Part shown: piece after piece, positions 1-46,557 of the stretch
Numbering within the stretch: the stretch's first letter is position 1
How the letters are laid out: every line of letters begins with the position of its first letter
DNA from: Myxococcota bacterium
GTDB lineage: Bacteria > Myxococcota_A > Polyangia > HGW-17
Direction of reading: 5' to 3'
Length of the DNA stretch: 46,557 bases
Assembly (NCBI GenBank): GCA_018821305.1
Contig: JAHJMN010000208.1
Span: 1 to 46,557 of the forward strand
Notes under the pieces: generated by a model
The model's database searches: none
Told to the model about the DNA's origin: nothing
What the model saw: only the letters and a program-made list of their open reading frames with translations
Position numbers and translations under genes: made by a program

Positions 1-215
1 AATTGAATTAAAAATTAAGTTCTTTTTAATTATTAATTGATATTGAATGGTTAACCGCTGGTCCTGCCCCTGTTTACCTGACTTGCTGATTACCTGTTAA
101 AAAAATCAGGAACACAGGAAATCAGTAGCAGAAACAGGACAATCAGGGGCTCCATCCTGAAGATTTTCTTTACTATAGCTCACAATCGTATTGATTGGCT
201 ATTTGAATTAAACAA
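1..215 (+). repeat. Family A MITE-like repeat, copy A1 (cut by window start)
   Basis: This intergenic block matches the complete copy at 29470-29716: the same AT-rich lead-in, then a run of CCTG/CAGG words around a poly-A spacer that can fold into a long imperfect hairpin, then the CACAATCGTATT motif near the right end. The left terminus lies outside the window and the right terminal repeat is degraded. No coding potential was seen. Confidence 0.7.
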
Positions 216-240
216 GTGCTAACCGAGCAGAGTCTAGTTA

Positions 241-386
241 GTTACTGTCCTGAAATACCCAGAATCAAATTTTTCGCCCGATTTTTGCTCAGGACAGTAA
301 CCGCAAGGTGTTGAATTTATTACTAGTGGCCTGTTAGGGTTTTTAATAAAATCCTTCGCGAAGCGAATTTCAGGACACGAACTAGT
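241..386 (+). repeat. Family B palindromic intergenic repeat, copy B1
   Basis: A perfect 12-bp inverted repeat, GTTACTGTCCTG (241-252) and CAGGACAGTAAC (290-301), encloses a 37-nt loop. It is followed by a second palindromic module whose ends are ACTAGT (322-327 and 381-386), with GGATTTT/AAAATCC-like and TTCGC/GCGAA hairpins inside. A near-identical copy in the opposite orientation is at 14322-14538. The stop codon of the FecR-like gene (382-384, minus strand) lies inside the terminal ACTAGT, so the repeat forms the 3' end of that gene. Confidence 0.85.
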
Positions 387-1329
387 TGCACCGGAAGCGG
401 TTCCAGAGCATGTCTGCGGCGAGGTGATGGGTTCCGGAGGGGAAATTCGTTTTGTAGCGTTTGAGTATGGAGCAGGCGGAATCCCATTTTCTCAGATGTA
501 CCCCGTAAATAGAAGCCAGATCAATGTAGAGGCTCTGTCCAGCAGGAGATTTTCCGTACTTGGCAATTGCTTTACGTAAAAGCAGTGCGGATTCTTTGTG
601 AGCGCCTTTTGTACGAAGATCGGCCAGCCGTGCAGCAACCTGGGTCAGGGTGAGGTTAAAGGGCATTTCCGGCCATACTTCTGAGGGCTTAAGAACTTTT
701 GATATTTTCCCCTGAGAAACAGAAACACTGCCTTTTTTGAGCCAAACACGTGTCTCGCCGGTTTTATTTACGACGCGAAAAATTGTTCCGATTACCGTAA
801 CTTCCATATCCCCGGCAACTACTATAAGTTTGTTTGAAGTATTTCTTGGAGCAACGGTGAAGGTGACATCTCCGGAGATAAGGCGGATTTTGTTTCCGTC
901 CATCTTGAGTATTGATTTGCCGTCGGAAATTGCGTCGACTCCCACCGCAAGTTTTCCGGAGCCTGTAAGTTCGACTTCTGTATTATCTGAGGCTAAAAGA
1001 AACGGAGTCTGAGGCTGAATGTTATTTTTCTCAGGCTGGATGTCGTTTTTGTCCGATGCAATCACAACGGGGACTTCCTGAGCAAATGAGATATTTTCAA
1101 AGTTTTTAACTTCCCCGGATGGTTTTGACATAAACCAGAAGCCGGCGATAGCGATCAATATAATGATACCAAAGGAAGCAGCGAAGGCTGGATGTAGAAG
1201 CCAGGTTTTCTTTTTTCCTTCACATCTTTGACGCATCAGGGCGATCATAACTTTATCGTTTACGGGAGCCCTGGTTGAAATGTGCAGTTCTTTCGCTTTT
1301 TCAATGAGTTTACCGTTATCAGTTTTCAT
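382..1329 (-). CDS. FecR-like anti-sigma/sensor protein
   Basis: A 315-residue protein with a short cytoplasmic N-terminus (about 1-43), one transmembrane segment (about 45-67) and a periplasmic FecR-type domain (about 110-215). The domain includes the typical pattern of a repeated 'G-D-V-x-F' strand and a 'V-x-G-T-x-F-x-V' strand followed by 'V-W-L-x-K-G-S-V'. The remaining ~90 residues are helical and TPR-like. FecR proteins sit in the inner membrane and control a partner ECF sigma factor. The gene overlaps the upstream sigma gene by 11 bp, which supports translational coupling. The stop codon falls within a family B repeat. The signal sensed is unknown; no TonB receptor is nearby, so iron sensing should not be assumed. 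Confidence 0.8.
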   Translation of the reverse strand: MKTDNGKLIEKAKELHISTRAPVNDKVMIALMRQRCEGKKKTWLLHPAFAASFGIIILIAIAGFWFMSKPSGEVKNFENISFAQEVPVVIASDKNDIQPEKNNIQPQTPFLLASDNTEVELTGSGKLAVGVDAISDGKSILKMDGNKIRLISGDVTFTVAPRNTSNKLIVVAGDMEVTVIGTIFRVVNKTGETRVWLKKGSVSVSQGKISKVLKPSEVWPEMPFNLTLTQVAARLADLRTKGAHKESALLLRKAIAKYGKSPAGQSLYIDLASIYGVHLRKWDSACSILKRYKTNFPSGTHHLAADMLWNRFRCN

Positions 1330-1858
1330 CGAACCACTCTTTTCCCAGGGATTTGGCCATGATCTCGCGGGCAGATTTGAGGCGGCGACTAATTGTCCCT
1401 TTGTTTACGCCAAGAATGCTGGCTATTTCAGGAATATCAATATCTTCAAGGTAATACATGATAACCGATTCACGGTGCTTGTCGTCGAGTTTCCCAAGGG
1501 CATTATCAAGGCGGGAAAGGAGCTCATTTTTTTCTGCCGCATCAGAAGGAAGTGCAATGGGTTCTCCGGCGACGGTATCAATTACATCAGCATTGAAATA
1601 TTTAGTAAAAAGGGATAGCAGGCTTTTCTGCCTTTTGGAGTGATTGATGCACAAGTTGAATGTTGTACGGTATATGAACGCTTTATGGTTGTCTATTTCC
1701 GGTAGCGCAGACCACTTGTCAGCAAGTTTCAGAAAAACTTCCTGCATCCGATCCAGAGCCCATTCTGAATCTCCGTGGCTGAATCTCAGGCAAACGCGGT
1801 AAACCATGTCTTTATGTTCCATATAGAGTTTTTCAAGTTCAACGAAGGACGTTTCCAT
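1319..1858 (-). CDS. ECF-type RNA polymerase sigma factor
   Basis: A 179-residue sigma-70 family protein of group IV (ECF) size. Region 2 lies at about 15-85 and includes a 'D-R-M-Q-E-V-F' stretch like the region 2.2 core-binding helix. Region 4 lies at about 115-170, with a helix-turn-helix 'I-P-E-I-A-S-I-L-G-V-N-K-G-T-I-S-R-R-L'. It would direct RNA polymerase to a small regulon and is probably held or activated by the FecR-like membrane protein encoded directly downstream with an 11-bp overlap. The ATG at 1858 is the natural start. The target promoter sequence cannot be derived from this window. Confidence 0.88.
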   Translation of the reverse strand: METSFVELEKLYMEHKDMVYRVCLRFSHGDSEWALDRMQEVFLKLADKWSALPEIDNHKAFIYRTTFNLCINHSKRQKSLLSLFTKYFNADVIDTVAGEPIALPSDAAEKNELLSRLDNALGKLDDKHRESVIMYYLEDIDIPEIASILGVNKGTISRRLKSAREIMAKSLGKEWFDEN

Positions 1859-2090
1859 ACCCTTTCAACCCTCTGTGACAAAGAAGCATAGCCACGGTTG
1901 CCGCTTTTTACCGCGGAAACCCAACTTTTCTCACTTTTTAAGAAACTTTTCAATTTCAATCATTACAAAGGGGGATAAAAGGATCGAAAAATGACACAGA
2001 GCGAGCGTTGGGAAAAGAAACAGAAAAATAGTTTGTTAATCATCGGTGGATAGGATAAATTCTCTCGTCTGATATGGTCAAGGTGTTGAT

Positions 2091-3929
2091 ATGAATCTTA
2101 AAAATCTGAAATCTTATGGGCTTGCAGTAGTTTCCGGAGCATTATGGTTCTTAGCTTGTCCTCCTTATCCATTGTGGTGGGCTGCTTATTTTGCCATGGT
2201 TCCTCTGTTTTTCGCGCTTGAAGGTAGAAGTGGTAAAAGTGCCTTTTTTGTGGGTCTCACCGCAGGATTTGTGGCCATGATGGGAGGTTTCCCCTGGATT
2301 ACAGATCTTATCGTTCGCTTCGGATCTCTTCCATGGATAGTGGCTTTCCCCATTTGTGCTTTGTATAATTTGTATCAGGGTATTATTTTTGGAATTATCG
2401 CCGTTTTATTCACGTGGTTTCGAGACAACACTGATTTGCCGCCGATGGTTCACGCACCGATTTCGGTCATGGCTGTGGAATATGCATTTCCTCTGATTTT
2501 CCCCTGGTATTTTGCAATAACTCAGGCTTTTGTCCCCGGGGCGATTCAGGTAGCTGAATTTGGCGGGCCGATAATGGTGAGTGCCCTGCTTATTCTCTCA
2601 TCCAGTCTTATTTTCAGTGCTTATGAAATGTTTCGCGAAAAACGTTTCCGCAAAATCTGGCTGGCGTTTGCGTCAATTATGGTTGTTGCGCTATTGTGGT
2701 CACAGTGGAGACTCCATGACGTTGAAAAGACGGCGAAGAAGGCTCCTCACATTGGTGTGGCAATGATTCAGCCCATGATCGGAATCCACACAAAGGGTCA
2801 GCGGTATTTCGGAATGAAACAACTGGCAGTACACCAGAAGTTATCCGGTGAAGCTGAGAGCCTTGTGAAATCCGGTCAGTTTCCGAGGCTTGATCTCCTT
2901 GTATGGTCCGAAAGCAGTTATCCTTACCACATACACCGGAATGCGGACCGCGATTTTCTTGATTCTGCCAAATCCTACGATATGAGAAAAATCCGTCGTG
3001 GGTTTACTACACCACTTTTTATGGGAGCCGGTACAGCGGATATTTCTGATGGTGATCGGAAAGTTTACAACAGCGCCATCTTACTCGACCGAGAGGGTAA
3101 AATCAGATATCGCTATGATAAAAACTGGCTTTTAGTTTTCGGTGAATATATTCCATTTTATGATCAACTTACGTTTATGCACAGCTTTTTTAAAGCTCAT
3201 CGTATGTCAAATATGAGTCGAGGAACATCAGTAAACAATCTGACACTTCACGATGTTGAAGTTGACGGAAAGAAACTGGACGTGAATCTGGGTCCCATGA
3301 TTTGCTATGAAGACATTTTGCCCGAGTATTCAAACCGCCTGAAGAAACTGAAACCTAATGTTTTAGTTAATATAACAAACGATGCCTGGTTTGGTGCTAC
3401 TCAGGAACCCTGGCAGCATCTGGCTCTGGCTGTTTTCAGGAGTGTTGAAACCCGCCTTCCCCTTGTGAGAAACGTAAATATAGGTGTAAGCGCTTTTATT
3501 TCACCATCAGGCAGAATGGGTGTTTTTGTTCCCAGTGCAGATCCTCAGAATGATCCGGAGCCAACGCGTGGAATCAATGATTTTGCAGCAAAAATGCGCT
3601 CGACCACCGTGGAAAAAAAGTCTGAGGGCGTTTACAAACTAGCTTCCTGGCCCGGGGGATATATTGTTTACAGTCTGGTGCCTGTAATGTCTCACCGGTG
3701 GACATTTTTTACGACTTTCGGTAATATATTCAATATATTCGCTCTCTTAGCAGTTGTTGTAATAATCGTCAGAAAAAAACGACAGGGCATTGTTGAATTC
3801 CTGAAGGCTAAAATTCTTCGGCGTAAAAACCCGGAAACTGTAAGTAAAACGGTTTCCGACAAGTCTGTCCCGGGTAGAGCTAAGGGGGCACGCAGGGGGC
3901 CTTCCCGAGGCCGGGGGCCAAAGAAGTAA
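2091..3929 (+). CDS. lnt: Apolipoprotein N-acyltransferase
   Basis: Lnt adds the third acyl chain to the N-terminal Cys of lipoproteins in the inner membrane. The protein has 612 residues: a multi-spanning membrane part (about 1-205), then a nitrilase-like CN-hydrolase domain (about 220-480). The expected catalytic triad is visible as E274 (in WSESSYPY), K344 (in YDKNW) and C405 (in MICYED). After the catalytic domain comes a final transmembrane helix (about 545-560) and an unusual ~45-residue basic tail rich in Lys, Arg and Gly that makes it longer than the roughly 510-residue E. coli enzyme. The TAA stop overlaps the ATG of the next gene by one base. Several lipoproteins encoded in this window are candidate substrates. 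Confidence 0.93.
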   Translation: MNLKNLKSYGLAVVSGALWFLACPPYPLWWAAYFAMVPLFFALEGRSGKSAFFVGLTAGFVAMMGGFPWITDLIVRFGSLPWIVAFPICALYNLYQGIIFGIIAVLFTWFRDNTDLPPMVHAPISVMAVEYAFPLIFPWYFAITQAFVPGAIQVAEFGGPIMVSALLILSSSLIFSAYEMFREKRFRKIWLAFASIMVVALLWSQWRLHDVEKTAKKAPHIGVAMIQPMIGIHTKGQRYFGMKQLAVHQKLSGEAESLVKSGQFPRLDLLVWSESSYPYHIHRNADRDFLDSAKSYDMRKIRRGFTTPLFMGAGTADISDGDRKVYNSAILLDREGKIRYRYDKNWLLVFGEYIPFYDQLTFMHSFFKAHRMSNMSRGTSVNNLTLHDVEVDGKKLDVNLGPMICYEDILPEYSNRLKKLKPNVLVNITNDAWFGATQEPWQHLALAVFRSVETRLPLVRNVNIGVSAFISPSGRMGVFVPSADPQNDPEPTRGINDFAAKMRSTTVEKKSEGVYKLASWPGGYIVYSLVPVMSHRWTFFTTFGNIFNIFALLAVVVIIVRKKRQGIVEFLKAKILRRKNPETVSKTVSDKSVPGRAKGARRGPSRGRGPKK

Positions 3930-5035
3930 TGAACAGGATTTATCTGGATAATGCGTCTACAACGAAATTACTGCCTTCTGCAGCTCTGATTCGAAATGAA
4001 ATTGCTCAAACATATGAAGGCAATGCCTCTGCTTCTCACTCTGAAGGTAAAAAATCACGTATTCTGATTGAGAATTTCAAAGAAAAAGTAAAAAAAATCA
4101 CTGGATTTTCCGAACATGATGTAATTTTTACCCCCGGCGCCACTTACGGAAATAATCTAGCCATTTCCATCGGATCTTCCCGGGGGAGAATTCTCACAGG
4201 GGACTTGGAACATGCATCAATATATCGTTTCCTTGAAATCCCGGGTGCTGTGTCGATTCCATCGGATAAAAACGGGCTTTATAACCCTGAATTAATTCGT
4301 GAAACCCTTCAAAAGGAACGATTCAGCCTTGTTTCTTTAATGCTTGCATCAAATGAACTTGGAACTCGTCAGAACATTGAAAAAATTGCTGAGATCATAG
4401 CGCTTTCCAGTCCGAAAACATTATTTCATGTAGATGCAGTTCAGGGTTTTTCCCCCGGGCAGTGGTTCAAATCCAGTGCTCACATCGACCTTGTGACTCT
4501 CAGTGCTCACAAGTTTCACGGTCCCCTCGGTTCAGGAATTCTTCTTGCCCGCTCAGGACTTGGGGATCTGGATTTTATCCGTGGCGGAGGGCAACAGAAA
4601 TTTTTAAGTGGAACCCTTCCCGTTGACAACATAGCTGCGACTGTTTCAGCTATGGAAGAAGTCTGGAAACTTAGAAATACTGAGTTTGAAAAGAGATGTG
4701 CTGAATTTACGTCGATTCTGGAATCGGAAACGAAAGATCTTCTTGTGACATGTGCTACCTCCCCCCGGATTCCATGGATTGTAAATGTTTCCTTGCCCGG
4801 TCTTCGTGGCGAAATCATCGTTCGTGCTCTGGATACCATGGGAATTATTGCTTCCTGGTCAAGTGCCTGTTCTTCTGGGAAAGGTGGGCTTTCAAGGAGT
4901 CTTAAATCCATCGGAGCAGACCCGTCCCGAGGATATATTCGACTGGCTTACTCTGTTTTCACAACGGAGGCAGAAGTCAGTGAGACCGCACGCACTCTGA
5001 GTGAAATAGTGAAAAACTACAGCGTTGTCCTGTAG
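3929..5035 (+). CDS. Cysteine desulfurase (NifS/IscS-like, PLP-dependent)
   Basis: A 368-residue class V aminotransferase-fold enzyme that takes sulfur from cysteine to form a persulfide for Fe-S cluster or thiolated-tRNA biosynthesis. The N-terminal YLDNAST motif, H95, D169, the PLP lysine K195 (in SAHKFHGP) and the persulfide-forming C314 in a short 'S-S-A-C-S-S-G' loop are all present, the layout of a group I NifS/IscS enzyme. It overlaps lnt by one base and is probably translationally coupled. No IscU, IscR or ThiI partner is adjacent, so the sulfur acceptor cannot be inferred. Confidence 0.9.
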   Translation: MNRIYLDNASTTKLLPSAALIRNEIAQTYEGNASASHSEGKKSRILIENFKEKVKKITGFSEHDVIFTPGATYGNNLAISIGSSRGRILTGDLEHASIYRFLEIPGAVSIPSDKNGLYNPELIRETLQKERFSLVSLMLASNELGTRQNIEKIAEIIALSSPKTLFHVDAVQGFSPGQWFKSSAHIDLVTLSAHKFHGPLGSGILLARSGLGDLDFIRGGGQQKFLSGTLPVDNIAATVSAMEEVWKLRNTEFEKRCAEFTSILESETKDLLVTCATSPRIPWIVNVSLPGLRGEIIVRALDTMGIIASWSSACSSGKGGLSRSLKSIGADPSRGYIRLAYSVFTTEAEVSETARTLSEIVKNYSVVL

Positions 5036-5052
5036 TTGGAATTACGCCCTCA

Positions 5053-5081
5053 TTGACGAAATCCTTATAATTTACTATATT
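5053..5081 (+). promoter_or_regulatory. Putative sigma-70 promoter of the MoxR/vWA operon
   Basis: TTGACG (5053-5058), a 17-bp spacer and TATATT (5076-5081), five of six matches at each element. It is the best-scoring promoter by eye between the desulfurase stop and the 5274 start and would give a leader of about 185 nt. Confidence 0.5.
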
Positions 5082-5273
5082 ATTGACTATTAATTTCCTG
5101 AATGTAAAAAATTTGGGAATGAATCAGCCTCCTGGGGCGTATATTTCTTTTCGGATTTTCACGTTTTCGAATGCCGGGACTACACAGATAGAGAATTAAG
5201 CGGCTTCGAATCAATTTTTCTGGAAAGCTGAACCTTAAATCATTTATTGAAATAATAACCGGGAGTGTGTAAG

Positions 5274-7313
5274 ATGGCTGACATGAACGATCATAAAAAT
5301 ATCCGGGATCTCAATTCAGTGCTTGGAAAAACGGGGATGCGCCTCAGGATCTCCCGAGTCTGCCGTTACGCTTTACCCGTATGGGCTGTTTTGATCACAA
5401 TCCTTCTGGTCGTCAGGTTTTTTGATATCCGGGAGTATATGGAGCACAGCCTTTTTGTTACTCTCAACTGGTTTGCTCTGATTTCTGGTGTGCTGCTTGC
5501 AATTGGGGCACTGATGCCATCTTTTTCCCGTCGTCATCTTGCAAGTATAGTAGACGAGGCGGCAGGGGGGAACACTGTAATCCCCGCTGCGATTGCTTTT
5601 CAGGAAGATGGTGAGAAATCTCCATTTGCGGAACTTGCCATGGAGCAGGCTCAACAACAATTGAATGAGAGCAATATTCCTTCCGCCGGTCGTATTGTAA
5701 TTCCACGAGAAGCTGCTTATATTCCATTTCTAGCGCTGGCTTTAATTTTTCTTCCGGCTTTCGTTTCAAAGCCTGCATATGATTTCAAAATTTTCGATTT
5801 TATTGATACGGATGACCACCTTGTTGTCATCAAAGCTGATTTTAATACTGCAGACCCGCAATTTGCTGTTTTGAAAGATGAACTTAAAGATCTTCTTCGA
5901 AAAGCGTCTCTGATGGGGGATAAGCGCACAAAGCAACTACTGAATGATTTGCAGAAAATTGTTTCTGACGTAGAAAAAGGTGTTTTGTCACCGGTTAAGG
6001 CGGCTCAGAAAGTAGAACAGATTCGCAAAGATCTGGAAGATAATTCTAAAGATTCTCTTCTTGATGAAAAAGATATTGCCTTTGAAGAAGTTGCTAAAAA
6101 CATGAGAAAAGAAAAGGATCTTAAAGATCTTGCTGAAGCACTTCTTAAAAAAGATCCTATGGAAATCAAGAAGGAACTTAACGAGCTTGATAAAAAAATG
6201 TCCAAAATGACAGAAGCTCAAAAGAAGAAACTGGAAGAAAAAATGGATAAAGCAGCAAAGGATGCTGCAGATAAACTAAAGAAAGATGCGGATAATTTGG
6301 CAAAGCAGTCTCAAGCTGAGTCAAAAAAAGGTAATAAAAGTAAGGCAGATTCCCTGAATAAGAAAAGCAAAAAATTGGCAAAAGCTTCTGACCTCGCTAA
6401 GAATATGACGAAAGATATTGAAAAGAAGAAAGAATATATCCGCTCGCGCATGGAGCAGGCCCAAAAGCGTAATGATAAAAAAGAGCTGGAAGCCTTAAAG
6501 AAGGAAATGGAAAAGCTTCAGAAACAAAGCCAGCAGGGGAAACAAGGCCAGCAGGGGAAACAGGGCCAGCAGGGGAAACAAGGCCAGCAGGGGAAACAAG
6601 GCCAGCAGGGGAAACAAGGCCAGCAGGGGAAACAGGGCCAGCAGGGGAAACAAGGCCAGCAGGGGAAACAGGGCCAGCAGAGTAAATCAGGCAACATGAA
6701 AAACTCCATGGATCGCTATGCACGGAGCAGAAGCGAAAAAAATACATCAAATCAGGGCAAAATGACTGCAGAGGAAATCAAAGAAGCCATGAAACGACTG
6801 AGAAATCAGGGCGCTTCGAAGGATTCCGGGGGAATCAAAGACTTTTTTGATCGTGCAAAAGGATCCAAGGGTGGTGGGTCAAAGATGGGCCAGGGCAAAC
6901 CCGGCAACGGTAAAAATCCTGGGTATAAAATGGGGAAAGGTCAGGGACAGGGCAAAGGGCAAGGGCAGGGAAAAGGTCAGGGGAAGGGTAAAGGCCAGGG
7001 TAAAGGTGGTGGAAAAGGTCAGGGTTGGGGCACGGCTAATGGCGGCAAGTTAATGGGAAAAGAGACCCGTCTGGAGAAAACTGTTAAAGATAAGCAGCTT
7101 ACAAGTAAAAGACACGGTGATGGGCCTTCTCGTTTTGACGTAATTCTCGGAGCTTCTGAAAAGGGATTTTCAAAACATAATTATACAAAGGTATATGTTA
7201 AATATAAAGAAGCAGCAAAAGAACTGCTTAAAGATGAAAAAATCCCACCGACATATAAGCATCTTATCAAGGTATATTACAGACTTATAAGGCCTCGTGA
7301 CGGTGGAAATTAA
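5274..7313 (+). CDS. DUF4175-like membrane protein with coiled coil and Gly/Gln/Lys repeats
   Basis: A 679-residue protein. The ATG at 5274 is chosen over an in-frame GTG at 5265 because a GGGAG ribosome site (5261-5265) sits at good distance. Two or three membrane helices lie at about 30-50, 60-80 and 145-165. A long Lys/Glu-rich coiled coil follows (about 215-415), then 8-9 tandem copies of a six-residue GQQGKQ unit, then a Gly/Lys/Gln-rich stretch, and a folded C-terminal ~80 residues. The N-terminal membrane part resembles DUF4175-type proteins, which occur beside MoxR/vWA genes. The function is unknown; its place as first gene suggests a structural partner of the MoxR-vWA machinery. The low-complexity DNA may slip. 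Confidence 0.75.
6529..6690 (+). repeat. 18-bp coding minisatellite (GQQGKQ units)
   Basis: Eight to nine almost perfect tandem copies of an 18-bp unit (core CAGCAGGGGAAACA) lie in frame inside the DUF4175-like gene. Units differ only by A/G at one silent position. Copy number should be prone to change by replication slippage, always in steps of six residues, so the frame is kept. Confidence 0.9.
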
Positions 7314-7442
7314 TGACAATCTATATATTGAATTAGGTATATGGAATTTATTGAAATTTGAAACTAAATTGAGGTGTCCTGACCGCATTCGGAACAGGAT
7401 TGCAAAGCCAAAATCAAGACACCGAAAATCAGGAGATAGCAT

Positions 7443-8435
7443 ATGTCAGATAAAGAAACAGTACAGAAGGATGTGGAACACTTTGGTAAGTCATTAAATA
7501 GACTTAAAGATGAAATACAAAAGTTCATTGTTGGGCAGGATGAGGTGGTTTCAGGTACCATTACCTGTCTCCTCAGTGCAGGTCATGTTCTTCTGGAAGG
7601 TGTACCCGGTCTTGGAAAAACAATGCTTGTAACAACTCTGGCGAAAGCTCTGGAACTTCCTTTTTCAAGAATCCAGTTTACGCCGGATTTGATGCCTGCG
7701 GATATTTTGGGTACAAATGTTATTATTGAGGAAAATGGTGTCAAACAGTTCAAATTCCAGCGAGGACCCGTTTTTACAAATATACTTCTCGCAGATGAAA
7801 TCAACCGTGCAACACCAAAGACTCAGAGCGCACTTTTAGAAGCCATGCAGGAAAAAATTGTTACTGTAGGCAACACTACCTATGAACTTCCAAAACCGTT
7901 CATGGTTTTAGCGACTCAAAACCCTCTCGAAATGGAAGGTACATATCCCCTTCCCGAAGCCCAGGTTGACCGATTCATGTTCAAACTCATCGTGCCGTTC
8001 CCAACTAAGGATGAGCTGCATAAAATCATGGAAAGAACCACCGGTGCTAAAGACATTAATATTACTCCGGTTATTAATGGTGAGACAATTATGGCAATGA
8101 GGAATCTTGTGCGTTCGATGCCTGTTCCTTCAAACGTTCAGGATTATGCATTGAAGATTCTCAGCGCTACTCATCCAGAAGGAGTTGATACTCCTAAAGA
8201 AGTCAAAAGATATGTCCGTTTCGGAGGTTCGCCACGAGCAGCCCAGGCTATTTTGCTCGCAGGAAGGGTAAGGGCCCTTTCTGAAGGTCGCTATGCACTC
8301 AGTTTTGATGACATTAAAAAGGTAGCCAAACCTGCACTCAGGCATCGTCTTATCCTTAACTTCGAAGCAGAAGCTGAAGGTATTAAACCTGACGATCTCC
8401 TGGATACCATTATTAAAAACATTAAAGCAGAGTAG
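7443..8435 (+). CDS. MoxR-family AAA+ ATPase
   Basis: A 330-residue AAA+ ATPase. Walker A is GVPGLGKT (residues 53-60), Walker B is 'L-L-A-D-E-I-N-R' (about 115-122), followed by the MoxR signature in which Thr-Gln-Ser-Ala-Leu-Leu-Glu-Ala-Met-Gln-Glu precedes sensor 1 (ATQNP). MoxR proteins act as chaperone-like ATPases together with vWA-domain partners. An AGGAG site lies just upstream of the ATG. It is followed after 6 bp by the DUF58 gene, the usual MoxR-DUF58-BatA-BatB order. Confidence 0.93.
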   Translation: MSDKETVQKDVEHFGKSLNRLKDEIQKFIVGQDEVVSGTITCLLSAGHVLLEGVPGLGKTMLVTTLAKALELPFSRIQFTPDLMPADILGTNVIIEENGVKQFKFQRGPVFTNILLADEINRATPKTQSALLEAMQEKIVTVGNTTYELPKPFMVLATQNPLEMEGTYPLPEAQVDRFMFKLIVPFPTKDELHKIMERTTGAKDINITPVINGETIMAMRNLVRSMPVPSNVQDYALKILSATHPEGVDTPKEVKRYVRFGGSPRAAQAILLAGRVRALSEGRYALSFDDIKKVAKPALRHRLILNFEAEAEGIKPDDLLDTIIKNIKAE

Positions 8436-8441
8436 TTATTC

Positions 8442-9371
8442 ATGGCAAAACCTAATGCCTACATAAAGGGCTCTATTGAACGAGCCCGCAAAGAAATTGA
8501 AGACTCCATGGGGGAAGATTTCCTCTCGGAACTTGAACGTCTTTTCCTTATTTCTCGTCAAGTTATGTCCGGAAAAATCCGTGCAGAGCGTAAAACGCGA
8601 AAAAGAGGGAGTGGAATTGAGTTTGCGGAGCATCGGGAATACGTTCCCGGTGATGATTTCAGAAGTATCGACTGGAATCTTTACGGCAGACTCGAAAAAT
8701 TATTTGTCCGCCTGTATGAAGAGGAAGAGGATTTACCTGTTTACACCATGTTTGATGTTTCCAACTCCATGGCTGAAGGTAATCCTGTTAAAATGACTCA
8801 TGCTTTCAGGCTTGCCAGTGCGTTAACATATGTTGTTTTAGCTCATCTGGATCGGGCCACAATGATTCCTTTCTCCGGTCCCATGGAACTTAACCCTCCC
8901 GGTCGCGGAAAAGGGCGAATGTTCAAGCTTTTCCACATTCTCAAGCAGACGGAACTTGGTGGCGTTACGGATCTGGCAGCGGCATCAAGGTCGTTTGTGT
9001 TCAGAAGGCCAAGGCGTGGTACTGTAATTCTGATTTCTGATTTTCTCACAACAGCGGGATATGAGGAAGCTATTAACCTCCTTCGCTATCACAAGTATAA
9101 AGTAATTGTAATCCAGACCATGTCTCCTCAGGAAATTAACCCGAAACTTGTGGGTGATCTTGAACTGTATGATGTGGAAACTGGTGAAATGAAGAGTGTT
9201 ACTGTCACGAGCGGGCTTTTGAAAGCATACAAACAGGAATTGGATTCATTCATAAACGGTATCAGGACTTTCTGTCAGGACAGATCCATTCCTTACTTCT
9301 TCACACCCAGTGACGAACCCCTTGAAGATATCATGCTCGGACTCTTCCGGAAGGGAGGGTTCCTCAAATGA
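8442..9371 (+). CDS. DUF58 domain protein (vWA-like)
   Basis: A 309-residue soluble protein with the DUF58 signature (about 45-90: 'G-x-E-F-x-E-H-R-E-Y-V-P-G-D-D-F-R-x-I-D-W') followed by a degenerate von Willebrand A fold with a MIDAS-like D-x-S-x-S (FDVSNSM). DUF58 proteins are near-constant partners of MoxR ATPases. Its stop overlaps the start of the next gene (ATGA at 9368-9371), so the two are probably translationally coupled. Confidence 0.9.
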   Translation: MAKPNAYIKGSIERARKEIEDSMGEDFLSELERLFLISRQVMSGKIRAERKTRKRGSGIEFAEHREYVPGDDFRSIDWNLYGRLEKLFVRLYEEEEDLPVYTMFDVSNSMAEGNPVKMTHAFRLASALTYVVLAHLDRATMIPFSGPMELNPPGRGKGRMFKLFHILKQTELGGVTDLAAASRSFVFRRPRRGTVILISDFLTTAGYEEAINLLRYHKYKVIVIQTMSPQEINPKLVGDLELYDVETGEMKSVTVTSGLLKAYKQELDSFINGIRTFCQDRSIPYFFTPSDEPLEDIMLGLFRKGGFLK

Positions 9372-11482
9372 TTTTCAGTGGATTGCAATTTGCCGCCCTT
9401 CTGAAAATTTTCGGGGGTTTTGCTGCCCTTATCGGTTTGCTCTACCTCCTGAAAATGAGAGAACGTCTGGTTCCCGTAAGTGCTCACTTCCTTTGGGAAA
9501 AAGTGCTGAAAGCCGGCCAACGAAGCCTGATCGCAAGGGTACTAAGGCGTTTTTTCAGTTTTCTTCTCCAGATACTTATACTGGTTATTATTGTGCTCAT
9601 AATGGGGGATCCGGTTCCAAAAAAGAGTACTGTGAAAGCTGAGAAAAAACTTATTCTTTTCGATGTCAGCGCTTCAATGAATGCAAAGGACATTAAAAAA
9701 GGTGAAGATGACTTTATCTCGCGCTTTGACGCCGGGAAAGAAAAGCTTAAAGAATTAATCAAATCAAAAGGGGAAAATGAAGAATTTATGGTTGTTACGT
9801 TTTCACGGACTCCTGTTCCCCGTACTCCCTGGGAGAAAAATCCCCTGAAACTTCTATCGCTGGTTGATAAAATAAGACCAACAGATACACCTTCGGATCT
9901 GTTTCCAGCAATGAAGTATACATCGGAAATCCTTCATAATGACAAGGCATCAGTTATTATTATTTCAGATGGAGCGTCCAGTCAGAGTGCAAAAATAAAA
10001 CGGGATGTGGACGGAAAACCCTGTAAAATTGAAAATCCCCTTCTGGATTTGTCAGGTACTGACATAAGGGCCATCAATATTAAACCAGAAAAAGAATATT
10101 CCAATCTCGCGCTTACTTCCCTTGCAGCTCGCCCCCTTGTTGCGGATCCGGACACTGGGGAATTACTTGCAACGGTTTTGAATTCAGGAAAAACACCGGC
10201 AAAAGCACGAATGGATATCTATGTAGATGGAAACTGGCGAGAATCCAGAACACTTTCCCTTTCCGCAGGGGAGGAAAAGCTCCAGCTGCTTCGAGTACCC
10301 CTTGTGGGCTCAACCCTTGAAGCCAGGATTAAACCGCTGGATATTCCTTATGAACCACTGGATTCGGATAATCGGGCTTTTGCAGTACTGCCAAGGAAAC
10401 CCGAACCTAAGATTCTTTTTGTTTCCAGAGAAAACCTGTTTATTGAAGCGGCACTTTTACTTATACCCGGGGTACTGGAGAAAATAAGTCCCGAGGAATA
10501 TTCGGATTCCAGTGTCAACACTTGCGGAACCTCCGGTGAAAAGTGCAACGTTGTAATTTTTAATGATTTTGTTCCTGACAGGATTCCCGATGTAAAAAAT
10601 CAGATTTACATAAATCCTTCGGGAAAACCGTTTGAGGTAGACTCCACTTTAAAGGAAAATATTATGATAACCTGGACTGGCGGTGCTAATCCGCATCCGG
10701 CAATGAAAAACGTAACCATGAAAGATGTAAATTTATGGGGGATTTCAACTGCTTTTAAACGTCAGGCTAACGATATTCCTCTAATGCAGGTGGATGCCCG
10801 TGGGACAATTCTTGGAATTTTGAGAAATCTCAGCAACGGAAATCGCCTTATTGGAATTGGTTTTTCTCTGAAAGACAGTGATTTTGTTCTCCAACTGAGT
10901 TTTCCAATTTTTATGCTGAATACAATCAACTGGTTTATGGGGACGAGTCATTCTTTTCTCACAACTTACGAATCAGGCAAAACCATTGAAGTACACGAGG
11001 ATGCGGACTTGCTTAAGTGGCCAGACGGGCGGATTACACGGGTAAAACCAGGGAGGATTGTTTTCAAGCCATCCTCCGCCGGCATTTACACTTTTTCAAA
11101 AAATAATAAAAAAGTTCGTGAAATTGCAGTTTCATTACTGAACGAAGATGAATCTGAAATTGTTGCTAAACCCATGAAAATCGGGTGCGGCGAGCTTGAA
11201 AACTTTAAAATCGAGAAAAAGTTCATCAAGGCCGTCAAAAAGTCCATTCCGTGGAAATTACTGATAATGCTTTGGATAGCTGGATTCGGGTTAATTGTTA
11301 TGGGTTACATGAGAGGTGCTTGGGGCGCATTTACCGCATTTTTCGGTGTTACACTGGTTTCCATCGGATGTGGCGCTTTAGTCAGATATGCCGGTTATCC
11401 ATTCTGGATCGCCCTCAGTATAGCTGCGCTGACGGCCCTTGTGCTTGAATGGATTACTTACCAGAGGAGGATGACAGTATGA
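9368..11482 (+). CDS. BatA-like vWA-domain membrane protein
   Basis: A 704-residue protein with an N-terminal BatA-type membrane segment (about 5-25 and 60-80), a vWA domain beginning at FDVSASMN (about residue 98) with an intact D-x-S-x-S MIDAS motif, a long extracytoplasmic beta-rich region, and two to three C-terminal membrane helices (about 630-700). In the MoxR system such proteins display a metal-dependent adhesion domain at the membrane. The start overlaps the DUF58 stop by 4 bp and its own stop overlaps the next start by 4 bp. The name 'Bat' (Bacteroides aerotolerance) reflects homology only; aerotolerance is not shown here. Confidence 0.85.
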   Translation: MIFSGLQFAALLKIFGGFAALIGLLYLLKMRERLVPVSAHFLWEKVLKAGQRSLIARVLRRFFSFLLQILILVIIVLIMGDPVPKKSTVKAEKKLILFDVSASMNAKDIKKGEDDFISRFDAGKEKLKELIKSKGENEEFMVVTFSRTPVPRTPWEKNPLKLLSLVDKIRPTDTPSDLFPAMKYTSEILHNDKASVIIISDGASSQSAKIKRDVDGKPCKIENPLLDLSGTDIRAINIKPEKEYSNLALTSLAARPLVADPDTGELLATVLNSGKTPAKARMDIYVDGNWRESRTLSLSAGEEKLQLLRVPLVGSTLEARIKPLDIPYEPLDSDNRAFAVLPRKPEPKILFVSRENLFIEAALLLIPGVLEKISPEEYSDSSVNTCGTSGEKCNVVIFNDFVPDRIPDVKNQIYINPSGKPFEVDSTLKENIMITWTGGANPHPAMKNVTMKDVNLWGISTAFKRQANDIPLMQVDARGTILGILRNLSNGNRLIGIGFSLKDSDFVLQLSFPIFMLNTINWFMGTSHSFLTTYESGKTIEVHEDADLLKWPDGRITRVKPGRIVFKPSSAGIYTFSKNNKKVREIAVSLLNEDESEIVAKPMKIGCGELENFKIEKKFIKAVKKSIPWKLLIMLWIAGFGLIVMGYMRGAWGAFTAFFGVTLVSIGCGALVRYAGYPFWIALSIAALTALVLEWITYQRRMTV

Positions 11483-14307
11483 CACGCCTCCGTAAAAAAA
11501 TTCTCATCAAAATTGCCGTATTTGCGGCAGTTGAATTGATTATTGCTCTTTTGTTCTTGAAGTTCAGACCTCAAGACGGGGTGAGTGTTTATGCTTCATT
11601 CCGCCAGGAAAAGTGGACTTTCATGAGCCCTTCCATGTTTTACCTGCTTTTTGGCCCACCGGTTTTAATTCTGCTTCCAACCCTGAGTGATTTGAGTACA
11701 ATTCAAAAAACTCTCATGTTTACATTAAGAATGTCTCTTTTTGTCTGTATTATACTGGCTTTAGCTCGGCCCATCACTGTTACAGAAAAAAGAAAGGTTT
11801 CGATTTCTGTTTTAGTCGATACCAGCCACTCAATGGCTGCAGAACAACTTGTTGAGACAAATAAAATTATTAATGACCTCATTAAGAAAAGCAGTGGAGC
11901 AGGGGTTCATCTCAACCTTATCAAATTCAACAGTGGAGCTTCACTTATTCGTCATGAAAAGATAAAGGGCGAACTAAAACTGAAAAAAGAATCCGTTGAG
12001 TCCACGAATATTGAATCAGCTATGAATTACGCTCTGAGTCTGATTCCTCCGGGGCACGATAATCGAATGGTTCTTATTAGTGACGGTATGGAAACCGATG
12101 GAAATTCCCTTTCGCTGGCACCGGAACTACAGGCTATGTCCATTCCTCTTTATTATCATTTTCCCAAAGCAGCTCCGAGGCCGGAAGTTTTTATTTCATC
12201 GTTTACAATGCCCCATAAAGTCAACGTCAAGCAGCCTTTTGAGCTTACCGCAAATATCGTTTCAAATGTTGAAACTTCAGTAAACCTGTATCTTTATCAA
12301 GGGACTTCCCCCGAGGAAATGTTCCGAAACGACCTTGATCACAGCCGTACAGTTCAGTTGAAATACGGAGAGAACATTGTGACTTTCAAGGGTCAGGTAA
12401 ATGATCTCGGTATTCAGGCATTTAAACTTACAATGAATGTTGAGGACAAAGCCAAGGATACGGAGACGAAAAATAATGAAAGTTGGGCTGTTTTACTTGC
12501 AAAAGATAAACCACGAATCCTTTACATTGAAGGAAATCCCGGACAAGGGACATATTTCAAAAATGCACTGAAAGCTACGGATCTCGAAGTTGAAATGCGA
12601 TCTTCCCATGGATTTCCCGCATCTCTCACCCAGATGAAGCGCTACAGTTGTATTATTCAGAGTGATGTTCCCGCCACTTATTTATCAACCCAGAAAATGA
12701 TGATTCTGACCCAGTATGTTCGAGGGGGCGGCTGTTACATTATGACAGGTGGTGAAAACGCCTTCGGAAGCGGCGGCTATTATCAAACTCCAATTGAAAA
12801 ACTTCTCCCCGTGCGTTTCGATCTCGAAAAGAATCGGCGTCAACCATCTGTTGCTCTTGCCCTCGTCATTGACCGAAGCGGTTCCATGATGGGTGATAAA
12901 ATGCGTCTTGCAAAGGAAGCTGCTGTTGTCACTGCAAACATGCTTGGAGCAAGGGATTTACTCGGAGTTGTAGCCTTCGACCACACTCCGAAAGTCGTTG
13001 TAGAACTGACGTACGCTGCCAATCGTAGTCGTATTGAGCAGCTTATCCGAAAGATAACTGCAGATGGCGGCACAGAAATAGTCACAGCTGTTGAAATGGC
13101 AAACCAGATGCTTTGTGATGCCAGAGCAAAAATCAAGCATATGATTCTGCTTTCCGACGGGCAGAGTGGTCGTGACAGACTGGAAGATGTTCTCGCAGAA
13201 GCAAGGCAGTGCGGAATCACCATTTCCGTTATCGGTGTTGGCTCCGACGTGGACAAAGGAATGCTCGAGCTTATCAAAGAACGAGGGCAGGGCCGTAGTT
13301 ACTACACTACCGATCCAAATGAATTACCAAGGCTTTTTACAAAAGAAGCTTCAAAAGTAGCTCGGCCTCCACTGGTGGATGAGCCTATTAAAGTCAAAGT
13401 TGTAAAGGCTGCGCAGTTTCTACGAGGGGTAGATATTGAAAAAGCACCCTTCCTCCTTGGCTATGTTCCCACAAAGGCTAAAAAGAAAGCTGAAGTCATT
13501 TTAGTTTCGGATGTTTTCAATGAACCCATCCTGGCTCGTTGGAATGTGGGCATAGGTAAAGCAATTGCCTTCACTTCTGATGTCAAAGCACGCTGGGCAA
13601 GGCACTGGCTGGAAAGCTGGTCCGGCGGGTTTGCAAAGTTCTGGACTAATCTTATCCGGGACTCCATACGCCTTCGCAAACTCGAAGAATATACAATGAA
13701 TATCAAAAGTGAAGGAAGCCGCCTACACATAGCTGTTGATGCAGTTTCCAATGATTCGAAGTGGCGAAATCTTTATGAGTCCAAGTTGAGCCTTGAGGAG
13801 TTTGGCGGTAAAAAAACTAGAATATTCAATCTTAAACAGAAGGCTCCCGGGCGTTATGAAGTTGACTTTTCCCTGGAAAGACATGGCAGTTATCTCCTCA
13901 CTTCAAAACATTACTGCAGTCCCGAAAAGCTTGCCCTGGCAGGAATAAAATGCCCCGGTCCCGATTGCTCTTGTCCGTCCAAGACTCTTGTTGGTGAAGC
14001 ATGGGGAAGTACAAGTTTTAGTTATTCCAAGGAAATCAAGAAAGTTCAGCCCGATGGCGAGAAGTGTCTTAAAATGCCTGAAGTTTGTTCCGGTCTGAAA
14101 CTACTCATGTCCCTTTCGGATGCTGCGGGAGGTGGTGCCCTGAATGCCGCCAACATGAAAAAATTGTTTTCCAAAGGTGATGTAGTGGAAAAACTCCATG
14201 AAGATCGCTGGCATTACTTCTTCTGGCCGTTCCTGCTCCTCTTTATTTTTGATATCTTAATCCGGCGCGTACGCATTTTCGGATTTTCAGATATATCCGT
14301 AGACTGA
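11479..14307 (+). CDS. Large membrane protein with two vWA domains and a GATase1-like domain
   Basis: A 942-residue protein. The ATG at 11479 is preferred because AGGAGG (11464-11470 region) precedes it and it forms an ATGA overlap with the upstream stop; an in-frame ATG 30 bp earlier has no such support. Order: N-terminal membrane helices (about 10-30, 50-95), a first vWA-like domain with VDTSHSM (about 113), a beta-sandwich region, a class I glutamine-amidotransferase-like domain (about 355-455, 'I-E-G-N-P-G-Q-G' and 'R-G-G-G-x-Y-I-M-T-G-G' but no obvious catalytic Cys triad), a second vWA domain with IDRSGSM, and a C-terminal transmembrane helix. It closes the MoxR operon. Confidence 0.85.
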   Translation: MTRLRKKILIKIAVFAAVELIIALLFLKFRPQDGVSVYASFRQEKWTFMSPSMFYLLFGPPVLILLPTLSDLSTIQKTLMFTLRMSLFVCIILALARPITVTEKRKVSISVLVDTSHSMAAEQLVETNKIINDLIKKSSGAGVHLNLIKFNSGASLIRHEKIKGELKLKKESVESTNIESAMNYALSLIPPGHDNRMVLISDGMETDGNSLSLAPELQAMSIPLYYHFPKAAPRPEVFISSFTMPHKVNVKQPFELTANIVSNVETSVNLYLYQGTSPEEMFRNDLDHSRTVQLKYGENIVTFKGQVNDLGIQAFKLTMNVEDKAKDTETKNNESWAVLLAKDKPRILYIEGNPGQGTYFKNALKATDLEVEMRSSHGFPASLTQMKRYSCIIQSDVPATYLSTQKMMILTQYVRGGGCYIMTGGENAFGSGGYYQTPIEKLLPVRFDLEKNRRQPSVALALVIDRSGSMMGDKMRLAKEAAVVTANMLGARDLLGVVAFDHTPKVVVELTYAANRSRIEQLIRKITADGGTEIVTAVEMANQMLCDARAKIKHMILLSDGQSGRDRLEDVLAEARQCGITISVIGVGSDVDKGMLELIKERGQGRSYYTTDPNELPRLFTKEASKVARPPLVDEPIKVKVVKAAQFLRGVDIEKAPFLLGYVPTKAKKKAEVILVSDVFNEPILARWNVGIGKAIAFTSDVKARWARHWLESWSGGFAKFWTNLIRDSIRLRKLEEYTMNIKSEGSRLHIAVDAVSNDSKWRNLYESKLSLEEFGGKKTRIFNLKQKAPGRYEVDFSLERHGSYLLTSKHYCSPEKLALAGIKCPGPDCSCPSKTLVGEAWGSTSFSYSKEIKKVQPDGEKCLKMPEVCSGLKLLMSLSDAAGGGALNAANMKKLFSKGDVVEKLHEDRWHYFFWPFLLLFIFDILIRRVRIFGFSDISVD

Positions 14308-14321
14308 AGGCCACATTTTCA

Positions 14322-14538
14322 TTCTTAATGTCCTGTGTTCGAATTTGATGAAAAATTTAAAAAACTGTATTACAGGACAGTAACTACATAGTTCGTGTCC
14401 TGTAATTCGCTTCGCGAAGGATTTTATTAAAAATCCTAACAGGCCACTAGTAATAAATTCAACACCTTGCGGTTACTGTCCTGAGCAAAAATCAGGCGAA
14501 AAATTTGATTTTCGGTATTTCAGGACAGTAACTACATA
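14322..14538 (-). repeat. Family B palindromic repeat, copy B2
   Basis: This is a reverse-orientation, near-identical copy of B1 with an additional arm. It holds TTAATGTCCTGT...ACAGGACAGTAA (14325-14384), a hairpin TTCGC/GCGAA, a hairpin GGATTTT-ATTA-AAAATCC, and the perfect 12-bp inverted repeat at 14472-14483/14521-14532, again with a 37-nt loop. It follows the MoxR operon and may also stop its transcription, though no U-tract typical of an intrinsic terminator is seen. Confidence 0.85.
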
Positions 14539-14597
14539 AAAACCTTTGCATCCAACGTTGATTTATGAAAAAATAAACTACAACTTTGGAGTTTTCA

Positions 14598-14924
14598 ATG
14601 ATCAGAGTAAGCAGCAGAACCGCTATTGTCGCCTTTGAGTTCAGAGACGCAAATCGCCACATGGAGGAAGCCTTCATAAGGGACGTACTTAAATACAGAT
14701 ACGGGGCAGCGAGGATGCTTTCAAATGTGTATACTTTTGAACTCCAGAAAAATGCCGTGGATAAAATAATTGAGCTTATTTCCTATACGGAGACCTACAT
14801 CAGTCCGAATACTGATACGGTGCACATCTGGTACCACATGGAAACTGATGGAAAGCTCAGAGTTTACCACACCATGTTAGGCAAAAGGGTTTTAAACGAA
14901 GGGGAAACGGATTCCTTTTTCTGA
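14598..14924 (+). CDS. Small protein of unknown function, possible Cas2/VapD-like fold
   Basis: A 108-residue soluble protein. The ATG at 14598 has a GGAG site 6-7 bp upstream; a TTG at 14586 is the alternative. The predicted order is strand (TAIVAFEF), helix, strand (NVYTFEL), helix, strand (TVHIWYH), which resembles the small ferredoxin-like fold of Cas2/VapD proteins. The resemblance is by pattern only; no CRISPR array or cas gene is near. It stands alone between family B repeats and an Asn-rich lipoprotein gene. Confidence 0.55.
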   Translation: MIRVSSRTAIVAFEFRDANRHMEEAFIRDVLKYRYGAARMLSNVYTFELQKNAVDKIIELISYTETYISPNTDTVHIWYHMETDGKLRVYHTMLGKRVLNEGETDSFF

Positions 14925-14970
14925 TATTAGTCGATTATCGGTTGTATAACGTTCTCAATGGGAGGTTCAC

Positions 14971-16050
14971 ATGAAGAAAACTATAATATTGTTTATTTTT
15001 GCGATGTTGTTTGTGTCCTGTGATGACGATACTTCAAGTAATAATACAAACAATACTAATAACACTAATTCTAATAATATAAATAACTCCAATAATACCA
15101 ATAACACCAATAATACCAATAATACTAATAATACGAACAACACCAATAATATAAATAATCAGTCGGGTCCACCTCTTCTAGGTGGTTGTGAGATTCTTCC
15201 GGCAGATAATCCATGGAATACGGACATATCCGCATATCCTGTGCATGATAATTCAGATAACTTCATTGCCTCAATCGGAGCAAACGGGCATCTGCATCCG
15301 GATTTCGGCACCGTCTGGGAAGGTGCACCCATCGGAATCCCATATGTTTTAGTTTCAAACGAGACTCAATTGAGTACCGTTGACTTTGAATACGCCGATG
15401 AAAGCGATGCCGGGCCATATCCAATTCCTGATAATCCGCCCATAGAAGGTGGAAACGACAGTGACGGCGATCGCCACATTCTGATGCTGAACACCGATAC
15501 CTGCACCCTGTACGAACTTTACTACGCCTGGCCTCCCGGAAGCAGTGAAAATCCATCCTCTGACTGGTATGCCGGCAGCGGTGCAATTTTCGACCTTTCT
15601 TCAAACGACCTGCGCCCGGACGGCTGGACAAGTGCTGATGCGGCGGGGCTTCCCATTCTTCCAGGCCTTGTTCGTTATGAGGAAACAGTAATTGAAGGTG
15701 AAATCCGCCATGCAATACGCTTCACCGTTTCCCAGTCTCAGGCGGGCTACATTCATCCGGCAACTCATTTTGCTTCTTCAAGTACCGATCCCAACCGTCC
15801 ACCCATGGGCCTGAGACTCCGCCTTAAAAGTGATTTCGACATATCCGGGTTTAACCCCACTGTGCAGGTAATTCTCACTGCACTAAAAAAATACGGCATG
15901 ATCGTAGCGGACAACGGGTCCAACTGGTATCTGAGCGGCAGCCCTGACAGCCGCTGGAATGACGAAGACCTCAGTGAACTCGGGCAAATCCCCGGCAACG
16001 CCTTCGAAGTAGTCTACACCGGCGACATCCTTACCACTACCTCAAAATAA
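14971..16050 (+). CDS. Asn/Thr-rich lipoprotein of unknown function
   Basis: A 359-residue lipoprotein. A hydrophobic signal ends in the lipobox LFVSC, with the lipidated Cys at position 17, followed by acidic residues and a ~40-residue Asn/Thr linker encoded by a 9-bp repeat. The globular part (about 65-355) begins with 'I-L-P-A-D-N-P-W-N' and includes the 'H-P-D-F-G' and 'G-I-P-Y' motifs of a secreted family seen in various bacteria whose function I cannot name. A GGGAGG ribosome site precedes the ATG. It is likely anchored in the outer or inner membrane, with the linker lifting the domain off the membrane. Confidence 0.8.
   Translation: MKKTIILFIFAMLFVSCDDDTSSNNTNNTNNTNSNNINNSNNTNNTNNTNNTNNTNNTNNINNQSGPPLLGGCEILPADNPWNTDISAYPVHDNSDNFIASIGANGHLHPDFGTVWEGAPIGIPYVLVSNETQLSTVDFEYADESDAGPYPIPDNPPIEGGNDSDGDRHILMLNTDTCTLYELYYAWPPGSSENPSSDWYAGSGAIFDLSSNDLRPDGWTSADAAGLPILPGLVRYEETVIEGEIRHAIRFTVSQSQAGYIHPATHFASSSTDPNRPPMGLRLRLKSDFDISGFNPTVQVILTALKKYGMIVADNGSNWYLSGSPDSRWNDEDLSELGQIPGNAFEVVYTGDILTTTSK
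15039..15160 (+). repeat. In-frame 9-bp AAYAAYACN repeat (Asn-Asn-Thr linker)
   Basis: About a dozen imperfect units encoding Asn-Asn-Thr/Ser/Ile directly after the lipobox region. Synonymous changes among units (aat/aac, acc/act/aca/acg) show that the peptide is kept while the DNA repeat decays. Confidence 0.85.
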
Positions 16051-16079
16051 CCAGCACTTCTGTTCTCCCCATTTCTTCT

Positions 16080-16436
16080 AAAAAGTAAATATTTGCTTTC
16101 AGTTTTTGTAATTATGCTTTGATATTGAATGTTTATGAACTGAGCCTGATCCTGTTTGCCTGGCTGCCTGAGTCCCTGTTAAAAAAATTCAGGGATACAG
16201 GTAAGCAGTAGCAGCAACAGGAAAACAGGGGGCTCATTCCTGAAGCATTTCTTTAAAACGAGTCACAATCGTATTACTCAGGAAGCGGTCTAGATGTTTA
16301 TGGGCTGACCCTATCCCTGTTAAAAAATTTCAGGTAACCAGGAAATCAGTAGCAGGAACAGGATAATCAGGGTCTTTCTTATGATGCTTTATCCTGTATA
16401 TAAATCGCTATCTTATAACTCATAAAGCAGTTTAGT
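16080..16436 (+). repeat. Family A repeats, copies A2a and A2b in tandem
   Basis: A first copy ends with the CACAATCGTATTACT motif and the terminal GAAGCGGTCTAG (16281-16292). A second, shorter copy follows at once, repeats the CCCTGTTAAAAAA...CAGGAAATCAGTAGCAGG core, and ends in a decayed AAAGCAGTTTAG (about 16424-16435). The left terminal repeat is missing or unrecognisable. Confidence 0.75.
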
Positions 16437-16845
16437 AAATTCAACACCTTGCGGTTACTGTCCTGAGCAAAAATTGGGCAAAAAATTTGAAAACCTGTAT
16501 TACAGGACATTAACTATGTAGGTCGTGTCCTGAAATTCAATTTTTATCAAAATTGAGCATGTTTAGGAAAACATGCTATTCAGAACACTATAATAAATTC
16601 AAGGTCTTCATTCTTACTGTCCTGTGTACAAATTTGGTGTAAACTTGCAAATTTGGTATTACAGGACATTAACTATGTAGGTCGTGTCCTGAAATTCAAT
16701 TTTTATCAAAATTGAGCATGTTTAGGAAAATATGCTATTCAGAACACTATAATAAATTCAAGGTCTTCATTCTTAATGTCCTGTGTATAAATTTGGTGTA
16801 AACTTGCAAATTTGGTATTACAGGACATTAACTATGTAACCTGAC
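16437..16845 (-). repeat. Family B array, copy B3, with a 159-bp tandem duplication
   Basis: It opens with GTTACTGTCCTG (16454-16465) paired with CAGGACATTAAC (16503-16514). A 159-bp unit then occurs twice (16512-16670 and 16671-16829) with only about three base differences. Each unit carries nested hairpins: CAATTTT/AAAATTG, GCATGTTT/AAACATGC, and outer GTGTCCTGAA/TTCAGAACAC. The low divergence implies a recent duplication. Confidence 0.9.
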
Positions 16846-16965
16846 TCACAAATTGGTGGAAAATTATTGTGATCTTTATTGGCAGGATGGGCACAGGGTG
16901 CTAAAGTGTTGCGTCCTGGCCGGGAGTAAGTCATTTCCGGTAGTAATAGTTATAAGGAGAAGTCT

Positions 16966-19137
16966 ATGACATCATTAATAATTCTGTCACTTTTTATTTC
17001 CGGGCTGACAACCACACAGCCATTTTATCCAAACGCATCTCATAAGCGTTTGCTGCCGGCATACAAGACTCCCGGTGAATTGCAGAAGGATTCCGCAAAT
17101 CAGCTCAATACCTTCCGCACGGCTCATCCTGAACTTTACGGCATTACTGTTGCTCCTCCCTCAGGGTTTATGATGTACCCCGAATTCATGACTGTTGATG
17201 CCATGTACATCAGTTATGATGATTATTTCAGAGACTATTATGTTGACGTAATTGGCGCAGCAGCAAATGAAGTTACCGTTTATGTTCTTGTAAGCGGCTC
17301 AGCCTGGCAAAATGAGGCAAATACAGTTCTATCGGCTCAGTTAACTGCTCAGCAGATGGCAAACGTCCAGTTTATTGACCTCAGTTCAACTGATTACTAT
17401 CAGTTTACAAGTCCTCCGGGGGACAGTGCCGTTGACTCCATCTGGACCGTAGATTACGGCCCGTATTATGTACTCAACTCAACAGGCGAAAGAGCAATTG
17501 TTGATCCCCGATACTACCCGGATCGAATTAACGACGACAGCATTCCAACCAAATTAGGCGCCCTCGACAGCATGAATGTTTACAGAGCTGACCTGTTTGT
17601 CGAAGGTGGAAATCTTCTTTCGGACGGTCTCGGTACCTGCTACACAACGACAATGCTGCAGGAAGAAAACACAAAGTACACGGTTACGGAACTGAACGAA
17701 GTCCTTAATAACTACTTCGGATGCTCAAATGTGGTTTACCTTCAGCCCCTGAGCGGTGAGGGCACTGGTCACATTGATATGTTTTCAATCCTCCTGAATG
17801 AAAATACTTTTGTGGTTGGTTCATTTACTCAGGCTCAGGATGCCACAAACCGCACAATCATGGACCAGAACGCAGCACTTTTAGAAGGTCTGACCAATGC
17901 AAACGGTGATCCGATAACTGTTATCCGTATTCCGATGCCGGATCCTGACTATGATACTTATGGTCGTATTTGGCGTACTTACACAAACGGTCTCAGACTG
18001 AATGCCAGTTATCTTATTCCCGTCTATAGTGATGACACAACCTGGCAGGCTCAGGTTATTTCTGATTTATCAACAGCTCTTCCCGGTGTTAACTTTGTTC
18101 CCGTTGCTTCAGAAGACGTTATCGTATGGGGTGGTGCAATTCACTGTACAACCCGTTCACGTCCTGCAGGAACCGCCTACAGCACCGAACCTGGCCCCGG
18201 TTATCTTTGTGGCGGAAGCTATACTTGCGACGATTGTACAGATGACTGCACATTGAATGAAACAGGTTGTAACACTGACGGCAGCCGCTGGGTATGTGGA
18301 CAAGCTGATTCTGACACCTGCCTTGACCGTATTCGCATCGAATGTCCTGAAACCATGGCTTGTGTTGACGGAACCTGCGGTGGAGACGACTGTACAGATG
18401 ACTGCACTATCGGAGACACAGGGTGCTCGGACAACTCAACTCGCTATATTTGCACCGAAGGCGGTGATGGTGACTCCTGTATGGATTTTGTGGACTTTGA
18501 ATGTGGCACCGGACGTGAATGTACAGAAGGTCTATGTCTTCCTCCCAATGGCGCCTGCGGCGACCTGACTTACGACGGTGAGTGTCAGGGTACCTGGTCC
18601 GTTTACTGTGATGAAGGCGAACTTATTTACTACGACTGTGCGGAAGAAGGAATGGTTTGCGGCTTTATTTCAGGTGAAGGGTATTACGACTGTATGGCTC
18701 CTACCGCCTGCACCGATGATTGTGTTCCCGGTGAAACTTCCTGCAGCAATGATACCTCAGAAGTGCTTGTTTGCGCTGAAGCCTTCGATGGCGATAACTG
18801 CTGGGACTGGAAACCGCAAGCTTGTGAAGATGGCTTTACTTGTCAGGATGGGGCCTGTGTTGAAGATTGCACTGACGAATGTGTTGAAGGTGAAGTGGGT
18901 TGCAGCGAAGATATCGATGCCTCCTGGGCTTGCGTCGAAGCTGAAAATGGCTGCCTTGAACGTGTTGAAACACTCTGCGTTGGTTCAACTACCTGCGAAG
19001 AGGGCGTTTGCGTTGAAGAAAAATCATCAAGCGACGGTTGTTCATGTTCCACTCCAACGGACACTCGCTCCTCCGTTCCTGTATTCTTTATCATGGCAGT
19101 AATCGGTCTCGCACTGGTAAAACGCCGCTTCGTATAA
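16966..19137 (+). CDS. Secreted peptidyl-arginine-deiminase/agmatine-deiminase family protein with MYXO-CTERM-like tail
   Basis: A 723-residue secreted protein. A short N-terminal hydrophobic signal is followed by a PAD_porph/agmatine deiminase catalytic domain (about 60-400). The guanidine-modifying enzyme residues can be placed: D163 (VDYGPYYV), E213-N216 (EGGN), H269 and D271 (GHID) and the nucleophile C394 (GGAIHC). Then come about four Cys-rich repeats of the 'C-T-D-D-C...G-C...C...C' type (about 415-690) and a C-terminal MYXO-CTERM-like tag (CSCS, ~18 hydrophobic residues, KRRF). The family turns arginine or agmatine guanidino groups into ureido groups; the extracellular placement favours a protein or peptide substrate, as in Porphyromonas PPAD. 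The exact substrate is not shown. Confidence 0.85.
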   Translation: MTSLIILSLFISGLTTTQPFYPNASHKRLLPAYKTPGELQKDSANQLNTFRTAHPELYGITVAPPSGFMMYPEFMTVDAMYISYDDYFRDYYVDVIGAAANEVTVYVLVSGSAWQNEANTVLSAQLTAQQMANVQFIDLSSTDYYQFTSPPGDSAVDSIWTVDYGPYYVLNSTGERAIVDPRYYPDRINDDSIPTKLGALDSMNVYRADLFVEGGNLLSDGLGTCYTTTMLQEENTKYTVTELNEVLNNYFGCSNVVYLQPLSGEGTGHIDMFSILLNENTFVVGSFTQAQDATNRTIMDQNAALLEGLTNANGDPITVIRIPMPDPDYDTYGRIWRTYTNGLRLNASYLIPVYSDDTTWQAQVISDLSTALPGVNFVPVASEDVIVWGGAIHCTTRSRPAGTAYSTEPGPGYLCGGSYTCDDCTDDCTLNETGCNTDGSRWVCGQADSDTCLDRIRIECPETMACVDGTCGGDDCTDDCTIGDTGCSDNSTRYICTEGGDGDSCMDFVDFECGTGRECTEGLCLPPNGACGDLTYDGECQGTWSVYCDEGELIYYDCAEEGMVCGFISGEGYYDCMAPTACTDDCVPGETSCSNDTSEVLVCAEAFDGDNCWDWKPQACEDGFTCQDGACVEDCTDECVEGEVGCSEDIDASWACVEAENGCLERVETLCVGSTTCEEGVCVEEKSSSDGCSCSTPTDTRSSVPVFFIMAVIGLALVKRRFV

Positions 19138-19252
19138 TCCCACGCGTTATCTTTAATAATTTTGTGTAAATTGCCTTCAATATGAACTATACCGGAGAAA
19201 GATCTTCAAAATCCAGTTTTGACAAAAGAAGATCGGGAGTTACTCAATACAA

Positions 19253-20392
19253 ATGTTGAAATCTTTTGAATATCAGAGAAAAAAGAGTTTTTTTGCCCAG
19301 GTAGCAACGGGGCTGGAAGAAGTTGCTAAAACCGAACTACTTGCTCAGGATTGCAGCGACCTCAAGGATGGATACCGTGGTGTGGAATTTTCCTGTGATG
19401 TTTTTAGAATCTTTGAATTGAACTACACATCCAGAGTAATGTCACGCATTTTAGCTCCGCTTCATAGCTTCAGTATCAAATCTGAAGAGGACCTTTACAA
19501 GCAGGCTCTGGAAATTCCATGGGACAGAATCATCAATGATGGCCGGACTTTTTTATTATCAGTTAGCGGAAAAAGTGATGTAATTGCCAACTCCCGGTAT
19601 GGTTTATACAAAGTAAAAGATGCCATTTGCGATTTTTTCACTTCTCGTGGCAGAAAAAGGCCCGAAGTAAACGAAAATCCCGATGTATTTATAAATGTGT
19701 TCATGTACCGCAATTCAGTGACTATCAGCCTCGACACTTCCGGCGAGAGTCTGCACCACCGGGGTTATAAAACAAAAAACACAAGGGCACCGCTTGCGGA
19801 AACCCTCGCCGCAGGGATTTTAGCCCTCAGTGGATGGGACGGTAAAAAGGATCTACTGGATCCCATGTGCGGGAGCGGCACCCTTCTAACTGAAGCTCAG
19901 ATGATAGCCTCAAACATTCCAGCGGGTTATTACAGGAAAAAATGGGGTTTCGAATGTATGTCCGAGTATAACCACTCGCGCTTTGAGGATTTCCGCACGA
20001 AATTAAACGAAAAAATTGTGGAATCTGAGTGTGTACTCATTGGATCAGATATAGATCCCGGTGCTGTATCCGCCGCAAGGGCCAATGCCGGCGCTGTTCT
20101 GGGGGGAGACGAGATCAGGTTCAGTGTTGCGGACTTTCATAACAGGAAAAACTTCGAAGGGGGTTTTATTGTTACAAACCCACCGTACGGTGAACGTATG
20201 GAAAACGAAAACATCGAAGAATTATACAAAGATATCGGCGATTTCTTTAAATTGAAGTGTAAGCAGTCATCGGCATTTTTATTTACCTGTAACCTTGGTG
20301 CCCTGAAAAAAGTAGGACTGAAAACCGCCTTTCGCAAAATTCTCTGGAACGGGCAGCTGGAAGGACGTCTTTGTAGATATGATCTCTACTGA
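19253..20392 (+). CDS. THUMP-domain class I RNA methyltransferase (RlmL N-terminal/YpsC type)
   Basis: A 379-residue enzyme expected to methylate N2 of a guanosine in 23S rRNA or a related RNA using SAM. A ferredoxin-like and THUMP region spans about 1-165, then a Rossmann methyltransferase with motif I 'D-P-M-C-G-S-G-T-L' (about 203-211) and the catalytic 'N-P-P-Y-G-E-R' (about 305-311), the signature of N2-guanine or exocyclic amino methyltransferases. It lacks the second methyltransferase domain of E. coli RlmKL, as in YpsC-type proteins. It stands as a single gene. Confidence 0.9.
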   Translation: MLKSFEYQRKKSFFAQVATGLEEVAKTELLAQDCSDLKDGYRGVEFSCDVFRIFELNYTSRVMSRILAPLHSFSIKSEEDLYKQALEIPWDRIINDGRTFLLSVSGKSDVIANSRYGLYKVKDAICDFFTSRGRKRPEVNENPDVFINVFMYRNSVTISLDTSGESLHHRGYKTKNTRAPLAETLAAGILALSGWDGKKDLLDPMCGSGTLLTEAQMIASNIPAGYYRKKWGFECMSEYNHSRFEDFRTKLNEKIVESECVLIGSDIDPGAVSAARANAGAVLGGDEIRFSVADFHNRKNFEGGFIVTNPPYGERMENENIEELYKDIGDFFKLKCKQSSAFLFTCNLGALKKVGLKTAFRKILWNGQLEGRLCRYDLY

Positions 20393-20770
20393 GGCAATGG
20401 TTCTCAAGTTTTCTGTTGTTTTTTCCAATCCAATACTCCCAAGGCCTTGAATCCATTGATGTGTTCACGTAAAACTTTTAATAACATACCTCGCTATTTT
20501 AAATCCAGAACACAAGGAAGTGATCTCATGTGGGCGTTGTTACGCAAAAAAAACATGAAAAAAGTACATTTTTTTGATATTTTCAATGATGGGAATAAAG
20601 ATTTCTATTGCAATTGTATTTGTTTCGGCTAATTTCCACTTTATCGCCGTAATGGAGTGATTTGTATTTTGACTATGACAGTAGTATTTCAACACCTGGT
20701 CCACTTTTTCTCTGTCCGTTATTTCCCGGTACAAAAAAGAGGCAAATAGGTTTTTTTCGAAGGAGACAGC
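20393..20770. other. 378-bp intergenic region without recognised element
   Basis: Nothing firm could be assigned. Short reading frames here lack ribosome sites and resemble no family. The region is AT-rich and ends with a strong AAGGAGA ribosome site in front of the RRM gene, so part of it may be a long untranslated leader of that gene. Confidence 0.4.
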
Positions 20771-21178
20771 ATGTTTAAGAAGATTTTTGTAGGCAACCTT
20801 TCATACCAGACATCCGAAGACGAATTGATGGAGCTCTTCTCACAGCACGGCGATGTGCAGAGCGTAAAAATCATTTTCGATCGTGAAACCGGACGCAGCA
20901 GAGGATTCGCATTTGTTGAAATGGATGAAACCGCAGCTGGCGATGCCATTCAGGCAGTCAATGGTTATGAATTCCAGGGACGCAGCCTTCGTGTTAACGA
21001 AGCTAATGAGCGCCCTGCTCCCGGTGGAAACCGTGGCGGTAATGGCGGCGGCGGCGGATACGGCGGCGGCGGCGGCGGCGGCGGCGGTAACAGAGGCGGC
21101 GGTAATCGCGGTGGTGGAAGATCCTTTGGTGGTGGCAGAGGCCGTGATAGATCCGATTCTTACGACGATGGTTATTAA
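20771..21178 (+). CDS. Glycine-rich RRM RNA-binding protein
   Basis: A 135-residue protein with one RNA recognition motif (about 3-80) and a Gly/Arg-rich tail (about 88-135). RNP2 is 'I-F-V-G-N-L' and RNP1 is 'R-G-F-A-F-V', both intact with the aromatic residues that stack on RNA. Bacterial proteins of this design bind single-stranded RNA and in some bacteria respond to cold; that role is not shown here. The tail is encoded by GGC/GGT-rich DNA and may vary in length. The AAGGAGA site 6-7 bp upstream fixes the start. Confidence 0.93.
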   Translation: MFKKIFVGNLSYQTSEDELMELFSQHGDVQSVKIIFDRETGRSRGFAFVEMDETAAGDAIQAVNGYEFQGRSLRVNEANERPAPGGNRGGNGGGGGYGGGGGGGGGNRGGGNRGGGRSFGGGRGRDRSDSYDDGY

Positions 21179-21279
21179 GATATAAGACTCATCCTCTCCC
21201 CTTGTAATTACTCCCCCAATTTACTAATCTCAATATGAACCGTTAATCAGGTATTTCTTTCCTGATGGTGGAGTTTACC

Positions 21280-23202
21280 ATGAAACTTTCGTTCATATTG
21301 TCAATATTGTTAATGATAACGAGCTGCTATCGTAACAATTCTTCCTTGAATAATTTACAAAACGATCCACTTCCTCCGGGGATTGAACTGCTTGAACCTG
21401 TCGGGTCAGGTTCTTCTTCAATCATTGATTATTATCAGTTTTACCGTAAGAAAGACGACACAAAGGGCAGGGTGGGGGCATCAGCGGAATCGGCGGCCCT
21501 TTTATTTAATGGAATTAATTCCGCAGGGTCAAGGGGTGCACTTCTGGTGGAATCATTCAATGAAGGGCTCAAGATTCCCTCGCCGGGTCGTAGTTTCCTT
21601 CTGAAAACAAAAAGTACGCCATCAATTCCCGTGGTATCTGGATATTTTATGTATTTTACTGTCGACAATGTGCTCTATGCATATGATTATATACATGAAA
21701 AAACCTTGTGGAAAGCGGACCTTAAAGCATTTTCCGATTTTCGTTTTGTAGTTTCCGACCGGGTTCTAATATTATGCCGTAAAAAAGGTACTATCCTTGC
21801 TTCTTTCGATCCTGTTACCGGGAAAAAGTTGAAATCCGAGACAGCGAGTCCTTCCGTAACTCGAATTGGTAATATCGAAATTATCGAAACAAAAGAAGGT
21901 TCCGGGTGCACCCTTAATATCAGTCATATGGGCAAAAAAAAGTGCTCATTAAAACTTGAGTCCAGTAACTGGTTTGTTGCGAAAAACAGCGTTATTTCAA
22001 TAGGGGATAGTCATCTGGAATCCTTCGGTATTGAGGATTGTAAAAGTGCTGCGAAAATGAACGTTCCCGCTGGTTCATCAATAATTCATGGACTGGATGC
22101 CATATTCATGTCAAGGGCAGGGGAGGTTACGGAGCTTTCTCTCCCGGATTTCAAGGCTGGAAAAATTTTTAAAAACCGCTTATTTAATCAATCTCTCCAG
22201 TTCGAATATTTGCAGGGCCAGAAATACTTTTTCCATAGTTCCGAAAATCCTGGTATCATTGATGTTTCCGACGGAACATCAACTATTTTCTCTAATATTA
22301 AGGGGGATAATCTTCGGGTCTTCAGGCTGGGCGGACGCTTGATGTTTACCGGGAAAAATCGCCTCTATCGATTTGATGACACTTTAAAACCCGTTCAATT
22401 TGATAAAAAAGTCAACTACGTAAGGCCAATGTCCAGCATAATTTTTGCTGCAGTAAATGACACAGTTTTTATTTTAGATAACAAATTCAATATAAATGAC
22501 GCGGTTATAGCCCGGAGCGGAAACGTCCTTAAGATTTTAACAGAAGGTGATCTGGTTACACTGATCACAGACCGGGGGCTTGAAGTTCATGATTTGCTCA
22601 CGGGAAACATGGTTTTCATTCATCACCGAAAGACTGGAATGCTTCACATGTTCACAATGCATCACGGGAGGCTTTTCGGATTTCATCGGGACTCGATTGA
22701 AGTTCTGAAAACCGTCGACTTCAGGCAGTATGCCTACGGTTGTAAAACCGACCTTTCCGTTTTTCTGAAACTTTTCACTACGGATTTCAAATCCTATTCC
22801 CCCAGAGCAGGTCTGAAACTGGCTTTATGCAAGCAACGGGGCGGTGCCAGTGTTAATGAACAGTTAAAATTTCCAAATATTTTTAGATTCCTCACAGGTT
22901 GTATTTCCAGAGAATTTTTCGCATCCGCAGAGAGTTTCATTTCTCCTGTGCGATCCCTGTCTATTTGGACCATGAAGTGTGAGAAAAAATCGGGGAAAGC
23001 GAGAAGTCTTTTTGCTGATGCACTTAAAATTATGGAAATCCGATCGGAACGGAAAACTAAGAAATGCAGTAATATTCCATCATCTATCGGAATCAGGCAG
23101 GATGCTGGAAAATCAGGCACGTGCCCCATTTACAAATCATTTAACGCTGCCCTTGAGAAATTGAAATCCCGGCAGTACTACTCCTACCCTGTTTGCCGCT
23201 GA
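21280..23202 (+). CDS. Large lipoprotein, beta-propeller-like (PQQ-type repeats)
   Basis: A 640-residue lipoprotein. The ATG at 21280 is chosen over an in-frame ATG at 21265 because the GGTGGAG ribosome site lies between them and the shorter form starts with a clean signal ending in MITSC (Cys 16). The body contains repeated 'V-x-x-x-Y-x-Y-D-x-x-x-x-x-x-L-W'-like blades (for example around residue 125) suggesting a PQQ/WD-like beta-propeller. The C-terminal ~180 residues are Lys- and Cys-rich and resemble nothing I recognise. Function unknown; perhaps a scaffold on the cell envelope. Confidence 0.7.
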   Translation: MKLSFILSILLMITSCYRNNSSLNNLQNDPLPPGIELLEPVGSGSSSIIDYYQFYRKKDDTKGRVGASAESAALLFNGINSAGSRGALLVESFNEGLKIPSPGRSFLLKTKSTPSIPVVSGYFMYFTVDNVLYAYDYIHEKTLWKADLKAFSDFRFVVSDRVLILCRKKGTILASFDPVTGKKLKSETASPSVTRIGNIEIIETKEGSGCTLNISHMGKKKCSLKLESSNWFVAKNSVISIGDSHLESFGIEDCKSAAKMNVPAGSSIIHGLDAIFMSRAGEVTELSLPDFKAGKIFKNRLFNQSLQFEYLQGQKYFFHSSENPGIIDVSDGTSTIFSNIKGDNLRVFRLGGRLMFTGKNRLYRFDDTLKPVQFDKKVNYVRPMSSIIFAAVNDTVFILDNKFNINDAVIARSGNVLKILTEGDLVTLITDRGLEVHDLLTGNMVFIHHRKTGMLHMFTMHHGRLFGFHRDSIEVLKTVDFRQYAYGCKTDLSVFLKLFTTDFKSYSPRAGLKLALCKQRGGASVNEQLKFPNIFRFLTGCISREFFASAESFISPVRSLSIWTMKCEKKSGKARSLFADALKIMEIRSERKTKKCSNIPSSIGIRQDAGKSGTCPIYKSFNAALEKLKSRQYYSYPVCR

Positions 23203-23247
23203 TTCCCCTGCCCTGTAACGCTACAGTTTAGAGCTAAAAATAAAGTA

Positions 23248-23275
23248 TTGAAATTCTGAAATCTATTGCTAAAAT
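23248..23275 (+). promoter_or_regulatory. Putative sigma-70 promoter of slyD
   Basis: TTGAAA (23248-23253), 16-bp spacer, TAAAAT (23270-23275). It is the best candidate in the short gap before slyD and gives a leader of about 40 nt. Confidence 0.5.
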
Positions 23276-23321
23276 CCCCGGAATTCTAACGCTGCCATAC
23301 TGCAGCACAAAAGGAGTTTTT

Positions 23322-23810
23322 ATGAAAATTGCAAAAGATATGGTAGTTGAAATGCACTACACTCTGACGGATCCAGCCGGAGAAGTCATTGATACAAGCC
23401 GCGAAGATGGTGGAGAACCTCTCGCTTTTTTATGCGGATATCAGAACATCATTCCTGGACTGGAGAATGCTCTTATGGGCCTTGAAAAAGGTGCAAAACT
23501 CGTTGTGAATGTTGAACCCGCCGACGGATATGGCGTTTATGATGAAACTCTGACACATACAGTTGAAAGAAGTGCAGTAGAACTCGATGACGACCTTGAA
23601 ACAGGTATGGGCCTGGTCATGATGACACAGCACGGTCCCATCGAAGTAGTCGTTAAAGATTTTAACGACGAAACCGTTACACTGGACCTGAACCATCCCC
23701 TCGCAGGCATGGCCCTCAGTTTTGATGTTGAAATAATGAATGTCCGTGGTGCATCCGAGGAAGAGCTTTCCCACGGTCATGTTCACCAGCCTGGTCATCA
23801 TCACCACTAA
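23322..23810 (+). CDS. slyD: SlyD-like FKBP-type peptidyl-prolyl isomerase
   Basis: A 162-residue protein. The FKBP domain is split by an inserted chaperone (IF) domain (about 70-125) as in SlyD. The opening 'V-x-M-H-Y-T-L-T-D-x-x-G-x-x-I-D-T-S' and 'I-P-G-L-E-N-A-L-x-G-L' motifs are typical. The C-terminus is a short His-rich tail (HGHVHQPGHHHH), the metal-binding tail of SlyD that links it to nickel delivery, although much shorter than in E. coli. It catalyses prolyl isomerisation and acts as a cytoplasmic folding helper. AAAGGAG precedes the ATG. Confidence 0.92.
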   Translation: MKIAKDMVVEMHYTLTDPAGEVIDTSREDGGEPLAFLCGYQNIIPGLENALMGLEKGAKLVVNVEPADGYGVYDETLTHTVERSAVELDDDLETGMGLVMMTQHGPIEVVVKDFNDETVTLDLNHPLAGMALSFDVEIMNVRGASEEELSHGHVHQPGHHHH

Positions 23811-23846
23811 AAACTTCATTACTTTTATTTATATGCAGGAGGCTCA

Positions 23847-24299
23847 ATGCGCGTAAGTTCAATGGATCGTAGAGAGCAGTTAATCAGGTTTCTCAAGGAA
23901 GAGGCTGGTTTAAGTAAGTATCTGAAGACCTTTATTCTTTCAATCGTGGGTCTGGTTCTAATCGGTGCGGTTCTGGGAATACTGGTTTCAGTGAAAATAA
24001 GTGGAGCTACTGGCAGTGATGATATAATGGTTCCCCTCGTGATTGTCGCTCTCCTTTTACCACCTCTTGTCTGGAGTATTTATATAAGTAAAAAGAGACT
24101 CAACGACATAAAATACGGGGAAATAAATGATGCCCTCATTGCGGATCCCCCTGCTGTGTCCGCTATTAGTTCTATTAAAACGATATGGGGAATTCGGGTG
24201 GATGTTACTCTTGTAAGTGGTCGAAAGCTGCACTTTTTCATGGATCAGGAGACGGCAGATGAAGTAGTTGTATGGCTGGGGGAAGCCATCGAATCCTGA
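23847..24299 (+). CDS. Small membrane protein of unknown function
   Basis: A 150-residue protein with two transmembrane helices (about 24-48 and 60-80) separated by a short polar loop, then a ~65-residue soluble C-terminal domain rich in beta-strands. The AGGAGG ribosome site lies 6 bp before the ATG, 36 bp after slyD, so co-transcription is likely. No family recognised. Confidence 0.7.
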   Translation: MRVSSMDRREQLIRFLKEEAGLSKYLKTFILSIVGLVLIGAVLGILVSVKISGATGSDDIMVPLVIVALLLPPLVWSIYISKKRLNDIKYGEINDALIADPPAVSAISSIKTIWGIRVDVTLVSGRKLHFFMDQETADEVVVWLGEAIES

Positions 24300-24445
24300 G
24301 CTCCATCCCACCTTGAATCCTTGAATTTTTCATAAAGAAATAAAAAACATTTATTTTAATTATCCCATGGAATAAAACTATTGAGTCTCCGTTATACAGA
24401 CCGAAAGTTTTTTGCTGCCGTTTGCGCAGTTTAAAGGAGTACTCA

Positions 24446-25351
24446 ATGAAGTGCTGGATTTTGAATAAACCATGGAATACACAGGGACTTGAAGATTACA
24501 GTATCACTCGTTTCAAGGAGCAAGCTGAAAAGGATAATGTTAATCTTGAGATAATAGATCCCGATGAAATTGAACTCGTTGTTGATCGTAATGTTCGAAA
24601 GGGGATTACCCTTCGAGGACAGGAGGTTTCTCTTCCCGATGTTGTTCTTCCAAGAACCGGCGCCCGCACCACTTATTTTAGTTTTGCCGTAATTCGCCAT
24701 CTCGAGCGACTGGGTATTCCCTGCTTCAATACGTCCGCTGCCATAGAAGCGGTGAAGGATAAATTATACACCCAGCAGATTATGGCTCAGGCTGGTCTTC
24801 CAATTCCTAAAACCATGCTTGCCAAGTTTCCAGTTGATGTTCATACAGTTGAAAAACAACTTGGATTTCCGGTAGTTGTTAAACCACTTTACGGAGCTCA
24901 GGGAAAGGGCGTCTACCTTGTGGACGATGCCGCTTCCTTAAACGATATGATGCAACTGATTGAAGTTACAGATGATAAAGCAAATATTATCATGCAGAAC
25001 TTTGTTTCTACCAGTCGTGGCAAGGATTTGCGCGTTTTTGTCGTGGGAGGACGTCCCGTCGCCTGTATGATGCGCAAAAACTCCGGTGATGGTTTTAAAG
25101 CCAATTACTCCCAGGGAGGAACCGTAGAAAATCACGAAATTACGCCAGAAATTGAATGGCTTGCCACGGAAGCTTGTCGTGCTACTGGGCTTGATATAGC
25201 CGGCGTAGACCTTTTGTTTGATGAGGATAGCCATTTCAAAATATGCGAGGTCAATTCAGCTCCCGGATTCAAAGGAATTGAGAGCGTATGTGAAATTGAT
25301 ATAGCCAGGGAAATTTTCCATTTCCTGCACATCAGACTGGGGCTGGTTTAA
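24446..25351 (+). CDS. RimK-like ATP-grasp ligase, first of a tandem pair
   Basis: A 301-residue ATP-grasp enzyme of the RimK/alpha-L-glutamate ligase group, which joins amino acids to the end or side chain of a peptide or small acceptor using ATP. The ATG at 24446 follows AAAGGAG at good distance. The fold is visible as an N-terminal 'L-P-D-V-V-L-P-R' strand (about 70), the ATP-binding 'F-P-V-V-V-K-P-L-Y-G-A-Q-G-K-G' loop (about 142-156), 'R-G-K-D-L-R-V-F-V-V-G' and the Mg-binding 'I-C-E-V-N-S-A-P-G-F' near the C-terminus. It is clearly paralogous to the next gene. The acceptor is unknown; ribosomal protein S6 is only one possibility. Confidence 0.88.
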   Translation: MKCWILNKPWNTQGLEDYSITRFKEQAEKDNVNLEIIDPDEIELVVDRNVRKGITLRGQEVSLPDVVLPRTGARTTYFSFAVIRHLERLGIPCFNTSAAIEAVKDKLYTQQIMAQAGLPIPKTMLAKFPVDVHTVEKQLGFPVVVKPLYGAQGKGVYLVDDAASLNDMMQLIEVTDDKANIIMQNFVSTSRGKDLRVFVVGGRPVACMMRKNSGDGFKANYSQGGTVENHEITPEIEWLATEACRATGLDIAGVDLLFDEDSHFKICEVNSAPGFKGIESVCEIDIAREIFHFLHIRLGLV

Positions 25352-25391
25352 ACCGTTTTCATGTGGATTGGTTTCCACAGGAGGCAATGTC

Positions 25392-26300
25392 ATGAAGGGC
25401 TGGATTATTTATCGTAAACCACACACTCACTTCAGTGAGGATGTATATGAAATGCGTCGCTTTCGAGAGGAAGCGGCGAAAGACAATATCGAACTGGAAA
25501 TTATACCACCCGAGGCTTTTGATCTCACTATTCGCCATGGTGATAAGAAGACAATCCTTGTAAACGGTAAGAAACGGGAGCTTCCGGATTTCATTATTCC
25601 GCGGATGGGCGCTGGTACAACCTATTTTGTTCTCGCCATTGTTCGGCATTTTGAGAGTCTTGGTGTGCATAGTTTAAACAGCAGCGCATCTATTGAACTT
25701 GTAAAAGATAAGCTCTTTACTCAGCAGATACTTTCCAAGTCAAATCTTCCAATTCCCGATATGATGCTCGTGAAGTTTCCCTTCAACGTAGATCTGGTGG
25801 AAGATGAGTTGGGATTCCCCGTTGTTGTCAAGACCATATCCGGAGCTCAGGGGAAGGGAGTATTCCTCGCGGAAAATAAGGAAAAACTTGCGGATATGAT
25901 TCAACTGGTTGAAGTAGTAGACGACCAGACAAATGTTGTTTTACAGCAGTATATCCCCTTGAGCCGTGGTCGCGACTTGCGTGTTTTCATGATAGGAGGA
26001 AAACCAGCAGCTTGCATGGAGCGTGTGGCTCCGGAAGGCAGTTTTAAAGCAAATTTCAGCCAGGGCGCTACAGTCAAAGCTCACCCTCTGAGTCACGAAA
26101 TTGAGTGGATAGCTACGGAAGCCGCCCGCCTCATGGATCTTGAAATCGCCGGAGTTGACCTTCTCTTTGATGAAAACGGTTTCAAAGTGTGTGAAGTAAA
26201 CTCAGCTCCTGGATTCCGCGGCATCGAAAGTTGCCACGACATCAACATCCCCAAAATGATCTTCCGCTACCTACGCGTCCGCCTTGGCATCTTCAACTGA
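25392..26300 (+). CDS. RimK-like ATP-grasp ligase, second of a tandem pair
   Basis: A 302-residue paralogue of the preceding protein, alignable over its whole length. Shared blocks include the 'L-P-x-P-x-x-M-L-x-K-F-P' region, 'F-P-V-V-V-K-x-x-x-G-A-Q-G-K-G-V', 'S-R-G-x-D-L-R-V-F' and the 'C-E-V-N-S-A-P-G-F-x-G-I-E-S' metal site. The ATG at 25392 has AGGAGG upstream, and only 40 bp separate the genes, so they form one operon. All ATP-grasp residues appear intact in both, so neither looks dead. The divergence points to different substrates or a heteromeric enzyme rather than a fresh duplication. Confidence 0.88.
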   Translation: MKGWIIYRKPHTHFSEDVYEMRRFREEAAKDNIELEIIPPEAFDLTIRHGDKKTILVNGKKRELPDFIIPRMGAGTTYFVLAIVRHFESLGVHSLNSSASIELVKDKLFTQQILSKSNLPIPDMMLVKFPFNVDLVEDELGFPVVVKTISGAQGKGVFLAENKEKLADMIQLVEVVDDQTNVVLQQYIPLSRGRDLRVFMIGGKPAACMERVAPEGSFKANFSQGATVKAHPLSHEIEWIATEAARLMDLEIAGVDLLFDENGFKVCEVNSAPGFRGIESCHDINIPKMIFRYLRVRLGIFN

Positions 26301-26411
26301 TGACCAGCGTGTCTGCCCAATAGCTTTCAGGCAAACAGGGTCAGTTTTTAAAGAATGAGTTAGCGGTCTAGCTGGTTTTGAATTGATGTAGCCTAAACCC
26401 CTTTGTTTAAC

Positions 26412-26645
26412 AGGTTAATTCGTTAATGTCCTGTAATACGATCTTTTCAAGTTTACGCCGATTTCAGGCACAGGACATTAAGAATGAAGACCTTGAAATT
26501 ATTGTAGTGTTCTGAATAGCATGTTTTCGTAAACATGCTCAATTTTGATAAAAATTGAATTTCAGGACACGAACTAATTCGTTACTGTCCTGAAAAACGA
26601 TTTTTCAAATTTTTCGTCGATTTTTTTGTTCAGATAGTAACCAGG
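26412..26645 (+). repeat. Family B palindromic repeat, copy B4
   Basis: A perfect 12-bp inverted repeat, TTAATGTCCTGT (26423-26434) and ACAGGACATTAA (26470-26481), is followed by hairpins GCATGTTT-tcgt-AAACATGC (26519-26538) and CAATTTT-gata-AAAATTG (26540-26557), and a decayed GTTACTGTCCTGAA/TTCAGATAGTAAC pair (26581-26641). A decayed family A right end (TAGCGGTCTAG, about 26361) lies just before it. Confidence 0.85.
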
Positions 26646-26715
26646 TAGGGCAAATGTCAGGGGACAATCGTTGGTTTTTTAAAGCCTTTTTCAAAATTTA
26701 TGGTAGATAAGAGAA

Positions 26716-28080
26716 ATGAAGATTCTGATTTTTTTATTTTTATTAATTTTGTCCGGCTGTGAAAATGACGAGACACATAACACAAATAATACAAATACTA
26801 CAAACACTTGCGGAAATGGAATTATCGAAGGGAACGAACAATGCGATGTTCATGTTCCCGCAGACAGGCAATGTGCATTTGCAGGCTATGAGTCTTCAAC
26901 TGAAGCTGTCTGTACAGAGTTTTGTACGATCGACTATACCCTTTGCTCGAATTGCGAGGGGGATTGCGAGACTGAAAGTAAAGTGTGTTACGCTGGGATT
27001 TATACAGACTGTCGGATAACTGACGGATGCTGCCAATGCATTGAAACGCCCTGCGAGTCTGGCGTTTGCGCTGATCAGGATACTTGTTTAGACTACGTCA
27101 AGCCCCTCGTTTTCATGCACTTTACGGATATGCACATCGGGAATGAAGATGTTTCTGATGATTTTATCAGCTTGATGTCTCTTTCCATGACGGGAATTGA
27201 CTACATTTTTAATAGTGGAGACATGGTTGACGATGGTGGGGAAGCTTCCTTTTGGGCATCGTACAGTCAGTTGATTATGGATTATTTGCCATACGGCCCC
27301 GTTTATACGGAAGTTGCTGGTAATCATGATGTTAAAAACGACGGAAGCCAGTCATTCCTTGAGAATTCTGTTTTCGGTGAGCGTCATGGAGCCCTCTACG
27401 GTCATGATTCTTTTGCTGATTTATGCCTTGTTTCCACTAACACTTCCGCTGCAAGCCTCAATTCACTCAACGTGAATGGGTATTTTGATGCTGATCAGGC
27501 AGAGCTTTTAACGGGAGTGTGTACGGGTCCCGCAATAGTAACTGGGCATCATCCGGTGCACGGAATTATGGATATTAAGTTCGGCCTGGATAATATGATT
27601 TCGGTTATTGAAAGCAACAATGCTGCTATTTACTTGTGTGGTCATACACACTACTCTGATATTGCCTGGTATGAAAATACTCTTTTGGTGCAGGGAGATT
27701 CCTTCGGTGAATCAGGCAATTATTTTATCGGGGCACTCCATCCAGATGGAAGGGTTTCTTTAAACGAACTCTCAGCATCAGGACCTGCAGCCCTTATTCT
27801 GGCTCCATCCGATGAATTTCTCGGCGGCACAAACCCTGGAACCGAAGTAGTACATCCTGGTGATAGACTATTTCTCAGTGTTTTTGCCTCCTGCCACGGC
27901 AGTTGCACATCAGTTTTTGTTGAGGTTAGTGGAAACCAATTGGAATTGAATCAATTATCAGAAAACATATACGGCAATTTCATTCAGATTACTACAATTG
28001 AAACCCTTTACATCACCCTGACCGTAACCGACCAGTCCGGAACAGCCACGCATTCTATCAGTTTTTCACCAACCCTTTGA
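26716..28080 (+). CDS. Lipoprotein with Myxococcus-type Cys motif and metallophosphoesterase domain
   Basis: A 454-residue lipoprotein. The signal ends at LILSGC (Cys 15) and a short Asn/Thr linker follows. A 'C-G-N-G-I-I-E-G-N-E-Q-C-D' motif (about 33-45) of the Cys-rich repeat common in Myxococcota proteins opens a Cys-rich region to about 125. A calcineurin-like phosphoesterase domain (about 130-350) has all five metal motifs: FTDMHIG, GDMVDDGG, GNHD, GHHP and CGHTH. An Ig-like C-terminal domain closes it. It would hydrolyse phosphate esters outside the cytoplasm; the substrate is unknown. Confidence 0.88.
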   Translation: MKILIFLFLLILSGCENDETHNTNNTNTTNTCGNGIIEGNEQCDVHVPADRQCAFAGYESSTEAVCTEFCTIDYTLCSNCEGDCETESKVCYAGIYTDCRITDGCCQCIETPCESGVCADQDTCLDYVKPLVFMHFTDMHIGNEDVSDDFISLMSLSMTGIDYIFNSGDMVDDGGEASFWASYSQLIMDYLPYGPVYTEVAGNHDVKNDGSQSFLENSVFGERHGALYGHDSFADLCLVSTNTSAASLNSLNVNGYFDADQAELLTGVCTGPAIVTGHHPVHGIMDIKFGLDNMISVIESNNAAIYLCGHTHYSDIAWYENTLLVQGDSFGESGNYFIGALHPDGRVSLNELSASGPAALILAPSDEFLGGTNPGTEVVHPGDRLFLSVFASCHGSCTSVFVEVSGNQLELNQLSENIYGNFIQITTIETLYITLTVTDQSGTATHSISFSPTL

Positions 28081-28147
28081 CCTGACGACACTTACTGATG
28101 GCCAATGTGACGAAATTGTTGAAAAATTTCTTTAAGAAAACTAAAAT

Positions 28148-28375
28148 GTTACTGTCCTGAAATACAAGGAATCAAATTTCCGATTTTTGGCTCAGGACTC
28201 TCACTGTTTTCTACGAAAACAGGGGGCCGATTTTGCCGATTTCCTGCGGAAATGCGTTGTAGACAGTGACCGCAAGGTGCTCGTGCTTCTACGCTTCGCT
28301 GCGCGAGAGCGTTATTGTTGAATTTACTAGTAGTGGCCTGTTAGGATTTTTAATAAAATCCTTAGCCCCATAAAA
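28148..28375 (+). repeat. Family B repeat, copy B5, with two nested hairpin insertions
   Basis: The copy begins GTTACTGTCCTG (28148-28159) and retains the CGCAAGGTG...TTGAATTTACTAGTAGTGGCCTGTTAGG backbone of B1. Relative to B1 it is interrupted twice: about 65 bp near 28197-28262 containing CTGTTTTC-tac-GAAAACAG (28204-28222) and outer arms TCACTG/CAGTGA (28201-28206/28264-28269), and about 36 bp near 28280-28316 containing the CTCGTGC/GCGCGAG hairpin. Its right edge lies about 12 bp before the next gene. Confidence 0.85.
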
Positions 28376-28387
28376 AGGATCTGGAAT

Positions 28388-29461
28388 ATGTTAAAAATTG
28401 CTATTTACATCACTTTTATAATAATGATTTTATCCGGTTGTGATGAAAAAGAAGTATCAAATAATAATAACCATGTGAACAATACTGTAAATAACCAGAC
28501 GAATAACTCCACGAATAACCAGACGAATAACCAGACGAATAACCAAACGAATAACTCCACGAATAACCAGACGAATAATCAGGGAGGGCCTTATCATGTG
28601 GTAGTCATCGGTTCTTCGACGGCGGAGGGTATCGGTCCAGATTATGGTTGGGTTGATCGATTCCGGGATCATCTAATGTGGATAAACCAGGGGCATGAAG
28701 TTACTAATCTTGCAAAAGGTGGCTATAACAGTTTTCGCTACCTTCCAACGGGGACTGAAGTTCCGGATGGTCAGTTTGTAGATACTGAAAGAAATATTAC
28801 AAAAGCTATTTCATTAAATCCTGATTTAATTATTCTGAATAATCCTTCAAATGACATCTGGGTAGACAATTATTCAATTGATATGCTTTTCAACAACTAT
28901 GATATTATTATTGGTGAAGCAGTGAGTGCGGGGATTCCAATACTAATTACAACATCTCAACCCACTCTATACGAGCAGTTGCAACGAGAAATGCTGATTG
29001 CTGTCAAGGAACGTGTGTTATCCAACTACGATGATATTGCGATTAATTTCTGGGATGGGCTGGCAAATGCTGACGGCTCTATAATTGACGGTTACAGTGC
29101 TGGTGATTCGGTTCATTTGAATGACGATGCACATTTAATTCTTTTCCATCGTGTAATGACATCTTTTCCCTTTGCGCTGGAGCCAGCTGAAACAACTAAA
29201 ATCATTCATTATTATTCTCAGTATGATGCTGCTAATTTTCATTACGCCACTGATAATAACAGTTGGACTGTAGTACCTGGAATTGCAATGACAAGCGGAG
29301 GCAATAACTGGTACTACATTGAAGTTTCAGATCAGGGGCGGATTGAGTTTGTATTCAATAATGGTGCTGGTATCTGGGATAATAATAATAATGAAAACTA
29401 TTCCTCAATCCTGCGGGAATTCTGGGTGCAAAACGGTCAGATTTATACGGTTCATCCCTGA
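28388..29461 (+). CDS. Asn-rich lipoprotein, SGNH hydrolase with C-terminal carbohydrate-binding-like module
   Basis: A 357-residue lipoprotein. The signal ends at ILSGC (Cys 18) and a ~45-residue Asn/Gln/Thr/Ser linker follows. The SGNH/GDSL hydrolase domain (about 68-260) has block I 'G-S-S-T-A-E-G' with the nucleophile Ser, an 'N-P-S-N-D' block and the 'D-S-V-H-L' Asp-His block. The C-terminal ~85 residues end with 'W-D-N-N-N-N-E-N-Y', typical of CBM25/26-like starch-binding modules. It probably deacylates or deacetylates a polysaccharide at the cell surface. Start and linker repeat sit immediately after a family B element. Confidence 0.83.
   Translation: MLKIAIYITFIIMILSGCDEKEVSNNNNHVNNTVNNQTNNSTNNQTNNQTNNQTNNSTNNQTNNQGGPYHVVVIGSSTAEGIGPDYGWVDRFRDHLMWINQGHEVTNLAKGGYNSFRYLPTGTEVPDGQFVDTERNITKAISLNPDLIILNNPSNDIWVDNYSIDMLFNNYDIIIGEAVSAGIPILITTSQPTLYEQLQREMLIAVKERVLSNYDDIAINFWDGLANADGSIIDGYSAGDSVHLNDDAHLILFHRVMTSFPFALEPAETTKIIHYYSQYDAANFHYATDNNSWTVVPGIAMTSGGNNWYYIEVSDQGRIEFVFNNGAGIWDNNNNENYSSILREFWVQNGQIYTVHP
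28490..28578 (+). repeat. In-frame 12-bp AATAACCAGACG repeat (Asn-Asn-Gln-Thr linker)
   Basis: Six to seven tandem 12-bp units encode NNQT or NNST just after the lipid anchor. Units are nearly identical at DNA level, unlike the older-looking 9-bp repeat of the 14971 gene, so this array probably expanded recently. Confidence 0.85.
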
Positions 29462-29469
29462 AAGATCGA

Positions 29470-29716
29470 TTAGACCGCTTTCGGAATAAAAGGAACGAAA
29501 TTGGGAAATTGAATTAAAAACTACTTTCTTTTTAATTATTATTTGATATTGAATGGTTACGTCCTGTTCCTGAACCTGTTTACCTGACTTCCTGATTCCC
29601 TGTTAAAAAAATCAGGTATTCAGGAAATCAGTAGCAGGAACAGGAAAATCAGGGGCTTTCTCTTGAAGCATTTCTTTAAACCGAGTCACAATCGTATTAC
29701 TAATGAAGCGGTCTAA
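29470..29716 (+). mobile_element. Family A MITE-like element, complete copy A3
   Basis: A 247-bp element bounded by perfect 11-bp terminal inverted repeats TTAGACCGCTT (29470-29480) and AAGCGGTCTAA (29706-29716). Inside, CCTG-rich and CAGG-rich arms flank a poly-A spacer and can form a long imperfect hairpin. It carries no gene, as expected for a non-autonomous element, and no clear target-site duplication could be read. It ends 35 bp before the macro-domain start codon. Confidence 0.8.
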
Positions 29717-29751
29717 TCCTGGCAATGCGAGAAAGAAGTGAAGGGCAGGTT

Positions 29752-30270
29752 ATGAACAATATTGAGATTTTGCTTGGAGATATCACTAAGGCGGAGGTTG
29801 ATGCAATTGTCAATGCTGCCAATCCGACAATGCTTGGAGGGGGTGGAGTTGATGGGGCAATACACCGAGCAGCCGGGTCCGCACTTTTAGATGCCTGCAG
29901 GAAAGTAGTGGCAGTAAACGGAGCTCGATGCCCGTTTGGGGAATCAAGGATAACTCAGGCAGGAAATCTGAAGTCGAAATATGTGATTCATACCGCAGGT
30001 CCGATTTATCATAGTAATGATAACCCCTCACGCACATTGAGGAATTCTTATACAAGTGCACTCAATCTTGCCATGGAAAACGGATGTACCTCAATTGCAT
30101 TTCCGGCAATTTCATGTGGCGCTTATGGTTATCCACACTCGGAAGCCGCACGGATTGCCCTTGGAGTATGCTCAAGACCCGAGTATTCAAGTTTGAAAAT
30201 CTTTTTTTATATTTATGATAGAAGTCTTTATACCCTGTTTGTAAACATACGAAAAAGTCTGAAGGGATAA
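29752..30270 (+). CDS. Macro-domain protein (ADP-ribose binding/hydrolysing)
   Basis: A 172-residue single macro domain. The MacroD-type signatures are present: 'G-D-I-T-x-x-x-V-D-A-I-V-N-A-A-N' (about 8-23), the catalytic-loop stretch 'G-G-G-G-V-D-G-A-I-H-R-A-A-G' and 'F-P-A-I-S-C-G-A-Y-G-Y-P'. Such proteins remove ADP-ribose from proteins or nucleic acids or deacetylate O-acetyl-ADP-ribose. The ATG at 29752 follows a weak AGGGCAGG site; an ATG at 29725 is possible but has none. It is convergent with the BMC locus, with 37 bp between the stops. Confidence 0.92.
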   Translation: MNNIEILLGDITKAEVDAIVNAANPTMLGGGGVDGAIHRAAGSALLDACRKVVAVNGARCPFGESRITQAGNLKSKYVIHTAGPIYHSNDNPSRTLRNSYTSALNLAMENGCTSIAFPAISCGAYGYPHSEAARIALGVCSRPEYSSLKIFFYIYDRSLYTLFVNIRKSLKG

Positions 30271-30307
30271 ACCGACAGAAGTTGTGGGTTTTACTGGTGG
30301 GGACTCT

Positions 30308-31741
30308 TTAGTATCCTGAGCCGGAGGATGCTGTGCCGCTTACTATTGCTACGGAAGCTGATGCTCCAAGGCGGGTGGCGCCAGCAGCTACCATGTCTTT
30401 TGCTGTTTTTGTGTCGCGGATGCCTCCCGATGCTTTTACGCCCATGTCGGGACCGACGGTTTCGCGCATGAGAGCAATGTCTTCAACGGTGGCGCCACCG
30501 GGGACAAACCCAGTGGAAGTCTTAACGAAATCGGCTCCCGCCATCTTGGAGAGCAGGCAGGCTTTGACTTTTTCTTCCCGGGTGAGAAGGGCCGTTTCTA
30601 AGATGACTTTCACGATGCCACGACCTTTTGCAGCGGCGACAACCGCTTCAATGTCGTCTTTAACAAGGGCGTCATTGCCGGATTTCAGGGCGCCTACATT
30701 AATAACCATATCGATTTCGTGGGCTCCATTTGCGATGGCATCACGGGTTTCGATAGCTTTGGCAGTGGATGTTGTCGCTCCGAGAGGGAAGCCGATTACG
30801 GTACATACTTTTACTGTTGAACCGGCGAGCATCCGGGAACAGAGTGACACCCATGAAGGGTTAACACACACCGACGCAAAGGAGTGTTTCCGGGCTTCTT
30901 CACAGAGTTTTCGGACTTGATCTTCCGTTGCATCAGGTTTGAGCAGAGTGTGATCGATGTATGGGGCGAGGTCCAATGTAACCGGTGCACCAACGGTTGA
31001 TGCAACACGATCCGCACCGGAAGATACCATTTTTGTAACGTCATCCTTTCGGTGTTCCACACAGAGACCGCAAGCGCTGCAGTCGCCGTTTTGTGCATCG
31101 CAGCCACCAGCGGTTCGTGCTGAAGAGGCCTGACCTTGAGACACGCCGGAGCAAACTCGATCTATCAGTTGTTCCACGGGGCATATTTCAATACCAAGTT
31201 CCTTCGCCATGGAAACCAGATTGTCAAGGCGAGCTTTAATCGGAGCGGGAATGCGGTCAGTGTTGATTTCAACAGGAAGAAGAGAGTCAACACAACCAAT
31301 TACCCGCAGACCCTTGGTCATGCCGGAAAGTGCTAAAATTGGAATCCACTCGTCTGTCTGGAAATAAACCAACTTGGAAAGCAGGTTGGGGGACATGGCG
31401 GGGAGACACATGGTATCTACATCGTCCAGAACTTTCCAGATATCACCGTCTGTAAGAAGTTCAGCTCCCGGTGCGACGCGCCGGATGGCGGGCAGTCCGA
31501 TGGTGAACTGTGCGGAACCGGAAAAGGCCACCTTCAGACGGGAAGTACATTCAGCGATTTTTCCAACTTGATGGACTACCTGATCAATATTGCGGTTGGC
31601 TCCCGTGAGAAGGATTAAAACGCCTTTTGGAGTTTGCCGGGAAAGGGGGGCATGCGTTGCCTGTTTGGGGGAACCAGCTTGTGGCTGAAGTCTTTTCATT
31701 ACTTCAGCTGTTATCAAGGCTACCAAATCTTTATTATCCAT
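30308..31741 (-). CDS. deoC: DeoC-type aldolase fused to flavoprotein-like domain, Cys cluster and encapsulation peptide
   Basis: A 477-residue fusion, about twice the usual DeoC length. Residues 1-20 form an amphipathic helix like BMC encapsulation peptides. Residues about 38-195 resemble a flavoprotein (PF02441-like) Rossmann domain. A Cys-rich linker holds C214, C221, C224 and C227 (C-x6-C-x2-C-x2-C). The class I aldolase spans about 253-475, with Schiff-base K407 (FVKTSTGF), K436 (VKASGGIR) and D344 (EIDMVINVG). It should cleave 2-deoxyribose-5-phosphate to acetaldehyde and glyceraldehyde-3-phosphate in the BMC lumen. It is the last gene of the locus, separated from the shell genes by a 143-bp gap with a terminator-like hairpin. 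Confidence 0.92.
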
Positions 31742-31761
31742 TATGTATCCTCAATGTATTC

Positions 31762-31812
31762 GTGTCCGAAAATTCGCTTCGCGCACCTTAGTTTTAAGAT
31801 GCGACGAGATTA
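31762..31812 (-). repeat. Remnant of a family B repeat in the BMC operon
   Basis: The stretch CGTGTCCGAAAATTCGCTTC followed by GCG matches the CGTGTCCTGAAATTCGCTTC GCG part of copies B1/B2 and then diverges. It lies between the shell gene and deoC, suggesting an old insertion into the operon. Confidence 0.5.
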
Positions 31813-31828
31813 TCAATGTTCTTTTACA

Positions 31829-31875
31829 ATTCCCAAAAAAATGGGAATGAAAAAACGGGAGCTAAGCCCCCGTTT
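31829..31875 (-). terminator. Intrinsic terminator-like hairpins between BMC-H and deoC
   Basis: On the minus strand AAACGGG (31869-31875) pairs with CCCGTTT (31853-31859), with a further GC pair inside, and is followed by a U5 run. This has the form of a rho-independent terminator 9 bp past the BMC-H stop. A second hairpin, ATTCCCA/TGGGAAT (31829-31835/31842-31848), follows. It may let shell genes be expressed more than the downstream deoC. Confidence 0.65.
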
Positions 31876-31884
31876 GATCAATGA

Positions 31885-32166
31885 CTACCCTATTTTAGGA
31901 AGAATTCCTTCAACCTGATCGTCGGGACGCGGAATTACATGAACAGATACAAGTTGGCCAACTTTTTTAGCAGCAACGGAGCCTGCTTCAATTGCAGCTT
32001 TTACAGCGCCGACGTCACCACGTACCATAACGGTAACATAGCCGCCGCCAACGAATTCTTTACCGACCAGTGTAACTCGAGCGGATTTAACCATTGCATC
32101 GGCAGCTTCAATTGCGCCAACAAGACCCATTGTTTCGATCATTCCTAAAGCTTCTTTAAAATCCAT
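31885..32166 (-). CDS. BMC-H shell protein 1 (PduA-like hexamer)
   Basis: A 93-residue single BMC domain protein that forms the hexagonal tiles of a microcompartment shell. The ATG at 32166 ([12 protein letters not shown]) has GGAGG upstream; a TTG 12 bp earlier overlaps that site and is unlikely. The conserved 'E-A-L-G-M-I-E-T', 'A-A-D-A-M-V-K-S-A', 'V-R-G-D-V-G-A-V' and 'V-I-P-R-P' blocks are intact. The central pore loop reads F-V-G-G-G where PduA has K-I-G-S-G, so the pore is lined by Gly and may pass other molecules. It differs from its paralogue at 32296 in about 15% of positions. Confidence 0.95.
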
Positions 32167-32295
32167 AACAACCTCCAAGTAATATGAGACGACCTTCTGT
32201 TGTCGGAAGCATACTATGCCTTTTTTACACCAGCGTCCATCAAAACGTTAAAATTTTTCGAAAAATCCTATCTAATAGTTGATGTCTCTTTTCTC

Positions 32296-32580
32296 TTATT
32301 TCGGGATTTTCGGTAAAATGCCTTCCACTTGATCATCAGGACGCGGAATAACATGAACGGATACGAGCTGCCCAACTTTCTGAGCAGCAACGGAACCTGC
32401 TTCGATGGCGGCTTTCACTGCACCAACATCACCACGTACCATAACTGTTACAAAACCGCCACCTACGCGCTCTTTGCCGATCAGTGTGACGCGGGCGGAT
32501 TTAACCATGGCATCAGCTGCCTCAATGGCGCCAACAAGACCCTTTGTCTCGATCATTCCTAATGCTTCTTTATTGCTCAT
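32296..32580 (-). CDS. BMC-H shell protein 2 (PduA-like hexamer)
   Basis: A 94-residue BMC-H protein, near-duplicate of the adjacent one. The pore loop is R-V-G-G-G, again Gly at the pore-lining position. An AGGAGG site lies before the ATG. The 129-bp gap to the next BMC-H gene contains the palindrome ATTTTTCGAAAAAT (32253-32266). Two close BMC-H copies usually mean the main facet proteins of the shell, perhaps mixing in one tile. Confidence 0.95.
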
Positions 32581-32593
32581 AACAAACCTCCTA

Positions 32594-32893
32594 TTATGGT
32601 TTATAAGTATTTAAATTTCCGTTTTTATCAGAAACTGTTGAAACATCTACAAATCCTACTATGCACGCGTCGATTGGGGGAATGTCCCCAAGAGCAAGTG
32701 CCGCATCCCGCTTGGTTGTGATGGTTACTACATCACCCATTCCTGCACAGGCGATACCGTCCAGTGCCACGAAAGGCTTCCCGATGGGATTCAGGTTTTC
32801 ATCGACGCCCTGAACCACAAACATACGGTATCCCGTAAGGGTTTCTACTTTGATGGTAGCATTTACCTGCCCGATGACACGTCCTGTAATCAT
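32594..32893 (-). CDS. BMC-P shell vertex protein 1 (EutN/CcmL family)
   Basis: A 99-residue pentamer-forming shell protein that caps the icosahedral vertices. The family start 'M-x-x-G-R-V-I-G-Q-V', the 'L-x-G-Y-R-M-x-V-V-Q' strand and 'A-x-D-x-x-x-A-G-x-G-D-V-V' are present. One base separates it from the RpiB stop. It is one of three BMC-P paralogues in the locus, a number usual for metabolosomes. Confidence 0.93.
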
Positions 32894-32894
32894 A

Positions 32895-33380
32895 TCAAAC
32901 CACCTTCATTGTCCGGTTTTCAATCTCGGTGATTTTATCGAGTCGACGCTGATGACGACCACCCGCATAGGGCGTATTAAGCCACAGGTCCACTAGGTCC
33001 TTTGCAAGTCCGGGCCCGAGCCATGCTCCCCCGAGGCAAAGTACGTTTGCATTCGTGTGCTCGCGGCTGGATTTAACAGAAAAAGCGTCCATAGCTACTA
33101 CGGCTCGGATGCCTTTTACTTTGTTGGCTACAACGGCGCTTCCCTGACCGATACTGTCGACGATGATACCCACGGCGTTTCCGCCACCGGCGTGATTGCC
33201 GGAAATGGCCTGTGTCACTAAAAAGGCATAATCGGGAAAATCCACTGCATCCTTGGAATGCGTGCCGAAATCTGCTACATCATAACCCTTTTCCAGCAGG
33301 TGAGCTTTAATCTGGTTTTTCATTTCAAAACCGCCGTGATCGGCACCAAGAAATACTTTCACGTGTTTCACTTCACTCAT
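32895..33380 (-). CDS. rpiB: RpiB/LacAB-family sugar-phosphate isomerase with Asp at the usual Cys position
   Basis: A 161-residue RpiB/LacAB-fold protein. The ATG at 33380 is preceded by GAGGGA; an upstream TTG is not needed. A-D-H-G-G (13-17), the 'R-E-H-x-N-A-N-V' block (106-113) and overall length fit RpiB. The loop that normally reads G-I-L-I-C-G-T-G-x-G reads G-I-I-V-D-S-I-G-Q-G, so D75 stands where the catalytic Cys sits in E. coli RpiB, more like LacA-type subunits. It probably isomerises an aldose/ketose phosphate for the BMC pathway, but ribose-5-phosphate cannot be assumed. No encapsulation peptide is visible at its N-terminus. Confidence 0.88.
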   Translation of the reverse strand: MSEVKHVKVFLGADHGGFEMKNQIKAHLLEKGYDVADFGTHSKDAVDFPDYAFLVTQAISGNHAGGGNAVGIIVDSIGQGSAVVANKVKGIRAVVAMDAFSVKSSREHTNANVLCLGGAWLGPGLAKDLVDLWLNTPYAGGRHQRRLDKITEIENRTMKVV

Positions 33381-33387
33381 GATTCCC

Positions 33388-34299
33388 TCACGACGCAAAA
33401 ACCTTGCGTTTAACAGCAGCTACCTGCTCAATCATCGATGCGAAAGTTGTGGCGTTCAAACTGGCGTTGCCAACTAAAAATCCGTCGATATCTGGTTTGG
33501 CCGCCAAAGTTGCGGCATTCTTATCGTTTGCGCTGCCACCGTAAAGAATACGTATGGAATTGGCATAAGCCCACGAGAATCGGTCAGCCAGTTTCTCGCG
33601 TACGAAGGCGATGGCATCCTGAGCCTGCTCGGCGGTAGCCGTAAGGCCAGTTCCGATAGCCCAGATGGGTTCATAAGCCACGACTATCATTGCCGGATCG
33701 GGAAGGGGGTTTTTGAGCCCGGCAAACCCGGTAAGAATCTGGTTTTGCAGCACGCGGAAAGTTGAGCCGTCGTTACGTTCTTTAAGGTTCTCTCCAATGC
33801 AGAAAATCGGAAGGAATTTTTTATCTACAGCATATGCGAGTTTCTTCGCAAGGAGTTCATCCGTTTCGCCGAAAAGGTTGCGGCGTTCTGAGTGGCCGAT
33901 AATTACAGACTGAACGCCCACATCAATAAGCATATCAAGGCTGTGCTCGCCGGTGAAAGCTCCGGAAGGCTCTGGGTAGAAATTCTGAGCCCCCAGCAGG
34001 ATGTCAGTCTCTTTCTTTTCGCCAGCTAAGACCGGCAACAGAATGTGCGGGGCGCAGATGAGAGTCTGGATGTTTTTGCGATCTTTGAGCTGGATTTCCC
34101 TCATGAAGGCTTTTGCAGAGCCGCTCAGTTGATTCATTTTCCAGTTGGCGGCAACGAGGGGTAATCGCTTTCCGTAGTTATGTGAAGAATTAATGGTCTG
34201 AGATACGGCTTTCATGGGCTTGATATCCGATGATGACGGGGCCATTTCCTGCAGAGTCTGTCTTACCAGTTGTTCGATAATTGTTCGCAGATCACTCAT
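33388..34299 (-). CDS. tpiA: Triose-phosphate isomerase with N-terminal encapsulation-peptide-like helix
   Basis: A 303-residue TIM, about 45-50 residues longer than normal because of its N-terminus: residues 1-20 (an amphipathic I/L/V-rich helix) plus a flexible Ser/Pro linker to about 44. The TIM barrel follows with K54 (ANWKMN), H136 (IIGHSERR), E210 (AYEPIWAIGTG) and the phosphate-binding 'Y-G-G-S-A', all intact. The extension is the layout of BMC cargo tags, so it should act in the lumen, converting the DeoC product glyceraldehyde-3-phosphate to dihydroxyacetone phosphate. The start overlaps the stop of the upstream BMC-P gene (ATGA) and the stop lies 7 bp before rpiB. Confidence 0.93.
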   Translation of the reverse strand: MSDLRTIIEQLVRQTLQEMAPSSSDIKPMKAVSQTINSSHNYGKRLPLVAANWKMNQLSGSAKAFMREIQLKDRKNIQTLICAPHILLPVLAGEKKETDILLGAQNFYPEPSGAFTGEHSLDMLIDVGVQSVIIGHSERRNLFGETDELLAKKLAYAVDKKFLPIFCIGENLKERNDGSTFRVLQNQILTGFAGLKNPLPDPAMIVVAYEPIWAIGTGLTATAEQAQDAIAFVREKLADRFSWAYANSIRILYGGSANDKNAATLAAKPDIDGFLVGNASLNATTFASMIEQVAAVKRKVFAS

Positions 34300-34607
34300 T
34301 TGGCCACTCTATTCTTTTCCTCAAGGAAAGTTTGTCTGCCAGGAATTTCAATGGAATCAATTATTCCGAGGATTACTGCTTCCACCGGGGCATCTTTGCT
34401 GTTCATGACAAGGCGGGAGCTTTTTCCTTCCTGACATAAAAGGACGATATTTCCGATACCTGCCTGTACGGTATCAACGGCTAAAATCGCCGGTTCACTT
34501 CGTTTTCCGGTTTCATCAAGGGGCTCAACCCACAACAGTTTATAACCATTGAGGCAGTCAAGCTTAATGGTATTTACCACGGTACCGATGACACGGGCTA
34601 TCTTCAT
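34296..34607 (-). CDS. BMC-P shell vertex protein 2 (EutN/CcmL family)
   Basis: A 103-residue pentameric shell protein. The ATG at 34607 gives the canonical 'M-x-I-A-R-V-I-G-T-V-V' start 2 bp after the BMC-T stop; the longer frame upstream runs through the BMC-T coding region and is not used. The 'L-x-G-Y-K-L-L-W-V-E-P' strand and 'A-V-D-x-V-Q-A-G-I-G' loop are present. Its stop overlaps the TIM start by 4 bp. Confidence 0.92.
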   Translation of the reverse strand: MKIARVIGTVVNTIKLDCLNGYKLLWVEPLDETGKRSEPAILAVDTVQAGIGNIVLLCQEGKSSRLVMNSKDAPVEAVILGIIDSIEIPGRQTFLEEKNRVAK

Positions 34608-34609
34608 AG

Positions 34610-35215
34610 TTACACCAGACTCGGAATGAGATCCGGATGGGGTGATGGAATTATGGTAAATCCAAGTAAAAGCCCCTGAGTTTTTGCCGCTCGGATTCCC
34701 GCATCGCATGCGGCTCTGACAGCGGAAACTTCACCAGTTAAAAGTGTAAATGCCTTGCCTCCCATGGCTCGGGCCAGACGGATTTCAAGCAGATTGACCT
34801 GAGCTGCTTTGACTGCTTCGTCGCCGGCGATGATGGCCGCAGCAACGGAGAAGGTTTCGATCATGCCGAGGGCTTTTATATCTCCAGGATCTGTGGTGGC
34901 GGTAAACGCCTGAAGGACCTGCGGGTGGATGTTTGGTATTACCAGACGATCAACTAACGTATCTGCTGCAACGGCTTCACCGGCAGCAACTGCGGCAGTG
35001 ACTTCCGCAACATGGCCTCCCACAAGTACAATATATTTTCCAGGACAGACGGGGGTTGCGGTGAGAAGGGTCACCTGAGCGGCTTTCAGCATGGCATCAG
35101 CGGACTCAAGGCCCCGGGCAATGCTACTTGTTTCAATGCAGCCTATAGCCTGGGGATAAACATCCTTCACTCTTGCAGCTTCAGTGGTCGGATCGGGGTG
35201 ATTCATGCTATTCAA
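34610..35215 (-). CDS. pduT: PduT-like BMC-T shell protein with Fe-S pore Cys
   Basis: A 201-residue tandem-BMC-domain protein that forms trimers. It matches PduT along its length, including 'I-G-C-I-E-T-S-S-I-A-R-G' and the 'V-C-P-G-K-Y' loop. C57 there is equivalent to the Cys that in PduT ligates a [4Fe-4S] cluster at the three-fold pore. A TTG start at 35215 is preferred because AGGAG lies 6 bp upstream; ATG 35206 is the alternative. The second domain starts about residue 112. It lies next to pduS, as in pdu operons, and probably passes electrons through the shell. Confidence 0.93.
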   Translation of the reverse strand: MNSMNHPDPTTEAARVKDVYPQAIGCIETSSIARGLESADAMLKAAQVTLLTATPVCPGKYIVLVGGHVAEVTAAVAAGEAVAADTLVDRLVIPNIHPQVLQAFTATTDPGDIKALGMIETFSVAAAIIAGDEAVKAAQVNLLEIRLARAMGGKAFTLLTGEVSAVRAACDAGIRAAKTQGLLLGFTIIPSPHPDLIPSLV

Positions 35216-35225
35216 GGGAGACTCC

Positions 35226-36578
35226 TTATATTAATTCTATTGTAACTGCCTGAGAGGTTACTTCAAGTATTCGTCCTGCGACAGAACTGTGAACATTGGC
35301 CCCAAGTTTGTCCTCGGGTGCAGCCCCAATTAATTGTCCGGCAGTTACCGTATCTCCGGCTTTTACGCAGGCTACGGCAGGAACGCCGATATGTTGCCGC
35401 AGTGGAATTGTAACGGTCTTCATGGGTTCTGTGAAATCCTTAAGAACCGCAGGGCCATCGTAAGGTGTGAGCCCAAGGCGAGCCACAAGGCGCTTGACCG
35501 GTACGTGGCGCAAGTCTCCGAAAACTCTCGCTTCCGTGGGTCTGGGAACACTGGGACGTTTTATCCCCGCATCCCACAAGTGTTTTTTCAGTTCAACATT
35601 CATTGCGCAGGGATCCAGGTTCATTACACAGGCAAATGTAGCACACAGACCGCATTCGGAGCAGAGATAGGCTCCCGTGTAAGCTTTGAGGTCCTCGGAA
35701 ACGCCAGCGGCAACACTGCGCATGATGCGATCCGGGTAAAGTTCGTGCCCAAGGGCGTTTCTCGGGCAAAGCTCACTGCACAGCATGCATTTGAGGCATG
35801 CGGAGCGGGTCAGATGAAGTTGACGTTTTTTATCCGTGAGGCGACGTAAGATAACGGGGTTGGTTTCCGGAAGGATCAGTAAACTTGTGGTAGTTTTCGT
35901 GACGACTCCGGAAAAATCCGGTGATAAAGCCCCCATCATTGGGCCGCCAACTATAAGTCTGGCGTTTTCTACCGTGGGGTTTCCTGCAGCGCGAATCAGG
36001 GTTTCGTAGGGGGTTCCCACAGGAACTTCAAATGTAGCAGGGCTGTTAACCGCACCGCCAACGGTTACCTTGCGCGTGATTACGGGCTGCTTGTTTTCCA
36101 CCGCCCGGGTAACGTCTACAAGGGTGGAAACGTTGCTGACAACGGCTCCCACATCTCGGGGAAGTCCGTATTCGGGGATCGTTCTGCCCAGGACTTCGCG
36201 GATAAGAATAAATTCATCACCGGCGGGGTAGAAATCATCCATTTTGAAAAGAGAGATGCTGTCGGAAACCTGCTGCAGTCGGATTTGTTCTTCAAGGGCA
36301 GCGATGGCATCTTTGTACTTTGCTTTTAGCCCAATGATTCCCCGGGAGGCTCCCGTGGCCTTCATGGCGTACTGCATCCCGAGAACGATCTCCCGTGGAT
36401 GGTTTTGCATGGTGAGCCTGTCAACCCTGATGAGCGGTTCGCATTCAGCTCCGTTAGCAACGACGAATTCAACATTTGCATCATATTTGACGTGCGTTGG
36501 AAATCCGGCACCCCCGGCACCAACAATGCCGGCTTCACGAATGCGTTTGAGAATTTCATTTCTGGAGACTTTTTTCAT
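35226..36578 (-). CDS. pduS: PduS/RnfC-like flavin and Fe-S electron-transfer protein
   Basis: A 450-residue RnfC-fold protein. The Gly-rich 'G-A-G-G-A-G-F-P-T-H-V-K' (20-31) and 'N-G-A-E-C-E-P' (42-48) bind flavin and NADH. Two ferredoxin-type [4Fe-4S] motifs lie at C261, C264, C267, C271 and at C306, C309, C312, C317. A C-terminal barrel-sandwich (SLBB/lipoyl-like) domain follows. In Pdu metabolosomes PduS reduces cobalamin or passes electrons on; no cobalamin-dependent enzyme is present here, so recycling NAD from the dehydrogenase NADH is the likelier job, with PduT-like BMC-T as partner. AAGGA precedes the ATG. Confidence 0.93.
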   Translation of the reverse strand: MKKVSRNEILKRIREAGIVGAGGAGFPTHVKYDANVEFVVANGAECEPLIRVDRLTMQNHPREIVLGMQYAMKATGASRGIIGLKAKYKDAIAALEEQIRLQQVSDSISLFKMDDFYPAGDEFILIREVLGRTIPEYGLPRDVGAVVSNVSTLVDVTRAVENKQPVITRKVTVGGAVNSPATFEVPVGTPYETLIRAAGNPTVENARLIVGGPMMGALSPDFSGVVTKTTTSLLILPETNPVILRRLTDKKRQLHLTRSACLKCMLCSELCPRNALGHELYPDRIMRSVAAGVSEDLKAYTGAYLCSECGLCATFACVMNLDPCAMNVELKKHLWDAGIKRPSVPRPTEARVFGDLRHVPVKRLVARLGLTPYDGPAVLKDFTEPMKTVTIPLRQHIGVPAVACVKAGDTVTAGQLIGAAPEDKLGANVHSSVAGRILEVTSQAVTIELI

Positions 36579-36647
36579 TAAAGTCCTTCCTGCACTGGTA
36601 ATATTTTCAACTCAAGCCCTCGCAAAAGAGACGAAGTTGAGGTTGCA

Positions 36648-38120
36648 CTAAACTATGCGAAATGCACCGGCCAGAACGCATCGACGCTGTCTTGTGAACG
36701 TTCGAGCTGAAGTCAGCCCTTCTCCCGTCGGTCCCGCGATAGACAGGGTTGTAAATCCTTCTCCGCCGAACCCAAGGCCAGCGTAAGAGGGTGCATTTTT
36801 AACAAATATTGTTGTTTCGATGGCCCTTGCCACCTTTGACATGTTACTGACGTTTTCCGAGTGCATATAAGCTGAATGCCTGAAATAGTGTTCAGCTTTT
36901 TTTGCTTTTTCCAGAGCTTCATCAAGATCCTTTACCCTAACGATGGGGAGAATCGGCATGAGCATTTCCGCCTGAACCAACGGATGGCTGTCATCGGGGA
37001 CTTCGCAGATAACAAGTCGAATGGAGTCTGGAACCGTGATGCCGATGGTTGCAAGGAGTTCGGATGCGTTGTGTCCAACGTAGTTTTTATTCGGATGAGG
37101 CCAGGGTTCTCCGGGCTCAACGAGAGCTTTTGTGATTGCATCAATTTGCGGGCCTTTTATAAGGTATGCCCCATGAAGTTGCATTTCGGAGATCAGACTG
37201 TCGGCGACATTGTCAAAGACGAAAACTTCTTTTTCTGCAGTGCAAAGTACGTTATTATCGAAGCTTGCACCGTTTACAATGCACTTTGCCGCATGGGATA
37301 TGTCCGCGGTGTCATCGACGATAACCGGCGGATTGCCCGGACCGGCAGCGATGCAGCGTTTACCGGATGTCATAGCTGACTTCACGACGGCACCGCCCCC
37401 CGTTACCATGAGAAGCCTGATTTCCGGATGTTTCATGAGAGCAGCGGAAGATTCAAGTGTCGGTGATGCAATACTGCACAGAAGGGTTTTGGGCCCCCCG
37501 ACTTTTTCAATGGCACGATTGAGCACCGCAACAGCTTTATTACTGACGTTTTTTGCGGATGGATGAGCGTTAAAAACCACGGCGTTACCGGCCGCAACCA
37601 TGCCGATGCTGTTATTGATAACCGTCGGTGTCGGGTTTGTGACGGGGGTAATTGCCCCGATGACCCCGAAGGGCGCCGGTTCCACAAGGGTAAGCCCATC
37701 ATCGCCAGTGTAGCACAGCGGCGACAAATCTTCAGTTCCGGGGGTTTTGCGTGCGGCCAGTAGGATTTTCTGAATCTTATCGGCAACGCGACCGAATCCG
37801 CTTTCACTGACGCTTTCCTGTGCAAAAATCTCTGCGTGGGCAATGGCAGCTTCCCTCATGGCCTGAATGAAAACTTTCCGCCTTTCGAGAGGAACGCTGG
37901 AAAACTCGATATATGCTTTTTTCGCTGCCGTTACTGCTTCATCAACGGTGGCGAAGATGCCTTCGGCAGGACTGGCGCTGGCGGTCTGGGCAGTGCGAAC
38001 AATGGGAGTCGGCGCCGGTGAACTTACAAATTGAGAGTTTGTTACACCGCGCTCAGTCATTTGAGCAACAACAGCTTCAACTAATTTGCTAATCTGGTTT
38101 TCATCTATCTGAATGGCCAT
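36648..38120 (-). CDS. pduP: CoA-acylating aldehyde dehydrogenase (PduP-like) with encapsulation peptide
   Basis: A 490-residue dehydrogenase that converts an aldehyde, here probably acetaldehyde, with CoA and NAD to acyl-CoA and NADH. Residues 1-24 form the amphipathic helix typical of PduP tags, with a Pro/Ala/Ser linker to about 50. The catalytic C293 lies in 'S-F-D-N-N-V-L-C-T-A-E-K-E', and the 'F-G-V-I-G-A-I-T-P-V-T-N-P' and 'A-A-G-P-G-N-P-P-V-I-V' blocks are intact. It is the core enzyme of aldehyde metabolosomes. A 21-bp gap separates it from the upstream BMC-P gene. Confidence 0.95.
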   Translation of the reverse strand: MAIQIDENQISKLVEAVVAQMTERGVTNSQFVSSPAPTPIVRTAQTASASPAEGIFATVDEAVTAAKKAYIEFSSVPLERRKVFIQAMREAAIAHAEIFAQESVSESGFGRVADKIQKILLAARKTPGTEDLSPLCYTGDDGLTLVEPAPFGVIGAITPVTNPTPTVINNSIGMVAAGNAVVFNAHPSAKNVSNKAVAVLNRAIEKVGGPKTLLCSIASPTLESSAALMKHPEIRLLMVTGGGAVVKSAMTSGKRCIAAGPGNPPVIVDDTADISHAAKCIVNGASFDNNVLCTAEKEVFVFDNVADSLISEMQLHGAYLIKGPQIDAITKALVEPGEPWPHPNKNYVGHNASELLATIGITVPDSIRLVICEVPDDSHPLVQAEMLMPILPIVRVKDLDEALEKAKKAEHYFRHSAYMHSENVSNMSKVARAIETTIFVKNAPSYAGLGFGGEGFTTLSIAGPTGEGLTSARTFTRQRRCVLAGAFRIV

Positions 38121-38141
38121 AGGGGATTCCTTCCTCAGCTA

Positions 38142-38432
38142 TTATTTTGCAAAGGTTCTTTTTCCTTCAAACTCAACATAATCGACAATTGCTATAATTG
38201 AAGCATCCGCCGGACGGTCTTTTGTGGTTTCCGTCAGACGAGCAGAGGAGCCTTGAACAATAAGGACTATTTCTCCAACGCCAGCTCCGACGGAGTCAAC
38301 GGCAACAAGTGGTTTTCCATCTGCTTTTTGTTCTTTATAGTCAACGGGTTCAACTATCAACAGTTTGGACCCGGTCATGGATTCGGATTTTCTCGTACTT
38401 ACTACATTTCCGATGACTCGTGCTAACAGCAT
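38142..38432 (-). CDS. BMC-P shell vertex protein 3 (EutN/CcmL family)
   Basis: A 96-residue pentameric shell protein. The start 'M-L-L-A-R-V-I-G-N-V-V', the 'L-L-I-V-E-P-V' strand and 'A-V-D-S-V-G-A-G-V-G-E-I-V-L' loop are canonical. It lies 11 bp downstream of the flavoprotein-like gene and 21 bp before pduP. Confidence 0.93.
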   Translation of the reverse strand: MLLARVIGNVVSTRKSESMTGSKLLIVEPVDYKEQKADGKPLVAVDSVGAGVGEIVLIVQGSSARLTETTKDRPADASIIAIVDYVEFEGKRTFAK

Positions 38433-38443
38433 TTATTCTCCTT

Positions 38444-39193
38444 TTAGTCCGGCAGGCGCACAAGGTGCAGCCCGAGTTCCGATATCCTGCTTTCCGCAAG
38501 CGGTGTTACAATGGTTTTTGAGTGCAGGCGCACTTCTTTATGGCCGCTTCGGGACAAATTTTCGACGTCAATTTCAGTCAGAAGTCCGCCTTTTTCCACC
38601 CCGTGGTTAGCCGTCAAGGTTAATTCTTTAAGTTGACGTGCAATATCCGCAGTTGAAACAAGATTGTACCCCGTCTGCGCAAGCTGCCTTTTGAGAGCAT
38701 CAGCTTGCATCGCCACGGGGTTTTGTGTTTTAACTGTTTTAACAGAAAGCAAATCCTCGCAGATTGCAATGTGATTCCCCGCCAGTTGCCCCTGAAGCAG
38801 GATATGGATCCATGGAATTTCGTCGTTGAATCCGAGGATTTGATTCGCTCCCTGGAAGTTAAGGCCTGCAACGAGAATTACGTCGGTACTTTTAATGTTT
38901 GCCAGAATGGATTGAACCGGCAAAGAAGAAAGTAAGTGGCAATCTGATCGCTCCGAAGCAGGTATAAAAGGCAATAATTCATCGTGCAGCTCGTCTTTCA
39001 CAAGCCACTGAACACGCCGGTTCTCCTCCCGGAACGCATTTACTGCGGACAGGATCAGATTTGCGGAACCGATGGCCACTGGCCAGATGACCGTCAGGGT
39101 TCTGATTTCGGTGTCACCCATGCTCTGAAGCCGCGCCATGACGATGTCCGTGATTGTCTGAATGAGTTGTTCGAAATCTCTATCTGACATCAT
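38444..39193 (-). CDS. Stand-alone flavoprotein-like BMC cargo protein
   Basis: A 249-residue protein. Residues 1-25 form an amphipathic helix like the encapsulation tags of DeoC, TIM and PduP in this locus. The central ~150 residues resemble the flavoprotein-like domain fused to DeoC here: 'T-D-V-I-L-V-A-G-L-N-F-Q-G-A-N-Q-I-L-G-F' is matched in position by the DeoC copy around 108-125, and 'I-P-W-I' by 'E-W-I-P-I'. A C-terminal ~60-residue segment is unique. Function unknown; a flavin-dependent redox or decarboxylase-like activity is possible but unproven. Three bases separate it from the pduL stop. Confidence 0.75.
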   Translation of the reverse strand: MMSDRDFEQLIQTITDIVMARLQSMGDTEIRTLTVIWPVAIGSANLILSAVNAFREENRRVQWLVKDELHDELLPFIPASERSDCHLLSSLPVQSILANIKSTDVILVAGLNFQGANQILGFNDEIPWIHILLQGQLAGNHIAICEDLLSVKTVKTQNPVAMQADALKRQLAQTGYNLVSTADIARQLKELTLTANHGVEKGGLLTEIDVENLSRSGHKEVRLHSKTIVTPLAESRISELGLHLVRLPD

Positions 39194-39196
39194 ATA

Positions 39197-39889
39197 TTAA
39201 CGGATTGTCCGCCCTTCGGAAGTAAATTGACAGTACGGTTGAGCCTGCCCCGCATTAAGCGTAGAAGAAATTCCGCAGTGTTTCAGTTCACACAAATCGT
39301 TACAGATATTTTTGAGAATTTGTACACGATCTCCATTTTTTATTGAGGCAGCGTTTCCCTCGTCAAGGTCAAGGTGAAGTTCCGTGGCGAAATCTTTTGA
39401 TACGCGAACTAAAACATCGGAGAAAACCAGACCCCGGGGACCGGAAACCTGCACCCAGACTTTCTGCTTATCCGTAACGGCAAAACGAGCAGCGTCTTCA
39501 GGCGTTGTATGAATATGGCGGGCGGCAACGATGCAGCCTTCCTGAAGTTTTACGGCTCCTTTAGGCCCAATTAGAAAGGCCCCGGGGGTACCTTTCACGT
39601 CTCCGCTATCCCGCGTTGGAAGGTTGATTCCGAGGACCACACCATCCGTAGTGGAGAGTTCAACCTGCGTTGCACTGCGTACGGGGCCTAAAACGCGCAC
39701 TTTTGTAATGGAGCGTTTTGGTCCGAGTACTTCAATTGTTTCCTGGCAGGCGTATTGGCCCGGCTGACTGAGATCGGAAAGCCAGTTGAGTTCATAACCG
39801 GGGCCGAACAGGGCATCCACATGTTCCCGGGAAAGGTGAACATGTCTTCCGGAGAGGGCCACTGGAATTGTAAAGTCGTTATTGAGCAT
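39197..39889 (-). CDS. pduL: PduL-type phosphotransacylase
   Basis: A 230-residue PduL (PTAC) that swaps CoA for phosphate on acetyl-CoA and so recycles CoA inside the shell. The ATG at 39889 starts directly before the family motif 'V-x-L-S-G-R-H-V-H-L-S'. The second His-rich motif 'A-R-H-I-H-T-T' and 'E-L-H-L-D-L-D-E-G-N-A' complete the Zn site. The N-terminus carries no obvious encapsulation helix, unlike many PduL proteins; a ~35-residue C-terminal extension follows the core. A longer TTG-start form would begin within the promoter and is rejected. First gene of the main operon. Confidence 0.93.
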   Translation of the reverse strand: MLNNDFTIPVALSGRHVHLSREHVDALFGPGYELNWLSDLSQPGQYACQETIEVLGPKRSITKVRVLGPVRSATQVELSTTDGVVLGINLPTRDSGDVKGTPGAFLIGPKGAVKLQEGCIVAARHIHTTPEDAARFAVTDKQKVWVQVSGPRGLVFSDVLVRVSKDFATELHLDLDEGNAASIKNGDRVQILKNICNDLCELKHCGISSTLNAGQAQPYCQFTSEGRTIR

Positions 39890-39937
39890 CGAAAATCCAC
39901 ACCTTCTGCTGAACGTTTGAGCAGGCGCAAAGCAAAG

Positions 39938-39965
39938 ATTATTCCCGACCAAAATGTTTTGTCAA
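39938..39965 (-). promoter_or_regulatory. Main BMC operon promoter
   Basis: Read on the minus strand: TTGACA (39960-39965), 16-bp spacer, AATAAT (39938-39943). The -35 box is perfect and the -10 matches five of six. The transcript start would be near 39931, about 40 nt before the pduL ATG. The -35 box directly touches the palindrome at 39966-39991. Confidence 0.75.
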
Positions 39966-40045
39966 GAACGTTTTCGGCAACGAAAACGTTCCACGATAGA
40001 ATAATGTGAAAAAGTAGGTCAAGAACGTTTTCGGCAACGAAAACG
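39961..40045. promoter_or_regulatory. Tandem palindromic operators upstream of pduL
   Basis: A 28-bp sequence occurs twice, at 39961-39988 and 40018-40045, 57 bp apart. Each holds the palindrome CGTTTTCG-GCAA-CGAAAACG; in the first copy the arms extend to a perfect 11 bp (39966-39976 and 39981-39991). The copy nearer to pduL overlaps the promoter -35 edge. This is the layout of a repressor or activator site pair. No regulator gene lies within the window. Confidence 0.8.
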
Positions 40046-40138
40046 GTCAAAGGCATAATAAGAGGACAACGCAGGCGCAGGGAGGCAGGGAGTCAGGGAC
40101 AGGGGTGTTTACTTTGAAGGTAAGTGTTTTTGGGACTC

Positions 40139-41830
40139 TTACTTTTCCCGGGGGAAGGGCCAGGCCATCATGCCGCCTTCCATGACACGGACGTCATTAA
40201 ATCCGGCTTGAGTCAGAATAAGGGCTGCTTCGTATGAACGAAGACCCATGAGGCAGTAGCACACGATGGGCGTATCATTATTAAACGGAATGTCTTTCAG
40301 TCGGCGTCGAAGGGTGCTCAGCGGAATTAATATCTCTCCGATTCCAAGTCGGCGATCCTCGAACTCATCAAGTTCCCGCACATCGATGAAGCGCAATTCG
40401 CCTCCGTTTTTCTGTGCCCAGACTTCCCGGCTTCCAATTCCTTTGATGAGCCCGCTTAGTTTGTTATCCATTATATGAACCGAGGCAATGAAATGATCGA
40501 TAGCTGGTGAAAACGGCGGAGAGTAGGGAAGGTCAAGACTGAGCATTTGTCCCACGGTAAAATTGGCAGATATGGCCATGGCCCCTTCGGAAACCTGCCT
40601 TGATACGTCGCCTTTGCCAACGCACTGATAACCGAGGATGCGGTGAGTGGATCTTTCCACGGTGAGTTTTGAAATAAGGCTCTTTGAACCCATGAAACCG
40701 GGTTTATCGGTGCCGGAGTTTAAAATGCTCACGGCATCAAAGCCCGCAGCTTCAGCGGAAAAGTGGTTCAGTCCGGCGGAACCAGCGGCGAAGTCGAAAA
40801 TCTTACCGATGCCCGTGCCGATGGTGCCGGGGAAGGATACTGTGTCGCCGAAAATCATATTATCCGCTGCAACGCGCCCCTGAAGGTTAGCCTGGTCACC
40901 CTTGGGGGAATAATCACGCATACCACTCACGCTATTTACGAGTTCGACGCAATCTCCGGCGGCATAGATGTTCGGGTCCGAAGTGCACATATATTTATTC
41001 ACCCGGATTCCGCCGTTTTCGCCTATTTTCAGGCCAGCTTCCCGGGCCAGTGCGTTGTTTGGTTTTACGCCAATAGCAACGATGGCAAGTTCACATGGAA
41101 TTTCGTCCCCTGTTGTAAGTTTTACGCTGCTCAGGTGGCCGTTCACTCCTGAAAATGCTTCGACACCGGTTTCCAGCCTGATTTTGACGCCATGTGACAG
41201 ACATTGCTTTTCCACAAGTTTTGCAAGTTCCCAGTCCAGAAACGGGAGTACCTGATTTCCGAGGTCAATTACCGTGACATCAATACCGGAAACCGTAAGT
41301 GCCTCGGCCGTCTCAAGACCGATGAGGCCACCTCCGATAATAACTGCATTTTTAACTTGCTTTTCATCCCTGACTTTACGAATGTAATCCGCATCGGGAA
41401 GGGTTTTCAGGGCAGTGACACCGGGCAAACTGATCCCGGGAACAGGAGGCATGATGGCCGTTGACCCCGTGGAGATCATGAGTCTGTCGTAGGGCAGAGT
41501 TGAAACCTCACCGGAGTACAAGTTTCGAAGCTCGACGTTTTTTCCCCAGCGGTCGATGCGGGTTACTTCCGTATTGATGAGGACGTCGATATCTTTGTTT
41601 GTCTTAAAGTAAGCAGGGTCACGGAGAATTCCCGTGGGCGTTTCCAGCAGGTGACGGCGTTCGTCAAAGCGGCCCCCAATATAAAAAGGATAACCGCAGG
41701 AGGACATGGTGATGTTTTCCCCCGCTTCGATCATGGTGATGTGGGCGTCGGGAGCAAGACGTCGCGCCCTTGCGGCAGTCTTGGGACCGGCGGCACTTCC
41801 GCCTATGATAACAATGCGTTGGGGATCCAT
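40139..41830 (-). CDS. CoA-disulfide reductase-like flavoprotein with C-terminal rhodanese domain
   Basis: A 563-residue FAD/NAD(P)H-dependent disulfide reductase of the CoADR/NADH-oxidase group. An FAD-binding motif 'I-I-G-G-S-A-A-G' (8-15) is followed by a single active-site C45 (S-S-C-G-Y-P-F-Y), the NAD-binding 'I-I-G-G-G-L-I-G-L-E' and 'A-A-G-D-C-V' motifs, a dimerisation domain, then a rhodanese domain (about 460-560) with the active Cys C526 (Y-C-L-M-G-L-R-S). Such CoADR-Rhd proteins reduce CoA persulfide or disulfide. Next to a BMC that cycles CoA and NADH it may keep CoA reduced or reoxidise NADH. It lies upstream of, and separate from, the pduL promoter. Confidence 0.9.
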   Translation of the reverse strand: MDPQRIVIIGGSAAGPKTAARARRLAPDAHITMIEAGENITMSSCGYPFYIGGRFDERRHLLETPTGILRDPAYFKTNKDIDVLINTEVTRIDRWGKNVELRNLYSGEVSTLPYDRLMISTGSTAIMPPVPGISLPGVTALKTLPDADYIRKVRDEKQVKNAVIIGGGLIGLETAEALTVSGIDVTVIDLGNQVLPFLDWELAKLVEKQCLSHGVKIRLETGVEAFSGVNGHLSSVKLTTGDEIPCELAIVAIGVKPNNALAREAGLKIGENGGIRVNKYMCTSDPNIYAAGDCVELVNSVSGMRDYSPKGDQANLQGRVAADNMIFGDTVSFPGTIGTGIGKIFDFAAGSAGLNHFSAEAAGFDAVSILNSGTDKPGFMGSKSLISKLTVERSTHRILGYQCVGKGDVSRQVSEGAMAISANFTVGQMLSLDLPYSPPFSPAIDHFIASVHIMDNKLSGLIKGIGSREVWAQKNGGELRFIDVRELDEFEDRRLGIGEILIPLSTLRRRLKDIPFNNDTPIVCYCLMGLRSYEAALILTQAGFNDVRVMEGGMMAWPFPREK

Positions 41831-41852
41831 TGTTGTTTCTTAACTCCTATGG

Positions 41853-41875
41853 CCGGAAGTTCATTGCACTTCCGG
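41853..41875 (-). promoter_or_regulatory. Perfect 8-bp hairpin in the leader of the CoA-disulfide reductase gene
   Basis: CCGGAAGT (41853-41860) and ACTTCCGG (41868-41875) flank a 7-nt loop, 22 bp before the start codon at 41830. It could be an operator or a leader hairpin affecting translation; there is no U-run for termination. The GGAG ribosome site lies between it and the start. Confidence 0.6.
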
Positions 41876-42036
41876 TAAACTTGCAGATACTAACGATAAA
41901 TCGAAGTCTGCACAAGCATACTTTCCCTTTTTCGTTGAAAACGCTCTTTTTCAAATCCCCAACTAGACCCAACCGCTTCCTGTAGTTTAATCTTTAAATG
42001 AACTTACTATTATATATTTGAAGAATATCGAAGGGC

Positions 42037-42468
42037 TTATTTTACCGTGGTACAGACTTTATTTACGCACTTGGAAGCTGAACCCTGCCAGTTCGTTGCA
42101 GGATGATCACACCGTATTGCGCATTTTAAGTTCTTGGCTTTGTAGTCATCGTTAAGAGCTTTTGCAGCGGCTTTATTAACAGATGCGCGGAGTGTGGGAG
42201 CAGAAGGAGGACAATCACAGGGGTGCGGTGGACGGAATGTACAGTCATCATCTTTAGCGCATGCATAACTGTCAGTTTTTACTTCTTTTTTATCAACCTT
42301 CTTTTCGTCAACCTTCTTTTTATCGACGTCAGTTTTCTTTTCGTCGACCTTCATACCGGGCTTTTCGGTTTTATTGGTGTCAGTGGTCTTTTTATCTTTT
42401 TTACCTTTTGAACCTCCACAACTGACAAGAGCAAATACTGCTACAAGAAAAATTGAACTCAATTTCAT
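42037..42468 (-). CDS. Small Lys-rich, Cys-containing lipoprotein
   Basis: A 143-residue lipoprotein. The ATG at 42468 is chosen because GGAGA lies 8 bp upstream and it yields a clean signal ending at ALVSC (Cys 17). A ~55-residue highly charged Lys/Asp/Glu repeat (D-E-K-K-x-D-V-D-K-K-type) follows, then a compact C-terminal domain with eight Cys (about 77-140), probably disulfide-bonded in the periplasm. Cys-rich 'C-x(5)-D-C' openings of this sort are frequent in Myxococcota lipoproteins. Function unknown. Confidence 0.8.
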   Translation of the reverse strand: MKLSSIFLVAVFALVSCGGSKGKKDKKTTDTNKTEKPGMKVDEKKTDVDKKKVDEKKVDKKEVKTDSYACAKDDDCTFRPPHPCDCPPSAPTLRASVNKAAAKALNDDYKAKNLKCAIRCDHPATNWQGSASKCVNKVCTTVK

Positions 42469-42642
42469 TTTACATTCTCCTTTATGTTCCGGCCCGGAAT
42501 TGAACCTCTTGCAATATATATTAATTGTACGAAGAAATAAACCCTTTTTAAGGAGAAATTTCAATACTTGCGCCTGAGAGTCAAGGTGGCAAATCTTAAT
42601 GAAAATAGTTTTTTTTCCTGTACCGCATTACTTGAATTGAAA

Positions 42643-42657
42643 ACATATATTATATGT
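42643..42657. promoter_or_regulatory. Perfect 7+1+7 palindrome in the promoter region between divergent genes
   Basis: ACATATA-T-TATATGT lies between the divergent lipoprotein (42468) and amidase (42732) genes, close to where both promoters should be. It may be an operator or simply AT-rich promoter DNA. Confidence 0.35.
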
Positions 42658-42731
42658 GTAAACTCTCTATACCCCCTTTTCGTCGGCCATTGGTGGATGG
42701 GGGCTGAATTTTACTTTTCCCTGGAGCTGTC

Positions 42732-45461
42732 ATGAAAAAGTTATCAGTTCTAATTATCGCCTTGACTGCTGTAATGTTTTTTAATTCCGGTTCTGCTCAA
42801 AAGCGCACCAAGCCTGAGACGGAACTCGAAAACGAGGAAATCCGCGGTCCTGTGGGTCTTGAACCAATCGCCCCCAAGCCCTGGGAGATTCCCGGCCAGA
42901 AAATCGACTCCATTGTCAAGCGCGTTCGGCCTTCAGTGTCAAAAGCGACTTTCCCGAAAGGGGAGGGGGCACTGGCTGGCAAAAGCGTATATGTATCACC
43001 GGGACACGGCTGGTACTGGACGGGAACCCGATGGACGACCCAGCGGGGCTACAGTGAAGGTGTTGTAGAAGATCTTTCCAACGCCGAAAGTGTTAATCAA
43101 TTCGTTGTTTCCTGCCTCATGCGTTCCGGAGCTCATGTTGTCCCCGTGCGCGAAATCGACATGACTTCAGAAATGGTAATTGTCGATAACGACGACGGAA
43201 ATACCCACCCGGAACGTGGAACCTACGAAGAAACCGGCGATGCCGGCCTGTTTTCCGACTCCAGTCTTGATGCATTTGCATATCCTTCTCTTCCCATTTC
43301 CGACGCAACGAACCCCTTTTCCCTGGGAACCAATCGCCTGATGAACACATCGGCAACCTCCACGGCATCCATCCGTTATACTTTTAATGTACCCGTGAGT
43401 GGCTACTACAACGTATACATTTCATATACTTCCTACACCGAGCGGGCCCCAGATGCTCACTACATCGTAAATCACCCGGGAGGTCAGGCTCACTTCCGCG
43501 TGGATCAGCGTCATCACGGGTCTACATGGGTTTTACTCGGGCGTTTCTGGTTTAAAGCCGGCTCGTCTGCCAACTACGGAAGTGTTTCCATCGAAAACGA
43601 CAGTGCTTATGCGGATCAGAATGTTCAGGTAAGTGCCGACGCCGTTCGTATCGGTGGCGGTATGGGCGTTATCGATCGCGGTGGCGGAACATCAAACAAA
43701 CCCCGGTACGAAGAATGCTGCCGCTATCATGCACAGTTTTCCGGAGCTCCTTCTACGGTGTATAACTCATCAAGCGAAGACAACAACGATGACGTCAGTT
43801 GCCGCAGTCGCATGGCCGCCTGGGTTCACGAATCCGGGGAGGACGCCGTTTATGTTTCATGGCATACAAACGCTGGCGGTGGTCGCGGAACGGACACCTA
43901 TGTTTACAGCAATAACGGCCCCGACGGTAGTTACACGCCGGGAATGGGGACCGCAGGCAGTGACGAACTGGCAGCAATGCTTCAGGATACAGCAATCACT
44001 AACTTTCAGTTTCACTTTGAACCCACGTGGCGGGATCGGGGCGTTAAAAGTGCCTATTTCGGTGAAATAAACCCAGCTTATCATGACGCTGATGTTCCCG
44101 CTGCCCTCATGGAAATGCTGTTCCACGACAGCGCCGAAGACATGGTTTACTACCGACAGATTAAAAACCGCTACATTGCCGGTCGTGCCGTATGTCATGG
44201 TGTTATAAGGTATTTTGCGGATCGCGACGGTATAACTCCCGCCCTTCCCCCGGAATCCCCCGAAGGTCTAAGCGCCGTAAACTCAGGTCCGGGCTCCGTA
44301 TCAATTACATGGAATCCTCCCAAAACTGATCCCGTTGGCGGTGATGATCCCGCCGGATATCGCGTTTACATCAGCCCCGTTGAGAAAGCCTGGGGCGATG
44401 GCGTATACGTTGAAGGCACATCTCATACTCTTTCAAACCTCATTGCTGGTCAGGTGCTCTATATCCGCGTAGCATCAGTTAACGCCGGTGGTGAAAGTGA
44501 AGTTTCACCTCCCGTGGCCGTTGGTGTAAGCCCATCCGGTTATGCCAACGTCCTGCTCATTGACGCCTTCACAGCTAAAAACGAAGGTCTCAACATTATG
44601 CAGGATCTCGGCTACACAAACCCCGTGCACCGCCTCATTGCCAAGAAAATGCACAACTTCCGCGAAGGTACTACAGTTCATGCTCAGGCCCTTGGTGATG
44701 CGGACATGGCTTTTGATACCATTCACATTGAGGCATTTACGCCTGCCACCCTCAACTGGGCACGATACGAAATGGTTGACTTCATTCACGGTCGCGGGCA
44801 GACAGTGTTTCCCGGCGAACTCTGGACAGAGCTCAGCACTTTTGTTACCGGTGGTGGCAATCTGTTCGTTTCAGGCTCCAATTTCTTCGATGCTCTCTCA
44901 AATGCCGGAAGAAACGACATTCTTGACCTTCTCGGCACGGCATCGTGGAGTGTAAATGCATCTGATTATTCCGTAAGTGGGCAAGGCATCCTGACTGACC
45001 TTGCAGCTACAGGAATCGACAACGGAAGCGGCGATGCTTACTATCCCGGCAATATGAACATCATCGTCCCCGGTACTGCTGCATCCGCCGCAGTTTATTC
45101 CGGTGGTGGAAACGCCGGATCTGTAAACGACACTGCTGGTGGCAGTGTGTTTGTTCTCGGTTTTCCCTTTGAAAACATGGTAAGTGAAGACTCACGCAGC
45201 AACCTCATGGAAGCGGTAACGGACTACTTCCAGGTTGAGACTCCCGTCCCTGATGCCGGCCCCGATGTTACGGAAGACGTTATCGAAGATACGGGCACAC
45301 CGGATTCCGGAGAATGCAACCCCAATTATGAATGTAAAACCGAAAAGGTTGTGGGTTGTCACTGCCGTGCGGGAACTGGGTCAACAGGGCCCGGGTCCAT
45401 TCCCGTATTTCTTATTCTCGCCATTATTGGCCTTGCACTGGTTGGCCGCAAATTCTCATGA
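42732..45461 (+). CDS. Secreted N-acetylmuramoyl-L-alanine amidase-like protein with inserted beta domain, FnIII and MYXO-CTERM-like tail
   Basis: A 909-residue secreted protein. Signal peptide 1-22. The Amidase_3 fold is split: H92 (VSPGHG) with a following Glu (about E113), then an inserted beta-sandwich (about 195-310) like the C-terminal domain of golvesin/xanthan-lyase proteins ('G-R-F-W-F-K-A-G' and 'A-D-A-V-R-I-G-G'), then H378 (SWHTNAGGG) and E461 completing the Zn/catalytic set. A fibronectin III domain (about 508-600), a GATase1/ThuA-like domain (about 603-835) and a MYXO-CTERM-like tail (C-H-C, hydrophobic, GRKF) follow. It would cut peptidoglycan peptides at the surface. Its stop overlaps the next gene start by 4 bp. 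Confidence 0.85.
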   Translation: MKKLSVLIIALTAVMFFNSGSAQKRTKPETELENEEIRGPVGLEPIAPKPWEIPGQKIDSIVKRVRPSVSKATFPKGEGALAGKSVYVSPGHGWYWTGTRWTTQRGYSEGVVEDLSNAESVNQFVVSCLMRSGAHVVPVREIDMTSEMVIVDNDDGNTHPERGTYEETGDAGLFSDSSLDAFAYPSLPISDATNPFSLGTNRLMNTSATSTASIRYTFNVPVSGYYNVYISYTSYTERAPDAHYIVNHPGGQAHFRVDQRHHGSTWVLLGRFWFKAGSSANYGSVSIENDSAYADQNVQVSADAVRIGGGMGVIDRGGGTSNKPRYEECCRYHAQFSGAPSTVYNSSSEDNNDDVSCRSRMAAWVHESGEDAVYVSWHTNAGGGRGTDTYVYSNNGPDGSYTPGMGTAGSDELAAMLQDTAITNFQFHFEPTWRDRGVKSAYFGEINPAYHDADVPAALMEMLFHDSAEDMVYYRQIKNRYIAGRAVCHGVIRYFADRDGITPALPPESPEGLSAVNSGPGSVSITWNPPKTDPVGGDDPAGYRVYISPVEKAWGDGVYVEGTSHTLSNLIAGQVLYIRVASVNAGGESEVSPPVAVGVSPSGYANVLLIDAFTAKNEGLNIMQDLGYTNPVHRLIAKKMHNFREGTTVHAQALGDADMAFDTIHIEAFTPATLNWARYEMVDFIHGRGQTVFPGELWTELSTFVTGGGNLFVSGSNFFDALSNAGRNDILDLLGTASWSVNASDYSVSGQGILTDLAATGIDNGSGDAYYPGNMNIIVPGTAASAAVYSGGGNAGSVNDTAGGSVFVLGFPFENMVSEDSRSNLMEAVTDYFQVETPVPDAGPDVTEDVIEDTGTPDSGECNPNYECKTEKVVGCHCRAGTGSTGPGSIPVFLILAIIGLALVGRKFS

Positions 45462-45970
45462 CCATGCTGCCTCAGGAATTGAAGGATGAATTCGCTGCCA
45501 TTAAAGAGAGGCAGATGCAGGCTCTGCAATCGATCCACTGGAGCTGGTGGTTTGAGACTATCGGCTGGGAATACTTCGGGCTTTTTCAGAAGTTCATGAC
45601 CCTGCTGGATAAAACAACTCCCTTTTCAGAAGTTAAAGCCCCCATTGAAATTAACGATGCCCTCGGTGTTAAATTGCTCACTCAAACGGGCTTGAAAATA
45701 GGGCTTGGGGGCCTGAATGGTGAACACATTGATGAAATTAACGATCTTGCCACCCGGATAGAGACAGCCTTTGCTGAAAATACAGATGATTTTCCCGAAC
45801 TGGTGGAAATTCCGACGCTGTTTCCTCTGCACTCCGTAAAAGACCTGAGCCTTGCCTGCGCCGCCATCATAACCGACCCGGAAAACCACCATCACCTGCA
45901 CCAACTTCACGACTTCGACCTCATCGAAGAAATCAAAGAAAGCCTGAAAAGGCGTTCCGATGTTTTGTAA
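45458..45970 (+). CDS. Uncharacterised acidic protein coupled to the amidase gene
   Basis: A 170-residue soluble protein with no signal peptide. The ATG at 45458 overlaps the amidase stop (ATGA); ATG 45464 is the alternative. It has a Trp-rich N-terminal patch (HWSWWFETIGWEYF), many acidic residues and a His-rich stretch ENHHHLHQLHDF near the end. No family recognised. Coupled translation suggests a link to amidase expression or export, or simple operon packing. Confidence 0.65.
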   Translation: MTMLPQELKDEFAAIKERQMQALQSIHWSWWFETIGWEYFGLFQKFMTLLDKTTPFSEVKAPIEINDALGVKLLTQTGLKIGLGGLNGEHIDEINDLATRIETAFAENTDDFPELVEIPTLFPLHSVKDLSLACAAIITDPENHHHLHQLHDFDLIEEIKESLKRRSDVL

Positions 45971-46000
45971 TCATAGACGTGAATGACCTCGACCTGTTAA

Positions 46001-46257
46001 TTCTAGAGCGCTTGCGGAGTAATACGATAGTGACTCGTTTTAAAGAAATGCTTCAGGAATGAGCCCCCTGTTTTCCTGTTCCTGTTCCTGCTACTGCTTA
46101 CCTGTTTCCCTGAAATTTTAAACAGGGACACAGGTAGTCAGGTAAACAGGATCCCGGTTCAGGTCATAAACATTCAACATCAAAGCATAATTACAAATTG
46201 CAGGATGAAAACATTCACTTTTCCCGTTTCGATCCTTTTATTCCGCAAGCGGTCTAA
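46001..46257 (-). mobile_element. Family A MITE-like element, copy A4 (reverse orientation)
   Basis: A 257-bp reverse copy of A3. Its right end CCGCAAGCGGTCTAA (46243-46257) and left end GAGCGCTTGCGGA (46006-46018) are the two terminal inverted repeats, the left one partly decayed. Internal GTAATACGATAGTGACTCG, CCTGTT-rich and CAGG-rich arms match A1-A3. Confidence 0.8.
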
Positions 46258-46329
46258 TTCCAATGCTGCTTGGTTAAGGCGTATTAGTTGATATTGTTAA
46301 CAAAACTAAATGCAGTTATAAGGATTTAA

Positions 46330-46380
46330 ATATTTCAGGGAAACAGAAACAGAAACAGATTCAGGAACAGGGAATCAGGG
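46330..46380. repeat. Degenerate family A fragment A5
   Basis: CAGGGAAACAGAAACAGAAACAG followed by TTCAGGAACAGGGAATCAGGGG resembles the CAGG arm of family A without its ends. It contains a short 6-bp GAAACA repeat. Confidence 0.5.
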
Positions 46381-46449
46381 GTCATTTATATTCAGTAAAT
46401 CATTACTTTATAAAGAATTGCATACTTATGATCATCACGAATAAACGCT

Positions 46450-46557
46450 GGCTTTTTAGTCAAGGGTGATGGGCCGGCAAGGCCCCAGAACCCGCTCGTC
46501 ATGAAATGACACTATCTTGGAGTAGCCAGGGGTGAGGGATGCAACGCATCTGAACCC
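46450..46557. other. Hairpin-rich end of window, possible REP-like element
   Basis: Three short perfect hairpins occur in a row: GGGCC-ggcaa-GGCCC (46471-46485), GTCAT-gaa-ATGAC (46498-46510) and GATGC-aac-GCATC (46538-46550). The element runs off the end of the window. It could be the edge of a REP-like or RNA-structured element; not assignable. Confidence 0.4.

Follow-up and report, generated by a model that had tools for sequence, protein, structure and literature searches.

Several described families of small bacterial repeats resemble, each in part, the elements reported here as Family B. RUP of pneumococcus, a MITE (non-autonomous mini-transposon) of IS630-Spn1, is a small repeat tied to a resident insertion sequence (IS) by common ends and a common target, and the CIR elements of Caulobacter and Brucella consist of two independent long stem-loops and a linker (both according to the relevant passages of PMC2229807). 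Most bacterial MITEs fold end to end, unlike CIR and Family B. ERIC/IRU elements are small intergenic MITEs with up to 711 copies per genome (relevant part of PMC10969869), and REP/BIME/REPIN sequences are high-copy palindromes in composite arrays (relevant part of PMC2817692). Among insertion sequences, ISRm17 of Sinorhizobium meliloti belongs to the ISDol1 group of ISNCY, according to a passage of PMC10194956.

The window, a whole contig (C26) of 46,557 nucleotides, belongs to a 5.22-Mb draft genome of a Myxococcota bacterium in 216 contigs. The repeats, arms and inner modules of Family B were located in it as the original prediction had described them. We found that the units are short, multicopy and without a transposase gene, and that they are bounded by GTTCGTGTCCTG on the left and CAGGACAKTAAC on the right, which are terminal inverted repeats (TIRs). 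They fall into two subfamilies, B1 with a unit of 142 bp and B2 with a unit of 153 bp. Five full units and at least four damaged copies lie inside the window; the features are listed here under the name of MITE, for which we argue below.

241-382, minus strand: full B1 MITE, 142 bp; flanks TAGTTA (235-240) and TAGTTG (383-388), 5/6 match
14324-14384, plus strand: damaged copy lacking its left half, present as the 61-bp hairpin of the right half; TACATA follows
14391-14532, plus strand: full B1 MITE, 142 bp; perfect TACATA duplications (14385-14390 and 14533-14538)
14391-14450, plus strand: B1 left-end hairpin, predicted three-way junction of outer arms and two inner stem-loops; DNA fold z -5.45, covariation
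14472-14532, plus strand: B1 right-end hairpin, 61 bp; DNA fold z -7.27
about 16433-16514, plus strand: damaged copy without left half, with B1-type linker and right-end hairpin (B1-type left arm, B2-type right arm)
16515-16520, no strand: TATGTA target duplication
16521-16673, plus strand: first full B2 MITE of the tandem, 153 bp
16674-16679, no strand: TATGTA target duplication between the two B2 units
16680-16832, plus strand: second full B2 MITE of the tandem, 98.0% identical to the first
16833-16838, no strand: TATGTA target duplication after the second B2 unit
26422-26574, minus strand: full B2 MITE; TAATTC duplications (26416-26421 and 26575-26580)
26581-26641, minus strand: degenerate 61-bp right-end hairpin, adjoining the preceding B2 copy across TAATTC
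28148-28363, minus strand: degenerate B1 copy, broken up by other hairpin-rich sequence

The 153-bp element and its 6-bp target duplication together make up the 159-bp period in the window.

Other repeats were also noted. A second family, likely the Family A of the earlier reading, occupies positions 1-209, 16105-16300 and 29507-29715 of the window and L053:6079-6322; its ends are TAGACCGCTT/AAGCGGTCTA and its length is commonly 244-245 bp. No duplication above shuffle level was found at its 28 end pairs in the sample, so it is perhaps a TA-target MITE. Positions 39961-40074 hold a 57-bp tandem repeat with the inner palindrome GAACGTTTTCGGCAACGAAAACG.

The abundance of Family B was then measured genome-wide. 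The pattern of the right-end hairpin, TTAMTGTCCTG-N(30-60)-CAGGACAKTAA, had 243 exact matches in the 5.22-Mb genome and the reversed control pattern had none, which excludes chance. Full copies were collected from the window and from 60 other stretches, picked because they contain matches; together these 61 sequences comprise 1,055,729 bases. The full elements in this sample number 104. B1 accounts for 56 of them, mostly 141-143 bp long, and B2 for 48, mostly 152-153 bp long; 54 B1 and 45 B2 copies of regular length were aligned and five of odd length were dropped. If the ratio of the sample holds (104 full copies per 93 exact hairpins), there are roughly 270 full copies in the genome. Shorter versions also occur, namely 61-bp copies of the right hairpin only with near-matching flanks (5/6) at L035:18714-18774 and L038:11555-11615, and an 89-bp version with perfect TGCATA flanks at L035:2494-2582.

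Outside this genome, the strict hairpin pattern had no match in 58 relatives, of which one shares its genus and six its family. Family B was absent from the viral contigs and plasmid DNA searched, and a search of phage proteins gave no match. A scan of named genomes, in which the genome's own records may have been excluded, gave at least two chance-like matches with different spacing. In the same-genus genome, which has no strict element match, synteny breaks directly after the single orthologous gene examined, and a clean empty site did not turn up. Family B is specific to this genome among the genomes searched. Several contigs (C203, C78, C55, C205, C17 and C63 among them) end at a copy of Family B or of the IS described below, so these repeats break the assembly.

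The flanks of the copies carry a duplicated target. The two 6-mers next to the element were identical in 52 of the 102 copies with both flanks, while 1000 shuffles gave a mean of 6.5 and a maximum of 15, and a further 22 copies had a single mismatch; the duplication is thus imperfect in half of the copies. Flank widths of 3-5 and 7-10 were identical in 0-2 copies, at or near chance, and a width of 2 was at the shuffled level and reflects base preference. The consensus is TANNTA, with TAATTA and TAAATA the commonest, and its two free middle bases agreed in 72 of 102 copies against 13.6 in shuffles. Among the 68 isolated copies, 32 had a perfect duplication and 48 had at most one mismatch. A fixed 6-bp duplication of this kind marks the action of a DDE transposase.

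Transposase genes were searched genome-wide with two models only, PF01609 and PF01797. DDE_Tnp_1 (PF01609) had a single match, a 473-aa open frame (L089) on contig C216 with the domains DUF772 and DDE_Tnp_1. Its best NCBIfam model, by far the best family, was ISNCY_1 (NF033593) at 293.9 bits, below the cut-off of 325. About 56 bp of the element are missing at the start of this contig, and since no one contig contains the whole of it, the IS was pieced together. Its right end, CTATTTCAGGACAGTAAC, is followed by TATTTA on this contig; its left end, GTTCGTGTCCTGAAATT, comes from six other contigs that end in its first 76-84 known bases, and TANNTA stands directly before it in all six. Three right ends, 100% identical, are followed by TATTTA or TAACTA. 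The pieces placed side by side would give an IS of about 1.68 kb (56 plus about 1,623 bases), and the IS is multicopy, as the six other contigs ending in its left end demonstrate. At the right end (L089:1597-1616) the 10-mer CTATTTCAGG stands twice in tandem, possibly as a second transposase site, and TAAC microsatellites lie at three IS insertion sites (L092, L093 and L094).

This IS has its 17-bp ends and its TANNTA target in common with Family B. The left 17 bases of the IS were matched at 17/17 in 30 of 45 B2 copies and at 16-17/17 in 47 of 54 B1 copies. The right 17 bases were matched at 17/17 in 33 of 54 B1 and 3 of 45 B2 copies, and at 15/17 in 26 of 45 B2 copies. The asymmetry of left and right end is also common to the IS and the MITEs. 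Moreover, a Family B end adjoins the IS across the 6-mer at four of its six left ends and at one of its three right ends. The MITE interiors bear no visible likeness to that of the IS, so only ends and target link the two. Autonomous copies were also sought as paired ends 0.4-6 kb apart; of 16 candidate pairs, the two that were read (L074 and L053) proved to be host genes between separate MITEs.

The named plasmid relatives of the L089 transposase are annotated as ISNCY transposases, the best with 28-29% identity over about 95%. Nine of them, picked for diversity among 170 records, all had TA(N2-3)TA duplications (TAGCTA in four, TAGTCTA in three, TAGATA and TAGCCTA in one each), so a 6-7-bp TA..TA target is typical of the ISNCY/ISDol1-like clade, as far as sampled. 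In eight of the nine, the inverted ends begin with GT at the boundary of the duplication, and in Marinobacter a second IS end adjoins the first across the same TAGCTA, which is the array layout of Family B. The IS1202 family, with TGT/ACA ends and a dif-like target (as described in part of PMC10132070), was rejected, the parent IS having GTT/AAC ends and a TANNTA target. A likeness to integron attC sites (59-bp length, GTT/AAC ends) was dropped because the copies are dispersed with variable TANNTA duplications.

Based on these ends, targets and duplications, we conclude, with a probability of roughly 0.93, that Family B consists of MITEs of an ISNCY/ISDol1-like IS and is probably moved by the full-length form of that IS, which is rare in this genome. 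The IS transposase would bind the common ends in trans, cut out or copy the MITE and join it to TANNTA with a 6-bp stagger. The site would be duplicated intact on both sides, and every insertion would leave a ready target, into which later MITE or IS copies could land and build arrays with one common 6-mer; insertions in genes would be lost through selection. Mobility, which the original prediction did not name, accounts for the arrays and spread of Family B as well as for its ends, lengths and target duplications. The selection on structure that it did name is supported in part: neither of its two refuting conditions, a lack of compensatory changes in a larger alignment and random placement inside genes, was borne out.

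The compensatory changes concern the hairpins. Both halves of B1 and of B2 are predicted to fold as single-stranded DNA (4/4, z -4.7 to -7.3 against shuffled sequences), while the IS ends showed no hairpin folding (z +0.6 and +0.9). Each MITE end thus carries an added inverted arm, a partner that it would have acquired to form a hairpin of its own. RNAalifold gave a poor, mixed structure on the B1 alignment, so pairing was counted on a hand-adjusted single-consensus fold. Such a fold favours pairing by construction, a bias that the slid controls have too. On it, B1 had 69 cells with double pair-keeping changes; shuffles gave 23.6 (sd 7.0), and no slid control exceeded 22. The number of B1 pairs with double changes (9 against 6.6; 48 of 500 shuffles as high) was not exceptional, and in B2 the signal was weak (13 cells against 6.6, with slid controls reaching 18). 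The compensatory changes thus held up in a larger alignment for the B1 left hairpin and were weak elsewhere. In that hairpin, three main haplotypes (22, 10 and 9 of 54) differ only by paired changes at five tabulated pairs, so few events lie behind the signal. Its four paired polymorphic sites were coupled at r2 of 0.42-1.0 over 12-41 bases, against a mean of 0.05-0.07 for unpaired sites at like distance; a fifth paired site, in the inner right hairpin, showed no coupling.

Mean r2 between unpaired sites of B1 was 0.27 for distances of 1-5 bases, 0.05 for 16-30 and 0.02 for more than 90. This decay, and the 4 of 45 B2 copies with a B1-type right half, indicate that copies recombine, which accounts for the modular swaps noted earlier; these chimeras are real, but most of the swapping was the difference between the two subfamilies. 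The joint change of the TTACTG/TTAATG arms is likewise real and likewise a subfamily difference, the terminal pair being C-G in 48 of 54 B1 copies, A-T in 32 and C-G in 4 of 45 B2 copies, and unpaired in 15 of 99. Copies recombine among themselves, but in the B1 left hairpin the arms remain matched.

Two explanations fit this arm matching, selection for pairing and hairpin-templated repair. That the matching came from template switching between the arms (quasi-palindrome repair) and not from selection is, in our estimate, a little short of an even bet. The three haplotypes differ by double, pair-keeping changes only, as one-step copying of an arm would give, but selection for pairing predicts the same pattern, and one-sided changes do occur (pair 13/50 is unpaired in 9 of 54 copies). 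A bolder proposal, which we consider speculative and rather unlikely, is that the hairpin ends are a working part of a two-hairpin, replication-coupled MITE. Such a MITE would outcompete its parent and come to occupy the intergenic TANNTA sites. The end sequence used by the transposase would then be one arm of a hairpin, and the DDE transposase might prefer ends extruded or single-stranded at replication forks, or find extra binding sites there; the two arms of the left hairpin would be kept matched while the copies recombine.

The tandem arrays raise the question of local duplication by slippage or unequal crossing-over in place of repeated insertion. We found 14 abutting pairs of full elements with exactly six bases between them. 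The B2-B2 pair in the window is more alike than any of 92 other comparisons, and both its units have a GGTCG start that is private among abutting copies; it looks like a true recent local duplication, as the original prediction held. Most other tandems in the genome arose otherwise. Ten of the 14 pairs are mixed B1/B2, two are in opposite orientation, and in the remaining three pairs of one subfamily the two units resemble each other no more than unrelated copies do (of 108 comparisons, 22, 8 and 70 were as high). In addition, simulated random insertion of 104 copies into 627 sites (538 empty intergenic TANNTA sites and 89 occupied loci) gave 14.7 abutting pairs (95% 9-21), a fit that depends on the number of sites, about twice as many giving 8.4 expected pairs. 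Loci with three or more copies numbered 1.8 in simulation; two loci of three were observed, with copies within 60 bp merged. Most tandems are therefore successive insertions, and as a general origin of the arrays local duplication is improbable. Since the array count fits random insertion, the arrays call for no special homing; a duplicated target just adds one to an already crowded set of sites.

A still less probable explanation sees structured RNAs or terminators in the blocks: selection would act on their fold, they would spread as regulatory units, and any mobility would be incidental. The strong folding of every tested half, the compensatory changes in the B1 left hairpin and the position near gene 3' ends speak for it: 29% of neighbouring 3' ends lay within 10 bp of an element against 9% at empty TANNTA sites, and 5' ends 2.6% against 10%. 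However, TAA stop codons inside TAATTA and TAAATA can explain this bias, the fifth paired site is uncoupled, and the copies stand in both orientations, in one genome only, with target duplications. An intrinsic terminator (GC-rich stem and T-run) was rejected in particular, because the right-end hairpin has no T-tract and terminator-like sites were at shuffle level (3 against 2.2). A search of the window against Rfam 15 gave no match above the gathering score. Placement is near-exclusively intergenic: counting ORFs of 100 codons or more, 87% of random 150-mers lay mostly inside one, but only 1 of 104 copies did, at the edge of a stretch. Random placement inside genes, which the original prediction had named as evidence against itself, was not seen. 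Outside the elements there are 3,321 TANNTA sites, of which just 538 counted as intergenic; this implies strong selection against genic insertions (or an intergenic preference). Intergenic placement is also expected from purifying selection against transposon insertions, and Family B is not a fixed regulatory RNA.

Y1 elements are not known to leave a target duplication. Movement of REP/BIME-like palindromes by a Y1 (RAYT/IS200) transposase, for which the palindromic, intergenic, composite, high-copy nature of Family B and three Y1_Tnp genes in the genome could be cited, is extremely improbable and as the main mechanism is refuted by the duplicated 6-mers. The genome has a DDE element with the ends of Family B, and Family B does not frame the Y1 loci: the strict hairpin pattern is missing at L046 and matches once each at L047 and L048, away from the Y1 gene. 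At L046 (G000:C8) the Y1 transposase lies beside regularly spaced repeats, a CRISPR-like array.

The reading of Family B as MITEs of the resident IS gives the ISNCY/ISDol1 group, which is poorly characterised, a MITE paired with its parent. It also yields a TA(N2-3)TA target rule that nine named relatives support, and it explains simply and quantitatively why bacterial MITEs form tandem arrays with a target duplication in common. Provided that the hairpins matter for movement, the aligned variants, about a hundred, are a natural test set for end structure in DDE transposition. Among the matches listed, no ISNCY-derived MITE was recognised in the literature.

With the known ISNCY/ISDol1 elements the parent IS has in common a related transposase, GT-starting ends (8/9) and 6-7-bp TA(N2-3)TA duplications; it differs in scoring below the ISNCY_1 cut-off, in the sequence of its TIRs and in its large MITE progeny. 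RUP differs from Family B in its TA target, its IS family and its ends, and REP/BIME/REPIN sequences in their Y1 mover, whereas Family B has DDE-type ends and a 6-bp duplication. ERIC/IRU, compared by description, have other ends. CIR, likened by description only, have no TIR, carry a GANTC motif and have no parent named in the relevant passages of PMC2229807. CIR are a precedent for the two-arm layout of Family B, and ERIC for its high copy number.

Follow-up and report, generated by a model that had tools for sequence, protein, structure and literature searches.

Locus organisation and the extended isomerase

The window analysed here, a stretch of 46,557 nucleotides from a Myxococcota bacterium, contains a microcompartment locus on its minus strand that reads, from 39952 down to 30308, PduL, PduM-like protein, BMC-P, aldehyde dehydrogenase (AldDH), PduS/RnfC-like protein, BMC-T, BMC-P, triose-phosphate isomerase (TIM), RpiB, BMC-P, two BMC-H and DeoC. 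Its features are the following:

39197–39952, minus strand: PduL phosphotransacylase (NF011652, 265 bits)
38444–39193, minus strand: PduM/eut_hyp-like protein (TIGR02536, 28 bits, below its cut-off; helix score)
38142–38432, minus strand: BMC-P shell vertex protein (CcmL/EutN-type models; PF03319, 109 bits)
36648–38120, minus strand: CoA-acylating AldDH with tag helix (NF011927, 656 bits, residues 6–490 on profile 2–465)
35226–36578, minus strand: PduS/RnfC-like flavo-iron-sulfur protein (TIGR01945, 262 bits; PF01512, PF13375)
34610–35215, minus strand: BMC-T tandem shell protein, PduT-like (PF00936 twice; TIGR02526, 128 bits)
34296–34607, minus strand: BMC-P shell vertex protein, 4-bp overlap with the TIM start (PF03319, 90 bits)
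33388–34299, minus strand: tagged TIM, 303 aa (PF00121, 272 bits)
34243–34290, minus strand: predicted amphipathic targeting helix, TIM codons 4–19 (AlphaFold2; likeness to AldDH and DeoC helices; 12/12 loci)
34162–34242, minus strand: flexible linker, TIM codons 20–46 (pLDDT <50 at residues 25–40; low identity, length varying between families)
32895–33380, minus strand: RpiB-type sugar-phosphate isomerase, no N-terminal tag (TIGR01120, 154 bits; PF02502)
32594–32893, minus strand: BMC-P shell vertex protein (PF03319, 66 bits)
32296–32580, minus strand: BMC-H shell protein (PF00936, 102 bits)
31885–32166 (or to 32178), minus strand: BMC-H shell protein, near-identical tandem copy of the preceding one (translation; orthologues 86–97% identical)
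30308–31741, minus strand: DeoC aldolase with tag helix and extra N-terminal region (TIGR00126, 294 bits, residues 258–467)

The locus has the gene content of sugar-phosphate-utilisation (SPU) loci, combining a DeoC-type aldolase (pfam01791) and RpiB (pfam02502) with shell genes, and AldDH and PduL are also present; DeoC and RpiB are common to all SPU subtypes as presented in the main text of the published catalogue (PMC8217296). Both operon junctions described in the initial annotation were recovered: the TIM start and the BMC-P gene upstream share a 4-bp ATGA (34296–34299), and a 7-bp spacer separates TIM from rpiB (TGA-GGGAATC-ATG). In DeoC (477 aa) the tag helix is followed by some 200 residues that match no Pfam family, then by a cysteine cluster and the aldolase; orthologues retain this long N-terminal region. 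Without a Pfam match of its own, the PduM/eut_hyp-like protein begins with a tag-like helix (MMSDRDFEQLIQTITDIVMARL). Upstream of PduL, at 40139–41830 on the minus strand, lies a gene for a CoA-disulfide-reductase-like flavoprotein with a rhodanese-like C-terminus, which among the relatives examined is adjacent to the locus only in a genome of the same genus (G001, locus L118).

The TIM reading frame is uninterrupted from its ATG start. PF00121 matches residues 47–292 (272 bits against a cut-off of 20.1, E = 4.7e-81, profile positions 1–244 of 245) and TIGR00419 scores 167 bits against a cut-off of 130.6. Because the PF00121 match starts at residue 47, the N-terminal extension comprises 46 residues (MSDLRTIIEQLVRQTLQEM followed by APSSSDIKPMKAVSQTINSSHNYGKRL), in line with the earlier description of about 45 extra residues forming an amphipathic helix and a linker. 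AlphaFold2, given the locus TIM aligned with 23 other TIMs, returned the same helix–linker–barrel order, with a helix at residues 4–19 (pLDDT about 80, blocks 84 and 78), residues 25–40 without confident structure (pLDDT <50) and the barrel beginning at residue 48 (mean pLDDT 86.6). This predicted structure has the architecture of an encapsulation peptide, that is, a terminal amphipathic helix of 15–20 residues joined to a flexible linker. The predicted barrel superposes on the solved TIM 1b9b (VIA-align Z 36.5, rmsd 1.4, 252 residues), and the catalytic Asn52, Lys54, His136 and Glu210 are invariant in 11 locus TIMs as well as in housekeeping TIMs.

Likeness to the AldDH and DeoC tags was scored against a background of 1,359 N-termini, using a matrix whose training set consisted solely of AldDH and DeoC helices from these loci. 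The score of the window TIM was equalled by 0.07% of the background, those of its locus orthologues by 0–0.37% and those of six housekeeping TIM N-termini by 9–81%, which bears out the proposal that the TIM extension is of the same design as the tags on AldDH and DeoC. Training on DeoC helices alone gave 0.9% for the window TIM, and training on AldDH helices alone a weaker 8.5%. The N-terminal helix of the PduM-like protein also resembles the AldDH and DeoC tags by helix score. RpiB carries no such tag; a tag is therefore not necessary for every enzyme of the locus. The hydrophobic moment of the single, short window helix was not significant by itself (P = 0.07) and was dropped as sole evidence for a tag because it is too weak; conservation of the predicted helix over 12 loci is stronger evidence.

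Distribution of the locus and relationship to housekeeping TIMs

The same gene order, with TIM between BMC-P and RpiB, occurs in the window genome and in 11 relatives (59 genomes searched as relatives), some of whose loci are split over contigs. All 12 locus TIMs carry a targeting-type helix, also in the relative where it is split over two contigs and the tag reads MATRDEVERLVRQVVDEAL. Full-length identity among the locus TIMs is 36–77%. Within the window's family, identity is 78% in the helix, 48% in the linker and 77% in the core, and between families the linker varies in length and the helix is constant.

TIM at shell loci was seen only where RpiB is also present. No DeoC, RpiB or TIM was detected by tblastn in 20 other shell-gene stretches of the same class (stretches up to about 20 kb), and within the stretches examined in Anaerolineae, TIM was found in none of 14 DeoC-bearing shell loci, 11 of which have RpiB. 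The initial annotation had suggested searching SPU loci for PF00121; in the stretches examined, TIM was present throughout the window's set (12/12 loci) and in none of the DeoC-bearing Anaerolineae loci (0/14). TIM is therefore an optional, clade-specific part, added in one set of SPU-type loci rather than universal, and the existence of DeoC-bearing loci without it means that the TIM step is not required for the pathway. Most of these Anaerolineae loci (L191–L209) also lack a detectable PduS. A phylum-wide draw of 379 genomes, which left out most other tagged genomes, gave tag-based matches in G000 and G016 alone; the 298 genomes drawn from the class to which an Anaerolineae MAG belongs yielded two above the strict cut-off, neither of them by way of the tag. 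Such tag searches would miss an unrelated TIM that had acquired a tag independently.

Since TIM peptides occur universally, the scan of genome contigs brought up housekeeping TIMs for the most part, and these were reused as tree outgroups, background N-termini and input to the structure alignment. Exactly one other TIM is encoded in the window genome, an untagged protein of 258 aa that follows GAPDH and PGK in a gapdh-pgk-tpi cluster, so the objection that this organism might have a single TIM serving glycolysis falls away. A tree built from 71 TIM cores groups all 12 locus TIMs in a single clade (support 99/98), distinct from the housekeeping TIMs that these genomes also encode; the tagged copy is accordingly an old paralogue with a dedicated role. 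Two simpler origins were considered and rejected: a recent duplicate of the housekeeping TIM is contradicted by the separate clade and by the window TIM being only 37–44% identical to housekeeping TIMs, and a spare glycolytic copy by the second TIM beside GAPDH and PGK. Elsewhere the genome also has an untagged DeoC (221 aa) and an ORF for a DeoA-like nucleoside phosphorylase.

Proposed role and alternative readings

Good support for a microcompartment-dedicated TIM comes from the tag, the operon position, the co-occurrence with DeoC and RpiB, the separate clade and the second, untagged glycolytic TIM. The likely role is that of a TIM paralogue packed by its helix and linker into an SPU-type shell, where it would turn glyceraldehyde 3-phosphate (G3P) made by DeoC into dihydroxyacetone phosphate (DHAP). 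The N-terminal amphipathic helix and flexible linker would act as an encapsulation peptide, packing TIM together with the tagged DeoC and tagged AldDH. DeoC would split 2-deoxyribose 5-phosphate into acetaldehyde and G3P, AldDH and PduL would take acetaldehyde to acetyl-CoA and on to acetyl-phosphate, and the tagged TIM would convert G3P to DHAP. Draining G3P in this way could pull the reversible aldolase forward and keep a second reactive aldehyde from the CoA-acylating AldDH; DHAP would then cross the shell and enter glycolysis, its exit having been proposed in the initial annotation as well. That TIM is encapsulated and acts within the shell, that flux runs this way and that DHAP exits are what we infer. 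A tagged second copy of this common enzyme suggests that a step in sugar breakdown has shifted into an organelle thought to digest DNA sugars.

The TIM and DeoC reactions are both reversible, so the direction of flux is not readable from sequence, and the encapsulated TIM might instead run from DHAP to G3P within the shell, with DeoC joining G3P to acetaldehyde derived from acetyl-CoA at the expense of NADH and the aldehyde being stored as deoxyribose 5-phosphate. A comparable scheme, with AldDH as an NADH sink and DeoC and RpiB serving aldehyde condensation or storage, has been proposed for Atribacteria microcompartments, as relayed in the text of PMC6281690, which cites Nobu et al. 2016. We nevertheless regard this reversal as unlikely, as PduL in the locus fits acetyl-phosphate production, and the untagged DeoC and DeoA-like phosphorylase fit deoxynucleoside catabolism, although neither point is decisive.

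Other alternatives concern the helix itself. Amphipathic cargo helices of microcompartments also drive self-association, and a similar helix is found on the PduM-like protein, so the TIM helix could be an assembly or anchoring element that binds the inner face of the shell, other cargo or the AldDH and DeoC tags, so that TIM sits on the shell or within aggregated cargo. This is improbable as a separate explanation, since helix plus linker is the design described for encapsulation peptides in the main text of PMC8217296, and it would refine encapsulation rather than exclude it. Less credible still is an extension with no targeting role on a spare glycolytic or stress copy that lies in the operon by chance: the helix is kept in locus TIMs that are 36–77% identical over their full length while the linker diverges, every locus TIM is tagged, synteny is conserved and glycolysis has its separate TIM.

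It appears fairly likely that a clade of SPU microcompartments acquired a TIM of its own, complete with an encapsulation peptide, and that G3P and DHAP interconvert inside the organelle in a pool kept separate from glycolysis. In that case two aldehydes would be handled by the shell, DHAP would have to pass through it, and a subtype would be recognisable by the tagged TIM. A core enzyme of glycolysis would then be confined to a bacterial organelle through a targeting helix of its own and split from the glycolytic copy of the same cell. It also becomes possible to test what leaves the SPU shell and why TIM belongs to some SPU-type loci, here all 12, and not to others, as in the 14 from Anaerolineae.

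Comparison with known systems

TIM genes have been described in SPU loci before: Axen et al. 2014 (PMC4207490) reported one in the locus of Atribacteria JGI 0000079-F20 and named SPU partly for TIM. The main text of Sutter et al. 2021 (PMC8217296) covers SPU1–7 and notes that some DeoC proteins from HO genomes have an encapsulation-peptide-like (EP-like) extension; neither 'triose' nor PF00121 occurs in it. The initial annotation had left open whether a tagged TIM was already described; its place in an SPU locus was on record from 2014 (PMC4207490), whereas no mention of a targeting helix on TIM was found in the main texts searched. The window thus shares with SPU loci, as set out in these main texts (PMC4207490, PMC8217296), the DeoC-type aldolase, RpiB, AldDH, PduL, PduS and shell genes, and with Atribacteria the TIM, and differs in the targeting helix on TIM, unmentioned there, and in the extra N-terminal region of DeoC. 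The HO-type microcompartments of Myxobacteria are similar in that some genomes encode elsewhere a DeoC with an EP-like extension (PMC8217296); their possible counterparts here, the 20 same-class shell-gene stretches without DeoC or RpiB, have no TIM. Encapsulation-peptide cargo such as PduP, PduD and EutC has the same terminal amphipathic helix of 15–20 residues and flexible linker as the window TIM, but the window cargo is a core glycolytic isomerase rather than a signature, aldehyde or acyl-transfer enzyme. The glycosomal TIM of trypanosomes is likewise sent to a separate compartment, although its targeting and organelle are unrelated.
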